NCBI RefSeq assembly: GCF_009765995.1
Contig: NZ_LMUI01000048.1
Span: 248,001-312,000 of the forward strand
DNA from: Methylocapsa sp. S129
GTDB taxonomy: Bacteria; Pseudomonadota; Alphaproteobacteria; Rhizobiales; Beijerinckiaceae
Length of the DNA: 64,000 nucleotides
Direction: 5' to 3'
Below the pieces are notes generated by a model. It did not search any database, was not told where the DNA came from, and saw only the letters and a program-made list of their open reading frames with translations. The translations under genes were made by a program, and so were the position numbers. Of this stretch, positions 1-64,000 are shown in pieces (within the stretch, counting starts at the first letter, position 1; every line of letters begins with the position of its first letter).

Positions 1-141
1 GTGCAGGGTAGCTGAAAATTGCGACTTCTATTGTCCCTCTTGTCCTCTCCCCGCCGCCCTCCTAACCCTCCCTTAACCTTAACAACCCCTAATAGCGGCA
101 GCGGTCTCAGGAATGTCCCTGACGGCCGGACAAGCGTTGAC

Positions 142-176
142 GCCCATATAGTCCCATGTTATCCCATTTCATCCCG
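142..176 (+). promoter_or_regulatory. MraZ-binding box array upstream of the dcw operon
   Basis: Four CCC-centred pentamers (GCCCA 142, TCCCA 152, TCCCA 162, TCCCG 172) recur exactly every 10 bp. On the other strand they read TGGGN, the known MraZ operator unit (direct repeats with 5-nt spacers). The array lies about 90 bp before mraZ, as expected for autoregulation of the cell-division cluster. Confidence 0.75.
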
Positions 177-267
177 TTAGGAGTATCCGCGTTCGGGCGG
201 TCGAAACTGCGTGCAAGCGCGGCGCTGACCGTTGCTGTTCTCGGCCAAAACGGGGTCGGGGAGCCCG

Positions 268-747
268 TTGGACCGCTTTGTTTCGCATTACACCAACCGT
301 TTCGATGCGAAGGGTCGCATTTCGATCCCCGCGTCTTTTCGCAGCGTGTTGGCGAAAGATGGGTTCGAGGGGCTTTACGTCCATCCCTCGCTGGACGCGC
401 CGGCGCTCGATTGCGGCGGCAATGCGCTTTTGCGGGAGATCGACGCCCTGCTGGAGACCATGCCGGCCTATTCGGAGCCGCGCGATGTCTTTGCAACCGC
501 CCTGTTGGGCACGAGCGAGATTTTGCGGCCCGATTCGGAAGGGCGCGTAATCCTCAGCGAGGCGAGCCGGGCGTTCATGGGTCTGACCGGCGAAGCGGTT
601 TTCGTCGGGCAGGGCCACAAGTTTCAGATCTGGGAGCCGGGCCGTTTCGCTGGGCGCCTCGAGGAGGCCAAAACTCGAGTGCGGCAATTGCGGGCGGAAC
701 TTGGCGCCAGAGCGGCGCGCGCTGCGCCACAAGGAGTGCGCGAATGA
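268..747 (+). CDS. mraZ: Transcriptional regulator MraZ
   Basis: DNA-binding regulator of the dcw cluster; forms a ring that binds TGGGN repeats. The protein carries two SpoVT/AbrB-like halves, each with a D-x-x-GR signature (DAKGR near the N-terminus, DSEGR about 75 residues on). I place the start at TTG 268 (protein begins MDRFVSHYTNR, about 159 residues) because family members begin there and GGGGAG lies just upstream. The frame stays open to a TTG at 232 without a visible ribosome-binding site. It overlaps rsmH by four bases and is first in the operon. Four in-phase MraZ boxes precede it, so autoregulation is likely. Family identity is secure; the start is less so. Confidence 0.93.
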   Translation: MDRFVSHYTNRFDAKGRISIPASFRSVLAKDGFEGLYVHPSLDAPALDCGGNALLREIDALLETMPAYSEPRDVFATALLGTSEILRPDSEGRVILSEASRAFMGLTGEAVFVGQGHKFQIWEPGRFAGRLEEAKTRVRQLRAELGARAARAAPQGVRE

Positions 748-1781
748 TGGTGGGCCGCGGCGAGGGGCAACCCGCTGCTGGCGGACCGGCCCACCACATT
801 CCCGTCCTTCTTGAAGAGATCGTCTCCGCCCTCTGCGTAAAAGAGGGCGGAGTCTATCTTGACGGCACATTCGGCGCCGGCGGCTACACCAGCGCCATTC
901 TCGCGCGCGGCGCCGAGGTGATCGCGCTCGATCGCGACCCGGAAGCCATCGCCGGCGGCCAAAGTCTCGCCGCCGCTTCGGGCGGGCGGCTGCGTCTTGT
1001 CGAAGGGCGCTTTGGCGAACTCGATGCGGCCGCGCTTTCCCTAGGCGTCCAGGGGCTTGACGGAATCGTCCTCGACATCGGCGTCTCCTCCATGCAGATC
1101 GACGAAGCCGCCCGCGGCTTTTCGCTGCGCCATGACGCGCCGCTCGACATGCGGATGGAAAAAAAGGGCCGCACCGCCGCCGACATATTGCTTGAGGATG
1201 ACGAAGAGACGATCGCCAATATTCTGTTCCATTACGGCGAAGAGCGCGCCTCGCGCCGCATCGCGCGCGCCATCGTCGCCGACAGGCCCACAGCGCCGTA
1301 TGTCTCGACCCTGCAACTGGCCGAGATGATCGCGCGCGTCGCGCCGGCAAAGCCCGGGGAACTCACGCATCCCGCCACACGCAGTTTTCAGGCCTTGCGC
1401 ATCGCGGTCAATGACGAACTGGGCGAACTCGCCCGAGGTCTCTTCGCCGCCGAGGCGATGCTGGCGGCGCAGGGCCGCCTTGTCGTGGTGACGTTTCATT
1501 CGCTTGAAGACCGCATCGTCAAGCAGTTCTTCGCGCGGCGCTCGGGGCGGGGCCGCGCGGCCTCGCGCCTGCTGCCCGGCGAGCCGGCGCCCGAAGCGCC
1601 GACTTTCGTCGTCACCGCCGGCCAGCCGATCGTCGCGGGCGAACCGGAACGGTTCGAAAATCCGCGCTCGCGCTCGGCCAAGCTACGCTTTGGCGAGCGT
1701 ACTGGCGCGCCCGCGCGGGGGCCTGACGTTGAACTTCTCAAATTGACCCGCCTGCCGCCTTCGCGGCGAAGGAGAGGCTGA
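744..1781 (+). CDS. rsmH: 16S rRNA (cytosine(1402)-N(4))-methyltransferase RsmH
   Basis: SAM-dependent enzyme that methylates N4 of C1402 in 16S rRNA; by convention second in the dcw cluster. The start is ATG 744, with AAGGAG seven bases upstream and a 4-nt overlap with mraZ; 345 residues, normal for the family. Visible blocks are HIPVLLEEI near the N-terminus, the SAM-binding GTFGAGGYT, LDRDP, LDIGVSSMQID followed by DMRM, FQALRIAVNDEL, and the C-terminal HSLEDRIVK and NPRSRSAKLR. Its stop shares bases with the ftsL start (TGATG), so the two are translationally coupled. The frame runs open upstream through mraZ, but that extension is in a different frame from mraZ and is not coding. Confidence 0.97.
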   Translation: MMVGRGEGQPAAGGPAHHIPVLLEEIVSALCVKEGGVYLDGTFGAGGYTSAILARGAEVIALDRDPEAIAGGQSLAAASGGRLRLVEGRFGELDAAALSLGVQGLDGIVLDIGVSSMQIDEAARGFSLRHDAPLDMRMEKKGRTAADILLEDDEETIANILFHYGEERASRRIARAIVADRPTAPYVSTLQLAEMIARVAPAKPGELTHPATRSFQALRIAVNDELGELARGLFAAEAMLAAQGRLVVVTFHSLEDRIVKQFFARRSGRGRAASRLLPGEPAPEAPTFVVTAGQPIVAGEPERFENPRSRSAKLRFGERTGAPARGPDVELLKLTRLPPSRRRRG

Positions 1782-2161
1782 TGTGGCGTCTTCTGCATGT
1801 CATCGCGATCGGCGCGCTCGTCGCCTCGGCGGTCTATGTCTATTCCTTGAAATATCAGACGATCTATGCGTCGGAGCAGATCCTCAAAACGCGTCATCTG
1901 ATCGCGAGGGAGCGTGACGCGATCAATATTTTGCGCGCCGAATATGCTTTTCTGACGCGTCCCGACCGTCTTCAGGCGCTCGCCGACAAACAGCTTGATA
2001 TGCAGCCGCTCTCGCTCCATCAGATCGTCAAGGCTGGCGATTTGCCCGAACCCGCCGCCAAGATCGATTCCATCGGCCGCAAGCTGGAATCGCTCGGCTT
2101 TTCGGGCCCGACCGCCACGCCAAACGCCGGCGTCACCGGCGCCACGCCTTCCACGAGGTAA
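1781..2161 (+). CDS. ftsL: Cell division protein FtsL
   Basis: Small bitopic inner-membrane protein of the divisome (partner of FtsB/FtsQ). The 126-residue product has one hydrophobic segment at about residues 4-22, then a helical stretch compatible with the FtsL periplasmic coiled coil, and a Pro/Thr/Gly-rich tail. The sequence itself is poorly conserved, so the call leans on size, topology and position between rsmH and ftsI. It overlaps rsmH by one base and sits 3 nt before ftsI. Confidence 0.88.
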   Translation: MWRLLHVIAIGALVASAVYVYSLKYQTIYASEQILKTRHLIARERDAINILRAEYAFLTRPDRLQALADKQLDMQPLSLHQIVKAGDLPEPAAKIDSIGRKLESLGFSGPTATPNAGVTGATPSTR

Positions 2162-2164
2162 GTC

Positions 2165-4003
2165 ATGACCCGAACGCCCATGACTTTTCTCCAGATGAAG
2201 ATGAATTCCCTTCTGACGAAAATGATGTCGTCCGCAGCGAAGATCGTTTTGCGTTTGAAGGCCGTGGATTTGTCATGGAGCAGAGTGGCGAGGCTCGCGC
2301 GCGATCTGGTGCGCACCCGGCTCGACAAGAGCGGCGGCCGCATTCGCCTTCTGATGCTAGGCCTGTTCGTCGCCTATGTCGGCATCGGCGCCAGACTCGT
2401 TCTGCTTGGCCTGTCCCACGATCCCCCGCTGACCCTAAAAGTCGCGGCCGATCAGGCCGCTTCCGGCGCCCGTCCCGACTTGCTCGACCGCAATGGCGAG
2501 ATTCTGGCCACCGACATCAAGACCATGTCGGTGTTCGCCGAACCGCGCCGCATCATCGACAAGGACGAGGCGGTCGAACTCATCACCGCCGTTTTGCCCG
2601 ACATCGACGCCAAGGAGCTTCGCGAACGCCTGGGTTCGAAGAAGGGCTTCGTCTGGGTCAAACGTCAGGTCACGGCCAAGGAGCAGAAGGAAATATTCCA
2701 TCTGGGTCTGCCGGGCGTCGGCTTTTTCCCGGAGAACAAGCGCGTCTATCCCAATGGGCCGGTGGGCGCGCATGTCATCGGCTTTGTCGACAAGGACAAT
2801 ATCGGCATCGCCGGCATGGAGAAATATCTCGACAACCAGAGCCTCACCGATCCCCATGTCGCCGGCTTCAGCATCGATCCGGCCAGTCTGAAGCCGGTGC
2901 GCCTTTCGCTCGATCTGAGAGCGACGCACGCCCTGCGCGACGAACTCGCCGCCGGCCTCACGCGCTTTCACGCCAAGGCGGCGGCCGGCGCCATCATGGA
3001 CGTCACGACAGGCGAGGTCATTGCGGCCGAGTCTTTGCCGGACTTCGATCCGAATAATTCCAACGACATGAAAGACCCGACGCTGATCAACCGCCTGACC
3101 GTCGGCGTCTATGAAATGGGTTCGACCTTCAAGGCGCTCACGCTCGCGATGGTTCTTGACTCAGGCAAAGTCACGCTTGGCAGTCACGTCGATGCGCGCG
3201 AAAATCTTCGCTATGGGCGTTTCACGATCCATGACCTTCATGCGACGCATCGCATGCTGTCGGTGCCTGAGGTCTTCACGCATTCCTCGAACATCGGCTC
3301 GGCGCGTCTTGCGATGATGGTCGGCGTGCAAGGGCATCAAGACTTTCTCAGAAAGGCAGGCCAGCTCGATAGGATGCGCACCGAATTGCCTGAGAGCGCC
3401 GCGCCGCTGATTCCCAAACCCTGGGGCGAGTTGAACACGATGACGATCGCCTTCGGCCAAGGCCTCAATGTGGCGCCTCTTCAGGCGATGATGGCCGTGG
3501 CGGGGTTGCTCAATGGCGGCAATCTCATGACGCCGACGTTTTTAATCCGCAGCCCCGCCGACGCCTTGGCTCAAAGTCGTCGCATCGTCAGCGAGCAGAC
3601 TTCCGAGTCGATGCGTTATCTCTTGCGCGCCAATGCGACCCATGGTTCGGCTGACCACGCCAATATTCCAGGCTATTATGCGGGCGGCAAAACCGGCACC
3701 GCGCAGAAAAACTTTCACGGCCATTATTCCAACGACAAGGTCTTCACGACCTTCATGGCTATCGTGCCCGCGGATAAGCCCAAATATCTCTATATGGCGC
3801 TTTATGACGACCCGCAGGGTCTGCCTGAGGACGGCGGTTATCATTATGCCGCGTATAATGCGGGCCGCGTCACAGGACGGCTGATTGAGCGCGTTGAGCC
3901 GCTGCTTGGCGTGCCGCCCGAGCAGGAGTTCCCGACGCAGCCCTTCCCGCTCCTCGCAAAGCTCGGCTATGGATTTGACGCAGACAAGGTGGCGAAGGAG
4001 TGA
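2165..4003 (+). CDS. ftsI: Septal peptidoglycan transpeptidase FtsI (PBP3)
   Basis: Class B penicillin-binding protein that cross-links septal peptidoglycan with FtsW. 612 residues. A long basic cytoplasmic N-terminus leads to one membrane anchor at about residues 58-82. The PBP dimer domain follows, then the transpeptidase with the three expected motifs: S320-T-F-K (catalytic Ser), S374-S-N and K509-T-G. The ATG at 2165 gives an N-terminus longer than in enterobacteria; a later start is possible but the anchor is unaffected. The gene overlaps the murE GTG start by four bases. Confidence 0.97.
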   Translation: MTRTPMTFLQMKMNSLLTKMMSSAAKIVLRLKAVDLSWSRVARLARDLVRTRLDKSGGRIRLLMLGLFVAYVGIGARLVLLGLSHDPPLTLKVAADQAASGARPDLLDRNGEILATDIKTMSVFAEPRRIIDKDEAVELITAVLPDIDAKELRERLGSKKGFVWVKRQVTAKEQKEIFHLGLPGVGFFPENKRVYPNGPVGAHVIGFVDKDNIGIAGMEKYLDNQSLTDPHVAGFSIDPASLKPVRLSLDLRATHALRDELAAGLTRFHAKAAAGAIMDVTTGEVIAAESLPDFDPNNSNDMKDPTLINRLTVGVYEMGSTFKALTLAMVLDSGKVTLGSHVDARENLRYGRFTIHDLHATHRMLSVPEVFTHSSNIGSARLAMMVGVQGHQDFLRKAGQLDRMRTELPESAAPLIPKPWGELNTMTIAFGQGLNVAPLQAMMAVAGLLNGGNLMTPTFLIRSPADALAQSRRIVSEQTSESMRYLLRANATHGSADHANIPGYYAGGKTGTAQKNFHGHYSNDKVFTTFMAIVPADKPKYLYMALYDDPQGLPEDGGYHYAAYNAGRVTGRLIERVEPLLGVPPEQEFPTQPFPLLAKLGYGFDADKVAKE

Positions 4004-5444
4004 AGCGGCTCCGCGATCTCATCGACGTTCCCGAACCCGCAGGCGCGTTGGCGACGCGCATGGTCGAGGGTCTGTGCGCCGATAGTCGCAAAGTGAAAAG
4101 CGGCGATGTTTTTTTTGCGCTTGCCGGCGCCAAAGAGGACGGGCTCGCCTTTGTCGCGCAAGCGGTCGAGAACGGCGCCGGCGTGATCGTCGCCGAACGC
4201 GCGCCGCCGTCGCTGCCGCCCCATGTCGGCTATGTCGGCGTCGCCGACGCGCGGGCGGCGCTCGCTCACGCCGCCGCGCGGTTTTATCCGCGCCAGCCTG
4301 AGATCATTGTCGCGGTGACAGGCACCAGCGGCAAGACTTCGGTCGCCGCCTTCGCGCGGCAGATCTGGGCGAAGCTCGGCTTTGAGGCGGCCTCGCTCGG
4401 CACGATCGGCATCGTCTCGCGCAACGTAAATGTCTATGGCTCGTTGACGACGCCCGACCCTGTCGCCTTGCATAAGTCGCTTGACGAACTTGCCCGCGCG
4501 GGCGTGACGCATCTGGCGCTGGAAGCGTCCTCGCATGGCCTCGACCAGAAGCGGCTTGACGGCGTGCGCCTCGCCGCCGGCGCCTTCACCAATCTGTCGC
4601 GCGATCATCTCGATTATCACGCGACGTCCGCCGCTTATCTCGCCGCCAAGCTGCGCTTGTTCGCCGAGCTTCTCGAGCCCGGCGCACCGGCGGTCATCGA
4701 TGGCGATAGCGATGCCGCCGCGGATGTGGCCGCCGCGGCGACGCGGCGCGGGTTGAAGGTTTTCACCATCGGCGCGAAGGGCGAGGCGATCCGTCTCCTG
4801 TCGGCCTCGCGCGAAGGCTTTGCGACGCGGCTGAGTCTCGAACATGCGGGCCGGCGATGGCGCGTGCTCTTGCCGTTGCCCGGCGATTTTCAGGTCTCCA
4901 ACGCGCTTGTCGCGGCGGGCCTTTGCCTTGCGACGGGGAGCGAACCCGGCGCCATTTTTGCGGCTTTGGAGGGGCTGGAGGGCGCCCCCGGGCGGTTGGA
5001 GCGGGTCGGCGAACGCCATGGCGCGCCGGTTTTCGTCGATTACGCGCATAAGCCTGACGCGCTCGACAAGGCGCTGGCGACGCTGCGCCCCTTCGTGCAG
5101 GGCCGTCTGGTGGTCGTGTTTGGCTGCGGGGGCGACCGCGACGCGGGAAAACGCCCCCTTATGGGCGAGATCGCCGCGCGCGGCGCCGATATCGTCATCG
5201 TCACCGACGACAATCCGCGCTCGGAGAATCCCGCCGCCATTCGCGCCGCCATATTGGCCGCCGCGCCTGGCGCCATCGAGATCGGCGACCGGGGACAAGC
5301 GATTCGCGCCGCCATCGCCATGCTGTCGGAGGGCGATGCGCTGCTGATTGCCGGAAAGGGTCATGAAACGGGCCAGATTGTCGGCAATTCCACGCTGGCG
5401 TTTTCCGACCATGAAGCCGCCCGCGCGGCGCTGAAGGACGCGGC

Positions 5445-5448
<4 letters not shown>
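4000..5448 (+). CDS. murE: UDP-MurNAc-L-Ala-D-Glu:meso-diaminopimelate ligase MurE
   Basis: Adds meso-DAP to the UDP-MurNAc dipeptide in the cytosol, using ATP. 482 residues starting at GTG 4000, which overlaps the ftsI stop (GTGA). The ATP loop is G108-TSGKT, the central ligase region has LEASSHGLDQKR, and the C-terminal domain carries D404-N-P-R, the signature for DAP rather than lysine recognition. GCGGDRDAGKRP is also present. It ends in an ATGA overlap with murF. A DAP-type cell wall is also consistent with dapB at 36483. Confidence 0.97.
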
Positions 5449-6863
<1,415 letters not shown>

Positions 6864-6873
6864 AGGAACTTCA

Positions 6874-7956
6874 ATGCTGACCTGGCTCGCCAATTTCTCG
6901 CATCTGCTCAGCCCGCTGAACCTGTTCCGCTATCTCACGTTCCGCACCATCGGCGCGGCGGGCACAGGGCTGTTCCTGGTGTTTTTCTTCGGCCCGACAA
7001 TCATTTCCGCGTTGCGCCTGAAACAGGGCAAGGGCCAGCCGATCCGCACCGACGGACCCCAATCGCATCTCTTGACCAAAAAAGGCACGCCGACGATGGG
7101 CGGCCTGATGATCCTGTGTGGGCTGCTGGTGTCGGCGCTGCTCTGGTGCAATCTCGACAGCCCCTATGTATGGATCGTCCTGTTCGTCACCGTCGGCTTC
7201 GGCGCGATCGGTTTTTACGACGATTATCTGAAGGTCACCAAGCAATCGCATGACGGCTTTTCCGGGCGCATGCGTCTCGTCCTGGAATTCGCCATCGCTT
7301 TTGCCGGATGCTTTGCGATCGTTCAGGTCGGCGCTCCGGGCGCAACGTCGCTCGCCGTGCCTTTCGTCAATGGTTATGTCGTCGATCTTGGCTGGGGCTT
7401 TCTGCTGTTCGGGCCCTTCGTCGTCGTCGCCTTTGGCAATGCGGTGAATTTGACGGATGGCTTGGATGGGCTGGCGATCGTGCCGGTGATGATTGCGGCC
7501 GCCACTCTCGGGCTGATCGCCTATCTCGTCGGCAATCTTTTCTTCGCGCGCTATCTTGGCATCAATCACGTGCCGCAGGCGGGCGATCTTGTCGTCGTCT
7601 GCGGCGCGCTGATCGGCGCGGGCGTCGGCTTCCTCTGGTTCAATGCGCCGCCGGCGCAGATTTTCATGGGCGACACCGGCTCGCTGGCGCTCGGCGGCCT
7701 GCTTGGCGCGGTCGCGGTCACCATCAAACATGAGATCGTGCTCGCCGTCATCGGCGGCCTGTTCGTGATGGAGGCGCTGTCGGTGGTCGTGCAGGTCGCC
7801 TCATTCAAGCTCACCGGCAAACGCGTCTTCCGCATGGCGCCGATCCACCATCATTTCGAACAGCTCGGCTGGTCGGAGGCGCAGATCGTCATGCGCTTCT
7901 GGATCGTCGCTTTCGTGCTCGCGATGATCGGCCTCTCGACGCTGAAGTTGAGGTGA
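6874..7956 (+). CDS. mraY: Phospho-N-acetylmuramoyl-pentapeptide transferase MraY
   Basis: Integral membrane enzyme that transfers phospho-MurNAc-pentapeptide to undecaprenyl phosphate, making lipid I. 360 residues with about ten hydrophobic helices. Diagnostic motifs are TPTMGG, the catalytic [27 protein letters not shown] and the HHHFE loop near the C-terminus. GAGGAACTTCA lies just before the ATG. Its stop overlaps the GTG start of murD. Confidence 0.98.
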
Positions 7957-9389
7957 GCATGATCGCGGTTCGCTGCTTCGAAGGCCGCAAGGTCGCGCTG
8001 TTCGGGCTCGGAGGCTCAGGCCTCTCGACCGCGCGCGCGCTTGTCGCCGGCGGCGCCGAGGTCGCGGCCTGGGACGACAATGCCGGCGCGCGCGCGCGAG
8101 CGAGCGCCGCGGGAATCGCGATCGTCGATCTCGCCGCCGCCGATTGGAGCGCTTACGCGGCTCTCATCCTCGCGCCCGGCGTGCCGCTGACCCATCCTAA
8201 GCCGCATTGGACGGTGGAGCGCGCCAAGGCGGCGGGAATCGAGATCATCGGCGACATCGAATTGTTCTGCCGGGAACGCGCCGCCCTTGCGCCGCGCGCG
8301 CGCTTCGTCGCCATCACCGGCGCCAACGGCAAATCGACGACGACCGCTTTGCTCGCCCATATCTTGCGCGAGGCGGGGCGCGATGTGCAGATGGGCGGCA
8401 ATATCGGTGTGCCGATCCTCGAACTGGCGCCGCCGTCCGAAAACAGCATCCACGTCATCGAATGTTCTTCCTTCCAGATCGACCTCGCGCCTTCGCTCGC
8501 CCCGAGCATCGGCGCGCTTCTCAACATCACGCCCGATCACCTCGACCGGCATGGGACGCTCGAAAACTACGCCGCAATCAAGGAGCGACTTGTCGCGCGC
8601 GCTGATGTTGCGCTGATCGGCGTCGATGACGCGCCATGCCGTGCTATCGCAGCCCGGTTGCAGGCGAGCGGCGGTCGCCCGCGCGTCGTCACGATTTCCG
8701 CGCTTGCCTCTTCCGTCAGCGACATTGCTGTCGAGGACCATCGCATTCTCGCGCGTGGGCCGGAGGCGATGACCGCTTCTCTTGATTTACGCGACGCGCC
8801 GGCCCTGCGCGGAATTCATAACGGGCAGAACGCCGCTTTCGCCTTCGCCGCCGCGCGCATGCTCGGCCTTAGCCTCGATGAGATCGCGCGCGGCCTCGCC
8901 TCCTTTCCCGGCCTCGCCCATCGCATGGAGCAGGTCGGTCGCCTCGGCCGCGTCCTGTTCGTCAATGATTCGAAGGCCACCAACGCCGACGCCGCTGAAA
9001 AGGCGCTGCTGTCGTTCGAGGATATTTTCTGGATCGCCGGCGGCAAGGCGAAGGAGGGCGGCATCGAGCCCCTGCGCGCGCTCTTTCCCAGAATCGCCAA
9101 GGCCTATCTGATCGGCGCGGCGAGCGACGCATTCGCGCGTACACTGCAGGGTAGCGTGGCCTTCGAGCGTTGCGAGACGCTTGATGTCGCCGCGGCCGCC
9201 GCCACCCGCGACGCGCAGGCGAGCGTCGCCGCCGAGCCTGTGGTGCTGCTGTCGCCGGCCTGCGCCTCCTACGATCAGTTCGCCAATTTCGAACAGCGCG
9301 GCGACAGGTTCCGCGCTTTGGTCGCTGATTGGATCGCGGCGCAAGCGCCTTCCGCAACCAATGCTGAGATATCAAGGAGCCGCCCATGA
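7953..9389 (+). CDS. murD: UDP-MurNAc-L-alanine:D-glutamate ligase MurD
   Basis: Cytosolic ligase adding D-Glu to UDP-MurNAc-L-Ala. 478 residues from GTG 7953 (overlapping mraY as GTGA); ATG 7959 two codons on is an equally good start. Motifs are the N-terminal Rossmann-like [13 protein letters not shown], the ATP loop [20 protein letters not shown] in the central domain, and [12 protein letters not shown]. Ends ATGA-overlapped with ftsW, with AAGGAG a few bases before the ftsW start. Confidence 0.97.
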
Positions 9390-10525
9390 TTTCGCGCGCT
9401 GAACGCGGCCCCGTCGCCGACTGGTTTCGTTCGATCGACCGCTGGCTGCTCGGCTCGTTCGCCGCGCTGATGGTGATCGGCCTGGTGATGGCGCTGGCCG
9501 CCAGCCCCGCCGTCGCCGAACGGCTGAACCTGCCGACGTTTCATTTCGTCGACCGGCAAGCCTTGCTGCTGGCGCCCACTGCGCTGCTGATGATCGTCAC
9601 GTCCTTTCTGTCGCCCCGCCACACGCGCCGCGCGGCGCTGATCGTGTTCGCAGTGAGCATGGCGCTGATCGTTCTGGCGCTTCTGTTCGGCGCCGAAGTG
9701 AAGGGATCGCGACGCTGGATCATGGGCGTTCAGCCCTCTGAATTCATCAAGCCGGCCTTCGTCATTCTCGCCGCCTGGGCCTTTTCGGAGGGCGGGCGCA
9801 CGCATGGCGCCGTCCCCAGCCGCATCCTCGCCTTTCTGCTTTTGCCGCTGACGATCGTGCCGCTGATCATGCAGCCCGATTTCGGCCAGACCATGCTGAT
9901 TTCGGTCGTCTGGGCGGCGCTGTTTTTCATGGCGGGCCTGCATTGGTTCTGGGTGCTGGGCCTGGGCGGCGTTGGCGCCGTTGGCGGATTTCTCGCCTTC
10001 AGGTTTTCGCCCCACGTCCACGAGCGCGTGTTGCGTTTTATCGATCCCGATTCGATCGGCGGCATGGTCGACACGTTCCAGGTCGACACCGCTTTGCAGA
10101 GCATATTGTCGGGCGGCTGGCTGGGGCGCGGGCCGGGCGAGGGCGTCTACAAGCGCATCCTGCCCGACGCGCATACCGATTTTGTTTTCGCGGTTACCGG
10201 CGAGGAATTCGGCATGCTCGCCTGCCTCGCTTTGATCGCCTTCTTCGGCCTCATCGTGATGCGCGGCCTGTGGCTCGCCTCGCGCAATGAAGACCCGTTC
10301 TGCCGCTTCGCGGCGGCTGGCCTCATCATCATGTTCGGCGTCCAGAGCTGGATCAATATGGCGGTCAACATCCGCGCCATTCCCGCCAAAGGCATGACCT
10401 TGCCTTTCATCTCCTATGGCGGCTCGTCCTTGCTGGCGCTGGGGCTGGGCATGGGCTTTCTCATCGCGTTGACCCGCAAGCGTCCGCATGTGATGCTGGA
10501 GCAGCAGGCCCGGCAAGCGCCTTGA
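9386..10525 (+). CDS. ftsW: Septal peptidoglycan glycosyltransferase FtsW
   Basis: SEDS-family polymerase that builds septal glycan strands with FtsI. 379 residues, about ten transmembrane helices. Recognisable SEDS features are GSRRWI in the first third, the conserved QPDFGQT region, and the C-terminal [14 protein letters not shown]. Position between murD and murG is canonical. Stop overlaps the TTG start of murG. Confidence 0.97.
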
Positions 10526-11619
10526 GCGAGCCGCGCTGCATTCTCATCGCCGCCGGCGGCACCGGCGGCCATCTCTTTCCCGCTGAGGCTTTGGCGATCG
10601 CGCTGGCCAAGCGCGGTCTGCCGGTGGAGCTGGCGACCGACGAGCGCGCGCTCCGCTACGGCGGCGATTTTCCCGCTCGCGCGATCCACCCCATTCCTTC
10701 GGCGACGCCGACCGGGGCGGGGCTCGCATCGAAAGCGGGCGCCGCGCTCACGCTCGCGCGCGGCGCCGCGCTGGCCTGGCTGCGCATCCGCAAAATCGCG
10801 CCGCTCGCCGTGATCGGCTTTGGCGGTTATCCCACCGTGCCGCCTTTGCTCGCCGCTTCGCTGCTGAGATTGCCGACGCTGCTGCATGAGCAGAATGCGG
10901 TGATGGGCCGCGCCAATCGTTTTCTCGCCGCCCGCGTTGGCATTCTCGCTACTGGCTTTCCGACGCTGAAGGGCGCGCCGGACACGATGCGCGCCAAGAT
11001 GCGCTACACCGGCAATCCGGTGCGCCCCGCAGTGATCGAAGCCGCCGCCATTCCCTATCCCGATTTTGCTGACGGACGCCTGCGTGTGCTGATCACCGGC
11101 GGCTCGCAGGGCGCGCGGGTGATGTCGGACATTGCGCCGGCGGCGATCGCGCTTCTGTCCGAGGCGGATCGCGCGCGCCTCTCCCTGACGCAGCAGGCGC
11201 GCGGCGAGGACCGGCAGCGCGTCGCCGAGGCCTGCGCGCGCATGAATTTTGCGATCGAGATCGCCGAATTCTTCCCCGATCTGCCCGCCCGCATCGCCGC
11301 CGCCCACCTCGTCATCGGCCGCGCCGGCGCCTCCACCGTCTCCGAACTCGCCGTGATCGGCCGCCCCTCGATCCTGGTGCCGTTTCCGCACGCGCTCGAC
11401 CAGGACCAGGCCGCCAACGCGGCTGTTCTCGCGGCCAGCGGCGCCGCGCAGATCGTGCCGCAGACCGAGTTCACGCCCGAACGCCTGGTGAGCCTGCTGC
11501 GCAAGGCGCTCGCCGACCCCGCCTCGCTGACGGCGGCGGCGCAGGCGGCGAAAGCGGCGGGCGTGGCGGATGCGGCGGAGCGGCTGGCGGAGCTGGTGGT
11601 GGAGGCGGCGCGAGGGTAG
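10522..11619 (+). CDS. murG: UDP-GlcNAc:lipid I N-acetylglucosaminyltransferase MurG
   Basis: Peripheral inner-membrane GT-B enzyme converting lipid I to lipid II. 365 residues from TTG 10522, overlapping the ftsW stop. Motifs are GGTGGHLFPA (donor/acceptor loop), GFGGYPT, EQNAVMGRANR, GGSQGARVMS and the UDP-GlcNAc-binding GRAGASTVSE followed by PHALDQDQ. This is the last dcw gene in the window: murC, murB, ddl and ftsQAZ do not follow, and the operon appears to end here. Confidence 0.97.
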   Translation: MSEPRCILIAAGGTGGHLFPAEALAIALAKRGLPVELATDERALRYGGDFPARAIHPIPSATPTGAGLASKAGAALTLARGAALAWLRIRKIAPLAVIGFGGYPTVPPLLAASLLRLPTLLHEQNAVMGRANRFLAARVGILATGFPTLKGAPDTMRAKMRYTGNPVRPAVIEAAAIPYPDFADGRLRVLITGGSQGARVMSDIAPAAIALLSEADRARLSLTQQARGEDRQRVAEACARMNFAIEIAEFFPDLPARIAAAHLVIGRAGASTVSELAVIGRPSILVPFPHALDQDQAANAAVLAASGAAQIVPQTEFTPERLVSLLRKALADPASLTAAAQAAKAAGVADAAERLAELVVEAARG

Positions 11620-11767
11620 CCCCACGCAGCGCCAAGTCTCGTAAATTCCTTCCTCCGCAAATTCTCATTTGCCCATCCGATCGCTTCAATGCGCAACATC
11701 GCCCTCGCACAAGGTAAGCAAAATACGTGCTCTTGACGGGTGAATAGGCATCGCGCGACATGGGCAC

Positions 11768-14700
11768 ATGACAGTCACCTTCGACGCCTATCTCCGGAAG
11801 ATACGCGAGACGCCTCTCGCCGAGCACACCGAACACACGGGCCGCTCTGCACTCGAAGTGTTGCTCGGTCAGTTCGCCGGCGAAGCGGCGGGGCGTGAGA
11901 TAAATGTCCAGCACGAGCCGAAGCGCGAAGCGGACAAAGGGGCGCCCGATTTCAAGATCAAGCGACGGGGGATGATCCTCGGCTACGTCGAGGTTAAGGA
12001 GATCGGCGCCAATCTCGACAAGGTGCTCAAGTCGGGCCAGATCCGGCGTTATCGCGAACTCTCGGACAACATTCTCCTAACGGATTATTTGCAGTGGGTC
12101 TGGATCGATCGCGAACGCGTCAAGGGCCGCGAGATTCTTGCCTATCCCACCGATCTTGAGGGCCGCACGCTTAGGATCACGCCTGAGCGCGCAGAGGCCG
12201 TCGCCAAACTCATCGCCGCCTTTTTCTCAGAGGCGCCGCAAGGCATCGGCCGCGCGCAGCAGCTCGCGCTTGCCTTGGCGGCTCGCAGTCGACTCCTGCG
12301 AGACTATCTGGGCGAGGAACTGGTGCGGCAAGAGCGGGAGCATAGAGAGGGACGGCTTTACGGGCTTTTTCAAATATTCCGCGATCAGGTCTTCCATGAG
12401 CTGACGTTAAAGGAATTCTCCGATGCCTTCGCGCAGATGCTGGCTTACGGCCTATTCCTGGCGCGGCTAAATTCAGACTCTGAGCCGGTGACTTTGCACA
12501 ACGCGCGGCAATACGTTCCAGGTTCCTTCCGGCTCATCCGGGAACTCGTCGATTTCCTCGCCGAACTCGAGAAAGATGAATATCGTAATGTGCGGTGGGT
12601 GATCGAAGAGGTGCTGTCGATCGTCAATGGACTCGACCTTCCAAGTATTCACGAAGACCTGTCATTTCGCCACCGCAAGGCGATCAGCCGAAAAGTGCGA
12701 GCGGCGGATGCGGAAGAACATCGCCTCTTTGAGCGCGACCCTTTCATCTACTTCTACGAAGATTATCTGAGGGCCTATGACCCAGCCATGCGCAAGGGCC
12801 GTGGCGTCTATTATACCCCGCCCCCGATCGTAAACTTCATCGTGCGCGCGGTAGATGACATCCTGAAGGAGAGCTTCGGCATTCGCGACGGTCTCGCGGA
12901 CCACCAGCGGGTCACGGTGCTCGACTTCGCGTGCGGTACTGGCACGTTCCTTTTGGAAGTGTTCCAGCGGATCTTCGATAACATCGGTGGCCCAGAGGTC
13001 GGACGTGCTAATCTGATCGTCCGCAAACACATGCTGAAGAATCTCTTCGGCTTCGAGTATCTGATCGCGCCATACACGATTGCACACCTGAAGTTGTCGC
13101 AGTACCTACGCGATCAGGGGCACCCGATAAGTGGTGATGAGCGATTGCAAGTTTTTCTGACGAACACGCTTGAGCAGATCGAGCCTCAGGCGAATTTTCT
13201 GCTACCCGCGATCAGCGCCGAAGTTGAAGCGGCGCAAAAGGTCAAGGATCGGCAAATTCTGGTCATCACTGGCAACCCGCCTTACTCAGGGCTCTCAAAG
13301 AACAAGGGCGTGTGGATTACCGAAAAGATTGAAGACTACAAGTACGTAGATGGTCATCATTTCGGTGAGCGGAAACATTGGCTACAAGACGACTATGTGA
13401 AATTTATCCGCTTCGCGCAGAGCAAAATGGACGAAGTTCCGCAAGGTATCGTTGCTATTATTACTAATCACGCTTGGATTTATAACCCTACATTTAGGGG
13501 GATGCGTCAATCATTATTGAATAGCTTCCAGCAAATTCACGTCATCGATCTACATGGTAGTTCGAAGCCAAAGGAGAGGGCGCCAGACGGATCGCAGAAT
13601 GAGAACGTCTTCGATATCATGAAGGGAGTTGCGATCACGTTATTCGTCAAAAGACCAGGCCTCAAACCGGGAGTCTTGTTTGGTGATGTTTGGGGCAGCC
13701 GGTTAGGAAAATATGAAATCTGTGCCGCGTCAAATTACGAGGCGCTCGCCTCAGAGCGCGTCGAGCCGACAAGCCCCTTCTATTTCTTTTCACCGCACGC
13801 TCCCGCTGACATCGCGGGGTGGCCTGATTGCAAATCACTTGAGGACATCTTCACCGTCCAAAGCTCGGGGATGTTGACGGCCCGGGACCGGTTGAACGTT
13901 GCATTTGATAGTGACGAGTTGCTTGAACGCCTTGGCAGGTTTGCAAATATGGACTTCGAGGTTGCGCGGAAGGAATTTCGACTCGGTGCCGACACGCGCG
14001 ATTGGAAGGTTGCGCTTGCTCAGGAAGACTTGCACGAAACAACGCTCGACCCAAAGTTTCTGCGACTGGTTTCGTATCGCCCCTTTGACCACCGCTTCGT
14101 GTTCTATACTGGTCAGTCAAAGGGCCTCATCGGGCAACCAGGTAGACTCCTCGCTGAAGCCATCGACGTTTCAGGTGTTGCCCTCGGCACGACCCGGCGC
14201 GTAGAGGAAGGAGACTTTCAGCATGCTTTTGCATATTCACATTTGCCGGACGGCCATTCTGTCTCTTCGAAAGAGATGACCCACGTTTTCCCGCTATTTC
14301 TCAATCAAGCGAGTTTTGGCAACGCTTCAAGCGATAGTCGGATTGAAAACATAGCTCTCGACTTCCGTGCCTTCATCGATTCCCGCTATGATCATCATTT
14401 CACCCCTGAGGAAATCTTCGGCTACATCTATGCCGCGCTTTACGCACCGACCTATCGCACACGCTACGCTGAATTCCTGCGCACTGACTTTCCACGCATC
14501 CCTTTTTCGGAGACGAAGGAAGCATTCGAGACTCTTTCAAAGCTAGGATGGACGCTCGTTCAGGCCCATATATTGGGCGACTTCCCAAGACAGGGATTGG
14601 CCGCTTATCATGGCAAAGGGAACCATACTGTCGAGGCTGTGCGCTATGCACCCGCCGAGGAGGCCGTCTGGATTAACAAGGCCCAGTTCTTCAAACCAGT

Positions 14701-14896
14701 CCCGCAAGCGGTGTGGAATTTTCACATCGGCGGCTATCAGGTCATCGAAAAATACCTCAAATCGCGCAGGGGTCGTATTCTGTCGCTGGATGAGATTACG
14801 CATATCAGCGCAGTCGCCGACAGCCTCGCCTTCACGATCCAGCAGGTGGCGAAAATCGACGACCCATGGCGCTCCGCCTTTCCGGACAGGGGATAA
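11768..14896 (+). CDS. Single-chain type ISP/IIG-like restriction-modification enzyme (N6-adenine methylase plus PD-ExK nuclease)
   Basis: 1042 residues combining cleavage and modification in one chain. The N-terminal nuclease shows P60-D61 and E75-V-K77, a PD-(D/E)xK site. A helical linker runs to about residue 330. The gamma-class amino-methyltransferase follows, with SAM motif D386-FACGTGTF and catalytic N503-PPY. The C-terminal third contains a YRPFDHR segment near residue 772, typical of the type ISP target-recognition domain. I see no SF2 helicase/ATPase block between nuclease and methylase, which classic type ISP enzymes such as LlaBIII have, so function may be closer to type IIG. The 13440-13720 stretch is visibly poorer in G+C than the neighbours, suggesting transfer. 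No separate methylase or specificity gene is adjacent. Confidence 0.85.
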   Translation: MTVTFDAYLRKIRETPLAEHTEHTGRSALEVLLGQFAGEAAGREINVQHEPKREADKGAPDFKIKRRGMILGYVEVKEIGANLDKVLKSGQIRRYRELSDNILLTDYLQWVWIDRERVKGREILAYPTDLEGRTLRITPERAEAVAKLIAAFFSEAPQGIGRAQQLALALAARSRLLRDYLGEELVRQEREHREGRLYGLFQIFRDQVFHELTLKEFSDAFAQMLAYGLFLARLNSDSEPVTLHNARQYVPGSFRLIRELVDFLAELEKDEYRNVRWVIEEVLSIVNGLDLPSIHEDLSFRHRKAISRKVRAADAEEHRLFERDPFIYFYEDYLRAYDPAMRKGRGVYYTPPPIVNFIVRAVDDILKESFGIRDGLADHQRVTVLDFACGTGTFLLEVFQRIFDNIGGPEVGRANLIVRKHMLKNLFGFEYLIAPYTIAHLKLSQYLRDQGHPISGDERLQVFLTNTLEQIEPQANFLLPAISAEVEAAQKVKDRQILVITGNPPYSGLSKNKGVWITEKIEDYKYVDGHHFGERKHWLQDDYVKFIRFAQSKMDEVPQGIVAIITNHAWIYNPTFRGMRQSLLNSFQQIHVIDLHGSSKPKERAPDGSQNENVFDIMKGVAITLFVKRPGLKPGVLFGDVWGSRLGKYEICAASNYEALASERVEPTSPFYFFSPHAPADIAGWPDCKSLEDIFTVQSSGMLTARDRLNVAFDSDELLERLGRFANMDFEVARKEFRLGADTRDWKVALAQEDLHETTLDPKFLRLVSYRPFDHRFVFYTGQSKGLIGQPGRLLAEAIDVSGVALGTTRRVEEGDFQHAFAYSHLPDGHSVSSKEMTHVFPLFLNQASFGNASSDSRIENIALDFRAFIDSRYDHHFTPEEIFGYIYAALYAPTYRTRYAEFLRTDFPRIPFSETKEAFETLSKLGWTLVQAHILGDFPRQGLAAYHGKGNHTVEAVRYAPAEEAVWINKAQFFKPVPQAVWNFHIGGYQVIEKYLKSRRGRILSLDEITHISAVADSLAFTIQQVAKIDDPWRSAFPDRG

Positions 14897-14944
14897 AGCC
14901 AGGGTGCCGCGTGACCCGCGAATCGAGCGATGCTAGGTTTCGCT

Positions 14945-15280
14945 ATGTCCAAACGCGAATCGCACAAGAGAGCATCAGCCCCTTCGACCGGGCCGAACCT
15001 ATTCGGCCCGGCAGAGCAGGCTGATTTATTCGGCGACGTACCCGTCATGCCGAGGCAATACGTCCCCGATCCCGTTCATGTCCGCAACCGACTCGAAGAC
15101 TTGCTCGCGCAAATGCAGGCGGCTGACGCGTGGCCATGGAATCCATCGATCGTTCGGCTGCATTGCGACAAGACCTTCGCCTATCTTTGCAATCTTTTGA
15201 CGGACAAGCAGGAAGCGGAGAGCTGGCGCGAACGCCTGGCCGCCGAAAGCGCCCGGCTCGGCGAGGCGGACGCTGCCTGA
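14945..15280 (+). CDS. Conserved-looking small protein of unknown function
   Basis: About 111 residues from ATG 14945 (MSKRESHKRAS); ATG 14930 in the same frame would add five. Charged and soluble, with an LFG repeat near the N-terminus (NLFGP, DLFGD) and a compact helical C-terminal half. It follows the restriction enzyme by about 50 bp on the same strand and may be co-transcribed. I do not recognise the family. Its stop lies at the edge of a broken HEPN gene on the other strand, so it sits at a recombination junction. Confidence 0.55.
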   Translation: MSKRESHKRASAPSTGPNLFGPAEQADLFGDVPVMPRQYVPDPVHVRNRLEDLLAQMQAADAWPWNPSIVRLHCDKTFAYLCNLLTDKQEAESWRERLAAESARLGEADAA

Positions 15281-15311
15281 TTGGCGGGACGCCAGATGCA
15301 GAGGCGGGCCT

Positions 15312-15386
15312 ATCCAACACGCCGCGGATGCGTTCGATCGCCTCAACAATATCCGCGAGACGCGGCGAGAGGATCCGTTCGGCCAT
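15312..15386 (-). pseudogene. Truncated HEPN (DUF86-type) toxin gene, N-terminal fragment
   Basis: On the minus strand the first 25 codons (MAERILSPRLADIVEAIERI...) look like the start of DUF86/HEPN RNase toxins. After that the frame continues without HEPN-like sequence and without the Rx4-6H catalytic motif. The ATG overlaps the stop of the upstream nucleotidyltransferase gene (TGATG), the usual antitoxin-toxin arrangement. The remainder appears replaced by the neighbouring unknown gene. A fragment this short makes the family call tentative. Confidence 0.5.
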
Positions 15387-15679
15387 CAGAACACGAGCAC
15401 AGCCGATTCCTCGATCCGCTTCTTCAGACGAGGGTGCAGGCTGTTGCGCGTCATGATGTCGGTCTTGAGGCCGAGAATGCTCGCGGCGCGCTCCTTCACA
15501 TCCATCAGTTCAAAGAGGCCGAGCTTGCCCTTTTCATGATCGAAAAACAGGTCGACATCGGAATCTTCTTTCACCTCGCCGCGCGCCGTCGAGCCGAACA
15601 TATAGAGATGTTCGACGCCAAGCCGCTTCAAATCGGCTTCGTGCTGCCGCAACCGGCGTATGGCTTCGTCGCGTTTCAT
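15386..15679 (-). CDS. MNT-type minimal nucleotidyltransferase (MntA-like antitoxin)
   Basis: 97 residues with the nucleotidyltransferase signature G29-S-T-A-R-G and D41-V-D43 (GSx10DxD). Proteins of this class are antitoxins of HEPN toxins and can AMPylate them; on their own they may be orphan remnants. The partner toxin gene directly downstream is reduced to about 25 codons. Start ATG 15679 lacks a strong upstream ribosome-binding site. The product may still be made but would have no local target. Confidence 0.85.
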   Translation of the reverse strand: MKRDEAIRRLRQHEADLKRLGVEHLYMFGSTARGEVKEDSDVDLFFDHEKGKLGLFELMDVKERAASILGLKTDIMTRNSLHPRLKKRIEESAVLVF

Positions 15680-16193
15680 GGTTGCAATATAGCATAGTCA
15701 GGACGTTGATCGCCATGGCCTGGCGTCGCCCCGCCTCGCCTCGCACGAGTAGAGCGGTCGGACGCGCGAACTTCTTGTCGAGGAGAAGAAACCGCCGCTC
15801 CGTGAGTTCGACTGCCGAGAAACAAATTCTGGAGATTCTCCGTTTTCGGCGTATCCTGTTCGGACGATCGATTGGCCCCGCGGCGCCGCTTCCGTCAGGC
15901 GCCGCGAGAAAAAACGAAAAACCCCTTTGCGGAAGGAAAACCGGGTTTAAGCCTTTGGTATCTCACGAATCGCGGAAGCTTCCCGGAAGCCGCTCGCTTA
16001 GATATCAAGGACTTAACCGGCATTCGGAGCGCCGCATTTCCCCATTTTCCTTCCCTGGGAAGCCAAAATCCCTTCCGAGGAAATCGCGGGCGCGCCCCTG
16101 AGTGTGCGCCGCGCCCAAGCTCGCCCATCGTCGAACAGCCCGCGTCACGGAGAACACCTCGATAAGCGCGGCGTCGGCGGCGTTGCTATCGCC
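15680..16193. other. Intergenic region with no convincing gene
   Basis: 514 bp between the nucleotidyltransferase gene and the GGDEF-EAL gene. Reading frames here are arginine/serine-rich and lack recognisable motifs. The region contains an imperfect inverted repeat at 15941-16020 (annotated separately). I find no tRNA or clear terminator. Confidence 0.6.
15941..16020. repeat. Imperfect palindrome, related to the repeat at 54108-54175
   Basis: Outer arms CCGGGTTTAAGCCTTTGGTA and, read on the opposite strand, CCGGTTAAGTCCTTGATATC pair imperfectly around a GC-rich centre containing GGAAGCTTCC. The shared TAAGtCCTTGAT and GATATCAAGG blocks recur at 54108-54175, suggesting a dispersed REP-like element. 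Confidence 0.5.
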
Positions 16194-18881
16194 TCAGCCG
16201 GCGCGCCGCCGGGGCGGCGGCAGATCGACGGCGCCGCGGCAAAACTCGTCAAAAGGCATTGGCCGGCCGATCGCATAGCCTTGGGCGTAGTCGACGCCGA
16301 TTTCACGCAGCGCCGCAACGATGGCTTCGTTCTCGACAAACTCCGCAATGACGCTCTTGCCCATGACTTTCGCCATATGCGCGATCATTTCGACCATGGC
16401 GCGGTCGATTCGGCTGTTCAACATTTCCTTCACGAAGCCGCCGTCGATCTTGATATAATCGACCGGCAGGTTCTTCAGATAGGAGAACGACGACATGCCT
16501 GCGCCGAAGTCGTCCAGAGAGAAACGGCAGCCTAATTTTTTCAGGGCCTGAATGAAGCGCCTGGCGCTTGAAATATTGGCGATCGCCCTGGTTTCGGTGA
16601 CCTCGAAGCAAACGAATTCCGGCGGGATTCGATGAAGCTTCAACTGCTGACGCACGTAGCCGACAAAATCGTCGTCTCCGAAAGTCGCGCCGGAAAGATT
16701 GATGGCGCAGCTCGATATCCGAACGGATCCTGGAGAGGCGAGCGCGCCGGCCATCAGTCCGAAGGCCTCGCGGACAACCCATCGATCGATCAACGGCATC
16801 AGATCATAGCGCTCGGCCGCCGGTATGAAGCTGCCCGGCTGGACGATCTCGCCCGTCTCGTCTCGTAGTCTGAGCAGCAATTCGACATGGACGCCATCTT
16901 GCGCGCCGTCTCTGAGCGCGCGTATTTCCTGAACGCATAGACAAAACCGTTGTTCTTCGAGCGCGTTCCTGATCCTCTGCACCCAGGCCATCTCTCCGAC
17001 GCGCCGCGCAAGCTCGGAATCGCTGGGAAGATGCGCCTGGACCCGGTTGCGGCCTCTTTCCTTGGCCATGTAGCAGGCGACGTCGGCCGCCTGCATGATT
17101 TCCTCGGCGGTATTGGCCTGCGTGATGTCGACGAGCCCGATGCTCATGCTGATATTGAAGGCGCGGCCATTCCAAACGAAGCGCAAGCGCTGCACCGCGA
17201 GCCGGAGACGCTCGGCGATCTCTAGGGACGAAACATCGTCGCAAGGTTTTAGTAGAACGCCGAATTCATCGCCGCCCAAACGCGCCAGGAGATCGCCGGG
17301 ACGAAGATTGTCCTGCAACAGGTCGGACGTTTGCCGCAACAATTCGTCGCCGGCGGCGTGACCGCAGGTGTCATTGACGACCTTGAATTGGTCGAGATCG
17401 AGAAACATCAACGCCTGTTCGTCTGTCGCCTCCGTGCGCTCGCCGAGCGCGCCATCGAGACGCGCTTCGAATTCGCGGCGATTGGCGAGACCGGTGAGGG
17501 CGTCATGCGACGCCTGCCAGGAGAGGCGCGCGATAAGCTCCCGCTCGCTGGTCCTGTCGTGGAGGACAAGCACGGAGCCGACAGGCTTGCCGTTCGAATG
17601 CAGAGGAGCCCCAACGATCGACACGGGCACCGTGCTGGAATCGCGTCGGACCAGCAATTGGCAGCGCCGCGTCGTTTCGCCAGAAAGCGTTGGGTCGAGC
17701 GGTCGATCGCCAGGCTCCTTCGCCGCCTCATCCACGATGCTGAAAAGCACGCTCAAGGGCGAACCTCTGGCGAGCGCGCTCGTGGCGCCGATCAATCGCT
17801 CCGCCTCCGGATTCATATAGTCAAGACGGCCATCCAAGTCCGTGCTGATGACCGCTTCGCCGAGCGAGGCCAACGTCACCTGAGCCCGTTCCTTCTCGGC
17901 TCTCAGGGCGTTCTCGAAGGCTAAGCGTTGCCTCAACAATTTGCGCATATGCCATACGATCAAAACGATCAGCCCGGCAGCGGTCAGCAAATTTGCAACC
18001 GCCAGCAGAAACTTGATGGATCGCGAGCCGGCCCCCAGACTCTGCGAGAACGCCAGCGCCAGCGGCGCGAGGCGGCGGTCAATCTGCTCAATCTGCTGTT
18101 TGCGAGCGTCGATCGCGCCGGCCGCGCTCGATGCATTCAGATATTCCTCATGCAGCGCCTTGCCGAGAGATTCCAATTGAGCAAGGTCGGGATCCGTCGC
18201 CTTCCAGCAACGGATCGCCGTCGCCATGTAGCTGACATTCCCGAAATATCGGAACAGCCATATCATCGCGGGAATGTCGTCAGGATGGTTTCCGCCGCCT
18301 AAGAAGCCGTCGCGGGCCGCGGTCAGATCGGGCGGATCCGCTTCCAGTGCGTATCGCGCGGCGCGATCGGCCAGCGGAATGGCGATGGCGGATTGGAACT
18401 GGCGAAAATAAAATTCATCGCCTCTCTCGGAATAAAGCGTGAGGAAATGAATCGCGTCCTTCTGACCCTTCGACCATAACCCCTCGCCGCCGACATAGGC
18501 GCGCACCGCCGACAAGGTTTCCATGCTGACGCCGGCGAGCAGCGCCTGCGCGACAATAACCGCGACGAAAGGCGCGACGAGCCGCAACAGGCGCAGCTTT
18601 CCGAGCGTAAGAGGCAAAGCGTTCGATGTCGGCGTCGCCGCGCCGGGCGTCGCGCGATCTTGAGCGCGCGATGCTTGTTCGCGTTCGCGAGCGGCGGCGG
18701 TCTCTTTCAACGCTTCGACGCTCACGTGATCCTCGATTGTTCTCGCCTTCGTTTCTTCACAGGCTTGGTCGGCGCACGGACGTTCGAACGGAGATTTGAT
18801 AGGCGCTAAGGGCCCATGCCTTTGAGAGCGCGGATGGGATGGCGACTTGGGTTGAGAGACGAAACTGGGGCGCCGCGCCAT
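16194..18881 (-). CDS. Membrane-bound GGDEF-EAL cyclic-di-GMP regulator with PAS domain
   Basis: Dual-domain signalling protein, about 895 residues from ATG 18881. Two membrane helices (about residues 95-118 and 290-310) flank a periplasmic sensor region. A PAS-like segment follows, then a diguanylate cyclase domain with intact G536-GDEF and an EAL domain with DDFGAG and a C-terminal QGYAIGRPMP. The EAL signature is E667-L-L, keeping the metal-binding Glu but not the usual Ala. The frame stays open to TTG 19067, but that stretch (18905-19010) is AT-rich and promoter-like, and GGGGGTG precedes ATG 18881, so I use the shorter start. It diverges from yicC. Both synthesis and breakdown of c-di-GMP are possible. 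Confidence 0.9.
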   Translation of the reverse strand: MARRPSFVSQPKSPSHPRSQRHGPLAPIKSPFERPCADQACEETKARTIEDHVSVEALKETAAAREREQASRAQDRATPGAATPTSNALPLTLGKLRLLRLVAPFVAVIVAQALLAGVSMETLSAVRAYVGGEGLWSKGQKDAIHFLTLYSERGDEFYFRQFQSAIAIPLADRAARYALEADPPDLTAARDGFLGGGNHPDDIPAMIWLFRYFGNVSYMATAIRCWKATDPDLAQLESLGKALHEEYLNASSAAGAIDARKQQIEQIDRRLAPLALAFSQSLGAGSRSIKFLLAVANLLTAAGLIVLIVWHMRKLLRQRLAFENALRAEKERAQVTLASLGEAVISTDLDGRLDYMNPEAERLIGATSALARGSPLSVLFSIVDEAAKEPGDRPLDPTLSGETTRRCQLLVRRDSSTVPVSIVGAPLHSNGKPVGSVLVLHDRTSERELIARLSWQASHDALTGLANRREFEARLDGALGERTEATDEQALMFLDLDQFKVVNDTCGHAAGDELLRQTSDLLQDNLRPGDLLARLGGDEFGVLLKPCDDVSSLEIAERLRLAVQRLRFVWNGRAFNISMSIGLVDITQANTAEEIMQAADVACYMAKERGRNRVQAHLPSDSELARRVGEMAWVQRIRNALEEQRFCLCVQEIRALRDGAQDGVHVELLLRLRDETGEIVQPGSFIPAAERYDLMPLIDRWVVREAFGLMAGALASPGSVRISSCAINLSGATFGDDDFVGYVRQQLKLHRIPPEFVCFEVTETRAIANISSARRFIQALKKLGCRFSLDDFGAGMSSFSYLKNLPVDYIKIDGGFVKEMLNSRIDRAMVEMIAHMAKVMGKSVIAEFVENEAIVAALREIGVDYAQGYAIGRPMPFDEFCRGAVDLPPPRRRAG

Positions 18882-19166
18882 CACCCCCGGCTTGGCCAAT
18901 GTCCTCTTTTTTGCAGGGCCGCCATCAATTAACCCAGCATAATTGTGCTGATTCAATAGGGTGTTTATGTATCGACGAAAAGTATTTATATCCTTAATGA
19001 AAGGGCTATTGCGCTGACCTGCCTTCCGTTCGGGCAGGCGGGGCGTGCTCTTCGTCGCGGGCGACAACGACGATGGCTTCGCGCCGCTCGCCCTTGAGCG
19101 GGCCCGTCGCTGCGCCTAAGCTCGCGTCCATCCAGAATCGTTTGCCCACGCGGACCGAAAGCCCCA
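18882..19166. promoter_or_regulatory. Divergent promoter region (GGDEF-EAL / yicC) with a palindrome
   Basis: 285 bp between divergent genes. The part nearest the GGDEF-EAL gene is AT-rich, unlike surrounding coding DNA. A near-palindrome CAGCATAATTGTGCTG at 18935-18950 (14 of 16 positions symmetric) could be an operator. No experimentally known motif is recognised. Confidence 0.4.
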
Positions 19167-20054
19167 ATGACTCTTTCCAGCATGACCGGCTTTGCGCGAG
19201 CCTCCGGGGCGAGCGGCGCCTATCGCTGGGTTTTTGAGGTCAAAAGCGTCAACGCCAAGGGGCTCGATCTGCGGTTGCGGACGCCGCCGGGTTTCGACCG
19301 CATCGAGGGCGAAGCGCGCGCCAGACTCGGGCGGGCGCTGGCGCGTGGAACGTGCTTTGCGACGCTGAGCGCGCAGCGCGAGGGCGCGACGCTGCAGGCG
19401 CGCGTCAACAAAGAGGCTCTGGCGGCGATCGTCAACGCGGTCCGGGAGGCGGCGGAAGGCACGGGGCTCGCGCCGCCTACGCTCGACGGCATTCTTGCGA
19501 TCAGAGGCATCGTCGATGTCGTGGAATCGGGCGATGACGAGCCCGCGCTCGCCGCCGCCTGCGCGGGCGCGCTCGCCAGTCTGGACGAGGCGATCGCGGC
19601 GCTGGTCGCGATGCGGCAGGCTGAAGGCGCCGCGCTCGCCGCGATCTTGAGCGAAAGGCTCGCCGCCATCGCCGCTTTGACAAAAGCTGCCGATGAAAGT
19701 CCCGCCCGCCGGCCTGAGGCCATTGCGCTGCGGCTCGCCCAGTCGGTCGCCGCTTTGCTTGAGGCCGGTCGCGGCTTCGATGAGAATCGCCTCTATCAGG
19801 AGGCGGTGCTGCTCGCCGCCAAGGCCGATATAAGGGAGGAGCTGGATCGCCTCAAAACCCATGTCGAGGCCGCGCGCGAGCTGATCCGCAGCGGCGGCCC
19901 TGTCGGGCGCCGGCTTGATTTTCTAGCGCAGGAACTGGCGCGCGAGGCCAATACGCTTTGCGCCAAGGCTAATGATGCGTCGCTGACCGCGATCGGACTT
20001 GATCTGCGCGTGCAAATCGAGCAATTGCGCGAACAGATTCAGAATATCGAGTGA
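19167..20054 (+). CDS. YicC family endoribonuclease/stress-induced protein
   Basis: 295 residues. N-terminal MTGFAR block and [14 protein letters not shown] are typical of YicC; the C-terminal DUF1732 part shows [35 protein letters not shown] and the closing [12 protein letters not shown]. coli YicC is an endoribonuclease acting on structured RNA. Start ATG 19167. Overlaps gmk by four bases (GTGA), the standard alphaproteobacterial yicC-gmk pair. Confidence 0.93.
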
Positions 20055-20695
20055 GCAAGCTCATGGCGATGCGCCGGCGCGGCCTGATGTTGATCCTGTC
20101 CTCGCCCTCGGGCGCCGGCAAGACCACGCTCACGCGTATGTTGCTGCAGGACAAATCGCTTGACCTGACGCTGTCGGTTTCGGTGACGACGCGCGCGCGT
20201 CGTTCGAGCGAGGCGGACGGCATCCATTATCATTTCATCACGCAGCGCGAATTCGAGGCGCTGCGCCTGGCGGGCGATCTCCTGGAATCGGCGGAGGTCC
20301 ATTCCCACCGCTACGGCACGCCGCGCGCGCCGGTGGAGGCCGTGCTCGCGCAGGGGCGCGACATGCTGTTCGATATCGATTGGCAGGGCGCGCAGCAGGT
20401 GCGCGAGAGCCTGGGCGCCGATGTCGTCTCCATCTTCATCCTGCCGCCCTCAATGGAGGAATTGCGTGCGCGCCTCGACCGGCGGGCCGAGGATTCGGCG
20501 GCCACCATCGCCGCCCGGCTCGACAATGCGCGCAAGGAAATCGAGCGCTGGCGTCAATACGACTATGTCCTGGTCAATGACGATCTGCAGCGCGCCTACA
20601 GTCAGGTCGTCTCGATCATAGCAGCCGAACGCCTACGCGAGCCGCGCGTCGCCGCCGGCGTCGAGGCGTTCGTCAAGCAGCTGCTGGAAAGCTGA
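20051..20695 (+). CDS. gmk: Guanylate kinase
   Basis: Phosphorylates GMP to GDP with ATP in the cytosol. 214 residues from GTG 20051, overlapping yicC; ATG 20063 is an alternative. The Walker A loop is [11 protein letters not shown] near residue 17, followed by [19 protein letters not shown] (GMP-binding region), and [12 protein letters not shown]. The last 23 bases overlap, tail to tail, the end of the ABC permease gene on the other strand. Confidence 0.96.
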
Positions 20696-22205
20696 CGCGG
20701 AGGGAGCGTGATCGGCTGAGCCACAGGATGAGGCAGGCGAGCGCGACGGGGACCAGCGCCGCCCAATATCCCATGACGGCCATGACAGCGCCGATCGCCC
20801 AGACGATCGACAGGAGATGCTCGATCATCCCGACGACCTTCGATTGTGAATGGCGCCGCAGCACCAGGCCGCGCGGCGAAGGCGATGGACGCCAGAGGTT
20901 GAGCAGCGCCGTCGAGATGCCGGCGCCCAGCGTGAACAGCGCCGCGCAAACGGCGCCCCATGGCGCTGCAAACGCCAGCGCGACGACTGGCGCGGTCATC
21001 AGAAGCGAGATCGGCGTCAGGACCGCCTCGATTTTGTGGCGCTCGATCCGGCTGGCGGCGACGGGCGCGGCGCGCAAGAGATCGGGCGCATCTTCGCCCG
21101 ACAGCGCCAGCCACGCGAGCGAGCCGGCGAGCTGTGCGCCGACCACGACGATAAGCGGCGTGAAGACGATGCCGGGCGAGCCGGTGACCCCGCCATTGCG
21201 CCACAGAATGAAGCTGATCGGCAGCATATAGACCACCTGCAGCGCGATCTGCGAAATCAGCCAGGGATCGCGCAGGATGAGGCGGCGCTCCTTCGCGCGC
21301 ATCGTGGCGCCGAGGTTAGCGCGGAACGCACGCGTCTCGCGCCAACGCATGGGTGGCGGCGGGGCGCCTGTCGAGATTATCGCGGCGCTGGCGAAGCGCT
21401 TGCCCAGCACAAATGTCGCAAAAAAGAACATAGCAAGCGCGACCATCATCCAGAGACCGAGGGCCCGCATTTCGCCAGCCGCCGCGCGCGCGGGCAGCGA
21501 TAGAAACGCGCGCCAATCAAGCCATCCCGCCTGCGCCGGCGATTCCATGACTTTCATCAGCGAGGCGCGCGCCGCGCCCGGCGCCGCCGCATAACCTTGC
21601 AGGCCGAGCATGAAGGAAGCGCCGACGGCCGTCGCGCCGATCTGCGTGACAAGGCGGGCGCGCCTGGGCCCAACCGCCGCGAAAAACGCGAGCGCCAGCA
21701 TGATGCCGACGCCCGTGCCAAACAATCCACAGGCGACCAGGGCGGGATAGATGGCAAGCCAATGAAGATGACCGGCGAGCGCGTTCACATTGGCGAGCGG
21801 CAACAGAACAATCGCGAACCAAGCGATCGCATTGGCGGCGGTCGCGACCGCCCGTGCGCCAAGCACCGCGCGCGCCGAGACGGGCGAAGAGAACAGAAGT
21901 TCGAGATCGCCATGCGCATAAAGCGCGCGCGTCGTCGCGGTCATCGCTTGCGCTATTATGCCCGGCAAAACAAACAGCACGCCCAAAGCGATATAGCGCG
22001 AAAGCGAGGAATCATGGGCGAGCGGGTCTTCCGGTCCGTTAAACCGCAGCCCCCACCAGAATCCGATGTGCACAGCCATGAGCATCCCGGCGAGCAGAAC
22101 GGCTTTGATCCGCGTCAGGCCGCCGACCGCAGCGTCGAACCCACGCCAGCTTTGGCGCAGATCATGCGCGGCGAGCCATGCGAAAGAGCCCGGTCGCGGG
22201 CTCAT
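20673..22205 (-). CDS. ABC-2 type exporter permease
   Basis: 510 residues, very hydrophobic, with roughly ten to twelve membrane helices, organised as an ABC-2 exporter integral membrane protein. It begins [17 protein letters not shown] and overlaps the end of its ATPase gene by four bases. Substrate cannot be told from sequence. The 3' end overlaps gmk in convergent orientation. Confidence 0.8.
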
Positions 22206-22969
22206 GCGGCGCGCTCGCTTTGCGCGATGAGGTTGAGGAATATCGTCTCCAGGCTCGCATTGTCATCGCCTCCCATGCCGCGCAACTGGCCGAGCGTTCC
22301 CTCCGCGATCAGGCGGCCGCGCTGGATAATGCCGATGCGATCGGCGAGGCGTTCGGCGACTTCCAGTATGTGCGTCGTCAGAATGATCGTCGCGCCTTGT
22401 TTGACGCGCGCGACGAGCAGATCCTTGACCTGCCGAGCAACAGCGGCGTCGAGGCCGGTCAGCGGTTCGTCGAGCATCAGCAATCTAGGTTCGTGAACCA
22501 AGGCGCCGGCGAGTGCGACCTTTTGCTTCATGCCGCGTGAAAAGCCCTCGCAGCGCTCGCGCCGATGCTCCCAAAGGCCCAGAGTCTCGAGGAGTTCGTT
22601 GGCGAGCGTCTGTGCGCGCCGGGGTTCAGCGCCCCATAGGCCGGCGACGAATTCGAGATATTCGAGCGGGTCGAGCTTGTCGTAAAGCATCGGCTCGTCG
22701 GGCAGCCAGGCAATGATGCGCTTGGCCTCGATCGGGCGCCGGCGCGCATCGACGCCAAATATTTCGATCGCGCCGCTGTCGGCCGGCAACAATCCCGCCA
22801 CCATGCGCAAGGTTGTCGTCTTGCCCGCCCCATTGGGGCCGAGCAAGGCATAGAGCTCACCCGCGCACACGTTAAGATTGAGTCCGTCGACCGCGGTCTT
22901 GACGAAAGTCTTGCGCAGATCGCGCAAAACGAGCGCGGGCGGGATGGCGCTTCTGTCGATTTCACCCAT
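22202..22969 (-). CDS. ABC transporter ATP-binding protein
   Basis: About 255 residues from ATG 22969 (MGEIDRSAIP); ATG 22987 in frame is less likely. Walker A GPNGAGKTT, signature FSRGMKQKV and Walker B LLMLDEPLTGLD are all intact. CcmA/NodI-type organisation, partner of the permease encoded directly downstream. Drives export of an unknown substrate, possibly a lipid or drug. Confidence 0.92.
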   Translation of the reverse strand: MGEIDRSAIPPALVLRDLRKTFVKTAVDGLNLNVCAGELYALLGPNGAGKTTTLRMVAGLLPADSGAIEIFGVDARRRPIEAKRIIAWLPDEPMLYDKLDPLEYLEFVAGLWGAEPRRAQTLANELLETLGLWEHRRERCEGFSRGMKQKVALAGALVHEPRLLMLDEPLTGLDAAVARQVKDLLVARVKQGATIILTTHILEVAERLADRIGIIQRGRLIAEGTLGQLRGMGGDDNASLETIFLNLIAQSERAA

Positions 22970-23020
22970 CAAAGCCTCGCGTCTCACGCCCGATATTAGG
23001 AGCGGGCGCTTGCCGCGGGG

Positions 23021-23902
23021 TTAATGAGGTCCACGCAAATTCTGCGCCGCGCGCGCCAGCGCGACAAAACCGGCGACGTCGATTTCCTCCGCGCGGCGGG
23101 TCGGCTCGATGCCGGCGGCGGCGAGCAGAGCCCCGGCTTTGACGCCAAGCGTCGCGGCGAGAGGTTTGAGCGACTGGCGCAGCATTTTGCGACGCTGGCC
23201 GAAGGCGGCCTGGGTCGCCGCGGTCAGCAATATCCGGTCGCACGGGTCAGGCGCTCGGCGGGGGATCAATTCCACGACGCTCGACGTCACCTTGGGCGGC
23301 GGCGTGAAGGCGGCGGCCGGCACGTCGAACAGAATGCGCGAACGGCATCGCCATCCGGCGAGCACGCCGAGACGGCCGTAATCGGCGCGCTCGCTGGGGG
23401 TCGCGACAATGCGCAAGGCGACCTCGCGCTGAAACATCAGAATAAGGCGATCGAAGAACGGCGGCCAGGGCTCCGCCTCGAGCCAGCGCGCTAGCAGCGG
23501 CGTCGCAATATTATAGGGCAGATTCGCGCAGATGCGCAGCGGCGCGCCTTCGGCCCTGGTCGCCAAATCGGCAAAATCAAGCGCAAGCGCGTCGCCCGGG
23601 ATGATGTCGAGCCGGCCTGGCCAACGAGAGGCGATGTCAGCCAAAGCCGCGAGGCATCGTTCGTCGCGCTCGACGGCGATGACTTTCGCCGCGCCTTCGC
23701 TGAGCAGCGCGCGCGTCAGACCACCGGGGCCAGGACCGATCTCGATGATTGCGACGCCGGTCAACGGCCCGGCGGCGCGCGCAATGCGGCCTGTGAGATT
23801 GAGATCGAACAGGAAATTCTGGCCGAGCGATTTTTTGGGGTCGAGGCCGTAAGTCGCCACGATTTCGCGCAGCGGCGGCAGGCCGTCATGCGCCAGACTC
23901 AT
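23021..23902 (-). CDS. rsmA: 16S rRNA dimethyladenosine transferase RsmA (KsgA)
   Basis: Dimethylates two adjacent adenines (A1518/A1519) in helix 45 of 16S rRNA using SAM. 293 residues with SLGQNFLFD at the N-terminus, SAM motif [15 protein letters not shown], and catalytic [11 protein letters not shown]. Start ATG 23902 overlaps the pdxA stop by four bases, so it is coupled to pdxA. The pdxA-rsmA pair downstream of lptD is conserved in proteobacteria. Confidence 0.97.
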
Positions 23903-24918
23903 GCGGCGGCCAGGCGCGCCGCGAGGCGCGCCGCCTCGATCAGGCTTGTGGGATTGGCCAGCCCCTTGCCGGCGATGTCGAAGGCCGTGCCATGATCGGG
24001 CGAGGTCCGAATGAACGGCAGGCCGAGCGTGACGTTGACGCCGGTGTCGAAAGCGAGCGTCTTGATCGGGATGAGGCCTTGGTCGTGGTACATGACAAGC
24101 GCGACGTCATAGCGGGCGCGCGCCGCCGCATGGAACATCGTGTCGGCGGGGTGGGGGCCGGTGATTTCGAGCCCCTCGGCGCGCAATTGAGCGATGGCGG
24201 GGATGATGATCTCAATCTCCTCGCGCCCGATCGCGCCGCCCTCGCCGGCATGGGGATTGAGGCCGGCGACGGCAAGGCGCGGGCGGGCGACGCCAAATCG
24301 GTCGCGCAGATCGGCCGCGACGATGCGGGCGGTGGAGACGATCAGTGCGCGCGTCAGGGTGCGCGGAACGTCGGCGAGCGGAATGTGGATCGTCACCGGC
24401 GCGACGCTGAGTTCGCGCGACCACAGCATCATGACGGGCTGCGCGCGTGCCCCCCATTGTTGGGCGAGCGCGCCGAGAAATTCGGTATGGCCGGGAAATG
24501 CAAATCCCGCTTCGTAGAGAACATGCTTGGCGATCGGGTTGGTCACCACGGCGCCGGCCTCGCCCGATCGGACATAGCCGACGGTGCGCTCGATCGATTC
24601 GATGGTCGCGCGCGCGAAGGCCGAATCGGGTTCTCCCGGCGTGGCGGCGGCCGAAGCGGCGAGCGGAACGACCGGCAACGCCTTGTCGAACGTTTGGGCC
24701 GCATGCCCGGGCTCGACGATGGCGATGGGGACTTCGAGCGCGAGCCGGCGGGCGAGTTCGTTCAAGGCGGCCGGGTCGGCGACGACAAAAAACGGCGCGC
24801 CAATTTCCGCGCGCCTCAACCAGGCGCGGAGCGCGAGTTCGGGGCCGATTCCGGCGGGCTCGCCCATCGACATCGCCAAAGGCAGGCGCGGCTTTTGCGT
24901 CGTTGCGTCCGATGTCAT
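23899..24918 (-). CDS. pdxA: 4-hydroxythreonine-4-phosphate dehydrogenase PdxA
   Basis: NAD-dependent step of pyridoxal-5'-phosphate synthesis. 339 residues from ATG 24918 ([25 protein letters not shown]), the family's normal size; the frame stays open further upstream but would run into lptD. Motifs are [19 protein letters not shown] (metal/substrate), [17 protein letters not shown], and [11 protein letters not shown] near the C-terminus. Lies 20 bp after lptD and overlaps rsmA. Confidence 0.96.
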
Positions 24919-24938
24919 CGACAAGGGTTCAGCCAGAA

Positions 24939-27506
24939 TCAAAAGCCGGAGACGCCGGTGGTCGTCTTGACTTCGCCCAAGGTGCGAAGCGTCAATTGAA
25001 TCAAGAGCGTCTGATCGCGATATGTTGGCGTATTGGCGATCGGATCGCTGACGGTGTTCATATAATTGATCTTGAGGGTCGTGCATTCGTCCTCGTAGCC
25101 AATCCCGAACCCGAAATTCGTCGGATCCAACAACGGCGTTTTTTGTCCAGGCACGTCATAGTAATGACGCGACATGTCGAGAACGAGCGAGGCGTTGACG
25201 TTCCAGTGATCCATGAATTTATAGGTCGCGCTGGTGACGACGCCTTCACGATTGTACAGCCAGCCCAATTCCGGCTGGGCGTCGTAGCGCGCATAGTCCA
25301 TGCTTGCGGTGAGGCCCTTGAACGTAAGGGATGTTATCGCGTCAAGACGCGTGAGCGCAAAAGTCGTGCTGTCGAATTGTTGCTTCGACGTAAAAGAGAG
25401 CGGGCTCTTGTCAAAGGGCGTGATCGTCTCGCCCGCCACGAAGTTCGAATATTTCTTATCGAGGCCCGATTCGAGCCCGGTATTGGCGGCGTCGGCCATC
25501 TCATATGAATTGTTGCCGAACAGTTGAATGGATTCGCCGCCCACCACATTGACGTGGCCGCCATTCGAGAAATCCGCCGTATACTGAAGCCCATAGTTTG
25601 CCCGGGCGCCACCCTCGATCCGGTCATATCCCGAATATTTGTTCCATTCGAACAAGTTCGTATCATCGAAGACTAGGCTCTGCGCGTCCTCGTTCGGTTG
25701 CAGCTTGGGCAAATATTCATTGGGCCGAATGATGACCTGGGCAATCGGCTCCACTACCTGCCGGCCGAGGGCGGACGTGGAGACGAAGGGATAGCGATAT
25801 TCGAGCCCGACGCCGGCCATCCCCCGCATCGTCGTTTCGCTTTCCTGCCCGGCGAAAAAGGCTGGCTGACTTGAATTGCTGATCGAATCCGTCACCGTGC
25901 CATTGACGAAGGTGAAGGTCTGGCCGTCGTTAAGTTGGGTCGTCTCGCCATCCACCCGGGCGAAAACGAGCGGCGTCCATTCTTCGCCGATCGGGTCGAC
26001 GTATTTACGCTGCCATGAAACTTGCGCCGTCGCGCGCGCATAGTCGCCCGCGATTCCGCGCAAGAGGCATTTGCCCGGCGTGTAGGTCGGCAGACCCGCG
26101 GCCGTTTCGCATACATTGTAGAGGCTATAGGCCTTGTCGAGGGTCTGCGCGCCAACCGCCTGATAGAGCGCGGCTGTTCGCGAGATATTGGTCATATTGA
26201 CGTCGATGGTGACCTGTCCGCCGATGCCGTAACTGCGCTCGGGCGGCAAATCCATCATCTTGTTGTAATCGAGGACAGGCGCGGCGATCGGCTGCTGCTG
26301 CTGGAAGTCGTATGCAGTCAATCCCTCGAAACGATAGCCGCTCAGGTCGAAAAATCCGCGATCACCCTGTCCACGCAAATAGACCGAAGAAACGACGTCC
26401 TGAAAGTAATAATTACTCAGGTCGGTCACTTTTATCTTGTAGTCATTATAGTAAAATTTGTCGGACAAGAGCGTTATGTCCCATCCATACTTCCACTTGT
26501 CGTTGATATAAAAGAGGCCCTGACTTTCCAGCGAGCCGCGCAGTTCGCGACTGCCGGCCCCGTAAGGCGCCGCATTAAACGCGCCCGGATCCTGCTGGTC
26601 GATGCCGGTCAATCGAATGCTGTAGGCGCCATTGTCCAGGCGATGACGCCATTCCGCGTCGCCAAAAAGGCCCTGCTTGAAATAATAAATGGGATCGACC
26701 GTCAGGTCGTAATTAGGCGCCAGATTGAAAAAGTAGGGAATGCCAATTCCGGTGCCAAGATTTGAATCGTTGGAATATTGTGGCGTCAGCAATCCGCTCA
26801 GGCGGTTCACCGTGGGATCCGGCGCCGAAAAATACGGAAGATAGGCGAGGGGCACGCCTGCGACTTCAAGCCATGCATCCTCGTAATAGACGACATGGGT
26901 TTGTTGGTTGTGGATGACGCGAGCGGCGCGGACCTGCCAAAGCGGCGGTCTTTCCGGGTGATCTTTGCACGGTTCGCAAGCGGTATAGATTCCTTTTTCG
27001 AATACCGTGGTGTCGCCGTCGGATCGCTCGGCGCGCGGCGAGGTGAAACGCGTCTTGTCGACGTTGATCGTCTGGACGCTCTCGATGAAGCCGTCTCTAA
27101 AATTGTCGGTCAGGTCGAATTTCGAGCCATAGGTGACGTCGCCTCTTTCGTCGGTCAGCTTGGCGTGACCTTCCGCGAAGACGCGTTTCGTATTGCGGTC
27201 GTAGGTGACGCGGTCGGCTTCAAGGATACGCCCTTGATAATAGAGCTGTGCGTTGCCAACCGCCGATACGGTGTTCTTGTCCTTGTCGAAGACGAGTTCG
27301 TTCGCCTCGACAATCATCTTGTCAGGTTTTTTGATCTTGTCGGCTTTTTTGGCTTCGTCGGCCGCGGGCGGGGCGGCGGGCGCCTGGGCCAGGATTGGCG
27401 AGGCGCCGCCCAGCATCAACAACGCCGCAAACAGCACAACGCGCGCCGACGCAGGGATGCGCCGACATTCTGTCCGCGAGTCAGGAGGGCAGGCGAACCA
27501 GCCCAT
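24939..27506 (-). CDS. lptD: LPS-assembly outer membrane protein LptD
   Basis: Beta-barrel that inserts lipopolysaccharide into the outer leaflet of the outer membrane with LptE. About 855 residues from ATG 27506, which shares bases with the lptG stop (TAATG) and has GGAGGA just upstream inside lptG; an upstream start at 27551 would overlap lptG more. A signal peptide ends near LAQAPA. An OstA/LptA-like jellyroll follows (KNTVSAVGNAQLYYQG), then the LptD C-terminal barrel rich in alternating aromatic strands. Cys pairs near CEPC and in the C-terminal part could form the known inter-domain disulfides. Confidence 0.93.
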   Translation of the reverse strand: MGWFACPPDSRTECRRIPASARVVLFAALLMLGGASPILAQAPAAPPAADEAKKADKIKKPDKMIVEANELVFDKDKNTVSAVGNAQLYYQGRILEADRVTYDRNTKRVFAEGHAKLTDERGDVTYGSKFDLTDNFRDGFIESVQTINVDKTRFTSPRAERSDGDTTVFEKGIYTACEPCKDHPERPPLWQVRAARVIHNQQTHVVYYEDAWLEVAGVPLAYLPYFSAPDPTVNRLSGLLTPQYSNDSNLGTGIGIPYFFNLAPNYDLTVDPIYYFKQGLFGDAEWRHRLDNGAYSIRLTGIDQQDPGAFNAAPYGAGSRELRGSLESQGLFYINDKWKYGWDITLLSDKFYYNDYKIKVTDLSNYYFQDVVSSVYLRGQGDRGFFDLSGYRFEGLTAYDFQQQQPIAAPVLDYNKMMDLPPERSYGIGGQVTIDVNMTNISRTAALYQAVGAQTLDKAYSLYNVCETAAGLPTYTPGKCLLRGIAGDYARATAQVSWQRKYVDPIGEEWTPLVFARVDGETTQLNDGQTFTFVNGTVTDSISNSSQPAFFAGQESETTMRGMAGVGLEYRYPFVSTSALGRQVVEPIAQVIIRPNEYLPKLQPNEDAQSLVFDDTNLFEWNKYSGYDRIEGGARANYGLQYTADFSNGGHVNVVGGESIQLFGNNSYEMADAANTGLESGLDKKYSNFVAGETITPFDKSPLSFTSKQQFDSTTFALTRLDAITSLTFKGLTASMDYARYDAQPELGWLYNREGVVTSATYKFMDHWNVNASLVLDMSRHYYDVPGQKTPLLDPTNFGFGIGYEDECTTLKINYMNTVSDPIANTPTYRDQTLLIQLTLRTLGEVKTTTGVSGF

Positions 27507-28591
27507 TAACCATCCTCCTGATGCAAAAGCACTAACACTCCGAATAAACAACCAACCACCGCTGGCGACCAGCCAGCGACGGGCGTGCTGACAAAACCGG
27601 CGCCGCCAAGATCACTCACCAGTTTGGTCGCAACATAAAGCACGAAGCCCGCTGTTACGCCACCAGAAACCATGAATCCGACGCCGCCCATTCGGAAGAA
27701 TCTTAACGAAAACGAAGCGGCGACCAAAACCATCGCCATAAGCATCAATGGCCTGGCGATAAGCACTTGATAACGCAATCGATATCCCGTCGCATCCAGG
27801 CCCGCGCGCTCGATCTGCTCGGCCAACGGGGACAAGCTCCAAAATGGCACGGTTTCGGGCGCCATGTAGGACTGTGAAACCTCGCCGAGCGTCAATGTGG
27901 TCGCCAACAAATAAGTGGCGGCCGATTGAGTCTCCAGGCCGGGCGTCACGACTTCAGCCTGTTCCAGCCGCCAAAAGCCATCGTGCAGCGCCGCGCTAGC
28001 GGCGTCGATGCGTTCGGTAAAGGTTCCGTCCTTGTCGAAGGCGAAAACCGTCACTTTGGAAAGCGTGGCGCCGCTGTCGGCGACGCCATCGGCGTGGATG
28101 ATCGCCTGCCCGTCCACGCTCTTTTGTCGAAGCCAAAGCCCTGCTGCGCCGCTTGACTGCCCCCCGGAGCCGAATAATTTCGCCTCGATGGCGTCCGCTC
28201 TTTGCTTCATGGCGGCGGAAACGGGATTGTAAAGAGCGACGGAGACAATTCCAATCACGACGACGACCGCCAGCGGCGGGGCCAGAAACTGCCAGACCGA
28301 AACGCCGGCGGCGCGCGCGACGACCAGTTCCAGTTTGCGGGACAGGCCAAGAAACGAGATCATCGCCCCGAACAGAACGGCGAAGGGCAACGCCTGCTCG
28401 GCGACGGTCGGCGTATGGAGAAACGAAAGCCACGCCAACAGCGGGCCCGTCGCCGCGGGCGTGTCGCCCGACCGGCGCAGCGTTTCGACCAGGTCAACCG
28501 TGAAAATGAGCGTGAAAACGCCGGCGAACGTCGCCAGAATCGTTCTGGCGAAGCGGATCGAAAGATAGCGCGCAAGCGTGCCGCCAATCAT
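27506..28591 (-). CDS. lptG: LPS export ABC transporter permease LptG
   Basis: Inner-membrane subunit of LptB2FG, extracting LPS from the inner membrane. 361 residues of the YjgP/YjgQ family: three N-terminal helices, a periplasmic beta-jellyroll domain, and three C-terminal helices. The N-terminal LARYLSIRFARTILATF pattern fits LptG. It follows lptF by 6 bp and overlaps lptD by one base, so lptF-lptG-lptD form one unit. The ATPase lptB is not in the window. Confidence 0.92.
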   Translation of the reverse strand: MIGGTLARYLSIRFARTILATFAGVFTLIFTVDLVETLRRSGDTPAATGPLLAWLSFLHTPTVAEQALPFAVLFGAMISFLGLSRKLELVVARAAGVSVWQFLAPPLAVVVVIGIVSVALYNPVSAAMKQRADAIEAKLFGSGGQSSGAAGLWLRQKSVDGQAIIHADGVADSGATLSKVTVFAFDKDGTFTERIDAASAALHDGFWRLEQAEVVTPGLETQSAATYLLATTLTLGEVSQSYMAPETVPFWSLSPLAEQIERAGLDATGYRLRYQVLIARPLMLMAMVLVAASFSLRFFRMGGVGFMVSGGVTAGFVLYVATKLVSDLGGAGFVSTPVAGWSPAVVGCLFGVLVLLHQEDG

Positions 28592-28597
28592 CGCGGC

Positions 28598-29719
28598 TCA
28601 ACTCCGAGACAAAATCAGGCGAGCGCGGGCCCAGGCGCGAAACAGCACGCCGTGGAAAATTGTGTCGAGGCAAATGATGCAGGTGGCGAGCGGAATCGTC
28701 CAGACAAAGAGTTCGGCGCGCGGCCTGCTGACGACGAAGGTGGAGGCGGCGATTCCTAAGAGGCGCACCAGGCCGAAGGTCAAAACGGCGATGCCGATCG
28801 CCACGCCGCGGCCCTGGCGCGTCGTGCGCGCTTCCCCGAGCGCGGCAAAGCCGATCAGACCGGCCGCGAAAGCGTAAAACGGGCTGGCCAATCGGTCCAG
28901 CAACTCGGCCCTGAGCCGGCCGCCCAAGCGCTTTGTCGTTTCGTCGCCCAGGTCCGGATTGAGCAATTCGGCGGTCGTGCGTTCGCGCGGCCGTTTGGCC
29001 GTCTGCTCTTTGGGCGTGAATTGCGACAGGTCGATCGTGTAGTTCTCGAAGGTGACCATCGCCGAATCGCCGCTTTCCTGCGGTCGCTGATAGCTGCCCT
29101 TGGCGAGCACGAGATAGTTCAAGCCGTCCTTCTCCACGGTCTGGCCAAGTTCGGCGATATAGCTCGTGATATGGGCGGGATCGCGGCGATCCTGCATGAA
29201 GACGCCGTGCAACGATCCATCGGGCCCGCGCTCACGATAGTGGAAAACGAATCCGGCCTCCAATTCCGTAAAAGCCCCCGCGCGCGCGAAATTCGTGATG
29301 AAATCGGCATGGATTCTTGCGGTGAGCTCCTGGATGATGTCAAAACTCCATGGCATGACCTTAATCGTCATGGCGCCGACAAGGGCGAAAACGGCGCAAA
29401 ACAGAATGACAAAAGGTCGCAGCAATGTTCCCGGACTAACGCCCGATGCGCTCATCACCACGAGTTCGCTATCGCCATTGAGTTTGTTGAGGCAATAGAG
29501 AACCCCGACGAACAATGCGACGGGCGCGATGATGGCGACGAGCGAGGGGATGGTGAGCCCGGTCATCGTAAAGAAGACGATGATGGTCTGCCCCTTGCTG
29601 GTCAGCAGATCGAACTGGCGCAAGGCTTGGGTGACCCAGATCACCGCCGTCAGCGCGAAAAGGCCTGAAAGAAAGGCCATCATGGCCGTCCGAAAAATAT
29701 AGCGTTCGATACGCGTCAT
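28598..29719 (-). CDS. lptF: LPS export ABC transporter permease LptF
   Basis: Partner of LptG in LptB2FG. About 373 residues from ATG 29719 (MTRIERYIFRTAMMAFLSG), the typical LptF N-terminus; an in-frame start at 29797 is disfavoured because the extra residues do not resemble the family. Six predicted helices around a periplasmic domain. First gene of the lptF-lptG-lptD-pdxA-rsmA run and divergent from pepA. Confidence 0.93.
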   Translation of the reverse strand: MTRIERYIFRTAMMAFLSGLFALTAVIWVTQALRQFDLLTSKGQTIIVFFTMTGLTIPSLVAIIAPVALFVGVLYCLNKLNGDSELVVMSASGVSPGTLLRPFVILFCAVFALVGAMTIKVMPWSFDIIQELTARIHADFITNFARAGAFTELEAGFVFHYRERGPDGSLHGVFMQDRRDPAHITSYIAELGQTVEKDGLNYLVLAKGSYQRPQESGDSAMVTFENYTIDLSQFTPKEQTAKRPRERTTAELLNPDLGDETTKRLGGRLRAELLDRLASPFYAFAAGLIGFAALGEARTTRQGRGVAIGIAVLTFGLVRLLGIAASTFVVSRPRAELFVWTIPLATCIICLDTIFHGVLFRAWARARLILSRS

Positions 29720-29979
29720 GCGGCCGTTATTCCCGATTCCCCAGGCAAAGCCAAACGCCAGCCTTCCCACACGCCCGCAACAAACCGCCCGTCCCATCGC
29801 CGGCGGAAGCGTTGAGCGCGGGTTCCAACGGCGCCGCGTCGATTCGAGCCTGATGGGGCTGTCAGGCTATTTCGCGGCGTCTTTTTGACCAGTGACTTAA
29901 AGCTCTTGATTTGTCGATCCGCAATGGCGCAGATGAGCGTGAAAGCATCGCGCGGTTCGAACCGCCTTTGAGGATGATA

Positions 29980-31476
29980 ATGAGCGAATTCGTAAAAACC
30001 GTTTTCGGACCGCTGGCCGCGCCCAAGAGCGGAACATGCATTGTCTTTGTCGGCGTCGGGCTCAAATGCGGACCCGCCGTCAGCGCTTTTCTGGGCGGCG
30101 CGGTCGAGTTGATCGCGAGCGCCGCGAAGACCGCGCAGTTCGAAGGAAAGTCGCTGAGCGTCCTCGATATTCTCGCGCCGCGTGAATTTGCTGCCGAACG
30201 TCTTGTGGTCATCGGTCTGGGCGGCGCCAAAGAATTGGCGGAGACGGATTTTACGGCCCTTGGCGGATTCGCGTTCAGCAAAATTGGCGCCGCCAAAGAG
30301 GTCAGCATCGGTTTTGAGCCGCCCGAGGGGACGTGGGACGCCGCCGCCGCGGCCGATTTCATGATGGGCGTGCAGCTTCGCGCCTATCGTTTCGACAAAT
30401 ACAAGAAGAAGAAAGACGACGACAAGCGCAGCGTCGCGCTGGTGTCGATCGGCGTCAACGACGTTGAGGGCGTCCGCCTAGCGGCGAAATCGCGCGAAGC
30501 GCTCGTGGCGGGTGTTGAAATCGCGCGCGATCTCGTCAATGAGCCGCCGAACATTCTTTTCCCAATCGAGTTCGCCAATCGCGCCGCCAGCCTCGCCAAA
30601 CTTGGGGTCGAAATCGACGTGCTCGACGAAAAGGCGATGGCCAAGCTCGGCATGGGCTCGCTGCTTGGCGTTGGCCAAGGCTCGGCAAGGGACAGCCGGC
30701 TCGTCGTGATGCGCTGGAACGGGGCGAAAGGGAAGGCCAAAAAGTCCGCGCCGGTCGCCTTCGTCGGCAAGGGCGTCTGTTTCGATACGGGCGGCATTTC
30801 GATCAAGCCGGCCGCCGGCATGGAAGATATGAAGGGCGATATGGCGGGCGCGGCTTGCGTCGTCGGCCTCATGCATGCGCTGGCGAGCCGCAAGGCGAAA
30901 GTGAATGCGGTCGGCGCGATCGGCCTGGTCGAAAACATGCCGGACGGCGCCGCCATCCGCCCCGGCGATATCCTGACGTCGATGTCAGGTCAGACGATCG
31001 AGATCATCAATACGGACGCCGAGGGCCGGTTGGTTCTGGCCGACGCGCTCTGGTACATCCAAGATAAGTACAAGCCAGCTTTCATGGTCGATCTGGCGAC
31101 GCTGACGGGCGCCATTCTTGTCGCGCTGGGCCAGGAATATGCCGGCCTGTTCTCCAATAACGACGAGTTGGCGACGCACCTCACGCAAGCGGGCCTCGCC
31201 ACCGGCGAGAAAGTTTGGCGGATGCCGCTCGGGGCAGTCTATGACAAGATGATCGATTCCAAATTCGCCGACGTCAAAAACGCCGCGGGCCGCCACGGCG
31301 GATCGATCACGGCGGCGCAGTTTCTCCAACGCTTCGTCAATGGCGCGCCCTGGGCGCATCTCGATATTGCGGGCGTTGGCATGGGATCGCCGGCAAGCGA
31401 AATCAACCAATCCTGGGGCTCGGGCTGGGGCGTGCGCCTGCTCGACCGGCTGGTGGCCGATTACTACGAAAAATGA
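29980..31476 (+). CDS. pepA: Leucyl aminopeptidase (M17, PepA)
   Basis: Cytosolic two-metal aminopeptidase, hexameric in known cases; PepA can also bind DNA. About 498 residues from ATG 29980 ([10 protein letters not shown]), with GAGG upstream; in-frame starts at 29911 and 29974 exist. Metal and active-site blocks are [27 protein letters not shown] and [14 protein letters not shown]. Overlaps the next gene by four bases. Confidence 0.96.
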
Positions 31477-32033
31477 ACCTTTGGGAGAAAGCGATGCATT
31501 GGCGCCACGGGGTCGCCGTCATCTTGCTGGCGATGGGATTTGCGTCGGCGCCGGCGGCGGCCAAGCCGGCGTTGACCGGTTGTGACGCCTTCATTGAGAA
31601 GTTGCGGCTGAGCGCCAGCGACATGCAGGTCGACTTCACCCATTCGCTTGTCGTCTCGCGCGCCAAAGCTGACGCCAATGTGTTCGACATCACCACCAAT
31701 GCCGATGTCGACGCGACGCTGACCTGTCACGGCGACGAATTCATCCGCTTTGAGGCGCGCATCACCGAGCCGGCGTCGGCGCGCGCCTCGACGAGTTTCG
31801 GTCGCTTCTCGGAAGCGGCCCTGCGCGCCGCGATGGGCTGGGACGCAAGCCGCAGCCAGAGCACGTTGCGCGACATGACGGCCGACGTTCGCGAATATCT
31901 AGCCGCCTCCAAGCAGCGCGGCGACGCCTACATCTCCGGCAAGACGGAAGAGCATGCGCCGGGCGGCGTCAGCCTCGGCCTGATTCATACCGACACGGAT
32001 CGCGCTTTCATCATCGTCAGTCCCAACGGCTGA
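31473..32033 (+). CDS. Secreted protein of unknown function
   Basis: 186 residues, starting [10 protein letters not shown] with a signal peptide ending around APAAA (residues 1-30), so probably periplasmic. The mature part is mixed alpha/beta with one Cys pair candidate (C43 and a later TCHGDE). Translationally coupled to pepA (ATGA) and followed by holC 28 bp downstream. I do not recognise the family. Confidence 0.75.
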
Positions 32034-32061
32034 ACGCGGTCTCTGAATTCCGAAAGCGGCC

Positions 32062-32526
32062 ATGACCGAAATCCGCTTCTATCACCTCCAACGCCGCAAG
32101 CCCGAAGAGGCGCTGCCCGCCCTTCTTGAGGAAGCGCTTGAGCAGGGTTTGAAAACTGTGGTTGAAGCGCCAGTGCGTGAATGGATCGAGGCGTTGGACG
32201 AGCGTCTGTGGACCTATTCGGACGAAAGTTTTCTGCCGCATGGCGCGGCGCGCGATGGCGAGCCGGAGACGCAGCCGATTTTTCTGACCACCGGCGACGA
32301 CAATCCCAACGGGGCGCGGTTGCGCATCCTCTTGGCCGGCGCCAGGGCCGCGCCGATCCTTGAGGGCCAACCGACGGCCTATCAACGCATCGTGATCCTG
32401 TTCGACGGCGCCGACGATGACGCGCGGGCGGAGGCGCGCGCGCAATGGGCCGAATTGAAAGCGGCGGGTTATGCGCCGAGCTATTGGCGCGAGGGCGAGA
32501 CCGGCGGTTGGGAACAGGGGCGATAA
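32062..32526 (+). CDS. holC: DNA polymerase III chi subunit
   Basis: Clamp-loader accessory that links the replisome to SSB. 154 residues; the N-terminal TEIRFYHL and the QPIFLTTGDDNPNGARLRILL block followed by RIVILFDG match HolC. The pepA-x-holC order is common in alphaproteobacteria. Converges on the MFS gene with only 33 bp between stops; a short AAACTCC/GGAGTTT inverted repeat at 32530-32570 overlaps that junction. Confidence 0.9.
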   Translation: MTEIRFYHLQRRKPEEALPALLEEALEQGLKTVVEAPVREWIEALDERLWTYSDESFLPHGAARDGEPETQPIFLTTGDDNPNGARLRILLAGARAAPILEGQPTAYQRIVILFDGADDDARAEARAQWAELKAAGYAPSYWREGETGGWEQGR

Positions 32527-32559
32527 GCAAAACTCCTATCGGCCCTCGTTGGCGGATTC

Positions 32560-33975
32560 TTAGGGAGTTTCGAGCGCCGGCGCCGGCGCCCACGCGGGAA
32601 GCGGCTTTCGCTGTGGCCGCGTATCGATCGGCGCGCAAAGCAGCGCTGTGAGCAGCATCAAGCCGATCTGAACAAGGAACAAGGATTTGAAGTCCGCCAG
32701 TCCCGGCGCCGCATGGCCGACGAGCACGATCGCGAGCGCAACGCCCATCACCGAGCCGACCTGCCGGACCGCCTGATTGACCGCGCTGCCGATTCCAAAA
32801 CGGTTCGGCTCCAGCCGCGCCACGGCGGCGGCGGCCAGCGATGGCAATACCATGCCCGTGCCGATTCCGGTCAGCGCCATGCCGGGCAGCCAATCATGCA
32901 GGAAGTCGGGTTCGATTCCCGGGATCAGGAAAAACCACAGGCCGCCCGCCGCGCAAAGCACGCTGCCGGCCACCAGCGGCTGCTTGTGACCGAAACGCGC
33001 TGCGAATCGACCCGATAATATCGATACCGGCACGACGAAAAGGGGGCCTGGCGTCGCCGCCAGCCCGGCGCGCGAGATCGGGTAATGCCAGATCTCGGTC
33101 ATGAACAGAAAGAACGTGAAGAACATCATCGCGAACGCTGTGCCGAAACTCAGCGTTGCGAGGTTGACGAAGCGATAGGTGCTGTTGTCGAACAGCGACA
33201 AATCGATCGCTGGCGAGGGCGCGCGCCGCGCCCAGGGAATGAAAGCGCCAAGCGCGACCATGCCGATCCCTAGGAATGACAGGACGATCGGCGAGGACCA
33301 GCCCAGCGCCTCGGATCGCACGAGGCCCAGAGCGACAGCGCCGACGCCGGCCGCCAGCAGAGTCACGCCGATGATGTCGAGCGGCGCGCCATTGTCGGGA
33401 TTGCGCGATTCCTCGAACCAGCGCGCGCCGCGCCATAGCGAAATCGCGCCAAGCGGCAGATTGATGAAGAAGGCCCATTGCCAACCCCAGAGATCGATGA
33501 GCCAGGAGCCCACGCTCGGGCCGAGCGCCGCGGCGAGGCCGCCGACCGCGCCCCACAGACTGACCGCCACCGCCCGCTTTTCCCTCGGGAATGCGGCGAG
33601 CACGATGGACAGCGAGGCGGGCAGCAAGAGCGCCGCGCCGATCGCTTGCAGAATGCGCGCGCCGATCAGAAGCGCGACATTGCTGGAAAAGCCGCAGCCG
33701 AGCGACGCCAACAGAAAAACGCTGACGCCGACGACGAACATGCGCTTGCGGCCATATTCGTCGGCAAGCCGCCCGGCTGGCGCCAGCAGCGCCGCATAGA
33801 CCACGGTGTAAGCGTTCAGCACCCAGGAAAGATCGGCCGTCGACACATCGGCAAAGCCGCTCCGCAACGCTGGGAAGGCGGCGTATAGTACCGTTGCGTC
33901 GATCGAGACGAGGAAAACGGCGATGCTGGCGATCGTGAAGGTCCGCCATGGCGAAAGCGGTCGCGGGGTTTTCAT
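32560..33975 (-). CDS. MFS drug:H+ antiporter, DHA2-like
   Basis: 471 residues with about 12-14 membrane helices. N-terminal D-A-T-V in helix 1 (FLVSIDATVLYAAFPAL), GRLADEYGRKRMF between helices 2 and 3, and the antiporter-type GPSVGSWLIDLWGWQW are DHA2/EmrB-QacA features. It lies 26 bp after the SDR gene and downstream of a TetR gene on the same strand, so it is probably TetR-controlled efflux. Confidence 0.88.
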   Translation of the reverse strand: MKTPRPLSPWRTFTIASIAVFLVSIDATVLYAAFPALRSGFADVSTADLSWVLNAYTVVYAALLAPAGRLADEYGRKRMFVVGVSVFLLASLGCGFSSNVALLIGARILQAIGAALLLPASLSIVLAAFPREKRAVAVSLWGAVGGLAAALGPSVGSWLIDLWGWQWAFFINLPLGAISLWRGARWFEESRNPDNGAPLDIIGVTLLAAGVGAVALGLVRSEALGWSSPIVLSFLGIGMVALGAFIPWARRAPSPAIDLSLFDNSTYRFVNLATLSFGTAFAMMFFTFFLFMTEIWHYPISRAGLAATPGPLFVVPVSILSGRFAARFGHKQPLVAGSVLCAAGGLWFFLIPGIEPDFLHDWLPGMALTGIGTGMVLPSLAAAAVARLEPNRFGIGSAVNQAVRQVGSVMGVALAIVLVGHAAPGLADFKSLFLVQIGLMLLTALLCAPIDTRPQRKPLPAWAPAPALETP

Positions 33976-34001
33976 CTTTTCGAATCTCCGGGCGATGCGC
34001 T

Positions 34002-34709
34002 TCAGCGACCAGGAGCGCCGAGATAGACGCCCCGTTCCGCAGAAAGCCCGCGCTTGACGTTGCGCGAAATTTCGTCGGCCAACGCTTCCTCGCCGCCCGC
34101 TTCGAGCGTCTCCAGCGTCAACCTGACCACGTCCTCGGGCCGCGACTTCGGCGCGTCGATGCCGGCGGCCATGTCGGTGTCCATATAGCCGACATGCAGC
34201 GCAAGCACCTGCGTGCCCTGCGCGCGCAATTCATTGCGCAGGCCATTGGTGAGAGACCAGGCGGCGGCTTTGGAGGCGCCATAGGTGGACGATGTGGGAA
34301 GGCTGACCCAGCTTAGCACTGACAGCACATTCACGATCGCGCCGCCGCCATTGCGCGCCAGAGCCGGCGCGAAGGCGCGGGCGATATGGAGCGGGCCAAA
34401 ATAATTGGTCTCAAGCTCGGCGCGCGCCGCCTCCACGCTATCGGCAGCGAGAAAGCCCTTCCCTCGCGCAATGCCGGCATTGTTGACGAGCAGGTCGACG
34501 TCGCCGCAGTCGCGCGCGGCGGCGGCGATTTCGTCGGCGTTCGTCACGTCGAGACGAATCGGCGTGACGCCCGGCAAAGCAACCGAGGCGGGATCGCGCG
34601 CGGCGGCGTAGACCCTGCGCGCGCCGCCGGCCAGAAGCGCCTTGGCGAAGGCAAGGCCCAGGCCGCGATTGGCGCCGGTGATGAAGGCGACGGCATTGTT
34701 GATTTTCAT
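34002..34709 (-). CDS. Short-chain dehydrogenase/reductase
   Basis: 235 residues with Rossmann motif TGANRGLG, NNAG, and catalytic Ser with Y-GASK (YGASKAAAWS), so a classical SDR using NAD(P). Substrate unknown. GGAG lies about 10 bp before ATG 34709. A palindromic operator at 34771-34790 sits 62 bp upstream and matches one in front of the TetR gene. Likely co-transcribed with the MFS gene downstream. Confidence 0.9.
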   Translation of the reverse strand: MKINNAVAFITGANRGLGLAFAKALLAGGARRVYAAARDPASVALPGVTPIRLDVTNADEIAAAARDCGDVDLLVNNAGIARGKGFLAADSVEAARAELETNYFGPLHIARAFAPALARNGGGAIVNVLSVLSWVSLPTSSTYGASKAAAWSLTNGLRNELRAQGTQVLALHVGYMDTDMAAGIDAPKSRPEDVVRLTLETLEAGGEEALADEISRNVKRGLSAERGVYLGAPGR

Positions 34710-34770
34710 GGTGGGCTCCTAGGGTGAAAAAAGGGGTTGAAGGAAGCGGCTTCGATCAGCTTTTATATTC

Positions 34771-34790
34771 AATATGACTGGTCATCTTGT
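34771..34790. promoter_or_regulatory. Predicted TetR operator upstream of the SDR gene
   Basis: CAATATGACTGGTCATCTTG, with inverted ATGAC/GTCAT half-sites at 34775-34786. It matches the site at 35412-35431 at 17 of 20 positions. Two occurrences flanking the TetR gene make regulation by that TetR protein likely. Confidence 0.7.
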
Positions 34791-34830
34791 TGGCAGGAAT
34801 AGAAAGCCTGTCGCCGGCGCCGCGGCGGCG

Positions 34831-35406
34831 TCAGACCAAGATCTTGGAAAAAACGACAGTGAGGAAGGCGTCCAGCGGCGCACGGTTTTTCTCGACCTTC
34901 GCTCGCAGCACGGCGCCCTCCCAGGCGTCGATGACAAAGGCCGCCAAGGCCTTCGGCTCGCTATCGCGGGGCAGGGCGCCTGCGCGTTGCGCTTCATCGA
35001 TCACCTCGGCGATCGCATCTGTCCAGTTGATGAAAGCGGCGGAAACGCGCTCGCGAATGGCAGGGCTCTGATTGGAGAGTTCGGCGCCGAAATTGCCCAA
35101 CAGGCATCCCGGCGCATCCGGATAACGCCCGCCCTCGATCAACGTCTCGAAATAACGGCGCAGCCGCGCAAGCGGAGCGAGCGTCTGATCCTGGAAAACC
35201 CTCCGGCGCGCCTCGCCCTTGGCCGCATATTTCTCCACCACCGCGGCGCCAAGATCGTCCTTGCTGGCGAAGTGATTATAGAACGACCCCTTGGGGACGC
35301 CCGCCGCTTCCGTGATGTCTTGCACGGACGTCGCATTGAACCCACGATTATGGAGGGTTTCGAGGCCGGCCGAAAGGATTTGTTCGCGGACATTGGGCTT
35401 GGGCAT
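34831..35406 (-). CDS. TetR/AcrR family transcriptional regulator
   Basis: 191 residues from ATG 35406 (MPKPNVREQILSAG). N-terminal helix-turn-helix (TSVQDITEAAGVPKGSFYNHF), C-terminal ligand-binding domain resembling the TetR_C_16/YxaF type (APGCLLGNFGAEL). The reading frame extends upstream but would read through its own operator. Operators lie 6 bp upstream of its own start and upstream of the SDR gene. Predicted to repress itself, the SDR and the MFS efflux gene until an unknown ligand binds. Confidence 0.93.
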   Translation of the reverse strand: MPKPNVREQILSAGLETLHNRGFNATSVQDITEAAGVPKGSFYNHFASKDDLGAAVVEKYAAKGEARRRVFQDQTLAPLARLRRYFETLIEGGRYPDAPGCLLGNFGAELSNQSPAIRERVSAAFINWTDAIAEVIDEAQRAGALPRDSEPKALAAFVIDAWEGAVLRAKVEKNRAPLDAFLTVVFSKILV

Positions 35407-35411
35407 CGCGT

Positions 35412-35431
35412 CAATATGACCAGTCGTCTTG
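35412..35431. promoter_or_regulatory. Predicted TetR autoregulatory operator
   Basis: CAATATGACCAGTCGTCTTG, six bases upstream of the tetR-family start, sharing 17 of 20 bases with the site at 34771-34790. Core half-sites are ATGAC/GTCGT. Confidence 0.68.
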
Positions 35432-35678
35432 AAATTGTCAAGGCGAGCCAAAAGCGAGTGACAGATCGGCCGGAACGTTGCATAGCGCTCTTCATGACCT
35501 TTCGGCCGGACGGCGCCGTTGTTGCCGAAGCTTGTCTGGTGACGTCGATTGCAGAAGTCTCGCTTAGATTGGGATTTTTGCGATAGCCGGAGGGCTGGAG
35601 TCGACCCTTTGTAGACCTCGAAGCGAAGGTTTCGCGCGCGCGGGCAGTGGCGCTCATGGGGGGCGGGAGAAGAGGGGC

Positions 35679-36089
35679 ATGGTGTTCGCAATCAAAGCCG
35701 AGGTTTGCGATCCGCGGGCGAGGACGTTCGCATTCATCGCGCAAAAGACGATGTATGGCGGGAAGCACATCGCCGAAGGCGACACGGTTTTCATCTTCGC
35801 GAGCGAGAACGAAGGCGGGCAAGGCCTCATCGCGCGCGGCGTTGTCACTTCCGCCGAAGCGATCGCGAAGAAGCGCGGCGTCGCCCGGCAAACGCCGCGT
35901 GTGAGCCTCTCGATCAGAAGCACCGCGCTCGCAAAGCGGCCGCTGGGACGGAGTGAGCTCAAACATCTCGCCGACTGGAATGACGGTCAGCCCGGGACTG
36001 AACTCAATTTCAAATTCTATCGTCAGGCAACGAACAAGATCGTCGGCGTGTCGGATGAAGCGGCGGCGTTCCTCGGCGCATTCTTTTAG
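35679..36089 (+). CDS. Protein of unknown function, possibly PUA/EVE-like fold
   Basis: 136 residues from ATG 35679 with a purine-rich stretch just upstream. The N-terminal half has GDTVFIFASENEGGQGLIARG, which resembles the strand pattern of EVE/ASCH (PUA-like) domains, and the C-terminus ends in aromatic/hydrophobic residues. The fold suggestion is inference. Stands alone between the TetR gene (divergent) and dapB. Confidence 0.65.
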   Translation: MVFAIKAEVCDPRARTFAFIAQKTMYGGKHIAEGDTVFIFASENEGGQGLIARGVVTSAEAIAKKRGVARQTPRVSLSIRSTALAKRPLGRSELKHLADWNDGQPGTELNFKFYRQATNKIVGVSDEAAAFLGAFF

Positions 36090-36482
36090 CGCAACCGGCT
36101 GCTTGCGCTTTGGCAACCAGAGCGCTGCTCCGCGCATGCGCAGAATGATAGGCAAATGCCGACCGCCGGAGACACATATTCGTGCGCACACCCGTCGCCA
36201 TTCTCGCGCCACCGATTGTGGAGCGGCGGGGGCCGCTCGCCGCTGCTTCTGCAGCCTTCCCTTGTCGCGAAACCTAATATTTGCGACGAAGTCCCCGTCA
36301 TCGAAATTTGTGCGAAAATCCCGCCGTAAAATCGCGCGCATGAGTTGGAAGTGCTGCGCGTGGTTCCTATTGGCTCGCCAAACACAAGCTCACCATCACT
36401 GCGATACGATCCGTAATACGGTCATCGCCCCGAGGGGCTGGTGTGCGACATTGGCGGCTTGGATTTTCCGGAGGACCAAACC
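36090..36482. other. Intergenic region upstream of dapB
   Basis: 393 bp. No gene, tRNA or clear palindrome recognised. Presumably carries the dapB promoter. A GGAGG at 36469-36473 precedes the dapB TTG. Confidence 0.5.
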
Positions 36483-37262
36483 TTGACGCCGCCTATCAGA
36501 ATCGCTGTCGCCGGCGCGTTGGGCCATATGGGCCGGGCGCTCGCGGAGGCCGCGGCCGCCGATTCGGCGGCGACGCTTGCTGCCCGCTTCGGCCGCCTGG
36601 GCGTCGAAGGCGAGGGGCTCGTCGATGTGGAGACCGCGCTTGGGGCAGCGGACGTGGTCGTTGATTTTACGACCGGCCAGGCGTCGGCTACGCTGGCGGA
36701 GATCTGCGCCGCACGCGGCGGGCCGGCGCTGGTGATCGGCTCCACAGGCTTCGAGCCCGCCGATCTCGCCCGGATCGCCGCAGCGGCGCGCAGGATTGCA
36801 ATCGTGCGCGCCGGCAATTTCTCGCTGGGCGTCAACATGCTCCTGGGGCTGGTCGCCTGGGCGGCCCGAAGCCTGCCGCCCGAGACCTGGGATATCGAAA
36901 TCTTTGAGGCTCATCATCGCAGAAAAATCGATGCGCCGTCCGGTACGGCGCTGATGCTGGGCGAGGCGGCTGCAAGCGGCCGACGCGTGTCGCTTGCCTC
37001 GGTGGAGAAGCGCGCGCGCGACGGCGTCGCGGCGGAGCGCGAAATAGGCGAGATCGGCTTCTCCGTGCTGCGCGGCGGCGGCATCGTCGGCGAGCATAGC
37101 GTGGTGTTCGCCGCCAATGAGGAGATACTGACCCTGTCGCATTCCGCCCGCGATCGCGGCATGTTCGCGCGCGGCGCCTTGGCCGCCGCGCTCTGGGTCG
37201 CCGGCCGCGCACCCGGCGAATACGACATGCAGGACGTTCTGGGCTTCTCGGGCGAGGCCTGA
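36483..37262 (+). CDS. dapB: 4-hydroxy-tetrahydrodipicolinate reductase DapB
   Basis: NAD(P)H-dependent step of the lysine/meso-DAP pathway, supplying MurE. About 259 residues from TTG 36483, which has GGAGG nine bases upstream and starts two residues before the Rossmann motif ([12 protein letters not shown]); GTG 36441 in frame is an alternative. Motifs are DFTTG, the catalytic [16 protein letters not shown], and the C-terminal [13 protein letters not shown]. Alone on the strand. Confidence 0.93.
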
Positions 37263-37433
37263 TCCGGATCGAGGCCGGCGAGTAGCGCTGGCGCGGGGCC
37301 GCGCCGGACCGCATATTCATCCATCTGGCGGCGCAGGAGGCGACGCCGGATGGCGAGGAGGCATTGGTTCGAGCATGTTGACGGACGACCGGTATAACGA
37401 GGCTTCTGAACCGATCCGCGCTGGAGGCGAGGC

Positions 37434-38021
37434 GTGATCCTGAAGCAATATGTCATTACCCTTCCCGCCGACTACGACATGCGGATCATCCGTGAGCGCG
37501 TGGCGACGAAAGGGGCGGCGTTCGACACGCTCCCGGGCCTTGGCCTCAAGACCTTCATGATAAGGGAGCGCGGCCGTTTCGGCGCCGAGAGCAATCAATA
37601 TGCTCCGGCGTATCTCTGGCCCGCCGTCGCGCCGATTTGGGGCTTCGTCGCCGGCGAAGGCTTCGCTCGCATCATCGAATCCTTTGGCCGGCCGCCAATT
37701 CGCAGTTGGCTTGGCCTTGCATTCGCGCGCGCCGATCGGTCGCGGGCGCTGACGGAGCTGCGAAGCGTCACCCGCGACGAGCAGAAGATTGTCGCTGGAA
37801 CCGATCTTGCCGCCTTGCGCGAGCGCGAAATCGCAGAGGCGCGCAGAGCGGTCGAGAACACGCCTGACCATCTTGTCCGCGCGGTAGGGGTGAACCCGGA
37901 GAAATGGACGCTGGTTCGGTTCGATTATTGGACCGCGCGCCAGGACTCGCTCCCCCTGGGCGCGCATAGCTATGAAGTGCTTCACGTCTCCGCGCCGCAC
38001 GCGGATGTGTTGGAGGCGTAG
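37434..38021 (+). CDS. DUF4865 family protein
   Basis: 195 residues from GTG 37434. The N-terminal MILKQYVITLPADYDMRIIR and PGLGLKTFMI blocks resemble DUF4865, a family without known function whose members sit in ferredoxin-like (dimeric alpha-beta barrel) folds. Neighbours (dapB, exoD) give no functional hint. Confidence 0.7.
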   Translation: MILKQYVITLPADYDMRIIRERVATKGAAFDTLPGLGLKTFMIRERGRFGAESNQYAPAYLWPAVAPIWGFVAGEGFARIIESFGRPPIRSWLGLAFARADRSRALTELRSVTRDEQKIVAGTDLAALREREIAEARRAVENTPDHLVRAVGVNPEKWTLVRFDYWTARQDSLPLGAHSYEVLHVSAPHADVLEA

Positions 38022-38165
38022 CGGGACGGCGCCGCGATTTTGCGTTTCCGGAGCTTTGCGCCGTTGCGCAATCCGCCCTTCTCAGGCAGGGAAGGCGCCG
38101 AAATGTCCTGGAGCGACGAATTTGTTTGACGCCTTGGGAGGATTCGGCTTGTCGAGCGCACCAAA

Positions 38166-38762
38166 TTGAGCACGCTCGGGCCTGTTTCCTCGATCTTGCA
38201 GGAATTGCGCGACAATGCGCCCCCTGACCGGTTTTCCCTCGACTGGCTGCTGGACAGCCTGCGCGCCCGCTCGTTCTCCGTGGTGATCCTGATGCTTGCG
38301 CTGGTCGCGATGGCGCCGGGCGTCTCGATCGTGGCTGGCTTGCTGATCATCATCCTGGGCGTCCAGATGATCGCGGGGCGTTCGACGCCGGCGTTCCCGC
38401 GCCGCGTCGGCGCCTATACTTTGCCGACCGCCTATCTCTCGGGCTCGATCCAGCGCGTCGTCCCGGTCCTGACGCAGATCGAAAAGATCATCCGCCCGCG
38501 CTGGCCCATGCCGCCGCAGACGACCAAACGCGCGGTCGGCTGCGTCGTTGTACTTCTCAGCATCGCCGTCGTCTTCTCTCCGATCCCGCTCAGCAATGTC
38601 GCGCCGGCCTTCGTGATCGCGCTGATCGCCATGGCCTATCTCGAAGAGGATGGGCTGTTTCTGTCCTTTGCGCTCGCTGTCGGCTTGGCGCTGCTCTTTA
38701 TCGCCGGAATCGTCATCTGGCAGGCGATCCTCGGCGTCCAGGCGATCGGTGGGCTGTTTTAG
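38166..38762 (+). CDS. ExoD family membrane protein
   Basis: 198 residues from TTG 38166, with four to five hydrophobic helices; LDWLLDSLRARSFSVVILML and ALVAMAPGVSIVAGLLIIIL are typical of ExoD, linked to exopolysaccharide synthesis and alkali tolerance in rhizobia. Its exact molecular role is unknown. Confidence 0.85.
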   Translation: MSTLGPVSSILQELRDNAPPDRFSLDWLLDSLRARSFSVVILMLALVAMAPGVSIVAGLLIIILGVQMIAGRSTPAFPRRVGAYTLPTAYLSGSIQRVVPVLTQIEKIIRPRWPMPPQTTKRAVGCVVVLLSIAVVFSPIPLSNVAPAFVIALIAMAYLEEDGLFLSFALAVGLALLFIAGIVIWQAILGVQAIGGLF

Positions 38763-38784
38763 CGGGCGGATGGCTCCAAACGAA

Positions 38785-38812
38785 ACCGGCGAACCATCGC
38801 TGGCCCGCCGGT
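38785..38812 (-). terminator. Possible terminator of the sugar ABC operon
   Basis: Inverted ACCGGCG/CGCCGGT (38812-38806 and 38791-38785 on the minus strand) followed by TTCGTTT. Located 33 bp after the binding-protein stop. The T-tract is short. Confidence 0.4.
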
Positions 38813-38844
38813 CCCGTTTTGCAAGAAAGAACCGAGAATCGCCC

Positions 38845-39840
38845 TCAGTTGCCCATCAGGCTCTTTGCATTCTGGGCGGTGATCGCCAGCGTCGGGACCG
38901 TCACCGTCGTAGGCACGGACGCCGCGCAGTCCAGAAGGATTGACTTCGCCATATCGATCGCTTCCTTGCCGCCCGTCGGATAGGTGAAGGTCGCCGCCCA
39001 TTCGCCCTCGGCGACGGCGCGAATGCCGCCCGCGGGCCCCGGCAGGCCGTCGGTGCCGATAATCTTCACATCCTTGCCTGCGCCTTTGGCGGCAAGGCGT
39101 GCGCCCGCCGCCATCATATCGTTGCTGGCGTAAACGACCTTGATGTCCGGATGGGCCTGCAGCATGGCCGAGAACGCCGTCTGGGCTTTGTCTGGAAGCC
39201 AATCGGCTGCCTGTTCCGCGACGATGTTGATCTTCGCGTTGGCTTTGACGCCATCTTTGAAGCCGTTGAGGCGCTCGACGGCCGGGGTTGAACTCGGGAG
39301 GCCTTCGAGCACCGCGACGTCGCCGCCGCCCGGCAGCAGTGTGTCGGAGGTGAACTTGCCGGCCTCGAGGGCGATCTTGTAATTGTCGCCGCCGATGAAC
39401 GCGGTGTAGTCCTTTCCTGGATCGCCAACGGTCCTGCGGTCGAGTTCGATGACCGGAATACCGGCCTTCACGGCGCGCGCGACCACGGGAGTCAGCGGCG
39501 ACGCTTCGAACGGCGAAATCAGGAGCAAGTCGACCTTCTGGGTGATGAAATTGTCGACCTGCGACGTCTGCGTGTTGACGTTGCCGGCGCCGTCGGCGAT
39601 CTGCAACGTGAACTGCGGGACGGCCTTGGCCGCCGCCGTCAATTCATCGTTCACATGCTGGCGGTAAGGCTCGGCGTTGTTGGCTTGCGCGAAGCCGATG
39701 ACGAATTTGCCATCCTTCGCACATTCTTTCACCAACGGCGCGCCCGCCGCCGAAGTCGCCATGAGCGCAAACGCTGCGCCCGCCAAAGCCGACGCTTGCA
39801 ACGCGCGCCGCTGCCGGTCTATCCCTTTACTGCTGTTCAT
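38845..39840 (-). CDS. Sugar ABC transporter substrate-binding protein (RbsB-like)
   Basis: 331 residues with a signal peptide (about residues 1-33, ending near SAAGAP). Type I periplasmic binding protein: IGFAQANNAEPYRQHVNDE, then IISPFEA-like LLISPFEASPLTPV and the VIELDRR loop are typical of ribose/xylose/galactose-class proteins. Last gene in the lacI-ATPase-permease-SBP order, 114 bp after the permease, with an intervening stem-loop. The bound sugar is not predictable by eye. Confidence 0.9.
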   Translation of the reverse strand: MNSSKGIDRQRRALQASALAGAAFALMATSAAGAPLVKECAKDGKFVIGFAQANNAEPYRQHVNDELTAAAKAVPQFTLQIADGAGNVNTQTSQVDNFITQKVDLLLISPFEASPLTPVVARAVKAGIPVIELDRRTVGDPGKDYTAFIGGDNYKIALEAGKFTSDTLLPGGGDVAVLEGLPSSTPAVERLNGFKDGVKANAKINIVAEQAADWLPDKAQTAFSAMLQAHPDIKVVYASNDMMAAGARLAAKGAGKDVKIIGTDGLPGPAGGIRAVAEGEWAATFTYPTGGKEAIDMAKSILLDCAASVPTTVTVPTLAITAQNAKSLMGN

Positions 39841-39899
39841 TACTATTCCTCCCTGTCGAAACTGCCTGTTTCCCCAATGGGGCTGGTGGTGTTTCAGTT

Positions 39900-39930
39900 C
39901 ACCGGGGCCGGCTGCAATCCGGCTCCGGTG
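39900..39930 (-). other. Intercistronic stem-loop between permease and binding-protein genes
   Basis: Twelve-base arms (39900-39911 and 39919-39930) pair with one G-T mismatch around a 7-nt loop. Stem-loops beside binding-protein genes commonly set relative expression through mRNA stability. No T-tract, so a terminator is less likely. Confidence 0.5.
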
Positions 39931-39954
39931 GTTGCTCTATGTGTCGCCGAACAC

Positions 39955-41010
39955 TCAACGCGTCACCCCCTCGCGGCGACGAACGAGGGACTGAAGAACC
40001 GCGGCGAGCACGATGATTGCGCCCGTCGCCAGAAGCTGCAAAGCGGCATTGATGTTGTTGAGCTGCAGGATGTTGGCCAGCGCACCGAGCATGACGCTGC
40101 CGGCGACCGTACCGACCATCGATCCGGAGCCGCCGAACAGGCTCGTGCCGCCTATGACCACGGCCGCGATCGCCGTGAGCTCATAACCCGTGCCATCGTT
40201 GGCGCTGCCGAAATTGAATTGCCCGGCATGGACGATGCCGGCCGCCGCGGATGCGAGTCCGGTGATCGCGTAGACCGAGATTTTCATCGCCGTCACGGGA
40301 ACGCCCGAGAGCCGCGCGGCCCTTTCATTGCCGCCCACCGCGAAAATGTAACGCCCGAAACGTGTGGTGTTCAGGACGATCGTCGCAACGACGGCGAAAG
40401 CGATGAAAACCAACGTCGCCACGGGCACCGTATTGTCGAAAAGCCTGTCGCCGAGAATGGCGAAGATCGGCGGCGCAAGGCCGGGCCCGTCGCCATAGGA
40501 AATGTTGATGTACTGATTGTTCGACACCACCAGCGCGAGCCCGCGCGCCACCTGAAGCCCGGCGAGCGTGACGATGAAAGGCTCGAGGCGAAAGCGCGTC
40601 GAAATCCAACCCTGCACGGCGCCGAAGGCGGCTCCGACGACAAGAACGGCGAGCAGCGTTGGCGCAAGGCCCCAGCCGACGCTGACCATCATGGTGGCGG
40701 TGAGGACGCTCGACAGGCTGAGCAAGGCGCCGACGGAAAGATCGATGCCGGCGGTAATGATGACGAATGTCATCCCAACGGCGATGATCCCGGTTTCCGA
40801 AATCGCGCGGATGATATTGGCGATATTGTCGGGCGCCAGGAAAAGGATGTGGCCATGCCTTACAGGCGAAAAGATCACGCCGCCAATGGCCACCAGCACG
40901 AGGCCGATGAGACTCTGAAACCGCACGGCGAACGCCAGCAGATCGATTCTCGGGGCGCTCTTTGATGCGCCGTGAGGAATTGTCGTCGGTCGCGCGCCAA
41001 CGTCAGGCAT
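39955..41010 (-). CDS. Sugar ABC transporter permease (RbsC-like)
   Basis: 351 residues, eight to ten helices, BPD_transp_2 family (GMTFVIITAGIDLSVGALLSLSS is the characteristic EAA-like region for RbsC/XylH). Start ATG 41010 overlaps the ATPase stop by eight bases. Forms the membrane channel of the importer. Confidence 0.93.
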   Translation of the reverse strand: MPDVGARPTTIPHGASKSAPRIDLLAFAVRFQSLIGLVLVAIGGVIFSPVRHGHILFLAPDNIANIIRAISETGIIAVGMTFVIITAGIDLSVGALLSLSSVLTATMMVSVGWGLAPTLLAVLVVGAAFGAVQGWISTRFRLEPFIVTLAGLQVARGLALVVSNNQYINISYGDGPGLAPPIFAILGDRLFDNTVPVATLVFIAFAVVATIVLNTTRFGRYIFAVGGNERAARLSGVPVTAMKISVYAITGLASAAAGIVHAGQFNFGSANDGTGYELTAIAAVVIGGTSLFGGSGSMVGTVAGSVMLGALANILQLNNINAALQLLATGAIIVLAAVLQSLVRRREGVTR

Positions 41011-42553
41011 GGATCATTTTCTCCCCGGAAGCCGCCGTTAGTACGGTCAGCTCGTCAATTCCGCCGTCAAATTCCGCAACCGTCCGTCCGCCGCGCAGAA
41101 CGACGATGCGGTCGCAAATTCCCAGAAGTTCCGGCATTTCGCTGGAGGCGACGAGAACGCCGAGCCCCTCTGCGGCCAACTCGCGCAGACGCGCATAAAT
41201 CTCGCCCTTGGCGCCGACGTCGACGCCGCGCGTGGGTTCGTCAAGCAGCAGAAGCAGTGGTTCGCCGAGTACTTCTTTTGCGAGGACGACCTTTTGCTGG
41301 TTGCCCCCGGACAGCGCGCCAGCGGCGATGCGGACGTCGTGCGGCCGAATGTCGAACTGTTTGAATGAGCGTTCCGCGGAATCTGTTTCCCTGGCCGCCG
41401 ACACGAATCCGAATGGCGTCACTTGGCGGATGATCGACATCACAAGATTGCGGCCGACCGACATGCGCAGCATGAGCCCGTCGCCGCGGCGATCGTCGGT
41501 GACGAAGGCGATGCCTGCGCGCCGCGCCGCGCGGATCGAAGCGAGCTTCGTCGATCGTCCGTTGACTTCGACGACGCCTTCCCACGCGCCTTCGAGCCCC
41601 GACCCATAGAGCGCGGACAAAAGCTCGGTCCTGCCGGCGCCCATGATGCCGGCCAGGCCGACAATCTCGCCGGCATGGACGTTCAAAGTCACCTCTTCGG
41701 GCGCCTGCCAGCCGGCCCGATCGCGGCGCAAGCGGAAGCGCGCGCGCTCAAGGTTCAGCAGTCGGCGTCCTGAATTAACGGCGCGCTTCGGATAGAGCTC
41801 GCCGAGAGGTCTTCCGACGAGCAATTGAACAATTTCAGCCTGCGGCGCCTTGGGCGACGTTTCTCCTGCGACCAAGCCGTCGCGCATGACGGTGACCCGA
41901 TCGGCGACGCGCGGCACCTCTTCCAGGCGATGGGATATATAGATAATCCCGACCCCTCTGGCGCTGAGATCGCGCATGATCTTGAACAGCCGTTCGACTT
42001 CCGTCGAGGTCAGCGCGGCCGTCGGCTCGTCCATGATGAGGACTTTCGACGCGCTCGACAGGGCCTTGACGATAGCGACGACCTGACGATGGCCGATCGA
42101 CAAATCCGCAACCCGTCGGTCGATATCGATGTCGACATCAATCGCCGAAAGCCTCTTACGCGCCTCGTCGCGCATCGCAGCCTTATCGAGGAATCCATTG
42201 CGGACGCGTTCGCGCCCCAGGAACAGATTGGCGGCGACGTCGAGGGTCGGCACGAGATCGAGTTCCTGATAGATCGTCGCGACGCCCGCCGCCTGCGCCT
42301 CGCGGGGGTCGTCGAAGCGAACGGGTTGGCCATCGATGGCGATCTCGCCCTCGTCGGGGGCATGCGCTCCCGAAAGCACATTCATCAACGTTGACTTGCC
42401 GGCGCCGTTCTCGCCAAGCAGCGCATGAACCTCGCCGCTATAAAGCGTGAAATCGACGCCGCGCAAGGCGCGCGCGCCGCCAAAGCTCTTGGCGATCCCG
42501 CGCGCTGCGAGAACGGGAACCCGGCGATCGGGGCCTGCCGCTGCTTCGCTCAT
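41003..42553 (-). CDS. Sugar ABC transporter ATP-binding protein (RbsA-like, two ABC domains)
   Basis: About 516 residues from ATG 42553, which overlaps the regulator stop as ATGA. Two ABC halves: first with Walker A GENGAGKST and Walker B VLIMDEPTAAL; the second half degenerate at Walker A (LAGIMGAGRTELL) but with LSGGNQQKV and LLLDEPTRGVD, exactly as in RbsA/MglA. Energises import. Confidence 0.95.
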   Translation of the reverse strand: MSEAAAGPDRRVPVLAARGIAKSFGGARALRGVDFTLYSGEVHALLGENGAGKSTLMNVLSGAHAPDEGEIAIDGQPVRFDDPREAQAAGVATIYQELDLVPTLDVAANLFLGRERVRNGFLDKAAMRDEARKRLSAIDVDIDIDRRVADLSIGHRQVVAIVKALSSASKVLIMDEPTAALTSTEVERLFKIMRDLSARGVGIIYISHRLEEVPRVADRVTVMRDGLVAGETSPKAPQAEIVQLLVGRPLGELYPKRAVNSGRRLLNLERARFRLRRDRAGWQAPEEVTLNVHAGEIVGLAGIMGAGRTELLSALYGSGLEGAWEGVVEVNGRSTKLASIRAARRAGIAFVTDDRRGDGLMLRMSVGRNLVMSIIRQVTPFGFVSAARETDSAERSFKQFDIRPHDVRIAAGALSGGNQQKVVLAKEVLGEPLLLLLDEPTRGVDVGAKGEIYARLRELAAEGLGVLVASSEMPELLGICDRIVVLRGGRTVAEFDGGIDELTVLTAASGEKMIHA

Positions 42554-43605
42554 GACGGGCGTCCGCAAGAATTGCGCTCGATCAGCGTGCCGTCAAGCCG
42601 GATGGTTCGGCGGGCGCCATCTGCCGAAGCGATGCGTTCGATCAACAGGGCGGCCGCGCGCCGACCGATTTCTTCGCAAGGCTGGGCCACAACCGTTAGC
42701 CTCGGTTCAAAGCAATCGGCCCATTCGAAATCGTCCAGGCCGACGATGGAAATATCCGCGGGCACTTTGAGATCGCGCGCTCGTAAGGCGCGCATCGCGC
42801 CGATCGTCGCCATATTGTTGCCGGCGACGAGCGCGGTCGGAGGATGGGGGAGGGACATCAGGGCGTGCGTTGACGCGGTCGCCGAGGCGGTATTCGCATT
42901 GCCTGTGACAAGCAGGGCCGGGTCGAAGTCCAATCCATGCGCCGCCAGCGCCAGCTTGTAGCCGTCGATGCGCTCCAGGGTCGTCGCAAAGCCAGGGTGG
43001 CCCGCAATGAACCCGATGCGGCGATGACCGAATGAAGCGAGATGGGCGACCAGAAGCGCCATCGCCTCGCGATTCTTCACGCCTACCTGATCGAAACGCT
43101 CGTTCGGCATGCGATCGACGAGCACGCAGGGAATGCCTGCCGCCTCGAGATAGCTGAGCGAACGTTGCTGCGGATCGGGCGAAGGCGCCAGGATGATGCC
43201 GTCGACCCTTCTTTGATGAAGAGCCCTGACGACGTTCAGCTCCCTTTCGGGATCGTCTTGCGTGTCGGATAAAAACACCATGAGGCCGAGGCGCGCGCAT
43301 TCGGTCTCGATCGCGCAGATGATGTCGCTGAAATAAGGATTGGAGATCGCCGAAATCGCAATGCCCACGCTCTTTGTCGAAGCCATCTTGAGCGATCGGG
43401 CAAGCGTGTTCGTCTGATAGCCGACGCTGGCGATTGCGGCTTCGACGAGCTTCCTCGTCTCAGGCAAGACGCGCCGCGTATGATTGACGACATGCGAAAC
43501 GGTGGAGACCGATACGCCCGCCCTGCGGGCGACATCGACGATGGTCGAAGTCATTGCGCTTGATGGGCTCAGCGCATGGCGTGGCTGCCCAGCCGGCTTG
43601 GTCAT
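42550..43605 (-). CDS. LacI family transcriptional regulator
   Basis: About 351 residues. N-terminal helix-turn-helix TIVDVARRAGVSVSTVSHVVN, hinge with TNTLARSLK, and a periplasmic-binding-protein-like sugar domain. I use ATG 43605 with GGGGAGG ten bases upstream; ATG 43554 or 43635 are possible. First gene of its own sugar-import operon. A 26-bp near-perfect palindrome at 43685-43710 lies 80 bp upstream and is its likely operator. Confidence 0.93.
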   Translation of the reverse strand: MTKPAGQPRHALSPSSAMTSTIVDVARRAGVSVSTVSHVVNHTRRVLPETRKLVEAAIASVGYQTNTLARSLKMASTKSVGIAISAISNPYFSDIICAIETECARLGLMVFLSDTQDDPERELNVVRALHQRRVDGIILAPSPDPQQRSLSYLEAAGIPCVLVDRMPNERFDQVGVKNREAMALLVAHLASFGHRRIGFIAGHPGFATTLERIDGYKLALAAHGLDFDPALLVTGNANTASATASTHALMSLPHPPTALVAGNNMATIGAMRALRARDLKVPADISIVGLDDFEWADCFEPRLTVVAQPCEEIGRRAAALLIERIASADGARRTIRLDGTLIERNSCGRPS

Positions 43606-43684
43606 CCTCCGTGCGCCTCCCCAAACCCGCCTCACCTTCGACCAAAGCGGCCGGTGAGCGCTGATTTGAGGTAGGCTAATTCAG

Positions 43685-43710
43685 TCGAAACGTTTGCGCA
43701 ATCGTTTCGA
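43685..43710. promoter_or_regulatory. Predicted LacI-family operator
   Basis: Near-perfect palindrome: TCGAAACG at 43685 mirrors CGTTTCGA at 43703, around TTGCGCAA at 43694-43701. Only one symmetric pair is mismatched. It sits between the divergent regulator/transporter and mutarotase genes, so one site can control both. Confidence 0.75.
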
Positions 43711-43757
43711 TGTCAATATTGTCGATATTCTCATAAAAATCTGGGGAGGCGGTCAGT

Positions 43758-44204
43758 ATGATGCTCAAACGCATACCGGCGTTTATCGATCCCGAATTGC
43801 TCTGGACTTTGGCGTCGATGGGACATGCCGATGAAATCGCGGTGGTCGACCGCAATTTTTCAGCGCGGCGCGTGGCCGAAAGCACCACGACAAAAAAGCT
43901 GATCGTCTTGCAGGGCATTGATGCGCCGACCGCCATCGCCGGCATGCTCGAACTTTTTCCGCTTGATGATTTTGTCGATATGCCGCTGTCGCATATGGGC
44001 CCCGTCGAAGACCACACGCGACTGCTTGACGTGCATAGAGAGGTGATCGCGGCCTGCAGCCGGGCGGAGGGGCGCCCGATTCGGAGCAACGCGGTCGAGC
44101 GCGCGGCGTTCTATCCCATCGCCAAGGCGTCGTTCGCGATCATTCAGACGGCGGAGACCCGTCCTTACGCCAATTTCATTCTGAAGAAGGGCGCCATTTC
44201 TTAG
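43758..44204 (+). CDS. RbsD/FucU family sugar mutarotase
   Basis: 148 residues. The N-terminal GHADEIAVVDRNF and the C-terminal ETRPYANFILKKG fit the RbsD/FucU fold that interconverts sugar anomers in the cytosol. Divergent from the LacI-regulated importer across a shared palindrome, so probably processes the imported sugar (fucose- or ribose-like). No sugar kinase or dehydrogenase is nearby. Confidence 0.9.
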   Translation: MMLKRIPAFIDPELLWTLASMGHADEIAVVDRNFSARRVAESTTTKKLIVLQGIDAPTAIAGMLELFPLDDFVDMPLSHMGPVEDHTRLLDVHREVIAACSRAEGRPIRSNAVERAAFYPIAKASFAIIQTAETRPYANFILKKGAIS

Positions 44205-44288
44205 CGTCGATCAATACATTCCGGCGTGTCGCGACAGGCGACCGTCTCCGGCTTGCCTGCCATCGACCATAACTTCCACGGTGAGCGT

Positions 44289-45752
44289 TCAGGTCGCGGC
44301 TTCGACCTCGATGTCATCAGTCTTGCGGCGATGGCCGCTCATCACCGCGCCGGCATTGCGCGGAAAGCCCAGGCAGACCGGGGCGGCAAGTAGCGAGATG
44401 GCGGTGACGACCAGGAATGCCGCCGAAAAATCGTCGACGGTTGCGTGGCGATGGTCATCGATCATCTTCGCCATCGTCAAGGCGAGGGCGCCGGTGCAGA
44501 TGCCGAAGGACAGCATCAATTGCTGAAACGTGGTGTAGAAGCTGTTGGCGGCGGCGGTGCGTTCCGACGCAATGTCGTCATAGGCGACCGTGTTATAGGC
44601 GGTGAATTGCAGCGACATCGAGAAGCCGCAGAAGGCGAGCACGGTGAACATGATCCAGTGCGGCCATTCCTGCCGGAATGCAGCACAGGCGGCGTAAAGC
44701 AAGCTGGACAAGACGCCATTCCAGATCAGCGTGTTGCGAAAGCCAAAGCGCCGTAGGATCGGCGCCGCGGCCGCCTTCATCACCATGGAGCCGCAGGCAG
44801 TCGCAAACGTCAGGAGACCGCTTTCGGCCGCCGACATGCCAAAGCTGATCTGCATCATCAGCGGCAACAGGAAAGGCTGGGCGCCCTGGGTGATGCGCGA
44901 CAGCGAGCCGGCCACCATTGCGACGCGAAATGTCGGAATGCGCATCAGGCTGAGATCGAGGATCGGCGTTATCCGGCGCTGGCGCAGGGCATAGACGACA
45001 TAGGCGGCGCCGCTCGCGAGGCCCGCGCCGATCAGCGCGAGCGCGACCGATGTTTCGGCGGTCCCACGGCTTGCTGTCTCGAAGCCAAACAGCAGACACG
45101 CCAGCGAGACGCCGGAGAACACGAAACCGATGAGGTCGAAAGGCTGACGCATCGTTGAACGCGTGTTCTCAATGAAGAACCAGGTCAGGAGGAGGCCAAG
45201 AGCGCCGATCGGCACGTTGATGTAAAAGATCCAGCGCCAATCGAGGTAGGTCACGATGAGACCGCCGACAGGCGGCCCCAGGATCGGGCCGATCAAGGCC
45301 GGCACAAGATACCAGGTCATCGCCGAAACCAGATCCCGTTTGTCGACGCTGCGCAGCAGCACGAGACGGCCCACCGGAATCATCATCGCGCCGCCGGCGC
45401 CCTGCAAAAGCCGCGCGCCGACGAGCATCGGCAAATTAGGCGCCTGCGCGCACAGGATCGAACCGATCGTGAAGATCGCGATGGCGCTGGAAAACACAGT
45501 CCGCGCGCCAAACCTGTCGGCCAGGTGGCCGCTTGCTGGGATGAGAACCGCGAGGCTCAGAATATAGGACGTCAACGCGATGCTCATATGGGAGGGCGAG
45601 ACGTCGAAATGCCGCGCCATGGTCGGCAGGGCGGTCGCGAGCACGGTCGAGTCGAGCTGTTCCATGAAAAGGGCGCTGGCGATGATCAGCGCCGTCGTGC
45701 GGTAGTTCGGCCGGCTGATTTCTCCAGCCTGGCCAACAGTCAATTCCGACAT
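44289..45752 (-). CDS. MFS multidrug efflux protein, DHA2 family
   Basis: About 487 residues from ATG 45752 (MSELTVGQAG), with about 14 helices. Helix-1 MEQLDSTVLATALPTM, the GHLADRFGARTVF loop and antiporter motif PALIGPILGPPVGG are diagnostic of DHA2. Not obviously linked to a regulator. Distinct from the other MFS gene at 32560-33975. Confidence 0.9.
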   Translation of the reverse strand: MSELTVGQAGEISRPNYRTTALIIASALFMEQLDSTVLATALPTMARHFDVSPSHMSIALTSYILSLAVLIPASGHLADRFGARTVFSSAIAIFTIGSILCAQAPNLPMLVGARLLQGAGGAMMIPVGRLVLLRSVDKRDLVSAMTWYLVPALIGPILGPPVGGLIVTYLDWRWIFYINVPIGALGLLLTWFFIENTRSTMRQPFDLIGFVFSGVSLACLLFGFETASRGTAETSVALALIGAGLASGAAYVVYALRQRRITPILDLSLMRIPTFRVAMVAGSLSRITQGAQPFLLPLMMQISFGMSAAESGLLTFATACGSMVMKAAAAPILRRFGFRNTLIWNGVLSSLLYAACAAFRQEWPHWIMFTVLAFCGFSMSLQFTAYNTVAYDDIASERTAAANSFYTTFQQLMLSFGICTGALALTMAKMIDDHRHATVDDFSAAFLVVTAISLLAAPVCLGFPRNAGAVMSGHRRKTDDIEVEAAT

Positions 45753-45986
45753 GATCGGCAGCAATTCCAATAGACGCGAAGCGCCGCGGCTATACCAGGC
45801 GCAAGCAACTCCGCGAGGCGGGTTTTGGCCGATTCAGAACCGGTCGGGGCGGGAAACGCCCGGCACTATAAACGCGTTGGGCAATTGGCGGCATGGTGAA
45901 ATGGAATGGCTGATGCCCAGGATTGGCATCGCTCCCCATCGAAACGGGCCGATCCCGAGGCCGATAGCCTGCCCGCGGGCCCGGTT

Positions 45987-46154
45987 TCAGCCGGCGCCGA
46001 ACTTTTTGCGCTTCGGCGCCGTCGTCTTTCGCGGCCCATCTGTTGCATCTTCGGGCGGCATCGTCTCGGACGCCTTTGTCTCCGCAGGCTTCGCGCCGGC
46101 CTTGGGCGTGGCTTCTTTCGATTTCGTCGGTTCGGAATCCTTGAATCTGATCAT
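45987..46154 (-). CDS. Small basic protein of unknown function
   Basis: 55 residues (MIRFKDSEPTKSKEATPKAG...KRKKFGAG), low-complexity Lys/Pro/Glu/Ala-rich, probably disordered. A GAGGA lies about ten bases before ATG 46154. It follows the ABC-F gene by about 70 bp on the same strand. Composition resembles short rhizobial proteins ending in KKFGAG, but without a search this stays tentative. Confidence 0.45.
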   Translation of the reverse strand: MIRFKDSEPTKSKEATPKAGAKPAETKASETMPPEDATDGPRKTTAPKRKKFGAG

Positions 46155-46227
46155 CGCTTCGTCCTCTTCAAGCGATAGGGTTAGCGGCTTTGCGCCGAGA
46201 AGGCGAGGGCTGACGACCCCGAGGGCT

Positions 46228-48108
46228 CTAGCCCGCCGCCGCTTCCACTTGCGAGGATAGCGCCAGCCACGCCTCTTCTGTCGCCAGCAGGGCCCGTTCG
46301 ACCTCGCCGCGTTTTTGCGCGAGGTCCACGACCTTGGCTGAATTATTGGCCGTGTCGCCCGATTTGGCGAGCGCTTCGTCGATGCGGCGCAGCAGGTCCT
46401 GGAAGCGGTGCATCTTCTGTTCGGTGGCGACGATCTCCTTACGCAGCGGCCCGAGGTCCCGGCGCGATCGGGCGTTTGTCTGCCGCTCGGCGGCAAGGGC
46501 CGGCTTTGGCGAATCGTCTTCTTTCTTGCGGCTCTCTTTGGGCGCGGTCTTGCCGAGCACGAAGCGGCTGTAGTCGGCGACATCGCCGTCGAACGTGCGC
46601 ACCGTGCCGTCGGCGACCAGCCAAAGCCGATCGACGCAGGCTTCAAGCAGGCGCCTGTCATGCGAAACGAGAATGCACGCGCCCTCATATTCGTTGATCG
46701 CCTCGATCAATTCGGCGCGGCTGTCGATATCCAGATGATTGGTCGGCTCGTCGAGGATGATGAGCTGCGGGCCGTCGAAAGTGGCGAGGCCCATCAACAG
46801 GCGCGCCTTCTCGCCGCCCGACAACGCCGATATTTTCGTCTCCGCCCGGGCGCCGGAAAAGCCGATCAGCGCCGCCCGGCCGCGGATTTTCGATTCCGGA
46901 CTGCCGCGCATCTTTTCCGCGACATGGCTATAGGGCGTGCCGTTGAGCTCGAGATCGTCAACCTGATGCTGAGCGAAAAATCCGACCTCCAGTTTGGTCG
47001 CGCGGGTGATCCGGCCCGACATCGGGGCGAGCCGGCCGCCGAGCAATTTGGCGAAAGTCGATTTGCCGTTGCCGTTCGAGCCGAGCAGCCCGATCCGGTC
47101 GTCGTTCGACAAAGTCAGGTCGAGTTTCGACAGCACGGTGCGCTCGCCATAGCCCACGCTGACGCGCTCCATCGCGATGATCGGCGGGCTCAACGCCTTG
47201 CGGATCGCCGGCCAGCGGAACGGCATCACGTTCTCGTCGACGATGGCCGAGACCGGCTCCATTCTGGCGAGCATTTTGAGGCGCGATTGCGCCTGCGTCG
47301 CCTTGGCGGCGCTGGCCCGGAAGCGATCGACGAACGATTGCAGATGGGCGCGCTTCTCCTCCTGCTTCTTGGCCGCCTTGCCCTGCAGGACCTGCTGCTC
47401 GCGCCGCTGCCGCTCGAAGCTCGTATAGCCGCCGGTCCATAAAGTGAGCTTGGCGCGCTCCAGATGCAGAATGTGGTCGGCGACATCGTCGAGCAGGTCG
47501 CGATCATGCGAAATGACGATGGTGGTGGCGGGATAGGTCTTGAGATAGTCGACGAGCCAAAGCGCGCCTTCGAGATCGAGATAATTGGTCGGCTCGTCGA
47601 GAAGCAGAAGATCGGGTGCGGAGAACAACACGGCGGCGAGCGCCACCCGCATGCGCCAGCCGCCGGAAAATTCCGACAAAGCGCGGTTCTGCGCGGCCTC
47701 GTCGAAGCCGAGGCCGTTCAGAATGCTGGCGGCGCGGGCGGGGGCGGCATGGGCGTCGATGTCGACGAGACGCGTCTGAATTTCGGCGATGCGCATCGGG
47801 TCTTTGGCGGTTTCAGCTTCTTCAAGCAGCGCGGCGCGCTCCTTGTCGGCCTCCAGCACGAAGTCGACCAGCGTCTGGGCGCCGCCCGGGGCTTCCTGCT
47901 CGACCCGTCCCATCCGGGCCTGCCGAGGCACGGAGATGGAACCGCTTTCGGGCGAAATCTCATTGGCGATCAAACGGAAGAGCGTGGTCTTGCCGGCGCC
48001 GTTGCGCCCGACCAGCCCGACGCGTGCGCCGGTCGGCAGCGCGACGGTCGCGCGATCGATCAGCATGCGTTCGCCGAGGCGATAGGTGAGGTCGTTGATG
48101 TGCAACAT
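46228..48108 (-). CDS. ABC-F family ATPase (Uup/EttA-like)
   Basis: About 626 residues from ATG 48108 (MLHINDLTYRLGERML). Two soluble ABC domains (GRNGAGKTT with FSGGWRMRVAL and LLLLDEPTNYLDLE; GSNGNGKST with LSGGEKARLL and LIILDEPTNHLDI) joined by an ABC-F linker. The C-terminal coiled-coil-like tail is typical of Uup-type members. Acts on ribosomes or in recombination/precise excision, not as a transporter. Confidence 0.93.
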   Translation of the reverse strand: MLHINDLTYRLGERMLIDRATVALPTGARVGLVGRNGAGKTTLFRLIANEISPESGSISVPRQARMGRVEQEAPGGAQTLVDFVLEADKERAALLEEAETAKDPMRIAEIQTRLVDIDAHAAPARAASILNGLGFDEAAQNRALSEFSGGWRMRVALAAVLFSAPDLLLLDEPTNYLDLEGALWLVDYLKTYPATTIVISHDRDLLDDVADHILHLERAKLTLWTGGYTSFERQRREQQVLQGKAAKKQEEKRAHLQSFVDRFRASAAKATQAQSRLKMLARMEPVSAIVDENVMPFRWPAIRKALSPPIIAMERVSVGYGERTVLSKLDLTLSNDDRIGLLGSNGNGKSTFAKLLGGRLAPMSGRITRATKLEVGFFAQHQVDDLELNGTPYSHVAEKMRGSPESKIRGRAALIGFSGARAETKISALSGGEKARLLMGLATFDGPQLIILDEPTNHLDIDSRAELIEAINEYEGACILVSHDRRLLEACVDRLWLVADGTVRTFDGDVADYSRFVLGKTAPKESRKKEDDSPKPALAAERQTNARSRRDLGPLRKEIVATEQKMHRFQDLLRRIDEALAKSGDTANNSAKVVDLAQKRGEVERALLATEEAWLALSSQVEAAAG

Positions 48109-48193
48109 GGCGCGTTTTTGGCTTGCGCGACGGCCGCTGGCAAGGGGGAAAGACCCTGTGCAAAGCAATTTATGTTGCGGTGCAATGAAAATC

Positions 48194-48216
48194 GGCCCGC
48201 ATCAGGGACGCGGGCC
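48194..48216 (-). terminator. Possible terminator of the aquaporin gene
   Basis: GGCCCGC (48194-48200) and GCGGGCC (48210-48216) form a 7-bp stem; reading the minus strand it is followed by GATTTT. Lies about 60 bp after the aquaporin stop. Confidence 0.45.
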
Positions 48217-48278
48217 ACGTTCCGGCTGCAAACAGGGGCGTCGGCTCCGGGTCGGCGCCCTCCTTCAAATCGCTGGCG

Positions 48279-48992
48279 TCAGGCCTTCTTGGCCGACAGG
48301 ATGCCGTTGGCGAACAGCAGCCCGGCGATTCCGGCGCCAATCAGCGGCGCGATGATGAACAGCCAAAGCTGCGCGAAAGCCGTCGGATTCGTGCCGATGC
48401 CGATCAACGCCGGGCCGATCGAGCGGGCCGGATTGACCGAGACGCCCGTGACATTGATGCCGACGATATGGATGCCGACAAGCGTCAGACCGATGGCCAA
48501 GCCCGCCAGACCGGATATGTGAGGCGGTGCGCTATCCTGCGTGACGCCGAGAATGCAGACGAGGAACAGGAACGTCGCGACCGCCTCGAACACAAAAGCC
48601 GAAAGCGTCGAATATTCGCCGAGATAGCCAGGACCCCAACCATCCTGGCCAAGGCCGCCGGTCCAACCCGAGGCCTTGCCTGACAGGATCACATAGAGCA
48701 CGGCGGCGCCGGCGATCGCGCCCAGCACTTGCGCGATAACATAGCTGATGAGGTCGCTCATGCTCATCCGGCCGGCGACGAACACGCCAAAACTGACCGC
48801 CGGGTTGACGTGGCAGCCCGACACCGGGCCGATGCCATAAGCCATGGCGACGATCGCCAGACCAAACGCGAAGGCGATGCCAAGCACATTGATGGCGGTT
48901 GGCCCCGCGCCCATTCCGCCGATGACGGCGGCTCCGCAACCGATGAAAACGAGCGCAAAAGTCCCGATAAATTCGGCAATAGGCTTGTTCAT
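48279..48992 (-). CDS. aqpZ: Aquaporin Z
   Basis: Water channel of the MIP family. 237 residues, six membrane helices plus two half-helices with NPA motifs HVNPAVSFG and SVNPARSIG. The residues around the second NPA (R after NPA) and a His in helix 5 fit a water-specific pore rather than GlpF. Single-gene unit. Confidence 0.95.
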   Translation of the reverse strand: MNKPIAEFIGTFALVFIGCGAAVIGGMGAGPTAINVLGIAFAFGLAIVAMAYGIGPVSGCHVNPAVSFGVFVAGRMSMSDLISYVIAQVLGAIAGAAVLYVILSGKASGWTGGLGQDGWGPGYLGEYSTLSAFVFEAVATFLFLVCILGVTQDSAPPHISGLAGLAIGLTLVGIHIVGINVTGVSVNPARSIGPALIGIGTNPTAFAQLWLFIIAPLIGAGIAGLLFANGILSAKKA

Positions 48993-49187
48993 GCCGGTTC
49001 CCCCTGTTGTTCGTTCCTCAAACGCGAATCGATCATCGCGCGGTCGTCAATTGTTAGCTGAGCCGGACAACGCATGACAATTGCCAATTCAAGTCGAGGT
49101 TACCGGTGCGGGCCAGATGGGGCGCGGAAGATGATTCAGGCTTCCTGGCGTGGCAAGAAGCGGCCGGAAGCCGTCGGGAGGGCGCCG

Positions 49188-49215
49188 TTGCTTTCGCAGC
49201 GCCGCCCGGTATATA
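49188..49215 (+). promoter_or_regulatory. Candidate promoter of yajC-secD-secF
   Basis: TTGCTT (49188-49193), a 16-bp spacer and TATATA (49210-49215), about 60 bp before yajC. Eyeball match to the sigma-70 pattern only. Confidence 0.35.
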
Positions 49216-49276
49216 TGCCGCGCGCTCGAGAAAACCCTCGCAAAGCGCGGAATATCCGTCGTCGGAGTTGTAACCC

Positions 49277-49624
49277 TTGTTTATCACGCCAGCTTTCGCC
49301 CAGGCGAGCGGAGCGACCGCTTTCGGGTCGTCCGACATGCTTGTCCAATTCGCGCCCTTCGTCGTCATATTCGCGATCATGTATTTCCTGATTCTGCGGC
49401 CCCAGCAGCGCCGCGCCAAGGAGCAGCGGGCCATGGTCCAGGGCGCGCGACGCGGCGATACGATCGTGACCACCGGCGGTCTGATCGGCAAAATCACCAA
49501 GGCGACCGACGACACGGAAGTCGAGCTTGAAATCGCCCCCAACGTGCGCGTTCGCGTCGCGCGATCCGGCATCGGCGATGTGCGCGCCAAGGGCGAGCCC
49601 GTCAAGGACGCTCCTTCCAAATAA
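49277..49624 (+). CDS. yajC: Preprotein translocase subunit YajC
   Basis: 115 residues from TTG 49277 (MFITPAFAQA), with GGAG ten bases upstream. One membrane helix (about residues 22-41) followed by the conserved RPQQRRAKEQ and GDTIVTTGGLIGKI. Component of the SecDF-YajC holotranslocon; immediately upstream of secD, as usual. Confidence 0.95.
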   Translation: MFITPAFAQASGATAFGSSDMLVQFAPFVVIFAIMYFLILRPQQRRAKEQRAMVQGARRGDTIVTTGGLIGKITKATDDTEVELEIAPNVRVRVARSGIGDVRAKGEPVKDAPSK

Positions 49625-49677
49625 ACGGTCGGGGCCTGCGCGCGCCCCTCTCGACCTCGCGGAGACAGTAAAACACG

Positions 49678-51264
49678 ATGCTGCGTCTGGCCCCCTGGAA
49701 GGTCGCCTCCATTCTGGCTGTCACTTTTTTGGCCGTGCTTCTTCTCGTCCCGAGCTTTCTGGGGACGGCGACGGTCGATCGCTTGGAGAAATTGCTGCCC
49801 TCGTTCTTGCCGGTCCGCCCCATCGTTCTCGGGCTTGATCTGCAGGGAGGCGCCTCTCTGCTTTGGGAGGTCGATAGCGCCGCGCTGACGCATGCGCAGG
49901 TCGAAACCTTGCGGGACGACGTTCGCGGCAAGCTGCGCGAGGGGCGCATTTCGCTGAGCGGCGGCATCGCCGTTCTGCCGCGCGGGGTGCAGGTGCGCAT
50001 CGCCGACGCCGCCGAACGCGCCAAGGCGCTGCCTTTGCTTCGGGCGCTCGACCAACCCATCAGCAACGCCATCATCGGCACGGCCGGCCACATGCTCGAC
50101 ATTACGGATGTTGGCGATGGCTCGGTGCAACTGCTGCTGACGGACGCGGCGATCAACGACAAAATCCGTCGCGCCGTCACGCAATCCATTGAAGTTCTGA
50201 ATCGCCGCCTTAATGAATCGGGCACGAAAGAGGTCAACATCCAGCAGCAGGGCGTCGACCGCATCCTGGTCGAAGTGCCGGGCCTGCAGGACACCACCGA
50301 GGTGAAGAAACTGGTCGGCGCGACCGCCAATCTTGAATTTCGCCTCGTCGCCGATCCCGGCGATCCGCCCAACGAAGTCGACAACCTGCCGCAACAGCAG
50401 GGCGGTCAGATACCCGTGCAAAAGCGTGTGATGGTCGCAGGCGAGGATCTGACGAATGCGCAGACCGGGTTCGACCAGAACAGCCAGCCCGACGTCAATT
50501 TCACCTTCAACCTGCGCGGCGGCCAGCGTTTCGGGCAGGTGACGTCGGAAAATGTCCAGCGCCGGTTCGCCATCGTGCTGGATGGGAAAGTCATTTCCGC
50601 GCCCGTAATCCAGACGCCGATCACGGGCGGCCGCGGCCAGATCACCGGCAATTTTACGGTCCAGGAAGCGGACAATCTTTCCGTTCTGCTGCGCGCCGGC
50701 GCCTTGCCCGCCAAATTGACCGTCGTCGAAGAGCGGACGGTCGGCCCCGGCCTCGGGCAGGATTCGATCGACGCGGGCAAGCGGGCGGCGATCGTCGGCG
50801 GCGTTCTGGTCGTTTGCTATATGCTGGCGACTTATGGGATTTTCGGCGTGTTCGCCGACGTGGCGCTCGCCGTGCACATCCTGTTCATCTTCGCCTCGAT
50901 GGCGCTGATCGGCGCGACGCTGACCTTGCCGGGCATCGCCGGCGTCGTCTTCACCATCGGCATGGCGGTGGATTCCAACGTGCTGATCTACGAGCGCATT
51001 CGCGAAGAGGCGCATATGGGGCGCTCGATTATTTCCGCGCTCGACGCCGGCTTCAAACGCGCTTTTGCGACCATCATCGATTCGAACGTGACGATGTTCG
51101 TCGCGGCCGTGATCCTCTATCTCTTCGGCTCGGGGCCAGTGCGCGGCTTCGCCGTTTCGCTGGGCCTTGGCATTCTCACCTCGGTCGTCACGGCAGTGAC
51201 CATGACGCGCATGATGATCGCGCTCTGGTATCGCTACAAACGCCCGACCAAGTTGCCGATATGA
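49678..51264 (+). CDS. secD: Protein translocase subunit SecD
   Basis: 528 residues, six helices with a large periplasmic domain after helix 1. Motifs are LGLDLQGGASLLWEVD near residue 45, and in the membrane domain VFTIGMAVDSNVLIYERIREE, the SecD proton-path block. GGAGAC precedes ATG 49678. Uses the proton-motive force to pull secreted proteins through SecYEG. Confidence 0.97.
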   Translation: MLRLAPWKVASILAVTFLAVLLLVPSFLGTATVDRLEKLLPSFLPVRPIVLGLDLQGGASLLWEVDSAALTHAQVETLRDDVRGKLREGRISLSGGIAVLPRGVQVRIADAAERAKALPLLRALDQPISNAIIGTAGHMLDITDVGDGSVQLLLTDAAINDKIRRAVTQSIEVLNRRLNESGTKEVNIQQQGVDRILVEVPGLQDTTEVKKLVGATANLEFRLVADPGDPPNEVDNLPQQQGGQIPVQKRVMVAGEDLTNAQTGFDQNSQPDVNFTFNLRGGQRFGQVTSENVQRRFAIVLDGKVISAPVIQTPITGGRGQITGNFTVQEADNLSVLLRAGALPAKLTVVEERTVGPGLGQDSIDAGKRAAIVGGVLVVCYMLATYGIFGVFADVALAVHILFIFASMALIGATLTLPGIAGVVFTIGMAVDSNVLIYERIREEAHMGRSIISALDAGFKRAFATIIDSNVTMFVAAVILYLFGSGPVRGFAVSLGLGILTSVVTAVTMTRMMIALWYRYKRPTKLPI

Positions 51265-51306
51265 TCGCCCGGCTCCAACCTCCCGCCGCGCGAAGGAAAT
51301 AGCCTG

Positions 51307-52263
51307 ATGAAGCTGTTGCGCCTCGCTCCAGAGAACACAAAATTCGACTTCATGCGCCTGCGGCGCCTGAGCTATCCGCTGTCGGCGATCCTGTCGATTG
51401 TCGCGGTGTTGCTGTTCTTTTTCGTCGGCATGAATTTCGGCATCGACTTTTCCGGCGGCACGCAGGTCGAATTGCGCGCCAAGAGCGGCAATGCCGATAT
51501 TGCCGCGCTGCGCAGCACCGGGGAATCGCTGGGTCTGGGCGCCGTCGAAGTCCAGCGCTCGGGCGCCGACACCGATGCGGTGATGCGCGTCGGCATTCAG
51601 CCGGGCGGCGAAGCGGCGCAGCAAACCGCGGTCGGCAAATTGCGCCAGGCCTTCGGCGACAATTACGAATTTCGTAAGGTCGACGCGGTGGGGCCGCGCG
51701 TGTCGGGCGAACTCGTGCAGAAGGGCACGCTCGGCATCGTTGTTTCGATCCTCGCCGTGCTGACCTATTTGTGGTTCCGGTTCGAGTGGCAGTTCGCGAT
51801 CGGCGCCATTATCGGCACCATGCATGACTTGCTGCTGACGGTTGGGTTTTTCTGCGTCACGCAACTTGAGTTCAACACGACCTCGATCGCGGCGATCCTG
51901 ACGATCGTCGGCTATTCCTTGAACGAGACCGTCGTCGTCCTCGATCGCATTCGCGAAGTCATGCGCAAATACAAGCGCCTCTCGACAGCCGAAATCGTCA
52001 ACATGTCGATCAACGCCGTGCTGCCGCGCACGATCATGACGGCGACGACGGTTTTCCTTGCCTTGCTCGCGCTGTTCTTCCTTGGCGGCCATGTCATCCG
52101 TTCGTTCTCGGCGGCGATGATCTGGGGCATATTCGTCGCCACCTATTCCTCGATCTTCATCTGCTCGCCGATCCTGATTTATCTTGGCGTCAGAGCCGAC
52201 GTGTTCGACAGGGAAAGCGCGCCCGAAGCCCAAAACCTTCCCGCTTCCAAGGCCAAGGGATGA
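51307..52263 (+). CDS. secF: Protein translocase subunit SecF
   Basis: 318 residues, six helices; GIDFSGGTQVELRA near residue 45 and the VVVLDRIRE block are SecF signatures. Partner of SecD, 42 bp downstream of it, and overlaps the next gene as ATGA. Confidence 0.97.
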   Translation: MKLLRLAPENTKFDFMRLRRLSYPLSAILSIVAVLLFFFVGMNFGIDFSGGTQVELRAKSGNADIAALRSTGESLGLGAVEVQRSGADTDAVMRVGIQPGGEAAQQTAVGKLRQAFGDNYEFRKVDAVGPRVSGELVQKGTLGIVVSILAVLTYLWFRFEWQFAIGAIIGTMHDLLLTVGFFCVTQLEFNTTSIAAILTIVGYSLNETVVVLDRIREVMRKYKRLSTAEIVNMSINAVLPRTIMTATTVFLALLALFFLGGHVIRSFSAAMIWGIFVATYSSIFICSPILIYLGVRADVFDRESAPEAQNLPASKAKG

Positions 52264-52661
52264 GCGCGGCGCCGGCCGGGACCGATGGTTTCGTCCCCGG
52301 CCGACATTTGATCGACGCCTATGGCGCGGGCGGCTTCCGCTTCGCCGGCATGTCGCATGTCGGCTCGATCCTTGCGACCCCGACGGGCGTGCGCGCTTTC
52401 GAACCCTTGACGCCGGCGGCGATCACCATCGCCTCGCTCAGCCTCCTCTTCGTCGAACTCGCCGAGCATCCGCGCTCGATTGAGATATTCGTGGTGGGCA
52501 CGGGCGAGAAAATGGCGTTGCTATCGGCGCCTGTGAAGGCGCGGTTGAAGGAAGCGGGCCTGCGCGTCGAAGCGATGGCGACCGGTCCCGCCGCGCGGGT
52601 CTACAACATCCTGCTCGGCGAGAACCGCCGCGTTGCGGCGGCGCTGATCGCAGCGCCATGA
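52260..52661 (+). CDS. Mth938-like domain (DUF498/NDUFAF3-like) protein
   Basis: 133 residues. The block from IEIFVVGTGEKMALL to AMATGPAARVYNILLGENRRVAAAL is the Mth938/NDUFAF3 core. In mitochondria NDUFAF3 helps assemble respiratory complex I. It is coupled to secF (ATGA), the position it holds in many alphaproteobacteria. A few hundred bases on lies an NDUFAF6-like gene, suggesting a complex I-assembly theme (inference). Confidence 0.88.
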   Translation: MSAAPAGTDGFVPGRHLIDAYGAGGFRFAGMSHVGSILATPTGVRAFEPLTPAAITIASLSLLFVELAEHPRSIEIFVVGTGEKMALLSAPVKARLKEAGLRVEAMATGPAARVYNILLGENRRVAAALIAAP

Positions 52662-52696
52662 CGATCGCGATAGCGGCGCGGGGAAAGCCGCGTGCG

Positions 52697-53089
52697 CTAC
52701 GCCTCGTCGACGAAATTGTACTGGATCTGGTCGAAGCGATCGGCGGGAAAGACGTAGAAAAACCGGAACGTCTTGTCGAAAGCATTGCGAACGGAATGAC
52801 GCGCAGCGCCGGGGATGAAAACCGCGGCGCCCGGCGAGACCGTCCGTTCGACGCCCTCGATCGTCACGATGGCGGCGCCCTCGAGGACGAAATAGATTTC
52901 CGGCTGCGCGTGGGAATGGAGCGCCAACGCGCCGCCGGGCTCGACAATGGCGACGCCCGCGACGAGGCCATCGCTCGGCGTCGACTCGCCGCTGATCAAT
53001 GTGTGAAACGAAAGGCGTCCGCGCTGGTCGTTCCACGCCGCCGGTTTGACATCTTCGACGCGCGTGACGAAGGATTCTATTTCAGACAT
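52697..53089 (-). CDS. Cupin-domain protein
   Basis: About 130 residues from ATG 53089 (MSEIESFVTRV). Single beta-barrel cupin with LHSHAQPEIYFVLEGAA (two metal-binding His and a Glu) and a second motif with PGAARHSVRN. Metal likely, substrate unknown. Inserted on the opposite strand between the secF-linked gene and the squalene/phytoene-synthase-like gene. Confidence 0.85.
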   Translation of the reverse strand: MSEIESFVTRVEDVKPAAWNDQRGRLSFHTLISGESTPSDGLVAGVAIVEPGGALALHSHAQPEIYFVLEGAAIVTIEGVERTVSPGAAVFIPGAARHSVRNAFDKTFRFFYVFPADRFDQIQYNFVDEA

Positions 53090-53174
53090 TCGAACGCCCT
53101 CCGCCGCCAAGCCCCGATCGAACGGACCCGCACTCCGCCGGCCTCGGCTCAAAGGCGCCTCGACCGCTAGGACC

Positions 53175-54035
53175 ATGATCCCATCTTCCCCCGCCCTGGC
53201 GCAAGCCTACGCCCATTGCGAGACGCTGACGCGCGATCACGATCGCGACCGTTGGCTTGCCGCGCTTTTTGCGCCGGCCGATGCGCGCCTGCATCTCTAT
53301 GCGTTGACCGCCTTCTCCTATGAAGTCGGCCGCCTGCGCGATTTTGTGCGCGAGCCTCTGGCGGGCGAGATGCGGCTCGAATGGTGGCGCGAGGCTTTGA
53401 CAGGGGCAGGGCGCGGCGAGGTCGCGGGCCATCCCGTCGCCGCCGCTTTGATCGATACGATCGAGCGCTTCAGCCTGCCGCTGCAGGCCTTCGACAACCT
53501 GCTCACGGCCCGCATGTTTGATCTCTACGATGATCCGATGCCGAGCCTGAATGATTTCGAGGGCTATTGCGGGGAGACCTGTTCGGTGCTGTTCCGGCTT
53601 GGCGCGCTTATTCTCGGGCAGGGGCGCGATCTCGGCGGCGCCGATGCGGCCGGCCATGCCGGCGTCGCTTACGCGATGGTCGGGCTGCTCAGGGCGCTGC
53701 CGCTGACCAGCGCGCGCGGACAAGTCTATCTGCCGGCCGATATTCTGGCCCGTCACGGCGTCTCCCGCGAGGATATGGCGGCGCGGCGCGACGGCCCGGG
53801 CCTGCGCGCGGCGCTCGCGGAATTGCGCGGTCATGCGCGTCGGCATCTCGACGCGGCGCGTGGCCTCACCCCGCAGGCGCCCGCCGAAATCGCCCCCGCC
53901 TTCCTGCCCTTGGCTGTTCCGCCGCTCTATCTCGCGCGGATGGAGCGCGCCAACTATTCGCCCTTCGGCGCCGTCGTCGAGGCGCCGCAATGGCGCCGCC
54001 AATGGGCCTTGTGGCGCGCCGCGCGCGGGCGATAA
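53175..54035 (+). CDS. Squalene/phytoene synthase family protein, NDUFAF6-like
   Basis: 286 residues from ATG 53175 (MIPSSPALAQAY); upstream in-frame sequence overlaps the cupin gene. All-helical isoprenoid-synthase fold. Where head-to-head prenyl synthases have Asp-rich DxxxD sites, this one has EVGRLRDFVREP and YCGETCSVLFRLG, as in NDUFAF6-type members linked to complex I assembly. The block GEMRLEWWREAL is typical of that branch. Carotenoid or squalene synthesis is therefore unlikely. Confidence 0.85.
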   Translation: MIPSSPALAQAYAHCETLTRDHDRDRWLAALFAPADARLHLYALTAFSYEVGRLRDFVREPLAGEMRLEWWREALTGAGRGEVAGHPVAAALIDTIERFSLPLQAFDNLLTARMFDLYDDPMPSLNDFEGYCGETCSVLFRLGALILGQGRDLGGADAAGHAGVAYAMVGLLRALPLTSARGQVYLPADILARHGVSREDMAARRDGPGLRAALAELRGHARRHLDAARGLTPQAPAEIAPAFLPLAVPPLYLARMERANYSPFGAVVEAPQWRRQWALWRAARGR

Positions 54036-54107
54036 AACCGGCAATGGAATAGCCTGGGAATAGCCCGAGCCCCCGAATGACCCGACATGGCGCGCCAAAA
54101 TCGCTGC

Positions 54108-54175
54108 TAAGTCCTTGATTCTCGCTGTCCCGGAAGGTCGCGAGCATCCGCGAAACGAGCGATATCAAGGGTTTG
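54108..54175. repeat. Imperfect palindrome related to 15941-16020
   Basis: Arms CTAAGTCCTTGATTCTCGCT and, reading the opposite strand at the right end, TCAAACCCTTGATATCGCTC. Shares TAAGTCCTTGAT and GATATCAAGG with the element at 15941-16020. Confidence 0.5.
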
Positions 54176-54296
54176 ACCCTCTTTGAGTTTCCAAATCGCA
54201 TTTTTTCGGCCAAACGGGGCCTGCGCGCCCTTCGGGCGATCGGGTTCCCAGGCTGACGGGATGAAGCGTGCAAGGCGTGGTCTATCCGTCTTTTGG

Positions 54297-54332
54297 AAAC
54301 GAGACCAACGGCTCATGCGATAAGAGCCGTTG
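54297..54332. repeat. Hairpin repeat, GAGACCA-linked type, copy 1
   Basis: AACGGCTC (54307-54314) and GAGCCGTT (54324-54331) form an 8-bp perfect stem with a 9-nt ATGCGATAA loop. The flanking AAACGAGACCA and internal GCGATAA-AGCC recur in the right arm of the element at 54605-54716. Confidence 0.6.
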
Positions 54333-54604
54333 AAAAGCTTCGCCAATTTCTGACCATCCGCGGCGCCCCGCAAATTTTTTTCTGACCACTTCGTGGAATT
54401 TCAAAGGGTTGCAAGGGGGAAAATCGAAAAAAAGTTTTCGACCGCGCCGCGCCGCCCTGCGCGTCGGCGAGGCGACGATCCCCCCTCGGCCTCGCTTGCG
54501 CGGCGCGCGGCTGGACGGCGGGCTTCACTCATGGCTTCGCTTCCTGCTTGATGAAAACAAGAATTCATCATAGCATTGATTCAGTTTTTCAGAAAGGTAT
54601 TCCC

Positions 54605-54716
54605 GGCTCTTATCGCGTTAGCTGTCGTTTTCCCCCAGGGCGACGTTTGGCTTGGAAAACCGGGTTGGCTGGATGAACTGAGAAAAACGAGACCAGCAGC
54701 TAACGCGATAACAGCC
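54605..54716. repeat. Long inverted repeat, GAGACCA-linked type, copy 2
   Basis: GGCTCTTATCGCGTTAGCTG at 54605-54624 is matched in inverted orientation by 54697-54716 at 19 of 20 positions, about 70 bp apart. The right arm is preceded by AAACGAGACCAG as in the copy at 54297. Confidence 0.7.
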
Positions 54717-54807
54717 AAAATGTCGCTCTAGCTTTGGCCAAGGCGCGTGGATTTCAATCGGCGGCCCAGGGGGAAGTTGGGGCGCATGGCGAAGGCGGAT
54801 TGGGCCG

Positions 54808-54917
54808 CGTCATTGCGAGGGAGCGAAGCAATCCAGACTTTGGCTCCCGCAGCCCTCGTCTGGATCGGTTCTCAAGGCGAGCGCGAAGCGTTCGTCCGAC
54901 AGCCGCTCGCGATGACG
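54808..54917. repeat. REP-like CGTCATTGCGAG element
   Basis: CGTCATTGCGAGGGAGCGAA at 54808, reaching AATCCAGA at 54837, is mirrored by CGTCATCGCGAG on the other strand at 54917-54906. The motif is familiar as a dispersed palindromic repeat in many proteobacterial genomes. Confidence 0.6.
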
Positions 54918-54923
54918 GGCGAA

Positions 54924-55136
54924 CTATTCGCCGCCGCCGCGCCCGAAGAGGGCTTCGACGCCGAGCGCCGCAATCTCGATGACGAGCACCGCGATCAGGA
55001 CGCCCGCCGCCGCGCAGGCGAGATGCGGCAGCGCGGGAAACCGCGCTTCGAGCCAGGCTTCGAGTTCGAGGCCGGCGCCCTTGGCGATGAGACTGCGAAG
55101 GAGGGCGGCGGCGAGGAGGGTGAGGAAGGCGACCAT
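54924..55136 (-). CDS. Small membrane protein of unknown function
   Basis: About 70 residues from ATG 55136 (MVAFLTLLAAALLRSLI), with GGAGAA six bases upstream. Two hydrophobic segments (about residues 1-15 and 43-62) and a Gly-rich end. No family recognised. Lies between the repeat field and the DGR. Confidence 0.5.
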   Translation of the reverse strand: MVAFLTLLAAALLRSLIAKGAGLELEAWLEARFPALPHLACAAAGVLIAVLVIEIAALGVEALFGRGGGE

Positions 55137-55363
55137 CGGGGTTCTCCGTGAACGTGATGGCAACCCAGTTTTCACACGGCGCGCCGCCTTGAAAGAACAT
55201 TGCCCCGCCGCGTTCCGTCTTGTTCTGGCGACTTCGGCGCGATTTGAGGCTTGTGGCGGCCTCCGATAGCCGGCCTGGCGGTACGTGACGGAAACAGGCC
55301 GATAAATGTCGGTGCGGTGGCCGACGAACTCGGCTAGCATTTCCCCAGTCGTTATTTGCTGAA

Positions 55364-56302
55364 TTGTGGGCGATGGACTCCGAACAGGCGAAGAAACCGA
55401 GGAGACCTTGGGGGCGGTGGAGCCCGCAGACTTGGGTCGATCGGTCGGACACGAGCCGGCGTATCAAGAGCGTTGGTGGTAGCGAAGTCGACTGCGCGAC
55501 ACACTTGGGTGTCAGGCGTAGTACTTTTCGATACTGGTTCGACGACCGCAGCAACCATAAGGGTTGGATCCCAAAGGCGCTGGAACCGAAACTGGACGAA
55601 TATTTGAATGGCCTGGGCCATTCATCCGAGGTCGAGCCGGCGGTTTCAGACGATAGTGCGGACGGAGTTGCCTCGAAGCGGCGCAATCGCCCTCTTATCG
55701 AACTGCACGCCGATATCGCCGACGTAAAAATTCGAGAACTCGCGACCTGCGCGTTCCGTCGAGACAATTTGCAGCCGCAACCGGAAGGCGATCCGATTTC
55801 CATCGACTGTCACGTCAACGTGCAAACGATCCCGACATGCCGCGGCGTGCAGATCGGCGTTGGGCAGTTCTCGCTGTTCGTCGATCCGGATCCGGGCCGG
55901 CGTGGCGTTTGCCGTCCGCCGGCAATGGATAGCCAGGTTCCCGGAGTCAAAATCACGAGAAGAGGGACGCCAGATGGTCTGCATGTGGTTTTCGAGAACG
56001 AAGGGTCGCCAACGGGGCCATTGCTGCTGAACGGCCTCGCGCCCGCCATTCCTCTGGGGTTTTATGACCAAGCCCGCGCGGGGGAAATGCTGACGATCAG
56101 GATGGTCGCTTCGTTCGACCATGATTTCGTCTGTGTGCGAGCCCCATCGGAAGGCCAGTCCGTTTCGCACAGCCAAAGCATGAATCGGAAGCAGGTAATC
56201 TATCATTTGGCGAAACGCGCGAATCTGGGCGTTCTCGCCGATGACGGCTATGTCACGCTGGTCGTCCAGATGTTGAGCATTAAGAGAGCGGAGCCGGAAT
56301 GA
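55364..56302 (+). CDS. Unknown protein coupled to the DGR target gene
   Basis: 312 residues from GTG 55364; ATG 55373 (MDSEQAKKP) is an alternative and neither has a strong ribosome-binding site. Residues 40-60 (DCATHLGVRRSTFRYWFDD) resemble a helix-turn-helix. The remainder is mixed, with a central Pro/Asp-rich segment and a C-terminal region near HDFVCVRAPSEG. I do not recognise the family. The stop overlaps the start of the variable target gene (ATGA), so the two are probably made in fixed ratio and may interact. Confidence 0.75.
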   Translation: MWAMDSEQAKKPRRPWGRWSPQTWVDRSDTSRRIKSVGGSEVDCATHLGVRRSTFRYWFDDRSNHKGWIPKALEPKLDEYLNGLGHSSEVEPAVSDDSADGVASKRRNRPLIELHADIADVKIRELATCAFRRDNLQPQPEGDPISIDCHVNVQTIPTCRGVQIGVGQFSLFVDPDPGRRGVCRPPAMDSQVPGVKITRRGTPDGLHVVFENEGSPTGPLLLNGLAPAIPLGFYDQARAGEMLTIRMVASFDHDFVCVRAPSEGQSVSHSQSMNRKQVIYHLAKRANLGVLADDGYVTLVVQMLSIKRAEPE

Positions 56303-57471
56303 TCGCGAGCGACTGTGGCCGAATGTCTGTGGGCGACCTTGAGGAACGCATTGACGCCATTGATAATTCGGCCGTCGAAGACTTCGTTGAGCTCATTCGC
56401 TTGGCGGGTCTGAACCCAACGTATGAACTGCGTTTCGGCGACTTCTCAGGCTGCCGTTTCGACGGGCAGGACTTGCGGGGTTTCGGCTTCACAGGTTGCG
56501 ACTTGACGAACGCAAGCTTCAAGGGCGCGCGAATCGAGCGGGCGGAGTTCGATTGCGCGACGATGCAACTCGCGACTCTCGCTGAGGCGGCGGATTTCGA
56601 TAACTATTTGAAAACGGAGATGACGCGCCGATGGAAAAGTCGCTTTCCGCTCAACGCGCGTCGTCTCCGCGACCTCGCCATCTTCCGCGAAGCCCCCTTC
56701 GCCCCGGAAATGGTCGTCCTGCCGGCCGGCGAATTCGCCATGGGGTCCGCTCTCGGCGACGCGGAACTTCCGGAAGACGACAAGGCCCGGGACGATGAAA
56801 TTGCGCCAGGCCTCGGCAAGCGGCGGACGCGGATTCCGCGACGCTTCGCGATGGCCCGCTATCCCGTCACTTTCGAGGAATATGACGTTTTCACCGATGC
56901 AACGGGGCGCAAGCGCGTCCCGCACAGCAATTGGGGACGCGCGCGGCGCCCCGCGATCAACCTAAGCTGGAGCGACGCGCAGGCCTATGTCGCCTGGCTG
57001 AACGGCAAGCTCGGCGGCAAGGCCTATCGGCTGCCCTCGGAGGCGGAATGGGAATATGCCTGCCGGGCGGGGACGGACACGCGGCGCTGGTGGGGCGATG
57101 CCTGGGACGCCGCGCGCGCCAACGGCGCTCGAAGCTTCGAGGGCGGGCGGACGTCGCCGGTCGGTCATTTTGCGCCCAACGACTGGCAATTGCACGATAT
57201 GATCGGCAATGTCTGGGAATGGTGCGCGGACGAATGGGCCGACAATATCGCGAAACTGCCGGAGGATGGCGCGGCTTTCGGCAAGCTCGTCCGCGAGACT
57301 CACCCAAAACAGATACCTGATGTCAAAAAGAACAAGAATAGGGCCCTGCGGGCTCTGCGCGGCGGTTCCTGGTACGGCGATCCGAGGGGCCTCCGCTCGG
57401 CGAATCGCGGCAGGTGCGAGCCGGGCGATCGCTTCGACTACATCGGCTTTCGCCTCTCCAGGACGCTTTAA
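56299..57471 (+). CDS. DGR target: FGE-sulfatase (C-type-lectin-like) domain variable protein
   Basis: 390 residues. Residues 1-40 are helical. Residues 45-90 look like pentapeptide repeats (FDGQDLRGFGFTGCDLTNAS). From about 130 an FGE-sulfatase domain follows: MVVLPAGEFAMGS, MARYPVTFEEYDVF, NLSWSDAQAYVAWL, LPSEAEWEYACRAG, MIGNVWEWCADEW, and GGSW at 355-358. The last 43 residues (348-390) lie in the variable repeat; residues 359-381 hold the mutable positions. The paired catalytic cysteines of true formylglycine-generating enzymes are not visible, so it is probably a ligand-binding protein. No signal peptide is seen, so a cytoplasmic location is likely. The ligand is unknown. Confidence 0.93.
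   Translation: MIASDCGRMSVGDLEERIDAIDNSAVEDFVELIRLAGLNPTYELRFGDFSGCRFDGQDLRGFGFTGCDLTNASFKGARIERAEFDCATMQLATLAEAADFDNYLKTEMTRRWKSRFPLNARRLRDLAIFREAPFAPEMVVLPAGEFAMGSALGDAELPEDDKARDDEIAPGLGKRRTRIPRRFAMARYPVTFEEYDVFTDATGRKRVPHSNWGRARRPAINLSWSDAQAYVAWLNGKLGGKAYRLPSEAEWEYACRAGTDTRRWWGDAWDAARANGARSFEGGRTSPVGHFAPNDWQLHDMIGNVWEWCADEWADNIAKLPEDGAAFGKLVRETHPKQIPDVKKNKNRALRALRGGSWYGDPRGLRSANRGRCEPGDRFDYIGFRLSRTL
57340..57467 (+). repeat. DGR variable repeat (VR)
   Basis: 128 bp at the 3' end of the target gene, collinear with the template at 59075-59202 (offset 1735). By eye 18 positions differ: 17 opposite TR adenines (12 to G, 5 to T) and one T-to-G at 57462 near the 3' end. Changed codons include 359 (AAC to TAC), 360 and 364 (AAC to GGC), 373 (AAC to TGC) and 379 (AAC to TTC). 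The 25 bp from 57443 on show no adenine change and should hold the initiation site (IMH). Confidence 0.97.
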
Positions 57472-57506
57472 TTCCTGATTCTTTATGTCTTTTCTTCAAG
57501 CGGGGT

Positions 57507-57523
57507 CCGGGGCGCAGCCCCGG
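57507..57523. other. GC hairpin downstream of VR
   Basis: CCGGGGC (57507-57513), GCA loop, GCCCCGG (57517-57523), 40 bp after the VR. DGRs often have a hairpin/cruciform just downstream of the VR that aids homing; this one is farther away than in phage BPP-1 and could instead be a terminator or common repeat. Confidence 0.45.
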
Positions 57524-57634
57524 CCACTATTCTTGGCGTTCCGGAACGTGTGCAAATGTTGATTATTTTGTTTCGCGCCTGTTCGGACTGGCTAAAATTG
57601 AACCGCATACGGACGAATCGGCGAGAGTGATCGT

Positions 57635-58006
57635 TTGGGACACGCGGGATCTGCGGACAGGAAAGTCAGCCCGGCGCTGGAAGCGTTGAATGGCTTCATT
57701 CGCTGGCTCGTGCCGACCGTTGAGCGCTTTCCCCGAAGCCAGAAGTTTCTCCTTGGGGACCGTATCCAGGCGACGGCGTTGGATGTTCTCGATCGCCTCA
57801 TCGAGGCGACTTACACAAAGGCGCGACAGGCGCATCTGCAAAGCGCCAACCTTGGCGTCGAGAAATTGCGCCACCTCTTCCGAATCGCCGTCGATCTGCG
57901 CTTTCTCGACCAGGATCGTTTCGAGTTTGCGGCGAGGGCGCTCGATGAAATCGGCCGCATGATTGGGGGGTGGGCGAGAAGGGACCGTGCCGAACATGCC
58001 GCCTGA
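57635..58006 (+). CDS. avd: DGR accessory variability determinant Avd
   Basis: 123 residues from TTG 57635; no later Met is usable before the core. All-helical, with IRWLVPTVERFPRSQKFLLG and DRIQATALDVLDRLIEA characteristic of the Avd/four-helix (23S rRNA IVS-like) family. Avd forms a basic pentamer that binds the DGR RT and RNA and is needed for cDNA synthesis. Lies 163 bp after the target and overlaps the RT start by 11 bp. Confidence 0.9.
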   Translation: MGHAGSADRKVSPALEALNGFIRWLVPTVERFPRSQKFLLGDRIQATALDVLDRLIEATYTKARQAHLQSANLGVEKLRHLFRIAVDLRFLDQDRFEFAARALDEIGRMIGGWARRDRAEHAA

Positions 58007-59273
58007 CACGCTCGATTTCCGTCGCGCCGTCAGTTTCCGCGCGTTGCGCCCGGCGGCTCTGCGCGCCGCGCGCGGCAAACGGAGAAGCCCGGGCGTCACA
58101 GCTTTTCTGGCCGATCTGGAGACCGAGTGCCTGCGTCTGGAGCGAGAATTGCTGGCGGGGACGTGGCGTCCCGGCAAATATGTCGCGTTCGAAATTCGCG
58201 ACCCCAAGCCGCGCATCGTTTCCGCCGCCGCGTTTCGCGACCGGGTCGTGCATCATGCGCTTTGCGCCGTCGTCGAGCCCGTGTTCGAGCGCGGCTTCAT
58301 CTTCGATTCCTACGCCAACCGCAGGGACAAAGGCACTCATGCCGCCATCGATCGCTACGAGCAGTTCGCGCGCCGCAACGTACATGTGCTGCGCTGCGAC
58401 ATCTTTCGATATTTCCCCGCCATCGACCACGAAATTCTGAAGTCCGACCTTCGGCGCAGGATTGATGACAACCAAATCCTGACCGTCCTGGACGCGATCG
58501 TCGACGGCTCGAATCGTCAAGAGCCGGTCGATGTCTACTTCCCAGGCGACACGCTGTGGGCGCCCTACGAGCGGCGGCGCGGGTTGCCGATCGGCAATTT
58601 GACGAGCCAGTTTTTCGCCAACGTCTATCTCGACCCGCTCGATCATTTCGTGAAGGAAGTGCTGCGCGTTCGCGGCTACCTGCGCTACGTCGACGATTTC
58701 GCGCTCTTTCACGACGATCTGGAAACGCTTTGCGGTTGGCGAATCCGTATTGAAAAATTTCTCGCCGGCCGCCGACTGTTGTTGCATCCTCGTAAGACTG
58801 CGGCAGTGTCCACGCGGGAGCCGTCGGCCTTCCTCGGCATCGTCTTGGCAAATGACGGGCGTCGCCGATTGCCGGAAGACAATGTAGCGCGATTCCGTGG
58901 CCGCTACCGCGCCATGCGCGACCGGTTCAACGCCGGCGCGGTCACGTTCGAAGAGATCGCGCCGCGCGTTCGGGCTTGGATCGCACATGCCGAACATGCC
59001 GACACCTGGCGCTTGCGTCAGACCCTCTTCCGCGGCGGTCCTTTCGAATCGTCGCTGAAGCCTGACGGTCCCCAAAGGCCCTGCGGGCTCTGCGCGGCGG
59101 TTCCTGGAACAACAATCCGAGGAACCTCCGCTCGGCAAATCGCAACAGGAACGAGCCGGACAATCGCAACGACAACATCGGCTTTCGCCTCTCCAGTACG
59201 CTCCCATCATGCCGGAGCCGCGCCGTCCAAGGACGGCGCGGGCGCGCGAGGAAGCGTCCAGGGGCCGTCATGA
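57996..59273 (+). CDS. DGR reverse transcriptase
   Basis: About 425 residues from ATG 57996 (AAGGGA about 11 bases upstream); GTG 57987 and TTG 57963 are in-frame alternatives. RT motifs: [19 protein letters not shown] (motif 2), [14 protein letters not shown] with catalytic D135, G196-LPIGNLTSQ205 (the DGR-type SQ motif 4), and Y231-VDD234. Motif 4 with SQ separates DGR RTs from group II intron and retron enzymes. There is no maturase or endonuclease domain. The last part of the frame (about residues 360-402) overlies the TR in another frame, so the C-terminus is unconserved in sequence. It makes mutagenised cDNA by misreading TR adenines. Confidence 0.96.
59075..59202 (+). repeat. DGR template repeat (TR)
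   Basis: 128 bp, unmutated donor of the VR, lying 3' in the cassette inside the end of the RT frame (offset +2). It contains 31 adenines, of which 17 differ in the current VR. It is built of AAY codons (ten of the 23 codons 59108-59176 are AAC or AAT) which adenine changes can turn into many amino acids with few stops. Order is VR-avd-RT-TR. Confidence 0.96.
59218..59241. other. Hairpin immediately after TR
   Basis: CCGCGCCGTCC (59218-59228), AA, GGACGGCGCGG (59231-59241): an 11-bp perfect stem starting 16 bp after the TR. May stabilise the TR RNA or aid priming. No T-tract, so not a typical terminator. Confidence 0.5.
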
Positions 59274-59283
59274 CAGGAAGTAA

Positions 59284-59321
59284 CCCCGCCTGACGTTGGT
59301 CCTCGCGGCCGTCAGGCGGGG
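59284..59321. terminator. Inverted repeat at the end of the DGR, possible terminator
   Basis: CCCCGCCTGACG (59284-59295) and CGTCAGGCGGGG (59310-59321) form a perfect 12-bp stem with a 14-nt loop, just after the RT stop and 43 bp from the convergent gene. No T-run follows. Confidence 0.4.
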
Positions 59322-59364
59322 CGCTTGCGCGATAACGGCGCCGAGAACGCATCCATCCAGCCTC

Positions 59365-60525
59365 TCACCGGTTGATCGCTAGATAAGCCTCCGCCACCGC
59401 CGCATCGATGTCGGCCGGCACGGGGACGACGCAATGGCCGGGGCCGATTCCATGCGCCACCCGCTCCAGGCAGCGCGCCTGCAGCGTGAACCCCAGATCC
59501 ATCGATTCCACGGAATTGCCGAGCGGGCGCGGTCCCGCGAGATTGGCCATATGCCCTTCGCCCAGCACATGGATCGTTCTGCCGTCGCTGAAGCGAAACG
59601 TCTCGATGCCCTCGGAGGGATAGCGCATCGTCTCGACGACGCTTTTGTCGGCGGCGATCGCCGCGACGGCGATCTCGTGCGGCAGATGGCCGCCGTTGAT
59701 CAGGATCGCGCCGTCTTTCAGCAAAGGCAGATCGATGGCCGTGATGATATCAGGCGCGCCGGTGACGGTGACGAGCACATCGGCGCCGCGGATCGCCTGT
59801 TCGCGCAACGGCGTGGCGAATCCGTCGAGATGCGCCTCAAGAGTCGTCACGGGATTGACGTCGACGACGCTGACCACGCTATAGGCGTTGCGAAAGCAGG
59901 CGGCGACGCCCTTGCCGCAGGCGCCATAGCCAAAGACCGTGACGCGTTTGCCGTTGGTGCTGCGGTTGGTGAACCGCATATAGCTCTCGAACAGGCTTTG
60001 GCCGACGGCGTGCCTGTTCTCGGCGAATTGCTTGATCGGACTGTCGTTGATGACGAGAACGGGAACCTTGATCGCGTCTCTCAGCGGCGCCAGGCGGGCG
60101 CGGCCGGATGTCGTCTCTTCCGTGCCGCCGCGCAGCGCGGGATAGCCGCGTTCCGCGACGCGCGCGAAGAGGTCGCCGCCATTGTCGAGCAGCAGGTCGG
60201 GCTTTTCGGCGAGAATGGCGTCGAGGAAGCGGCCATGCGCGGCAGCGTCGGTCGTCTGCTCGCCAATGACCGCGATATCGTGGGCGCTGAGGTACGCGAT
60301 CGTTTCAGGCTGCGTGCTGTTGAGATTGCCCGTCGCGACAAGGCGCGCGCCGCCCGCTTGCAGCGTCGTCAGCAGCGCCGCCGTCTTCGGCTCAAGATGG
60401 ATCGCCGTGCCGATCGTCAGGCCGGTGAAGGGCCGGGTCCGCGCGAATTCGGCCGCCGTCGATTGCAGCAGGCGGCAACTTGAAGCGATCCAGTCGATTC
60501 GCGTCTTGGTTTCGGATGGCGGCAT
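59365..60525 (-). CDS. S-adenosylhomocysteine hydrolase-like protein (divergent)
   Basis: 386 residues, shorter than bacterial AhcY (about 430-470). The NAD-binding motif GYGACGKGVA, a DNGGDL near residue 113, and NDSPIKQFAEN near residue 160 align with SAH hydrolases. The active-site Lys is kept but the Asp that follows four residues on is replaced by Glu. The C-terminal KPxHYRY segment, which completes the neighbouring subunit's cofactor site in AhcY, is absent. Probably a paralogue with different function, so I give no symbol. Confidence 0.78.
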   Translation of the reverse strand: MPPSETKTRIDWIASSCRLLQSTAAEFARTRPFTGLTIGTAIHLEPKTAALLTTLQAGGARLVATGNLNSTQPETIAYLSAHDIAVIGEQTTDAAAHGRFLDAILAEKPDLLLDNGGDLFARVAERGYPALRGGTEETTSGRARLAPLRDAIKVPVLVINDSPIKQFAENRHAVGQSLFESYMRFTNRSTNGKRVTVFGYGACGKGVAACFRNAYSVVSVVDVNPVTTLEAHLDGFATPLREQAIRGADVLVTVTGAPDIITAIDLPLLKDGAILINGGHLPHEIAVAAIAADKSVVETMRYPSEGIETFRFSDGRTIHVLGEGHMANLAGPRPLGNSVESMDLGFTLQARCLERVAHGIGPGHCVVPVPADIDAAVAEAYLAINR

Positions 60526-60861
60526 GGGGGACGGGCCTTTGTCGAGAGGACGAGCGCGCGCAGCGAGTCAGGGCGAACGCCCTGCCAATCTGAGGCGAAC
60601 TCATGAGAAGTGAGATGGAGGTTGAGGCAGATGTGTCCATTGTTTGCTTGGCGGAGCGGAGCGCGAGAGGAATTCGAAGTCAAGGATCGCCTTTAGGCGA
60701 CCGCCGAAGGCGGCGGCCCCATAGGGCGTCGAAAGACGCCCGTCACAAGCGACGGGCTTTGGGGCCGTCCTTGAGTTCGAATTCCTCTTGCGCATAATCG
60801 CCTTCAAGCAATCAATGGATGCGTGGCGCTGAGCCCAGCGCAGACCGCCTTCGTTCGGGCG
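60526..60861. other. Intergenic region between AhcY-like gene and trmFO
   Basis: 336 bp, largely occupied by the palindromic element at 60636-60819. No convincing gene. The minus-strand frame across it is simply the palindrome read through. Confidence 0.6.
60636..60819. repeat. Large composite palindrome with ncRNA-like folding
   Basis: Outer arms start TCCATTG(T/A)TTGCTTG at 60636 and on the other strand at 60819. An inner arm AGAGGAATTCGAA-TCAAGGA at 60666-60686 pairs with 60768-60788 at 20 of 21 positions. Inside are four compact hairpins: TCGCC/GGCGA (60687), CCGCC/GGCGG (60701), a GGCCCC/GGGGCC closing stem (60715/60761) and GGGCGTC-GAAA-GACGCCC (60724-60741, a GNRA tetraloop). A structured RNA or MITE/REP-like element is possible. 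Confidence 0.65.
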
Positions 60862-62250
60862 TCACGAAGCCGGGCGCAGCCACGCGTCCATATCGATCCG
60901 CGCCCTTTCCGACAGCGCCCGCTTCCTCGCCGCTCCCCTCTCCGGTCCACGCAGCCGCTTGCCGTCGGCGTCGGCTTTCGGCCCCTCGATCGGCGGAAAC
61001 AGGCCAAAATTCACGTTCATCGGCTGAAACGACGGGGGGCCGGCGTCGATCGCCTCGATATGGCCGCCGGTGATGTGGTTGAGCAGCGCGCCAATCGCGG
61101 TCGTGCCGGGCGGAACAACCGCGGGAAGCCCCAGCCTTTCCGCCGCCGCGAGGCGCCCGGCGATCAAGCCGACCGCTGCGCTTTCCACATAGCCCTCGCA
61201 GCCGGTGATCTGCCCCGCAAAGCGCAGGCGCGGCATCGCTTTGAGGCGCAGCAGCGGGTCGAGCAGGCGCGGCGAATTCAGAAAAGTGTTGCGATGCAGG
61301 CCGCCGAGCCGCGCGAATTCCGCACTCTCCAGCCCTGGAATGGCGCGCAGCACCCGCGCCTGTTCGCCGTATTTGAGCTTGGTCTGGAAGCCGACCATAT
61401 TATAGAGCGTGCCGAGCGCATTATCCTGGCGCAATTGCACGACCGCCCAGGGCTTGACCGTTGGCTGATGCGCATTGGTCAGGCCGATCGGCTTCATCGG
61501 TCCAAACCGTAGGGTTTCGCGCCCCCGCTCGGCCATCACTTCAATCGGCAGGCAGCCGTCGAAATAAGGCGTGCCCTCAAATCCTTTGAACTCGGTCTTG
61601 TCGGCGGCGAGCAGCGCCTCGATGAAATTTTCATATTGGTCGCGGTCAAGCGGACAATTGATGTAATCGGCGCCGGTGCCGCCCGGCCCCGTCTTGTCAT
61701 AACGCGATTGCAGCCAGGCTTTGGTCATATCGATGGAATCGCGATGGACGATCGGCGCGATCGCGTCGAAGAAGGCCAGCTCCTTTTCGCCCGTCAGCGC
61801 GCCGATCGCGGCGCCCAGATTGGGCGAAGTCAGGGGGCCGGTGGCGATGATGACGCTGTCCCAGTCGTCAGGCGGAATGGCCGCGACTTCGCCGCGGACG
61901 ATTTCGATCAGCGGCTCCTGCTGGATCGCCGCTTCCACCGCCGCCGAAAAACCATCGCGGTCGACCGCCAAAGCGCCGCCGGCGGGCACCTGATGCGCGT
62001 CGGCGCTGCGCATGATCAGCGAGCCCATCGCGCGCATTTCGCGATGAATGACGCCAACCGCATTGTTTTCGGCATCGTCCGAGCGGAAAGAGTTCGAGCA
62101 GACGAGTTCGGCGAGCCCGTCGGTCCGGTGCGCCTCCGTGCCGCGCTCGGGGCGCATTTCGTGGAGGACGACGGGAACGCCGGCGCGCGCCATCTGCCAG
62201 GCCGCTTCGCAGCCGGCGAGGCCGCCGCCGATGACATGAATGGGTTTCAT
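60862..62250 (-). CDS. trmFO: Methylenetetrahydrofolate-tRNA-(uracil-5)-methyltransferase TrmFO
   Basis: Makes m5U54 in tRNA using 5,10-methylene-THF and FAD. 462 residues. FAD loop [16 protein letters not shown] at the N-terminus, [13 protein letters not shown] (conserved Cys), [32 protein letters not shown], and [16 protein letters not shown] near the C-terminus. Present in folate-type TrmFO species such as alphaproteobacteria. Single-gene unit. Confidence 0.97.
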
Positions 62251-62311
62251 CGCCCGCTTGTCACAAAGCCAGGCGGCCTAGTCAATCGCGCCTCGGCTTG
62301 GCGGCTCGCGC

Positions 62312-62346
62312 AAAAAAAACGCCCGCCGGGGGAGGATCCGGCGGGC
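62312..62346 (-). terminator. Rho-independent terminator of the DUF1127 gene
   Basis: GCCCGCCGG (62321-62329) and CCGGCGGGC (62338-62346) form a 9-bp stem; on the minus strand it is followed by eight T (62319-62312). About 60 bp after the DUF1127 stop. Confidence 0.9.
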
Positions 62347-62409
62347 GCTCGATACGCGGGGGGCTTTGCGACCGGGAGGGAAGTCAGCCTCTCCCGCGTT
62401 GTCCGTCAA

Positions 62410-62568
62410 TTAGGCGGCGATGCTCTGACGCACGATGAATTCGATGTCGCCACGGCGAATGCCGATGTCGCTCAATTCACGGTCGTTCAGGCGGGACAAT
62501 TCACGCACGGCTTCGCGGTAGCGGCGCCAGGCGTTCAGCTTCTCAGTGATAGTCTTGATCGAGGTCAT
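62410..62568 (-). CDS. DUF1127 (YjiS-like) small protein
   Basis: 52 residues from ATG 62568 with AAGGAGAGG upstream. The AWRRYREAVRELSRLND-RELSDIGIRRGDI core is the DUF1127 arginine-rich domain. Alphaproteobacterial members bind RNA chaperone partners or affect phosphate/nitrogen and sRNA control. Has its own AT-rich promoter region and a strong terminator. Confidence 0.92.
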   Translation of the reverse strand: MTSIKTITEKLNAWRRYREAVRELSRLNDRELSDIGIRRGDIEFIVRQSIAA

Positions 62569-62918
62569 GTGCCTCTCCTTTTTTCTTGCCAATGTTCTGT
62601 CGGCTCAGCGCATCCCGAATGGACGATCGCCTCAGCCAGTGCGTTGCAACATAATCGATGAACATGAGGATTAGAAGACGAAAGATCGTCCACCAGTCAT
62701 GCGATTAGCGCATAGCTATTTTAATAAAATCTTCAAAATTTAGATCGGATCGATCATGATCGATCAAAAATGCAGTGGAATATCAACAAAATTGGCGAAG
62801 TTGAGTGATATTGGATTTTGAAGGTCAGCTTAAAAATGCGGAAATTTCATGGCGGGTGATGCTGCGATGCAACAATCTTGGCGCCTGATGCTTAGGAGAG
62901 ACAGCCTTTTGGCCCGTC
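62569..62918. promoter_or_regulatory. AT-rich upstream region of DUF1127 gene with GATC palindrome
   Basis: 350 bp, strongly AT-rich compared with the window. GATCGATCATGATCGATC at 62748-62765 is an 18-bp perfect palindrome containing four GATC words. Likely holds the promoter of the DUF1127 gene and the end of the purF unit. Confidence 0.5.
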
Positions 62919-64000
62919 TTAACCGGCTTCCGCCAGCAGCGACAATTGCTGTTTCGCCGACTCGCCGACCACATCGGTCAGCCGGGTCGGGTAATCGCCG
63001 GTGAAACAATGGTCGGTGAATTGGGGCTGCGCATCGTCGCGCCTGGGATAGCCCATCGCGCGGTAAGTGCCATCGACGGACAGGAAAGCGAGACTGTCGG
63101 CGCCCATGAAATCGCGCATCTCCTCGAGATTCATACGCGCGGCCAAGAGCTTGTCGCGCTCGGGCGTATCGATGCCATAATAATCGGGATGCGTGATGGG
63201 CGGCGAGGAGATGCGGAAATGCACTTCGGCGGCGCCCGCGTCGCGCATCATCTGTACGATTTTCACCGATGTCGTGCCGCGGACGATCGAATCGTCGATC
63301 AGAACGATGCGTTTGCCGGAGATCACCGAGCGATTGGCGTTGTGTTTGAGGCGAACGCCGAGTTCGCGGATCGCCTGAGTCGGCTGAATGAAGGTGCGGC
63401 CGACATAATGATTGCGAATGATGCCGAGCTCGAAGGGAATGCCGCAGGTCTGCGCATAGCCGAGCGCCGCCGGCACGCCTGAATCGGGCACCGGCACGAC
63501 CACATCGGCGTCGGCGGGCGCTTCGCGCGCGAGTTCGGCGCCCATCGCCTTGCGCGCGTCATAGACGGAGCGTCCATGCACGATCGAGTCGGGCCGCGCG
63601 AAATAGATATATTCGAAGATGCATGGGCGCATGCGCTGGGCCGGGAAGGGCCGCAGGCTTTGCACGCCCTCGCGGGAAATCACCACGACCTCGCCATTTT
63701 CGACGTCGCGCACGAATTTCGCGCCGATAATGTCGAGCGCGCAGGTCTCCGAGGCGAGGATCGGACAGCCGTTGAGTTCGCCAAGCACCAGCGGGCGGAT
63801 GCCGAGCGGGTCGCGGGCGCCGATCAGCTTCTTGTTGGTGAGGGCGACCAGGGCATAGGCGCCTTCGATCTGGCGCAAGGATTCGATAAAGCGATCGATC
63901 ACGCGCGGCCGTCGCGAGCGGGCGACCAGATGCAGGATCACTTCGGTGTCGGAGGTCGATTGGCAGATGGCGCCGTCGCGGATCAATTCGCGCCGAAGCG
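62919..64000 (-). CDS. purF: Amidophosphoribosyltransferase PurF (3' part)
   Basis: First step of purine synthesis, PRPP plus glutamine to phosphoribosylamine. The gene runs off the right edge; about 360 C-terminal residues are visible, from the LRREL-IRDGAICQSTSDTE block on. Conserved IEGAYALVALT, RDPLGIRPL, SGVPAALGYA, the PRPP loop IVLIDDSIVRGTTS, and SPPITHPDYYGID are present. The N-terminal catalytic Cys lies outside the window. Confidence 0.96.
   Translation of the reverse strand, partial: LRRELIRDGAICQSTSDTEVILHLVARSRRPRVIDRFIESLRQIEGAYALVALTNKKLIGARDPLGIRPLVLGELNGCPILASETCALDIIGAKFVRDVENGEVVVISREGVQSLRPFPAQRMRPCIFEYIYFARPDSIVHGRSVYDARKAMGAELAREAPADADVVVPVPDSGVPAALGYAQTCGIPFELGIIRNHYVGRTFIQPTQAIRELGVRLKHNANRSVISGKRIVLIDDSIVRGTTSVKIVQMMRDAGAAEVHFRISSPPITHPDYYGIDTPERDKLLAARMNLEEMRDFMGADSLAFLSVDGTYRAMGYPRRDDAQPQFTDHCFTGDYPTRLTDVVGESAKQQLSLLAEAG

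What the first reader, a model, noticed from the sequence alone, without database searches (positions are those of the whole stretch)
55364..59321. Complete diversity-generating retroelement
A target gene with a VR at its 3' end, an Avd-like gene, a DGR-type reverse transcriptase and a TR lie in one cassette on the plus strand. The VR (57340-57467) and TR (59075-59202) align collinearly over 128 bp. By eye, 17 of 18 mismatches are at TR adenines, and the RT has [10 protein letters not shown] and YVDD. This is the sequence signature of targeted adenine mutagenesis, so the target protein is likely hypervariable.
Basis: partly seen in the sequence, partly recalled or inferred. Interest (0 to 1): 0.95.

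Follow-up and report, generated by a model that had tools for sequence, protein, structure and literature searches.

The report
Diversity-generating retroelement with embedded RNA
A bacterial chromosome carries a cassette built to randomise one gene by error-prone copying of an RNA template, and comparison with relatives suggests how the copied DNA may recognise the gene to be rewritten and leave the template alone.

Summary
In detail: VR 57340-57467 and TR 59075-59202 differ at 18 of 128 positions, 17 at TR adenines (P 7e-12). A target gene (pentapeptide repeats plus FGE/C-type-lectin domain), Avd and a DGR-branch reverse transcriptase are present. The cassette lies in a 5.3 kb segment absent from one genus-mate. 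As a DGR it is ordinary; a TR overlapping the RT ORF is also described (DiGReF group 3).

Beyond the finding: the TR runs into a structured RNA (59180-59276) that matches no Rfam family but is shared by relatives from five phyla. The TR 3' end pairs with a downstream core (36 sequences, 91% of cells paired, many compensatory changes). One position of the TR strand is mismatched in 36 of 36. There VR, not TR, complements the core in 27 of 27 loci with a usable VR (24 G-C, 3 A-U). It is the one non-adenine difference here.

I propose that pairing of VR with the RNA primer strand sets the direction of transfer. That step is inferred, fits BPP-1, and was not seen in most other DGRs tested. Two key BPP-1 papers were not held, so novelty is unproven.

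The parts
55364..56302 (+). upstream ORF (312 aa) overlapping the target start by 4 bases; unknown, perhaps an operon partner; not a DGR core part
   Evidence: no Pfam, NCBIfam or PADLOC match; no homologue in 10 genus-mates; single-sequence model useless (pLDDT 35.5)
56299..57471 (+). target gene: pentapeptide repeats (residues 48-84) plus FGE-sulfatase/C-type-lectin domain (135-386) with the VR at its 3' end
57340..57467 (+). variable repeat (VR)
57461..57468 (+). VR 3' junction (IMH), GGACGCTT; G57462 is the polarity base, complementary to C59258 of the RNA core
57502..57523 (+). GC-rich inverted repeat after VR (7-bp stem, GCA loop), counterpart of the BPP-1 target-site hairpin
   Evidence: the 22-base pattern occurs once in the genome
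57635..58006 (+). Avd
   Evidence: NF033474 E 3.1e-31, bAvd E 1.3e-18
57963..59273 (+). DGR reverse transcriptase ORF; the part shared with relatives ends near 59072, the rest is read-through of TR and RNA
59075..59202 (+). template repeat (TR), inside the RT ORF in another frame than the VR uses
59198..59203 (+). 5' strand of helix P1 (ACGCTC, TR 3' end, IMH*); T59197 just before it is the fixed mismatch
59218..59241 (+). hairpin A between the P1 strands
   Evidence: 10 pairs, 95.3% of cells paired, 9 pairs with double changes
59252..59260 (+). RNA core: P1 3' strand AAGCGT, polarity partner C59258, C59259 and conserved A59260, the proposed priming adenosine
   Evidence: comparison with BPP-1
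59180..59276 (+). whole match of covariance model R1 (the window is one of its training sequences)
   Evidence: 86 bits
59284..59321 (+). hairpin B (12-bp stem) downstream of the core; 3' end of the cassette
   Evidence: the 70 bases after the core fold with z -2.8 in the window; hairpins also in relatives

Best explanation
A DGR that diversifies the C-type-lectin (FGE) domain of one protein. A transcript of the RT region carries the TR followed by a folded RNA. The TR 3' end (59198-59203) pairs with a core (59252-59257), which brings a conserved adenosine (59260) next to the template, so that the Avd-RT complex starts cDNA there, with errors opposite adenines. The cDNA replaces the VR, rewriting up to 29 adenine positions. 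The primer strand (core) mismatches TR at one base (T59197 against C59258) but pairs with VR there (G57462), so the RNA-primed cDNA fits VR and not TR; this keeps the transfer one-way. Shown: the TR/VR adenine pattern, the genes, the covarying RNA, the fixed mismatch and the VR-core covariation. Inferred: transcription, priming at A59260, retrohoming, and the role of the polarity base. The protein's function is inferred from relatives: a variable sensor, perhaps in a conflict system. The confidence below is for the DGR with its TR-core helix; the polarity step alone I put at 0.4.
For: Adenine pattern P 6.8e-12. RT in the DGR branch 99/96; best sequence match among solved structures is 8ub7, nine entries named 'Reverse transcriptase' (recalled as the BPP-1 complex). 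Avd above its curated cut-off. RNA: 26 sequences (25 distinct), 94.5% of cells paired against 75.2% in shuffles and at most 42.3% in slid controls, 76 double-change cells against 21.5; 36 sequences, 88.2% against 63.9%, 133 against 34.9. RNAalifold gave helix, mismatch and outer pair unasked. Model R1 also hits L025, L028 and L043, which it was not built from; L025 and L028 have the TR upstream of the RT. VR base complementary to the core in 27 of 27 loci and 34 of 34 VRs; 24 G-C and 3 A-U loci, Fisher 3.4e-4. In L098 the core U was seen before its VRs were read, and both VRs have A. BPP-1 fits. Target homology to PvdO, FGE and Treponema TvpA.
Against: The minimum-energy fold of the window's own RNA does not contain the TR-core helix; it rests on covariation. 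In the window one of the six P1 pairs is a mismatch (C59203-A59252; one search gives 5 of 6). With 36 sequences the number of pairs with double changes (14) was reached by 18 of 500 shuffles. Relatedness inflates the counts: L006 and L009 are from one organism, and the VR-core switch may be only two events (L007 with L024, and L098). Opposite the proposed priming adenosine VR follows TR, not the core, so VR is not a plain copy of the primer. In BPP-1 the TR has another pairing of 7 bases with the spacer, shifted by three. L043 and L044 do not fit the rule, L046 and L047 only one base shifted. The strict motif was found at p < 0.02 in 3 of 27 other DGRs; a looser test gave 6 of 28 below 0.05, the window among them, combined P 0.0027. 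No expression or variation data.
Confidence: 0.87

Rival explanations
1. The DGR is a relic: parts intact by eye, but no longer active, and the VR-TR differences are old.
For: Broken cassettes exist in other genomes: Avd running into a TR tail without RT (L083) and a TR tail without RT (L087). Only one of ten genus-mates has the RT.
Against: The ORFs are open and the RT motifs intact, the RNA scores 86 bits, and VR differs from TR at almost nothing but adenines; a dead copy would gather other changes.
Confidence: 0.15
2. The RT C-terminal tail encoded by the TR is a real protein domain, and conservation after the TR reflects protein, not RNA.
For: The RT ORF runs through the TR in 14 of 19 loci, and several tails end alike (SVQGRS or SVQGRP).
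Against: By my reading of the tails the 14 use three frames (10, 3 and 1), and 5 of 19 RTs stop before or within the TR; base-pair covariation explains the conservation; the element also follows a TR that lies upstream of the RT (L025).
Confidence: 0.05
3. The VR-core complementarity is a by-product: the RNA primer base is copied into VR at each homing event, so VR matches the core without recognising it.
For: It would give the same perfect covariation and the same picture in BPP-1.
Against: Two bases further in, VR follows TR (A or C) and not the complement of the conserved core A, so at most the first one or two primer bases could be copied.
Confidence: 0.35
4. The RT is a group II intron or retron-like enzyme and the repeat is unrelated.
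For: The best NCBIfam profile is group_II_RT_mat, but at 112 bits against a cut-off of 300.
Against: Tree, IGNLTSQ motif, Avd, adenine pattern.
Confidence: 0.01

Closest known systems
Bordetella phage BPP-1 DGR (prototype)
   Same: Avd, DGR RT, adenine-specific TR/VR differences, hairpin after VR, and an RNA after TR with a strand that pairs over ten bases (one G-U) with the VR end while TR is mismatched at one of the first bases
   Different: TR lies before brt with a separate spacer; phage tail target; RT 32.8% identical
DiGReF structural group 3, TR overlapping the RT ORF (PMC3521204; section 13 and passages read)
   Different: that section describes gene order and holds order to be irrelevant to the mechanism; no RNA element is described in it
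Clade 5 cellular DGRs with FGE/CLec sensors (PMC10907252; abstract, section 6 and passages read)
   Same: cyanobacterial RTs, which that paper puts in clade 5, are next to the window's branch; relatives' targets join FGE to TIR, nSTAND1, kinase or caspase domains. That the window is clade 5 is inferred
   Different: this target has pentapeptide repeats and no effector domain; one DGR in the genome
Hairpin/cruciform after VR (PMC3240598; passages read)
   Same: GC-rich stem of 7 bp shortly after VR
   Different: 3-base loop (GCA) instead of the 4-base GRNA loop described for phages
Treponema denticola TvpA (2y3c)
   Same: variable FGE-type C-type lectin; sequence E 2.3e-10, fold match
   Different: not the closest: PvdO (5hha) ranks first in both

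Membership tests
Diversity-generating retroelement | TR/VR repeat pair with differences at TR adenines | tested here: met
   17 of 18 at A, P 6.8e-12
Diversity-generating retroelement | RT in the DGR lineage with (I/V/L)GxxxSQ motif | tested here: met
   tree: 36 DGR RTs, the window's included, on one side of a branch, 99/96; IGNLTSQ in the sequence
Diversity-generating retroelement | Avd or other accessory protein | tested here: met
   NF033474, 107.8 bits against cut-off 80
Diversity-generating retroelement | VR in the 3' part of a C-type-lectin-fold gene | tested here: met
   FGE-sulfatase E 5.5e-50; fold matches to FGE and TvpA from a model of modest confidence, mean pLDDT 64
Diversity-generating retroelement | IMH at the VR end and hairpin after it | tested here: met
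   strict hairpin rule met by the window and by 19 of 37 segments in all
Diversity-generating retroelement | mutagenic retrohoming in cells | not testable with these tools
   needs culture or reads
BPP-1-type DGR RNA (spacer priming cDNA) | 3' RNA pairing with the TR end | tested here: met
   covariation; not in the single-sequence fold
BPP-1-type DGR RNA (spacer priming cDNA) | cDNA joined to an internal adenosine | not testable with these tools
   a conserved YCA at the matching place; priming itself untested
Group II intron RT or retron | RT in those branches, QGxxxSP-like motif | tested here: not met
Rfam RNA family | match at or above gathering score | tested here: not met
   none of the 7 matches listed for 57300-59500 reached its family's gathering score

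The most novel reading that the evidence does not exclude
In this DGR lineage, and in BPP-1, the choice of recipient is a base-pairing code: the primer strand of the template RNA pairs without a break with VR but has one obligatory mismatch with TR. One base sets the direction of transfer, protects the template, and could be rewritten to aim the system at another site.
Probability: 0.4. Interest if true: 0.75.

Novelty: new member of a known kind. Interest (0 to 1): 0.5.

Why it matters
A 2026 paper (PMC12875486, passages read) says that how the mutated cDNA enters the VR is still incompletely understood. The rule found here gives a concrete, single-base test of that step, and the covariance model finds the template RNA of related cellular DGRs even where gene order differs. 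If it holds, it tells which base decides what is rewritten, useful for directed evolution with harmless laboratory genes.

Tried and rejected
Protein function of the TR-encoded RT tail: rejected, because three frames are used and some RTs stop earlier. Hairpin after VR as a common repeat of the genome: rejected, one copy. Generality of the VR-core rule to all DGRs: not shown. A first, unanchored test was not decisive (window p 0.07; L053 significant for TR and VR alike, away from the junction). Anchored at the first non-adenine mismatch it gave VR combined P 0.0027 and TR 0.77 over 28 loci. The strict motif was found at p < 0.02 in 3 of 27 (BPP-1, L028, L045), weaker in 6, and not at all in 18; the anchor was set by script and is wrong for at least L055.

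Rows dropped or mended: one search picked a wrong position or core in L011, L019, L024 (one row), L025, L027, L043, L044, L046, L047 and part of L021, and found no core in L017, L020 and L023; one search used fixed alignment columns instead. In one search six loci had no usable VR (L012, L019, L026, L027, L031, L032), L096 was off by one column (one search shows T, G and C there), and for L085 the script took a wrong core site (one search shows the right one); L085 and L096 are among the 27. L004, L025, L028, L045 and L090 were not; of these L025, L028, L045 and L090 fit. For L022 the script used a wrong repeat; I counted it from its coordinates. A VR for L083 was sought in its genome and not found. 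The fold of the upstream ORF failed. Model hit L089 (29.8 bits) has no DGR part that I could see nearby and is probably chance.

Papers: searches and 117 of the held PubMed Central library listed no title or abstract start that describes a conserved structured RNA in cellular DGRs or VR-primer complementarity; of the papers listed I looked into seven (PMC3521204, PMC6642488, PMC8144416, PMC12875486, PMC8867640, PMC3240598, PMC10907252), by passages or named sections only. The two papers most likely to bear on this (Handa 2018 and the 2025 structure paper, both recalled) are not held, so I cannot say that it is unpublished. The BPP-1 priming nucleotide 'A56' is recalled; that an internal spacer adenine primes is from PMC12875486.
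Full report
WHAT WAS CLAIMED AND WHETHER IT IS THERE. The window (C59:248001-312000 of a 6.87 Mb genome) holds the cassette as described. VR 57340-57467 and TR 59075-59202 align without gaps. Of 18 mismatches 17 lie at TR adenines (12 A>G, 5 A>T); 18 positions drawn at random from the 128 would do this with P 6.8e-12. The adenine changes replace 11 residues of the target, 9 of them asparagines of the template. Target, Avd and RT are supported by profile matches. The TR matches the genome only at itself and at this VR.

RT PLACEMENT. In a tree of 46 RTs (36 DGR, 5 group II, 5 retron-like), DGR RTs form one side of a branch with support 99/96; the window's RT is sister to that of its genus-mate G004 (L004) and sits in a branch of 16 rows whose records come from five phyla (Pseudomonadota, Acidobacteriota, Nitrospirota, Binatota, Latescibacterota; many are metagenome bins). 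Five loci that I meant to add (L027, L033, L036, L057, L063) gave no row because my motif filter missed them, and L010 gave only a fragment.

GENOMIC SETTING. Of 150 genomes searched, the own one included, two have this RT: the own one and G004. In genus-mate G010 the two genes that flank the cassette here are about 60 bases apart, while in the window 5,343 bases lie between the aligned parts (54026-59368). G010 is the only one of the ten genus-mates with the right-hand flanking gene, so the empty site rests on one genome; an insertion here is likelier than a deletion there. In G004 the cassette is followed by other sequence. The window has no tRNA gene.

THE TR INSIDE THE RT ORF. The RT ORF reads through the TR to 59273. 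Among 19 loci with a TR found downstream of the RT (L006 and L009 are from one organism), 14 read through it whole and 5 stop before or in it (L006, L009, L014, L016, L019). The tails show three different frames, so the tail is most likely a by-product. TR overlap with the RT ORF is a described arrangement (PMC3521204, section 13 read).

THE RNA AFTER THE TR. Sequence after the TR is shared by the relatives: a GC-rich hairpin, a core like GAGCGTCCAGG, and CATGATGA. An alignment of 26 sequences and a structure of 16 pairs gave 94.5% of cells paired, against 75.2% in shuffles and 36.0 to 42.3% when the partner strand is slid. RNAalifold gave the same structure without prompting, with an unpaired position between two paired ones. 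With 11 further sequences and one near-duplicate left out (36 in all), 91.2% of P1 cells and 95.3% of hairpin A cells pair, with 133 double-change cells against 34.9 in shuffles; the number of pairs with double changes, 14, was reached by 18 of 500 shuffles. No Rfam family reached its gathering score. A covariance model (R1) found the element in loci it was not built from: L025, L028, L043 and L044 (E 6.6e-10, 1e-6, 3e-5, 0.0017). In L028 the model's match starts 18 bases past the TR end found by my scan, though the TR end itself also pairs with the core (6 of 6). In 385, 398 and 397 genomes of class, phylum and order (sets overlap) R1 matched 7, 7 and 5, own genome included: 18 places outside the own genome. 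Twelve have a DGR RT on the same stretch; five are at contig edges or show only parts of a DGR (L083, L087, L088, L093, L100), and one, L089, looks like chance. A second hairpin follows the core; by my reading 18 of 24 folds show a three-base bulge in it, the window not.

ONE FIXED MISMATCH, AND WHO REPAIRS IT. In the TR the position before P1 is never complementary to its partner in the core: 0 of 36. At that position VR differs from TR, and in the window it is the one non-adenine difference. In 27 loci with a usable VR (34 VRs), the VR base is the complement of the core base in all 27; TR is not, in all but one row that was off by one column (L096). In 24 loci the pair is VR G with core C, in three (L007, L024, L098) VR A with core U; Fisher P 3.4e-4, not corrected for relatedness. 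L098's core was seen and its VRs only; L025, its sister in the tree, has C in the core and G in VR, so the double change happened within that pair. Of related loci outside the table, L028, L045 and L090 fit, L046 and L047 fit only one base shifted, and L043 and L044 do not.

COMPARISON WITH BPP-1. In the phage the spacer segment TAGGTGGTCA pairs over ten bases, one of them G-U, with the VR end. In that register TR is mismatched at the polarity base and pairs at 5 of the next 6 (p 0.017). TR also has a pairing of 7 bases with the same segment shifted by three, so the register is not settled by sequence alone. The spacer reads UCA where this clade reads CCA or UCA. By recall, the last A is the nucleotide from which cDNA starts; PMC12875486 (passages read) says that an internal adenine of the spacer primes at IMH*. 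PMC3240598 (passages read) says that a stretch of IMH with mismatches to TR determines the direction of transfer. The present data suggest why: the primer strand matches VR.

LIMITS. The strict motif was found at p < 0.02 in 3 of 27 other DGRs, BPP-1, L028 and L045; in 18 it was not found. A looser test over 28 loci, the window included, gave VR P 0.0027 and TR P 0.77, with 6 and 1 loci below 0.05. The rule is thus well supported for this cellular branch and fits BPP-1, but is not shown for DGRs at large. VR follows TR two bases inside the polarity base, so VR is not simply a copy of the primer. The minimum-energy fold of the window RNA alone does not show P1.

THE TARGET. It matches PvdO, FGE and TvpA by sequence and by a modest model. 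Of ten relatives' targets scanned, chosen from 44 ORFs listed, all ten have a C-terminal FGE domain; further domains are TIR in 4, nSTAND1 in 2 (one of these also TIR), a kinase in 1 and a caspase-like domain in 1, and 3 have none. I had picked some of them because their N-termini looked like TIR or NTPase domains, so the share is not representative. This agrees with the sensor idea of PMC10907252. The window's target has pentapeptide repeats and no effector, so its role is open.

VERDICT. A genuine, ordinary DGR; the RNA element and the polarity rule raise its interest.

Noticed in passing
55364-56302: ORF of 312 aa overlapping the target start by 4 bases, without family match or homologue in 10 genus-mates or in the DGR loci held at that point.
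   Followed up: partly
54297-54716 and 60661-60793: Direct and inverted repeats (D7, I5, I14, I3) on either side of the cassette, which might be traces of mobility.
   Followed up: no
L083, minus strand near 7958-8461: A frame with Avd-like sequence runs straight into the TR tail with the RT missing: a decayed or deleted DGR.
   Followed up: no
L087:3183-3275: RNA element with a short TR tail and no RT found in 6.1 kb.
   Followed up: no
L100:2261-2354: RNA element directly after the VR-like end of an FGE target gene, with A and U at the polarity pair.
   Followed up: no
VR downstream regions of several loci (L005, L007, L010, L011, L018, L022, L097 and others): A tract like TCTTTACCTCTTTACC follows the VR in many, and hairpin loops of three bases are frequent, of GNA type in the window and some others.
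   Followed up: partly
G000:C38:262565-263593 and G000:C59:490975-491934: The same genome has a group II intron RT (over the cut-off) and an RT with a sub-cut-off match to a retron RT family.
   Followed up: no
L022 and L021: L022 has further exact repeats besides TR and VR, and L021 several VR-like copies of one TR on one contig.
   Followed up: no
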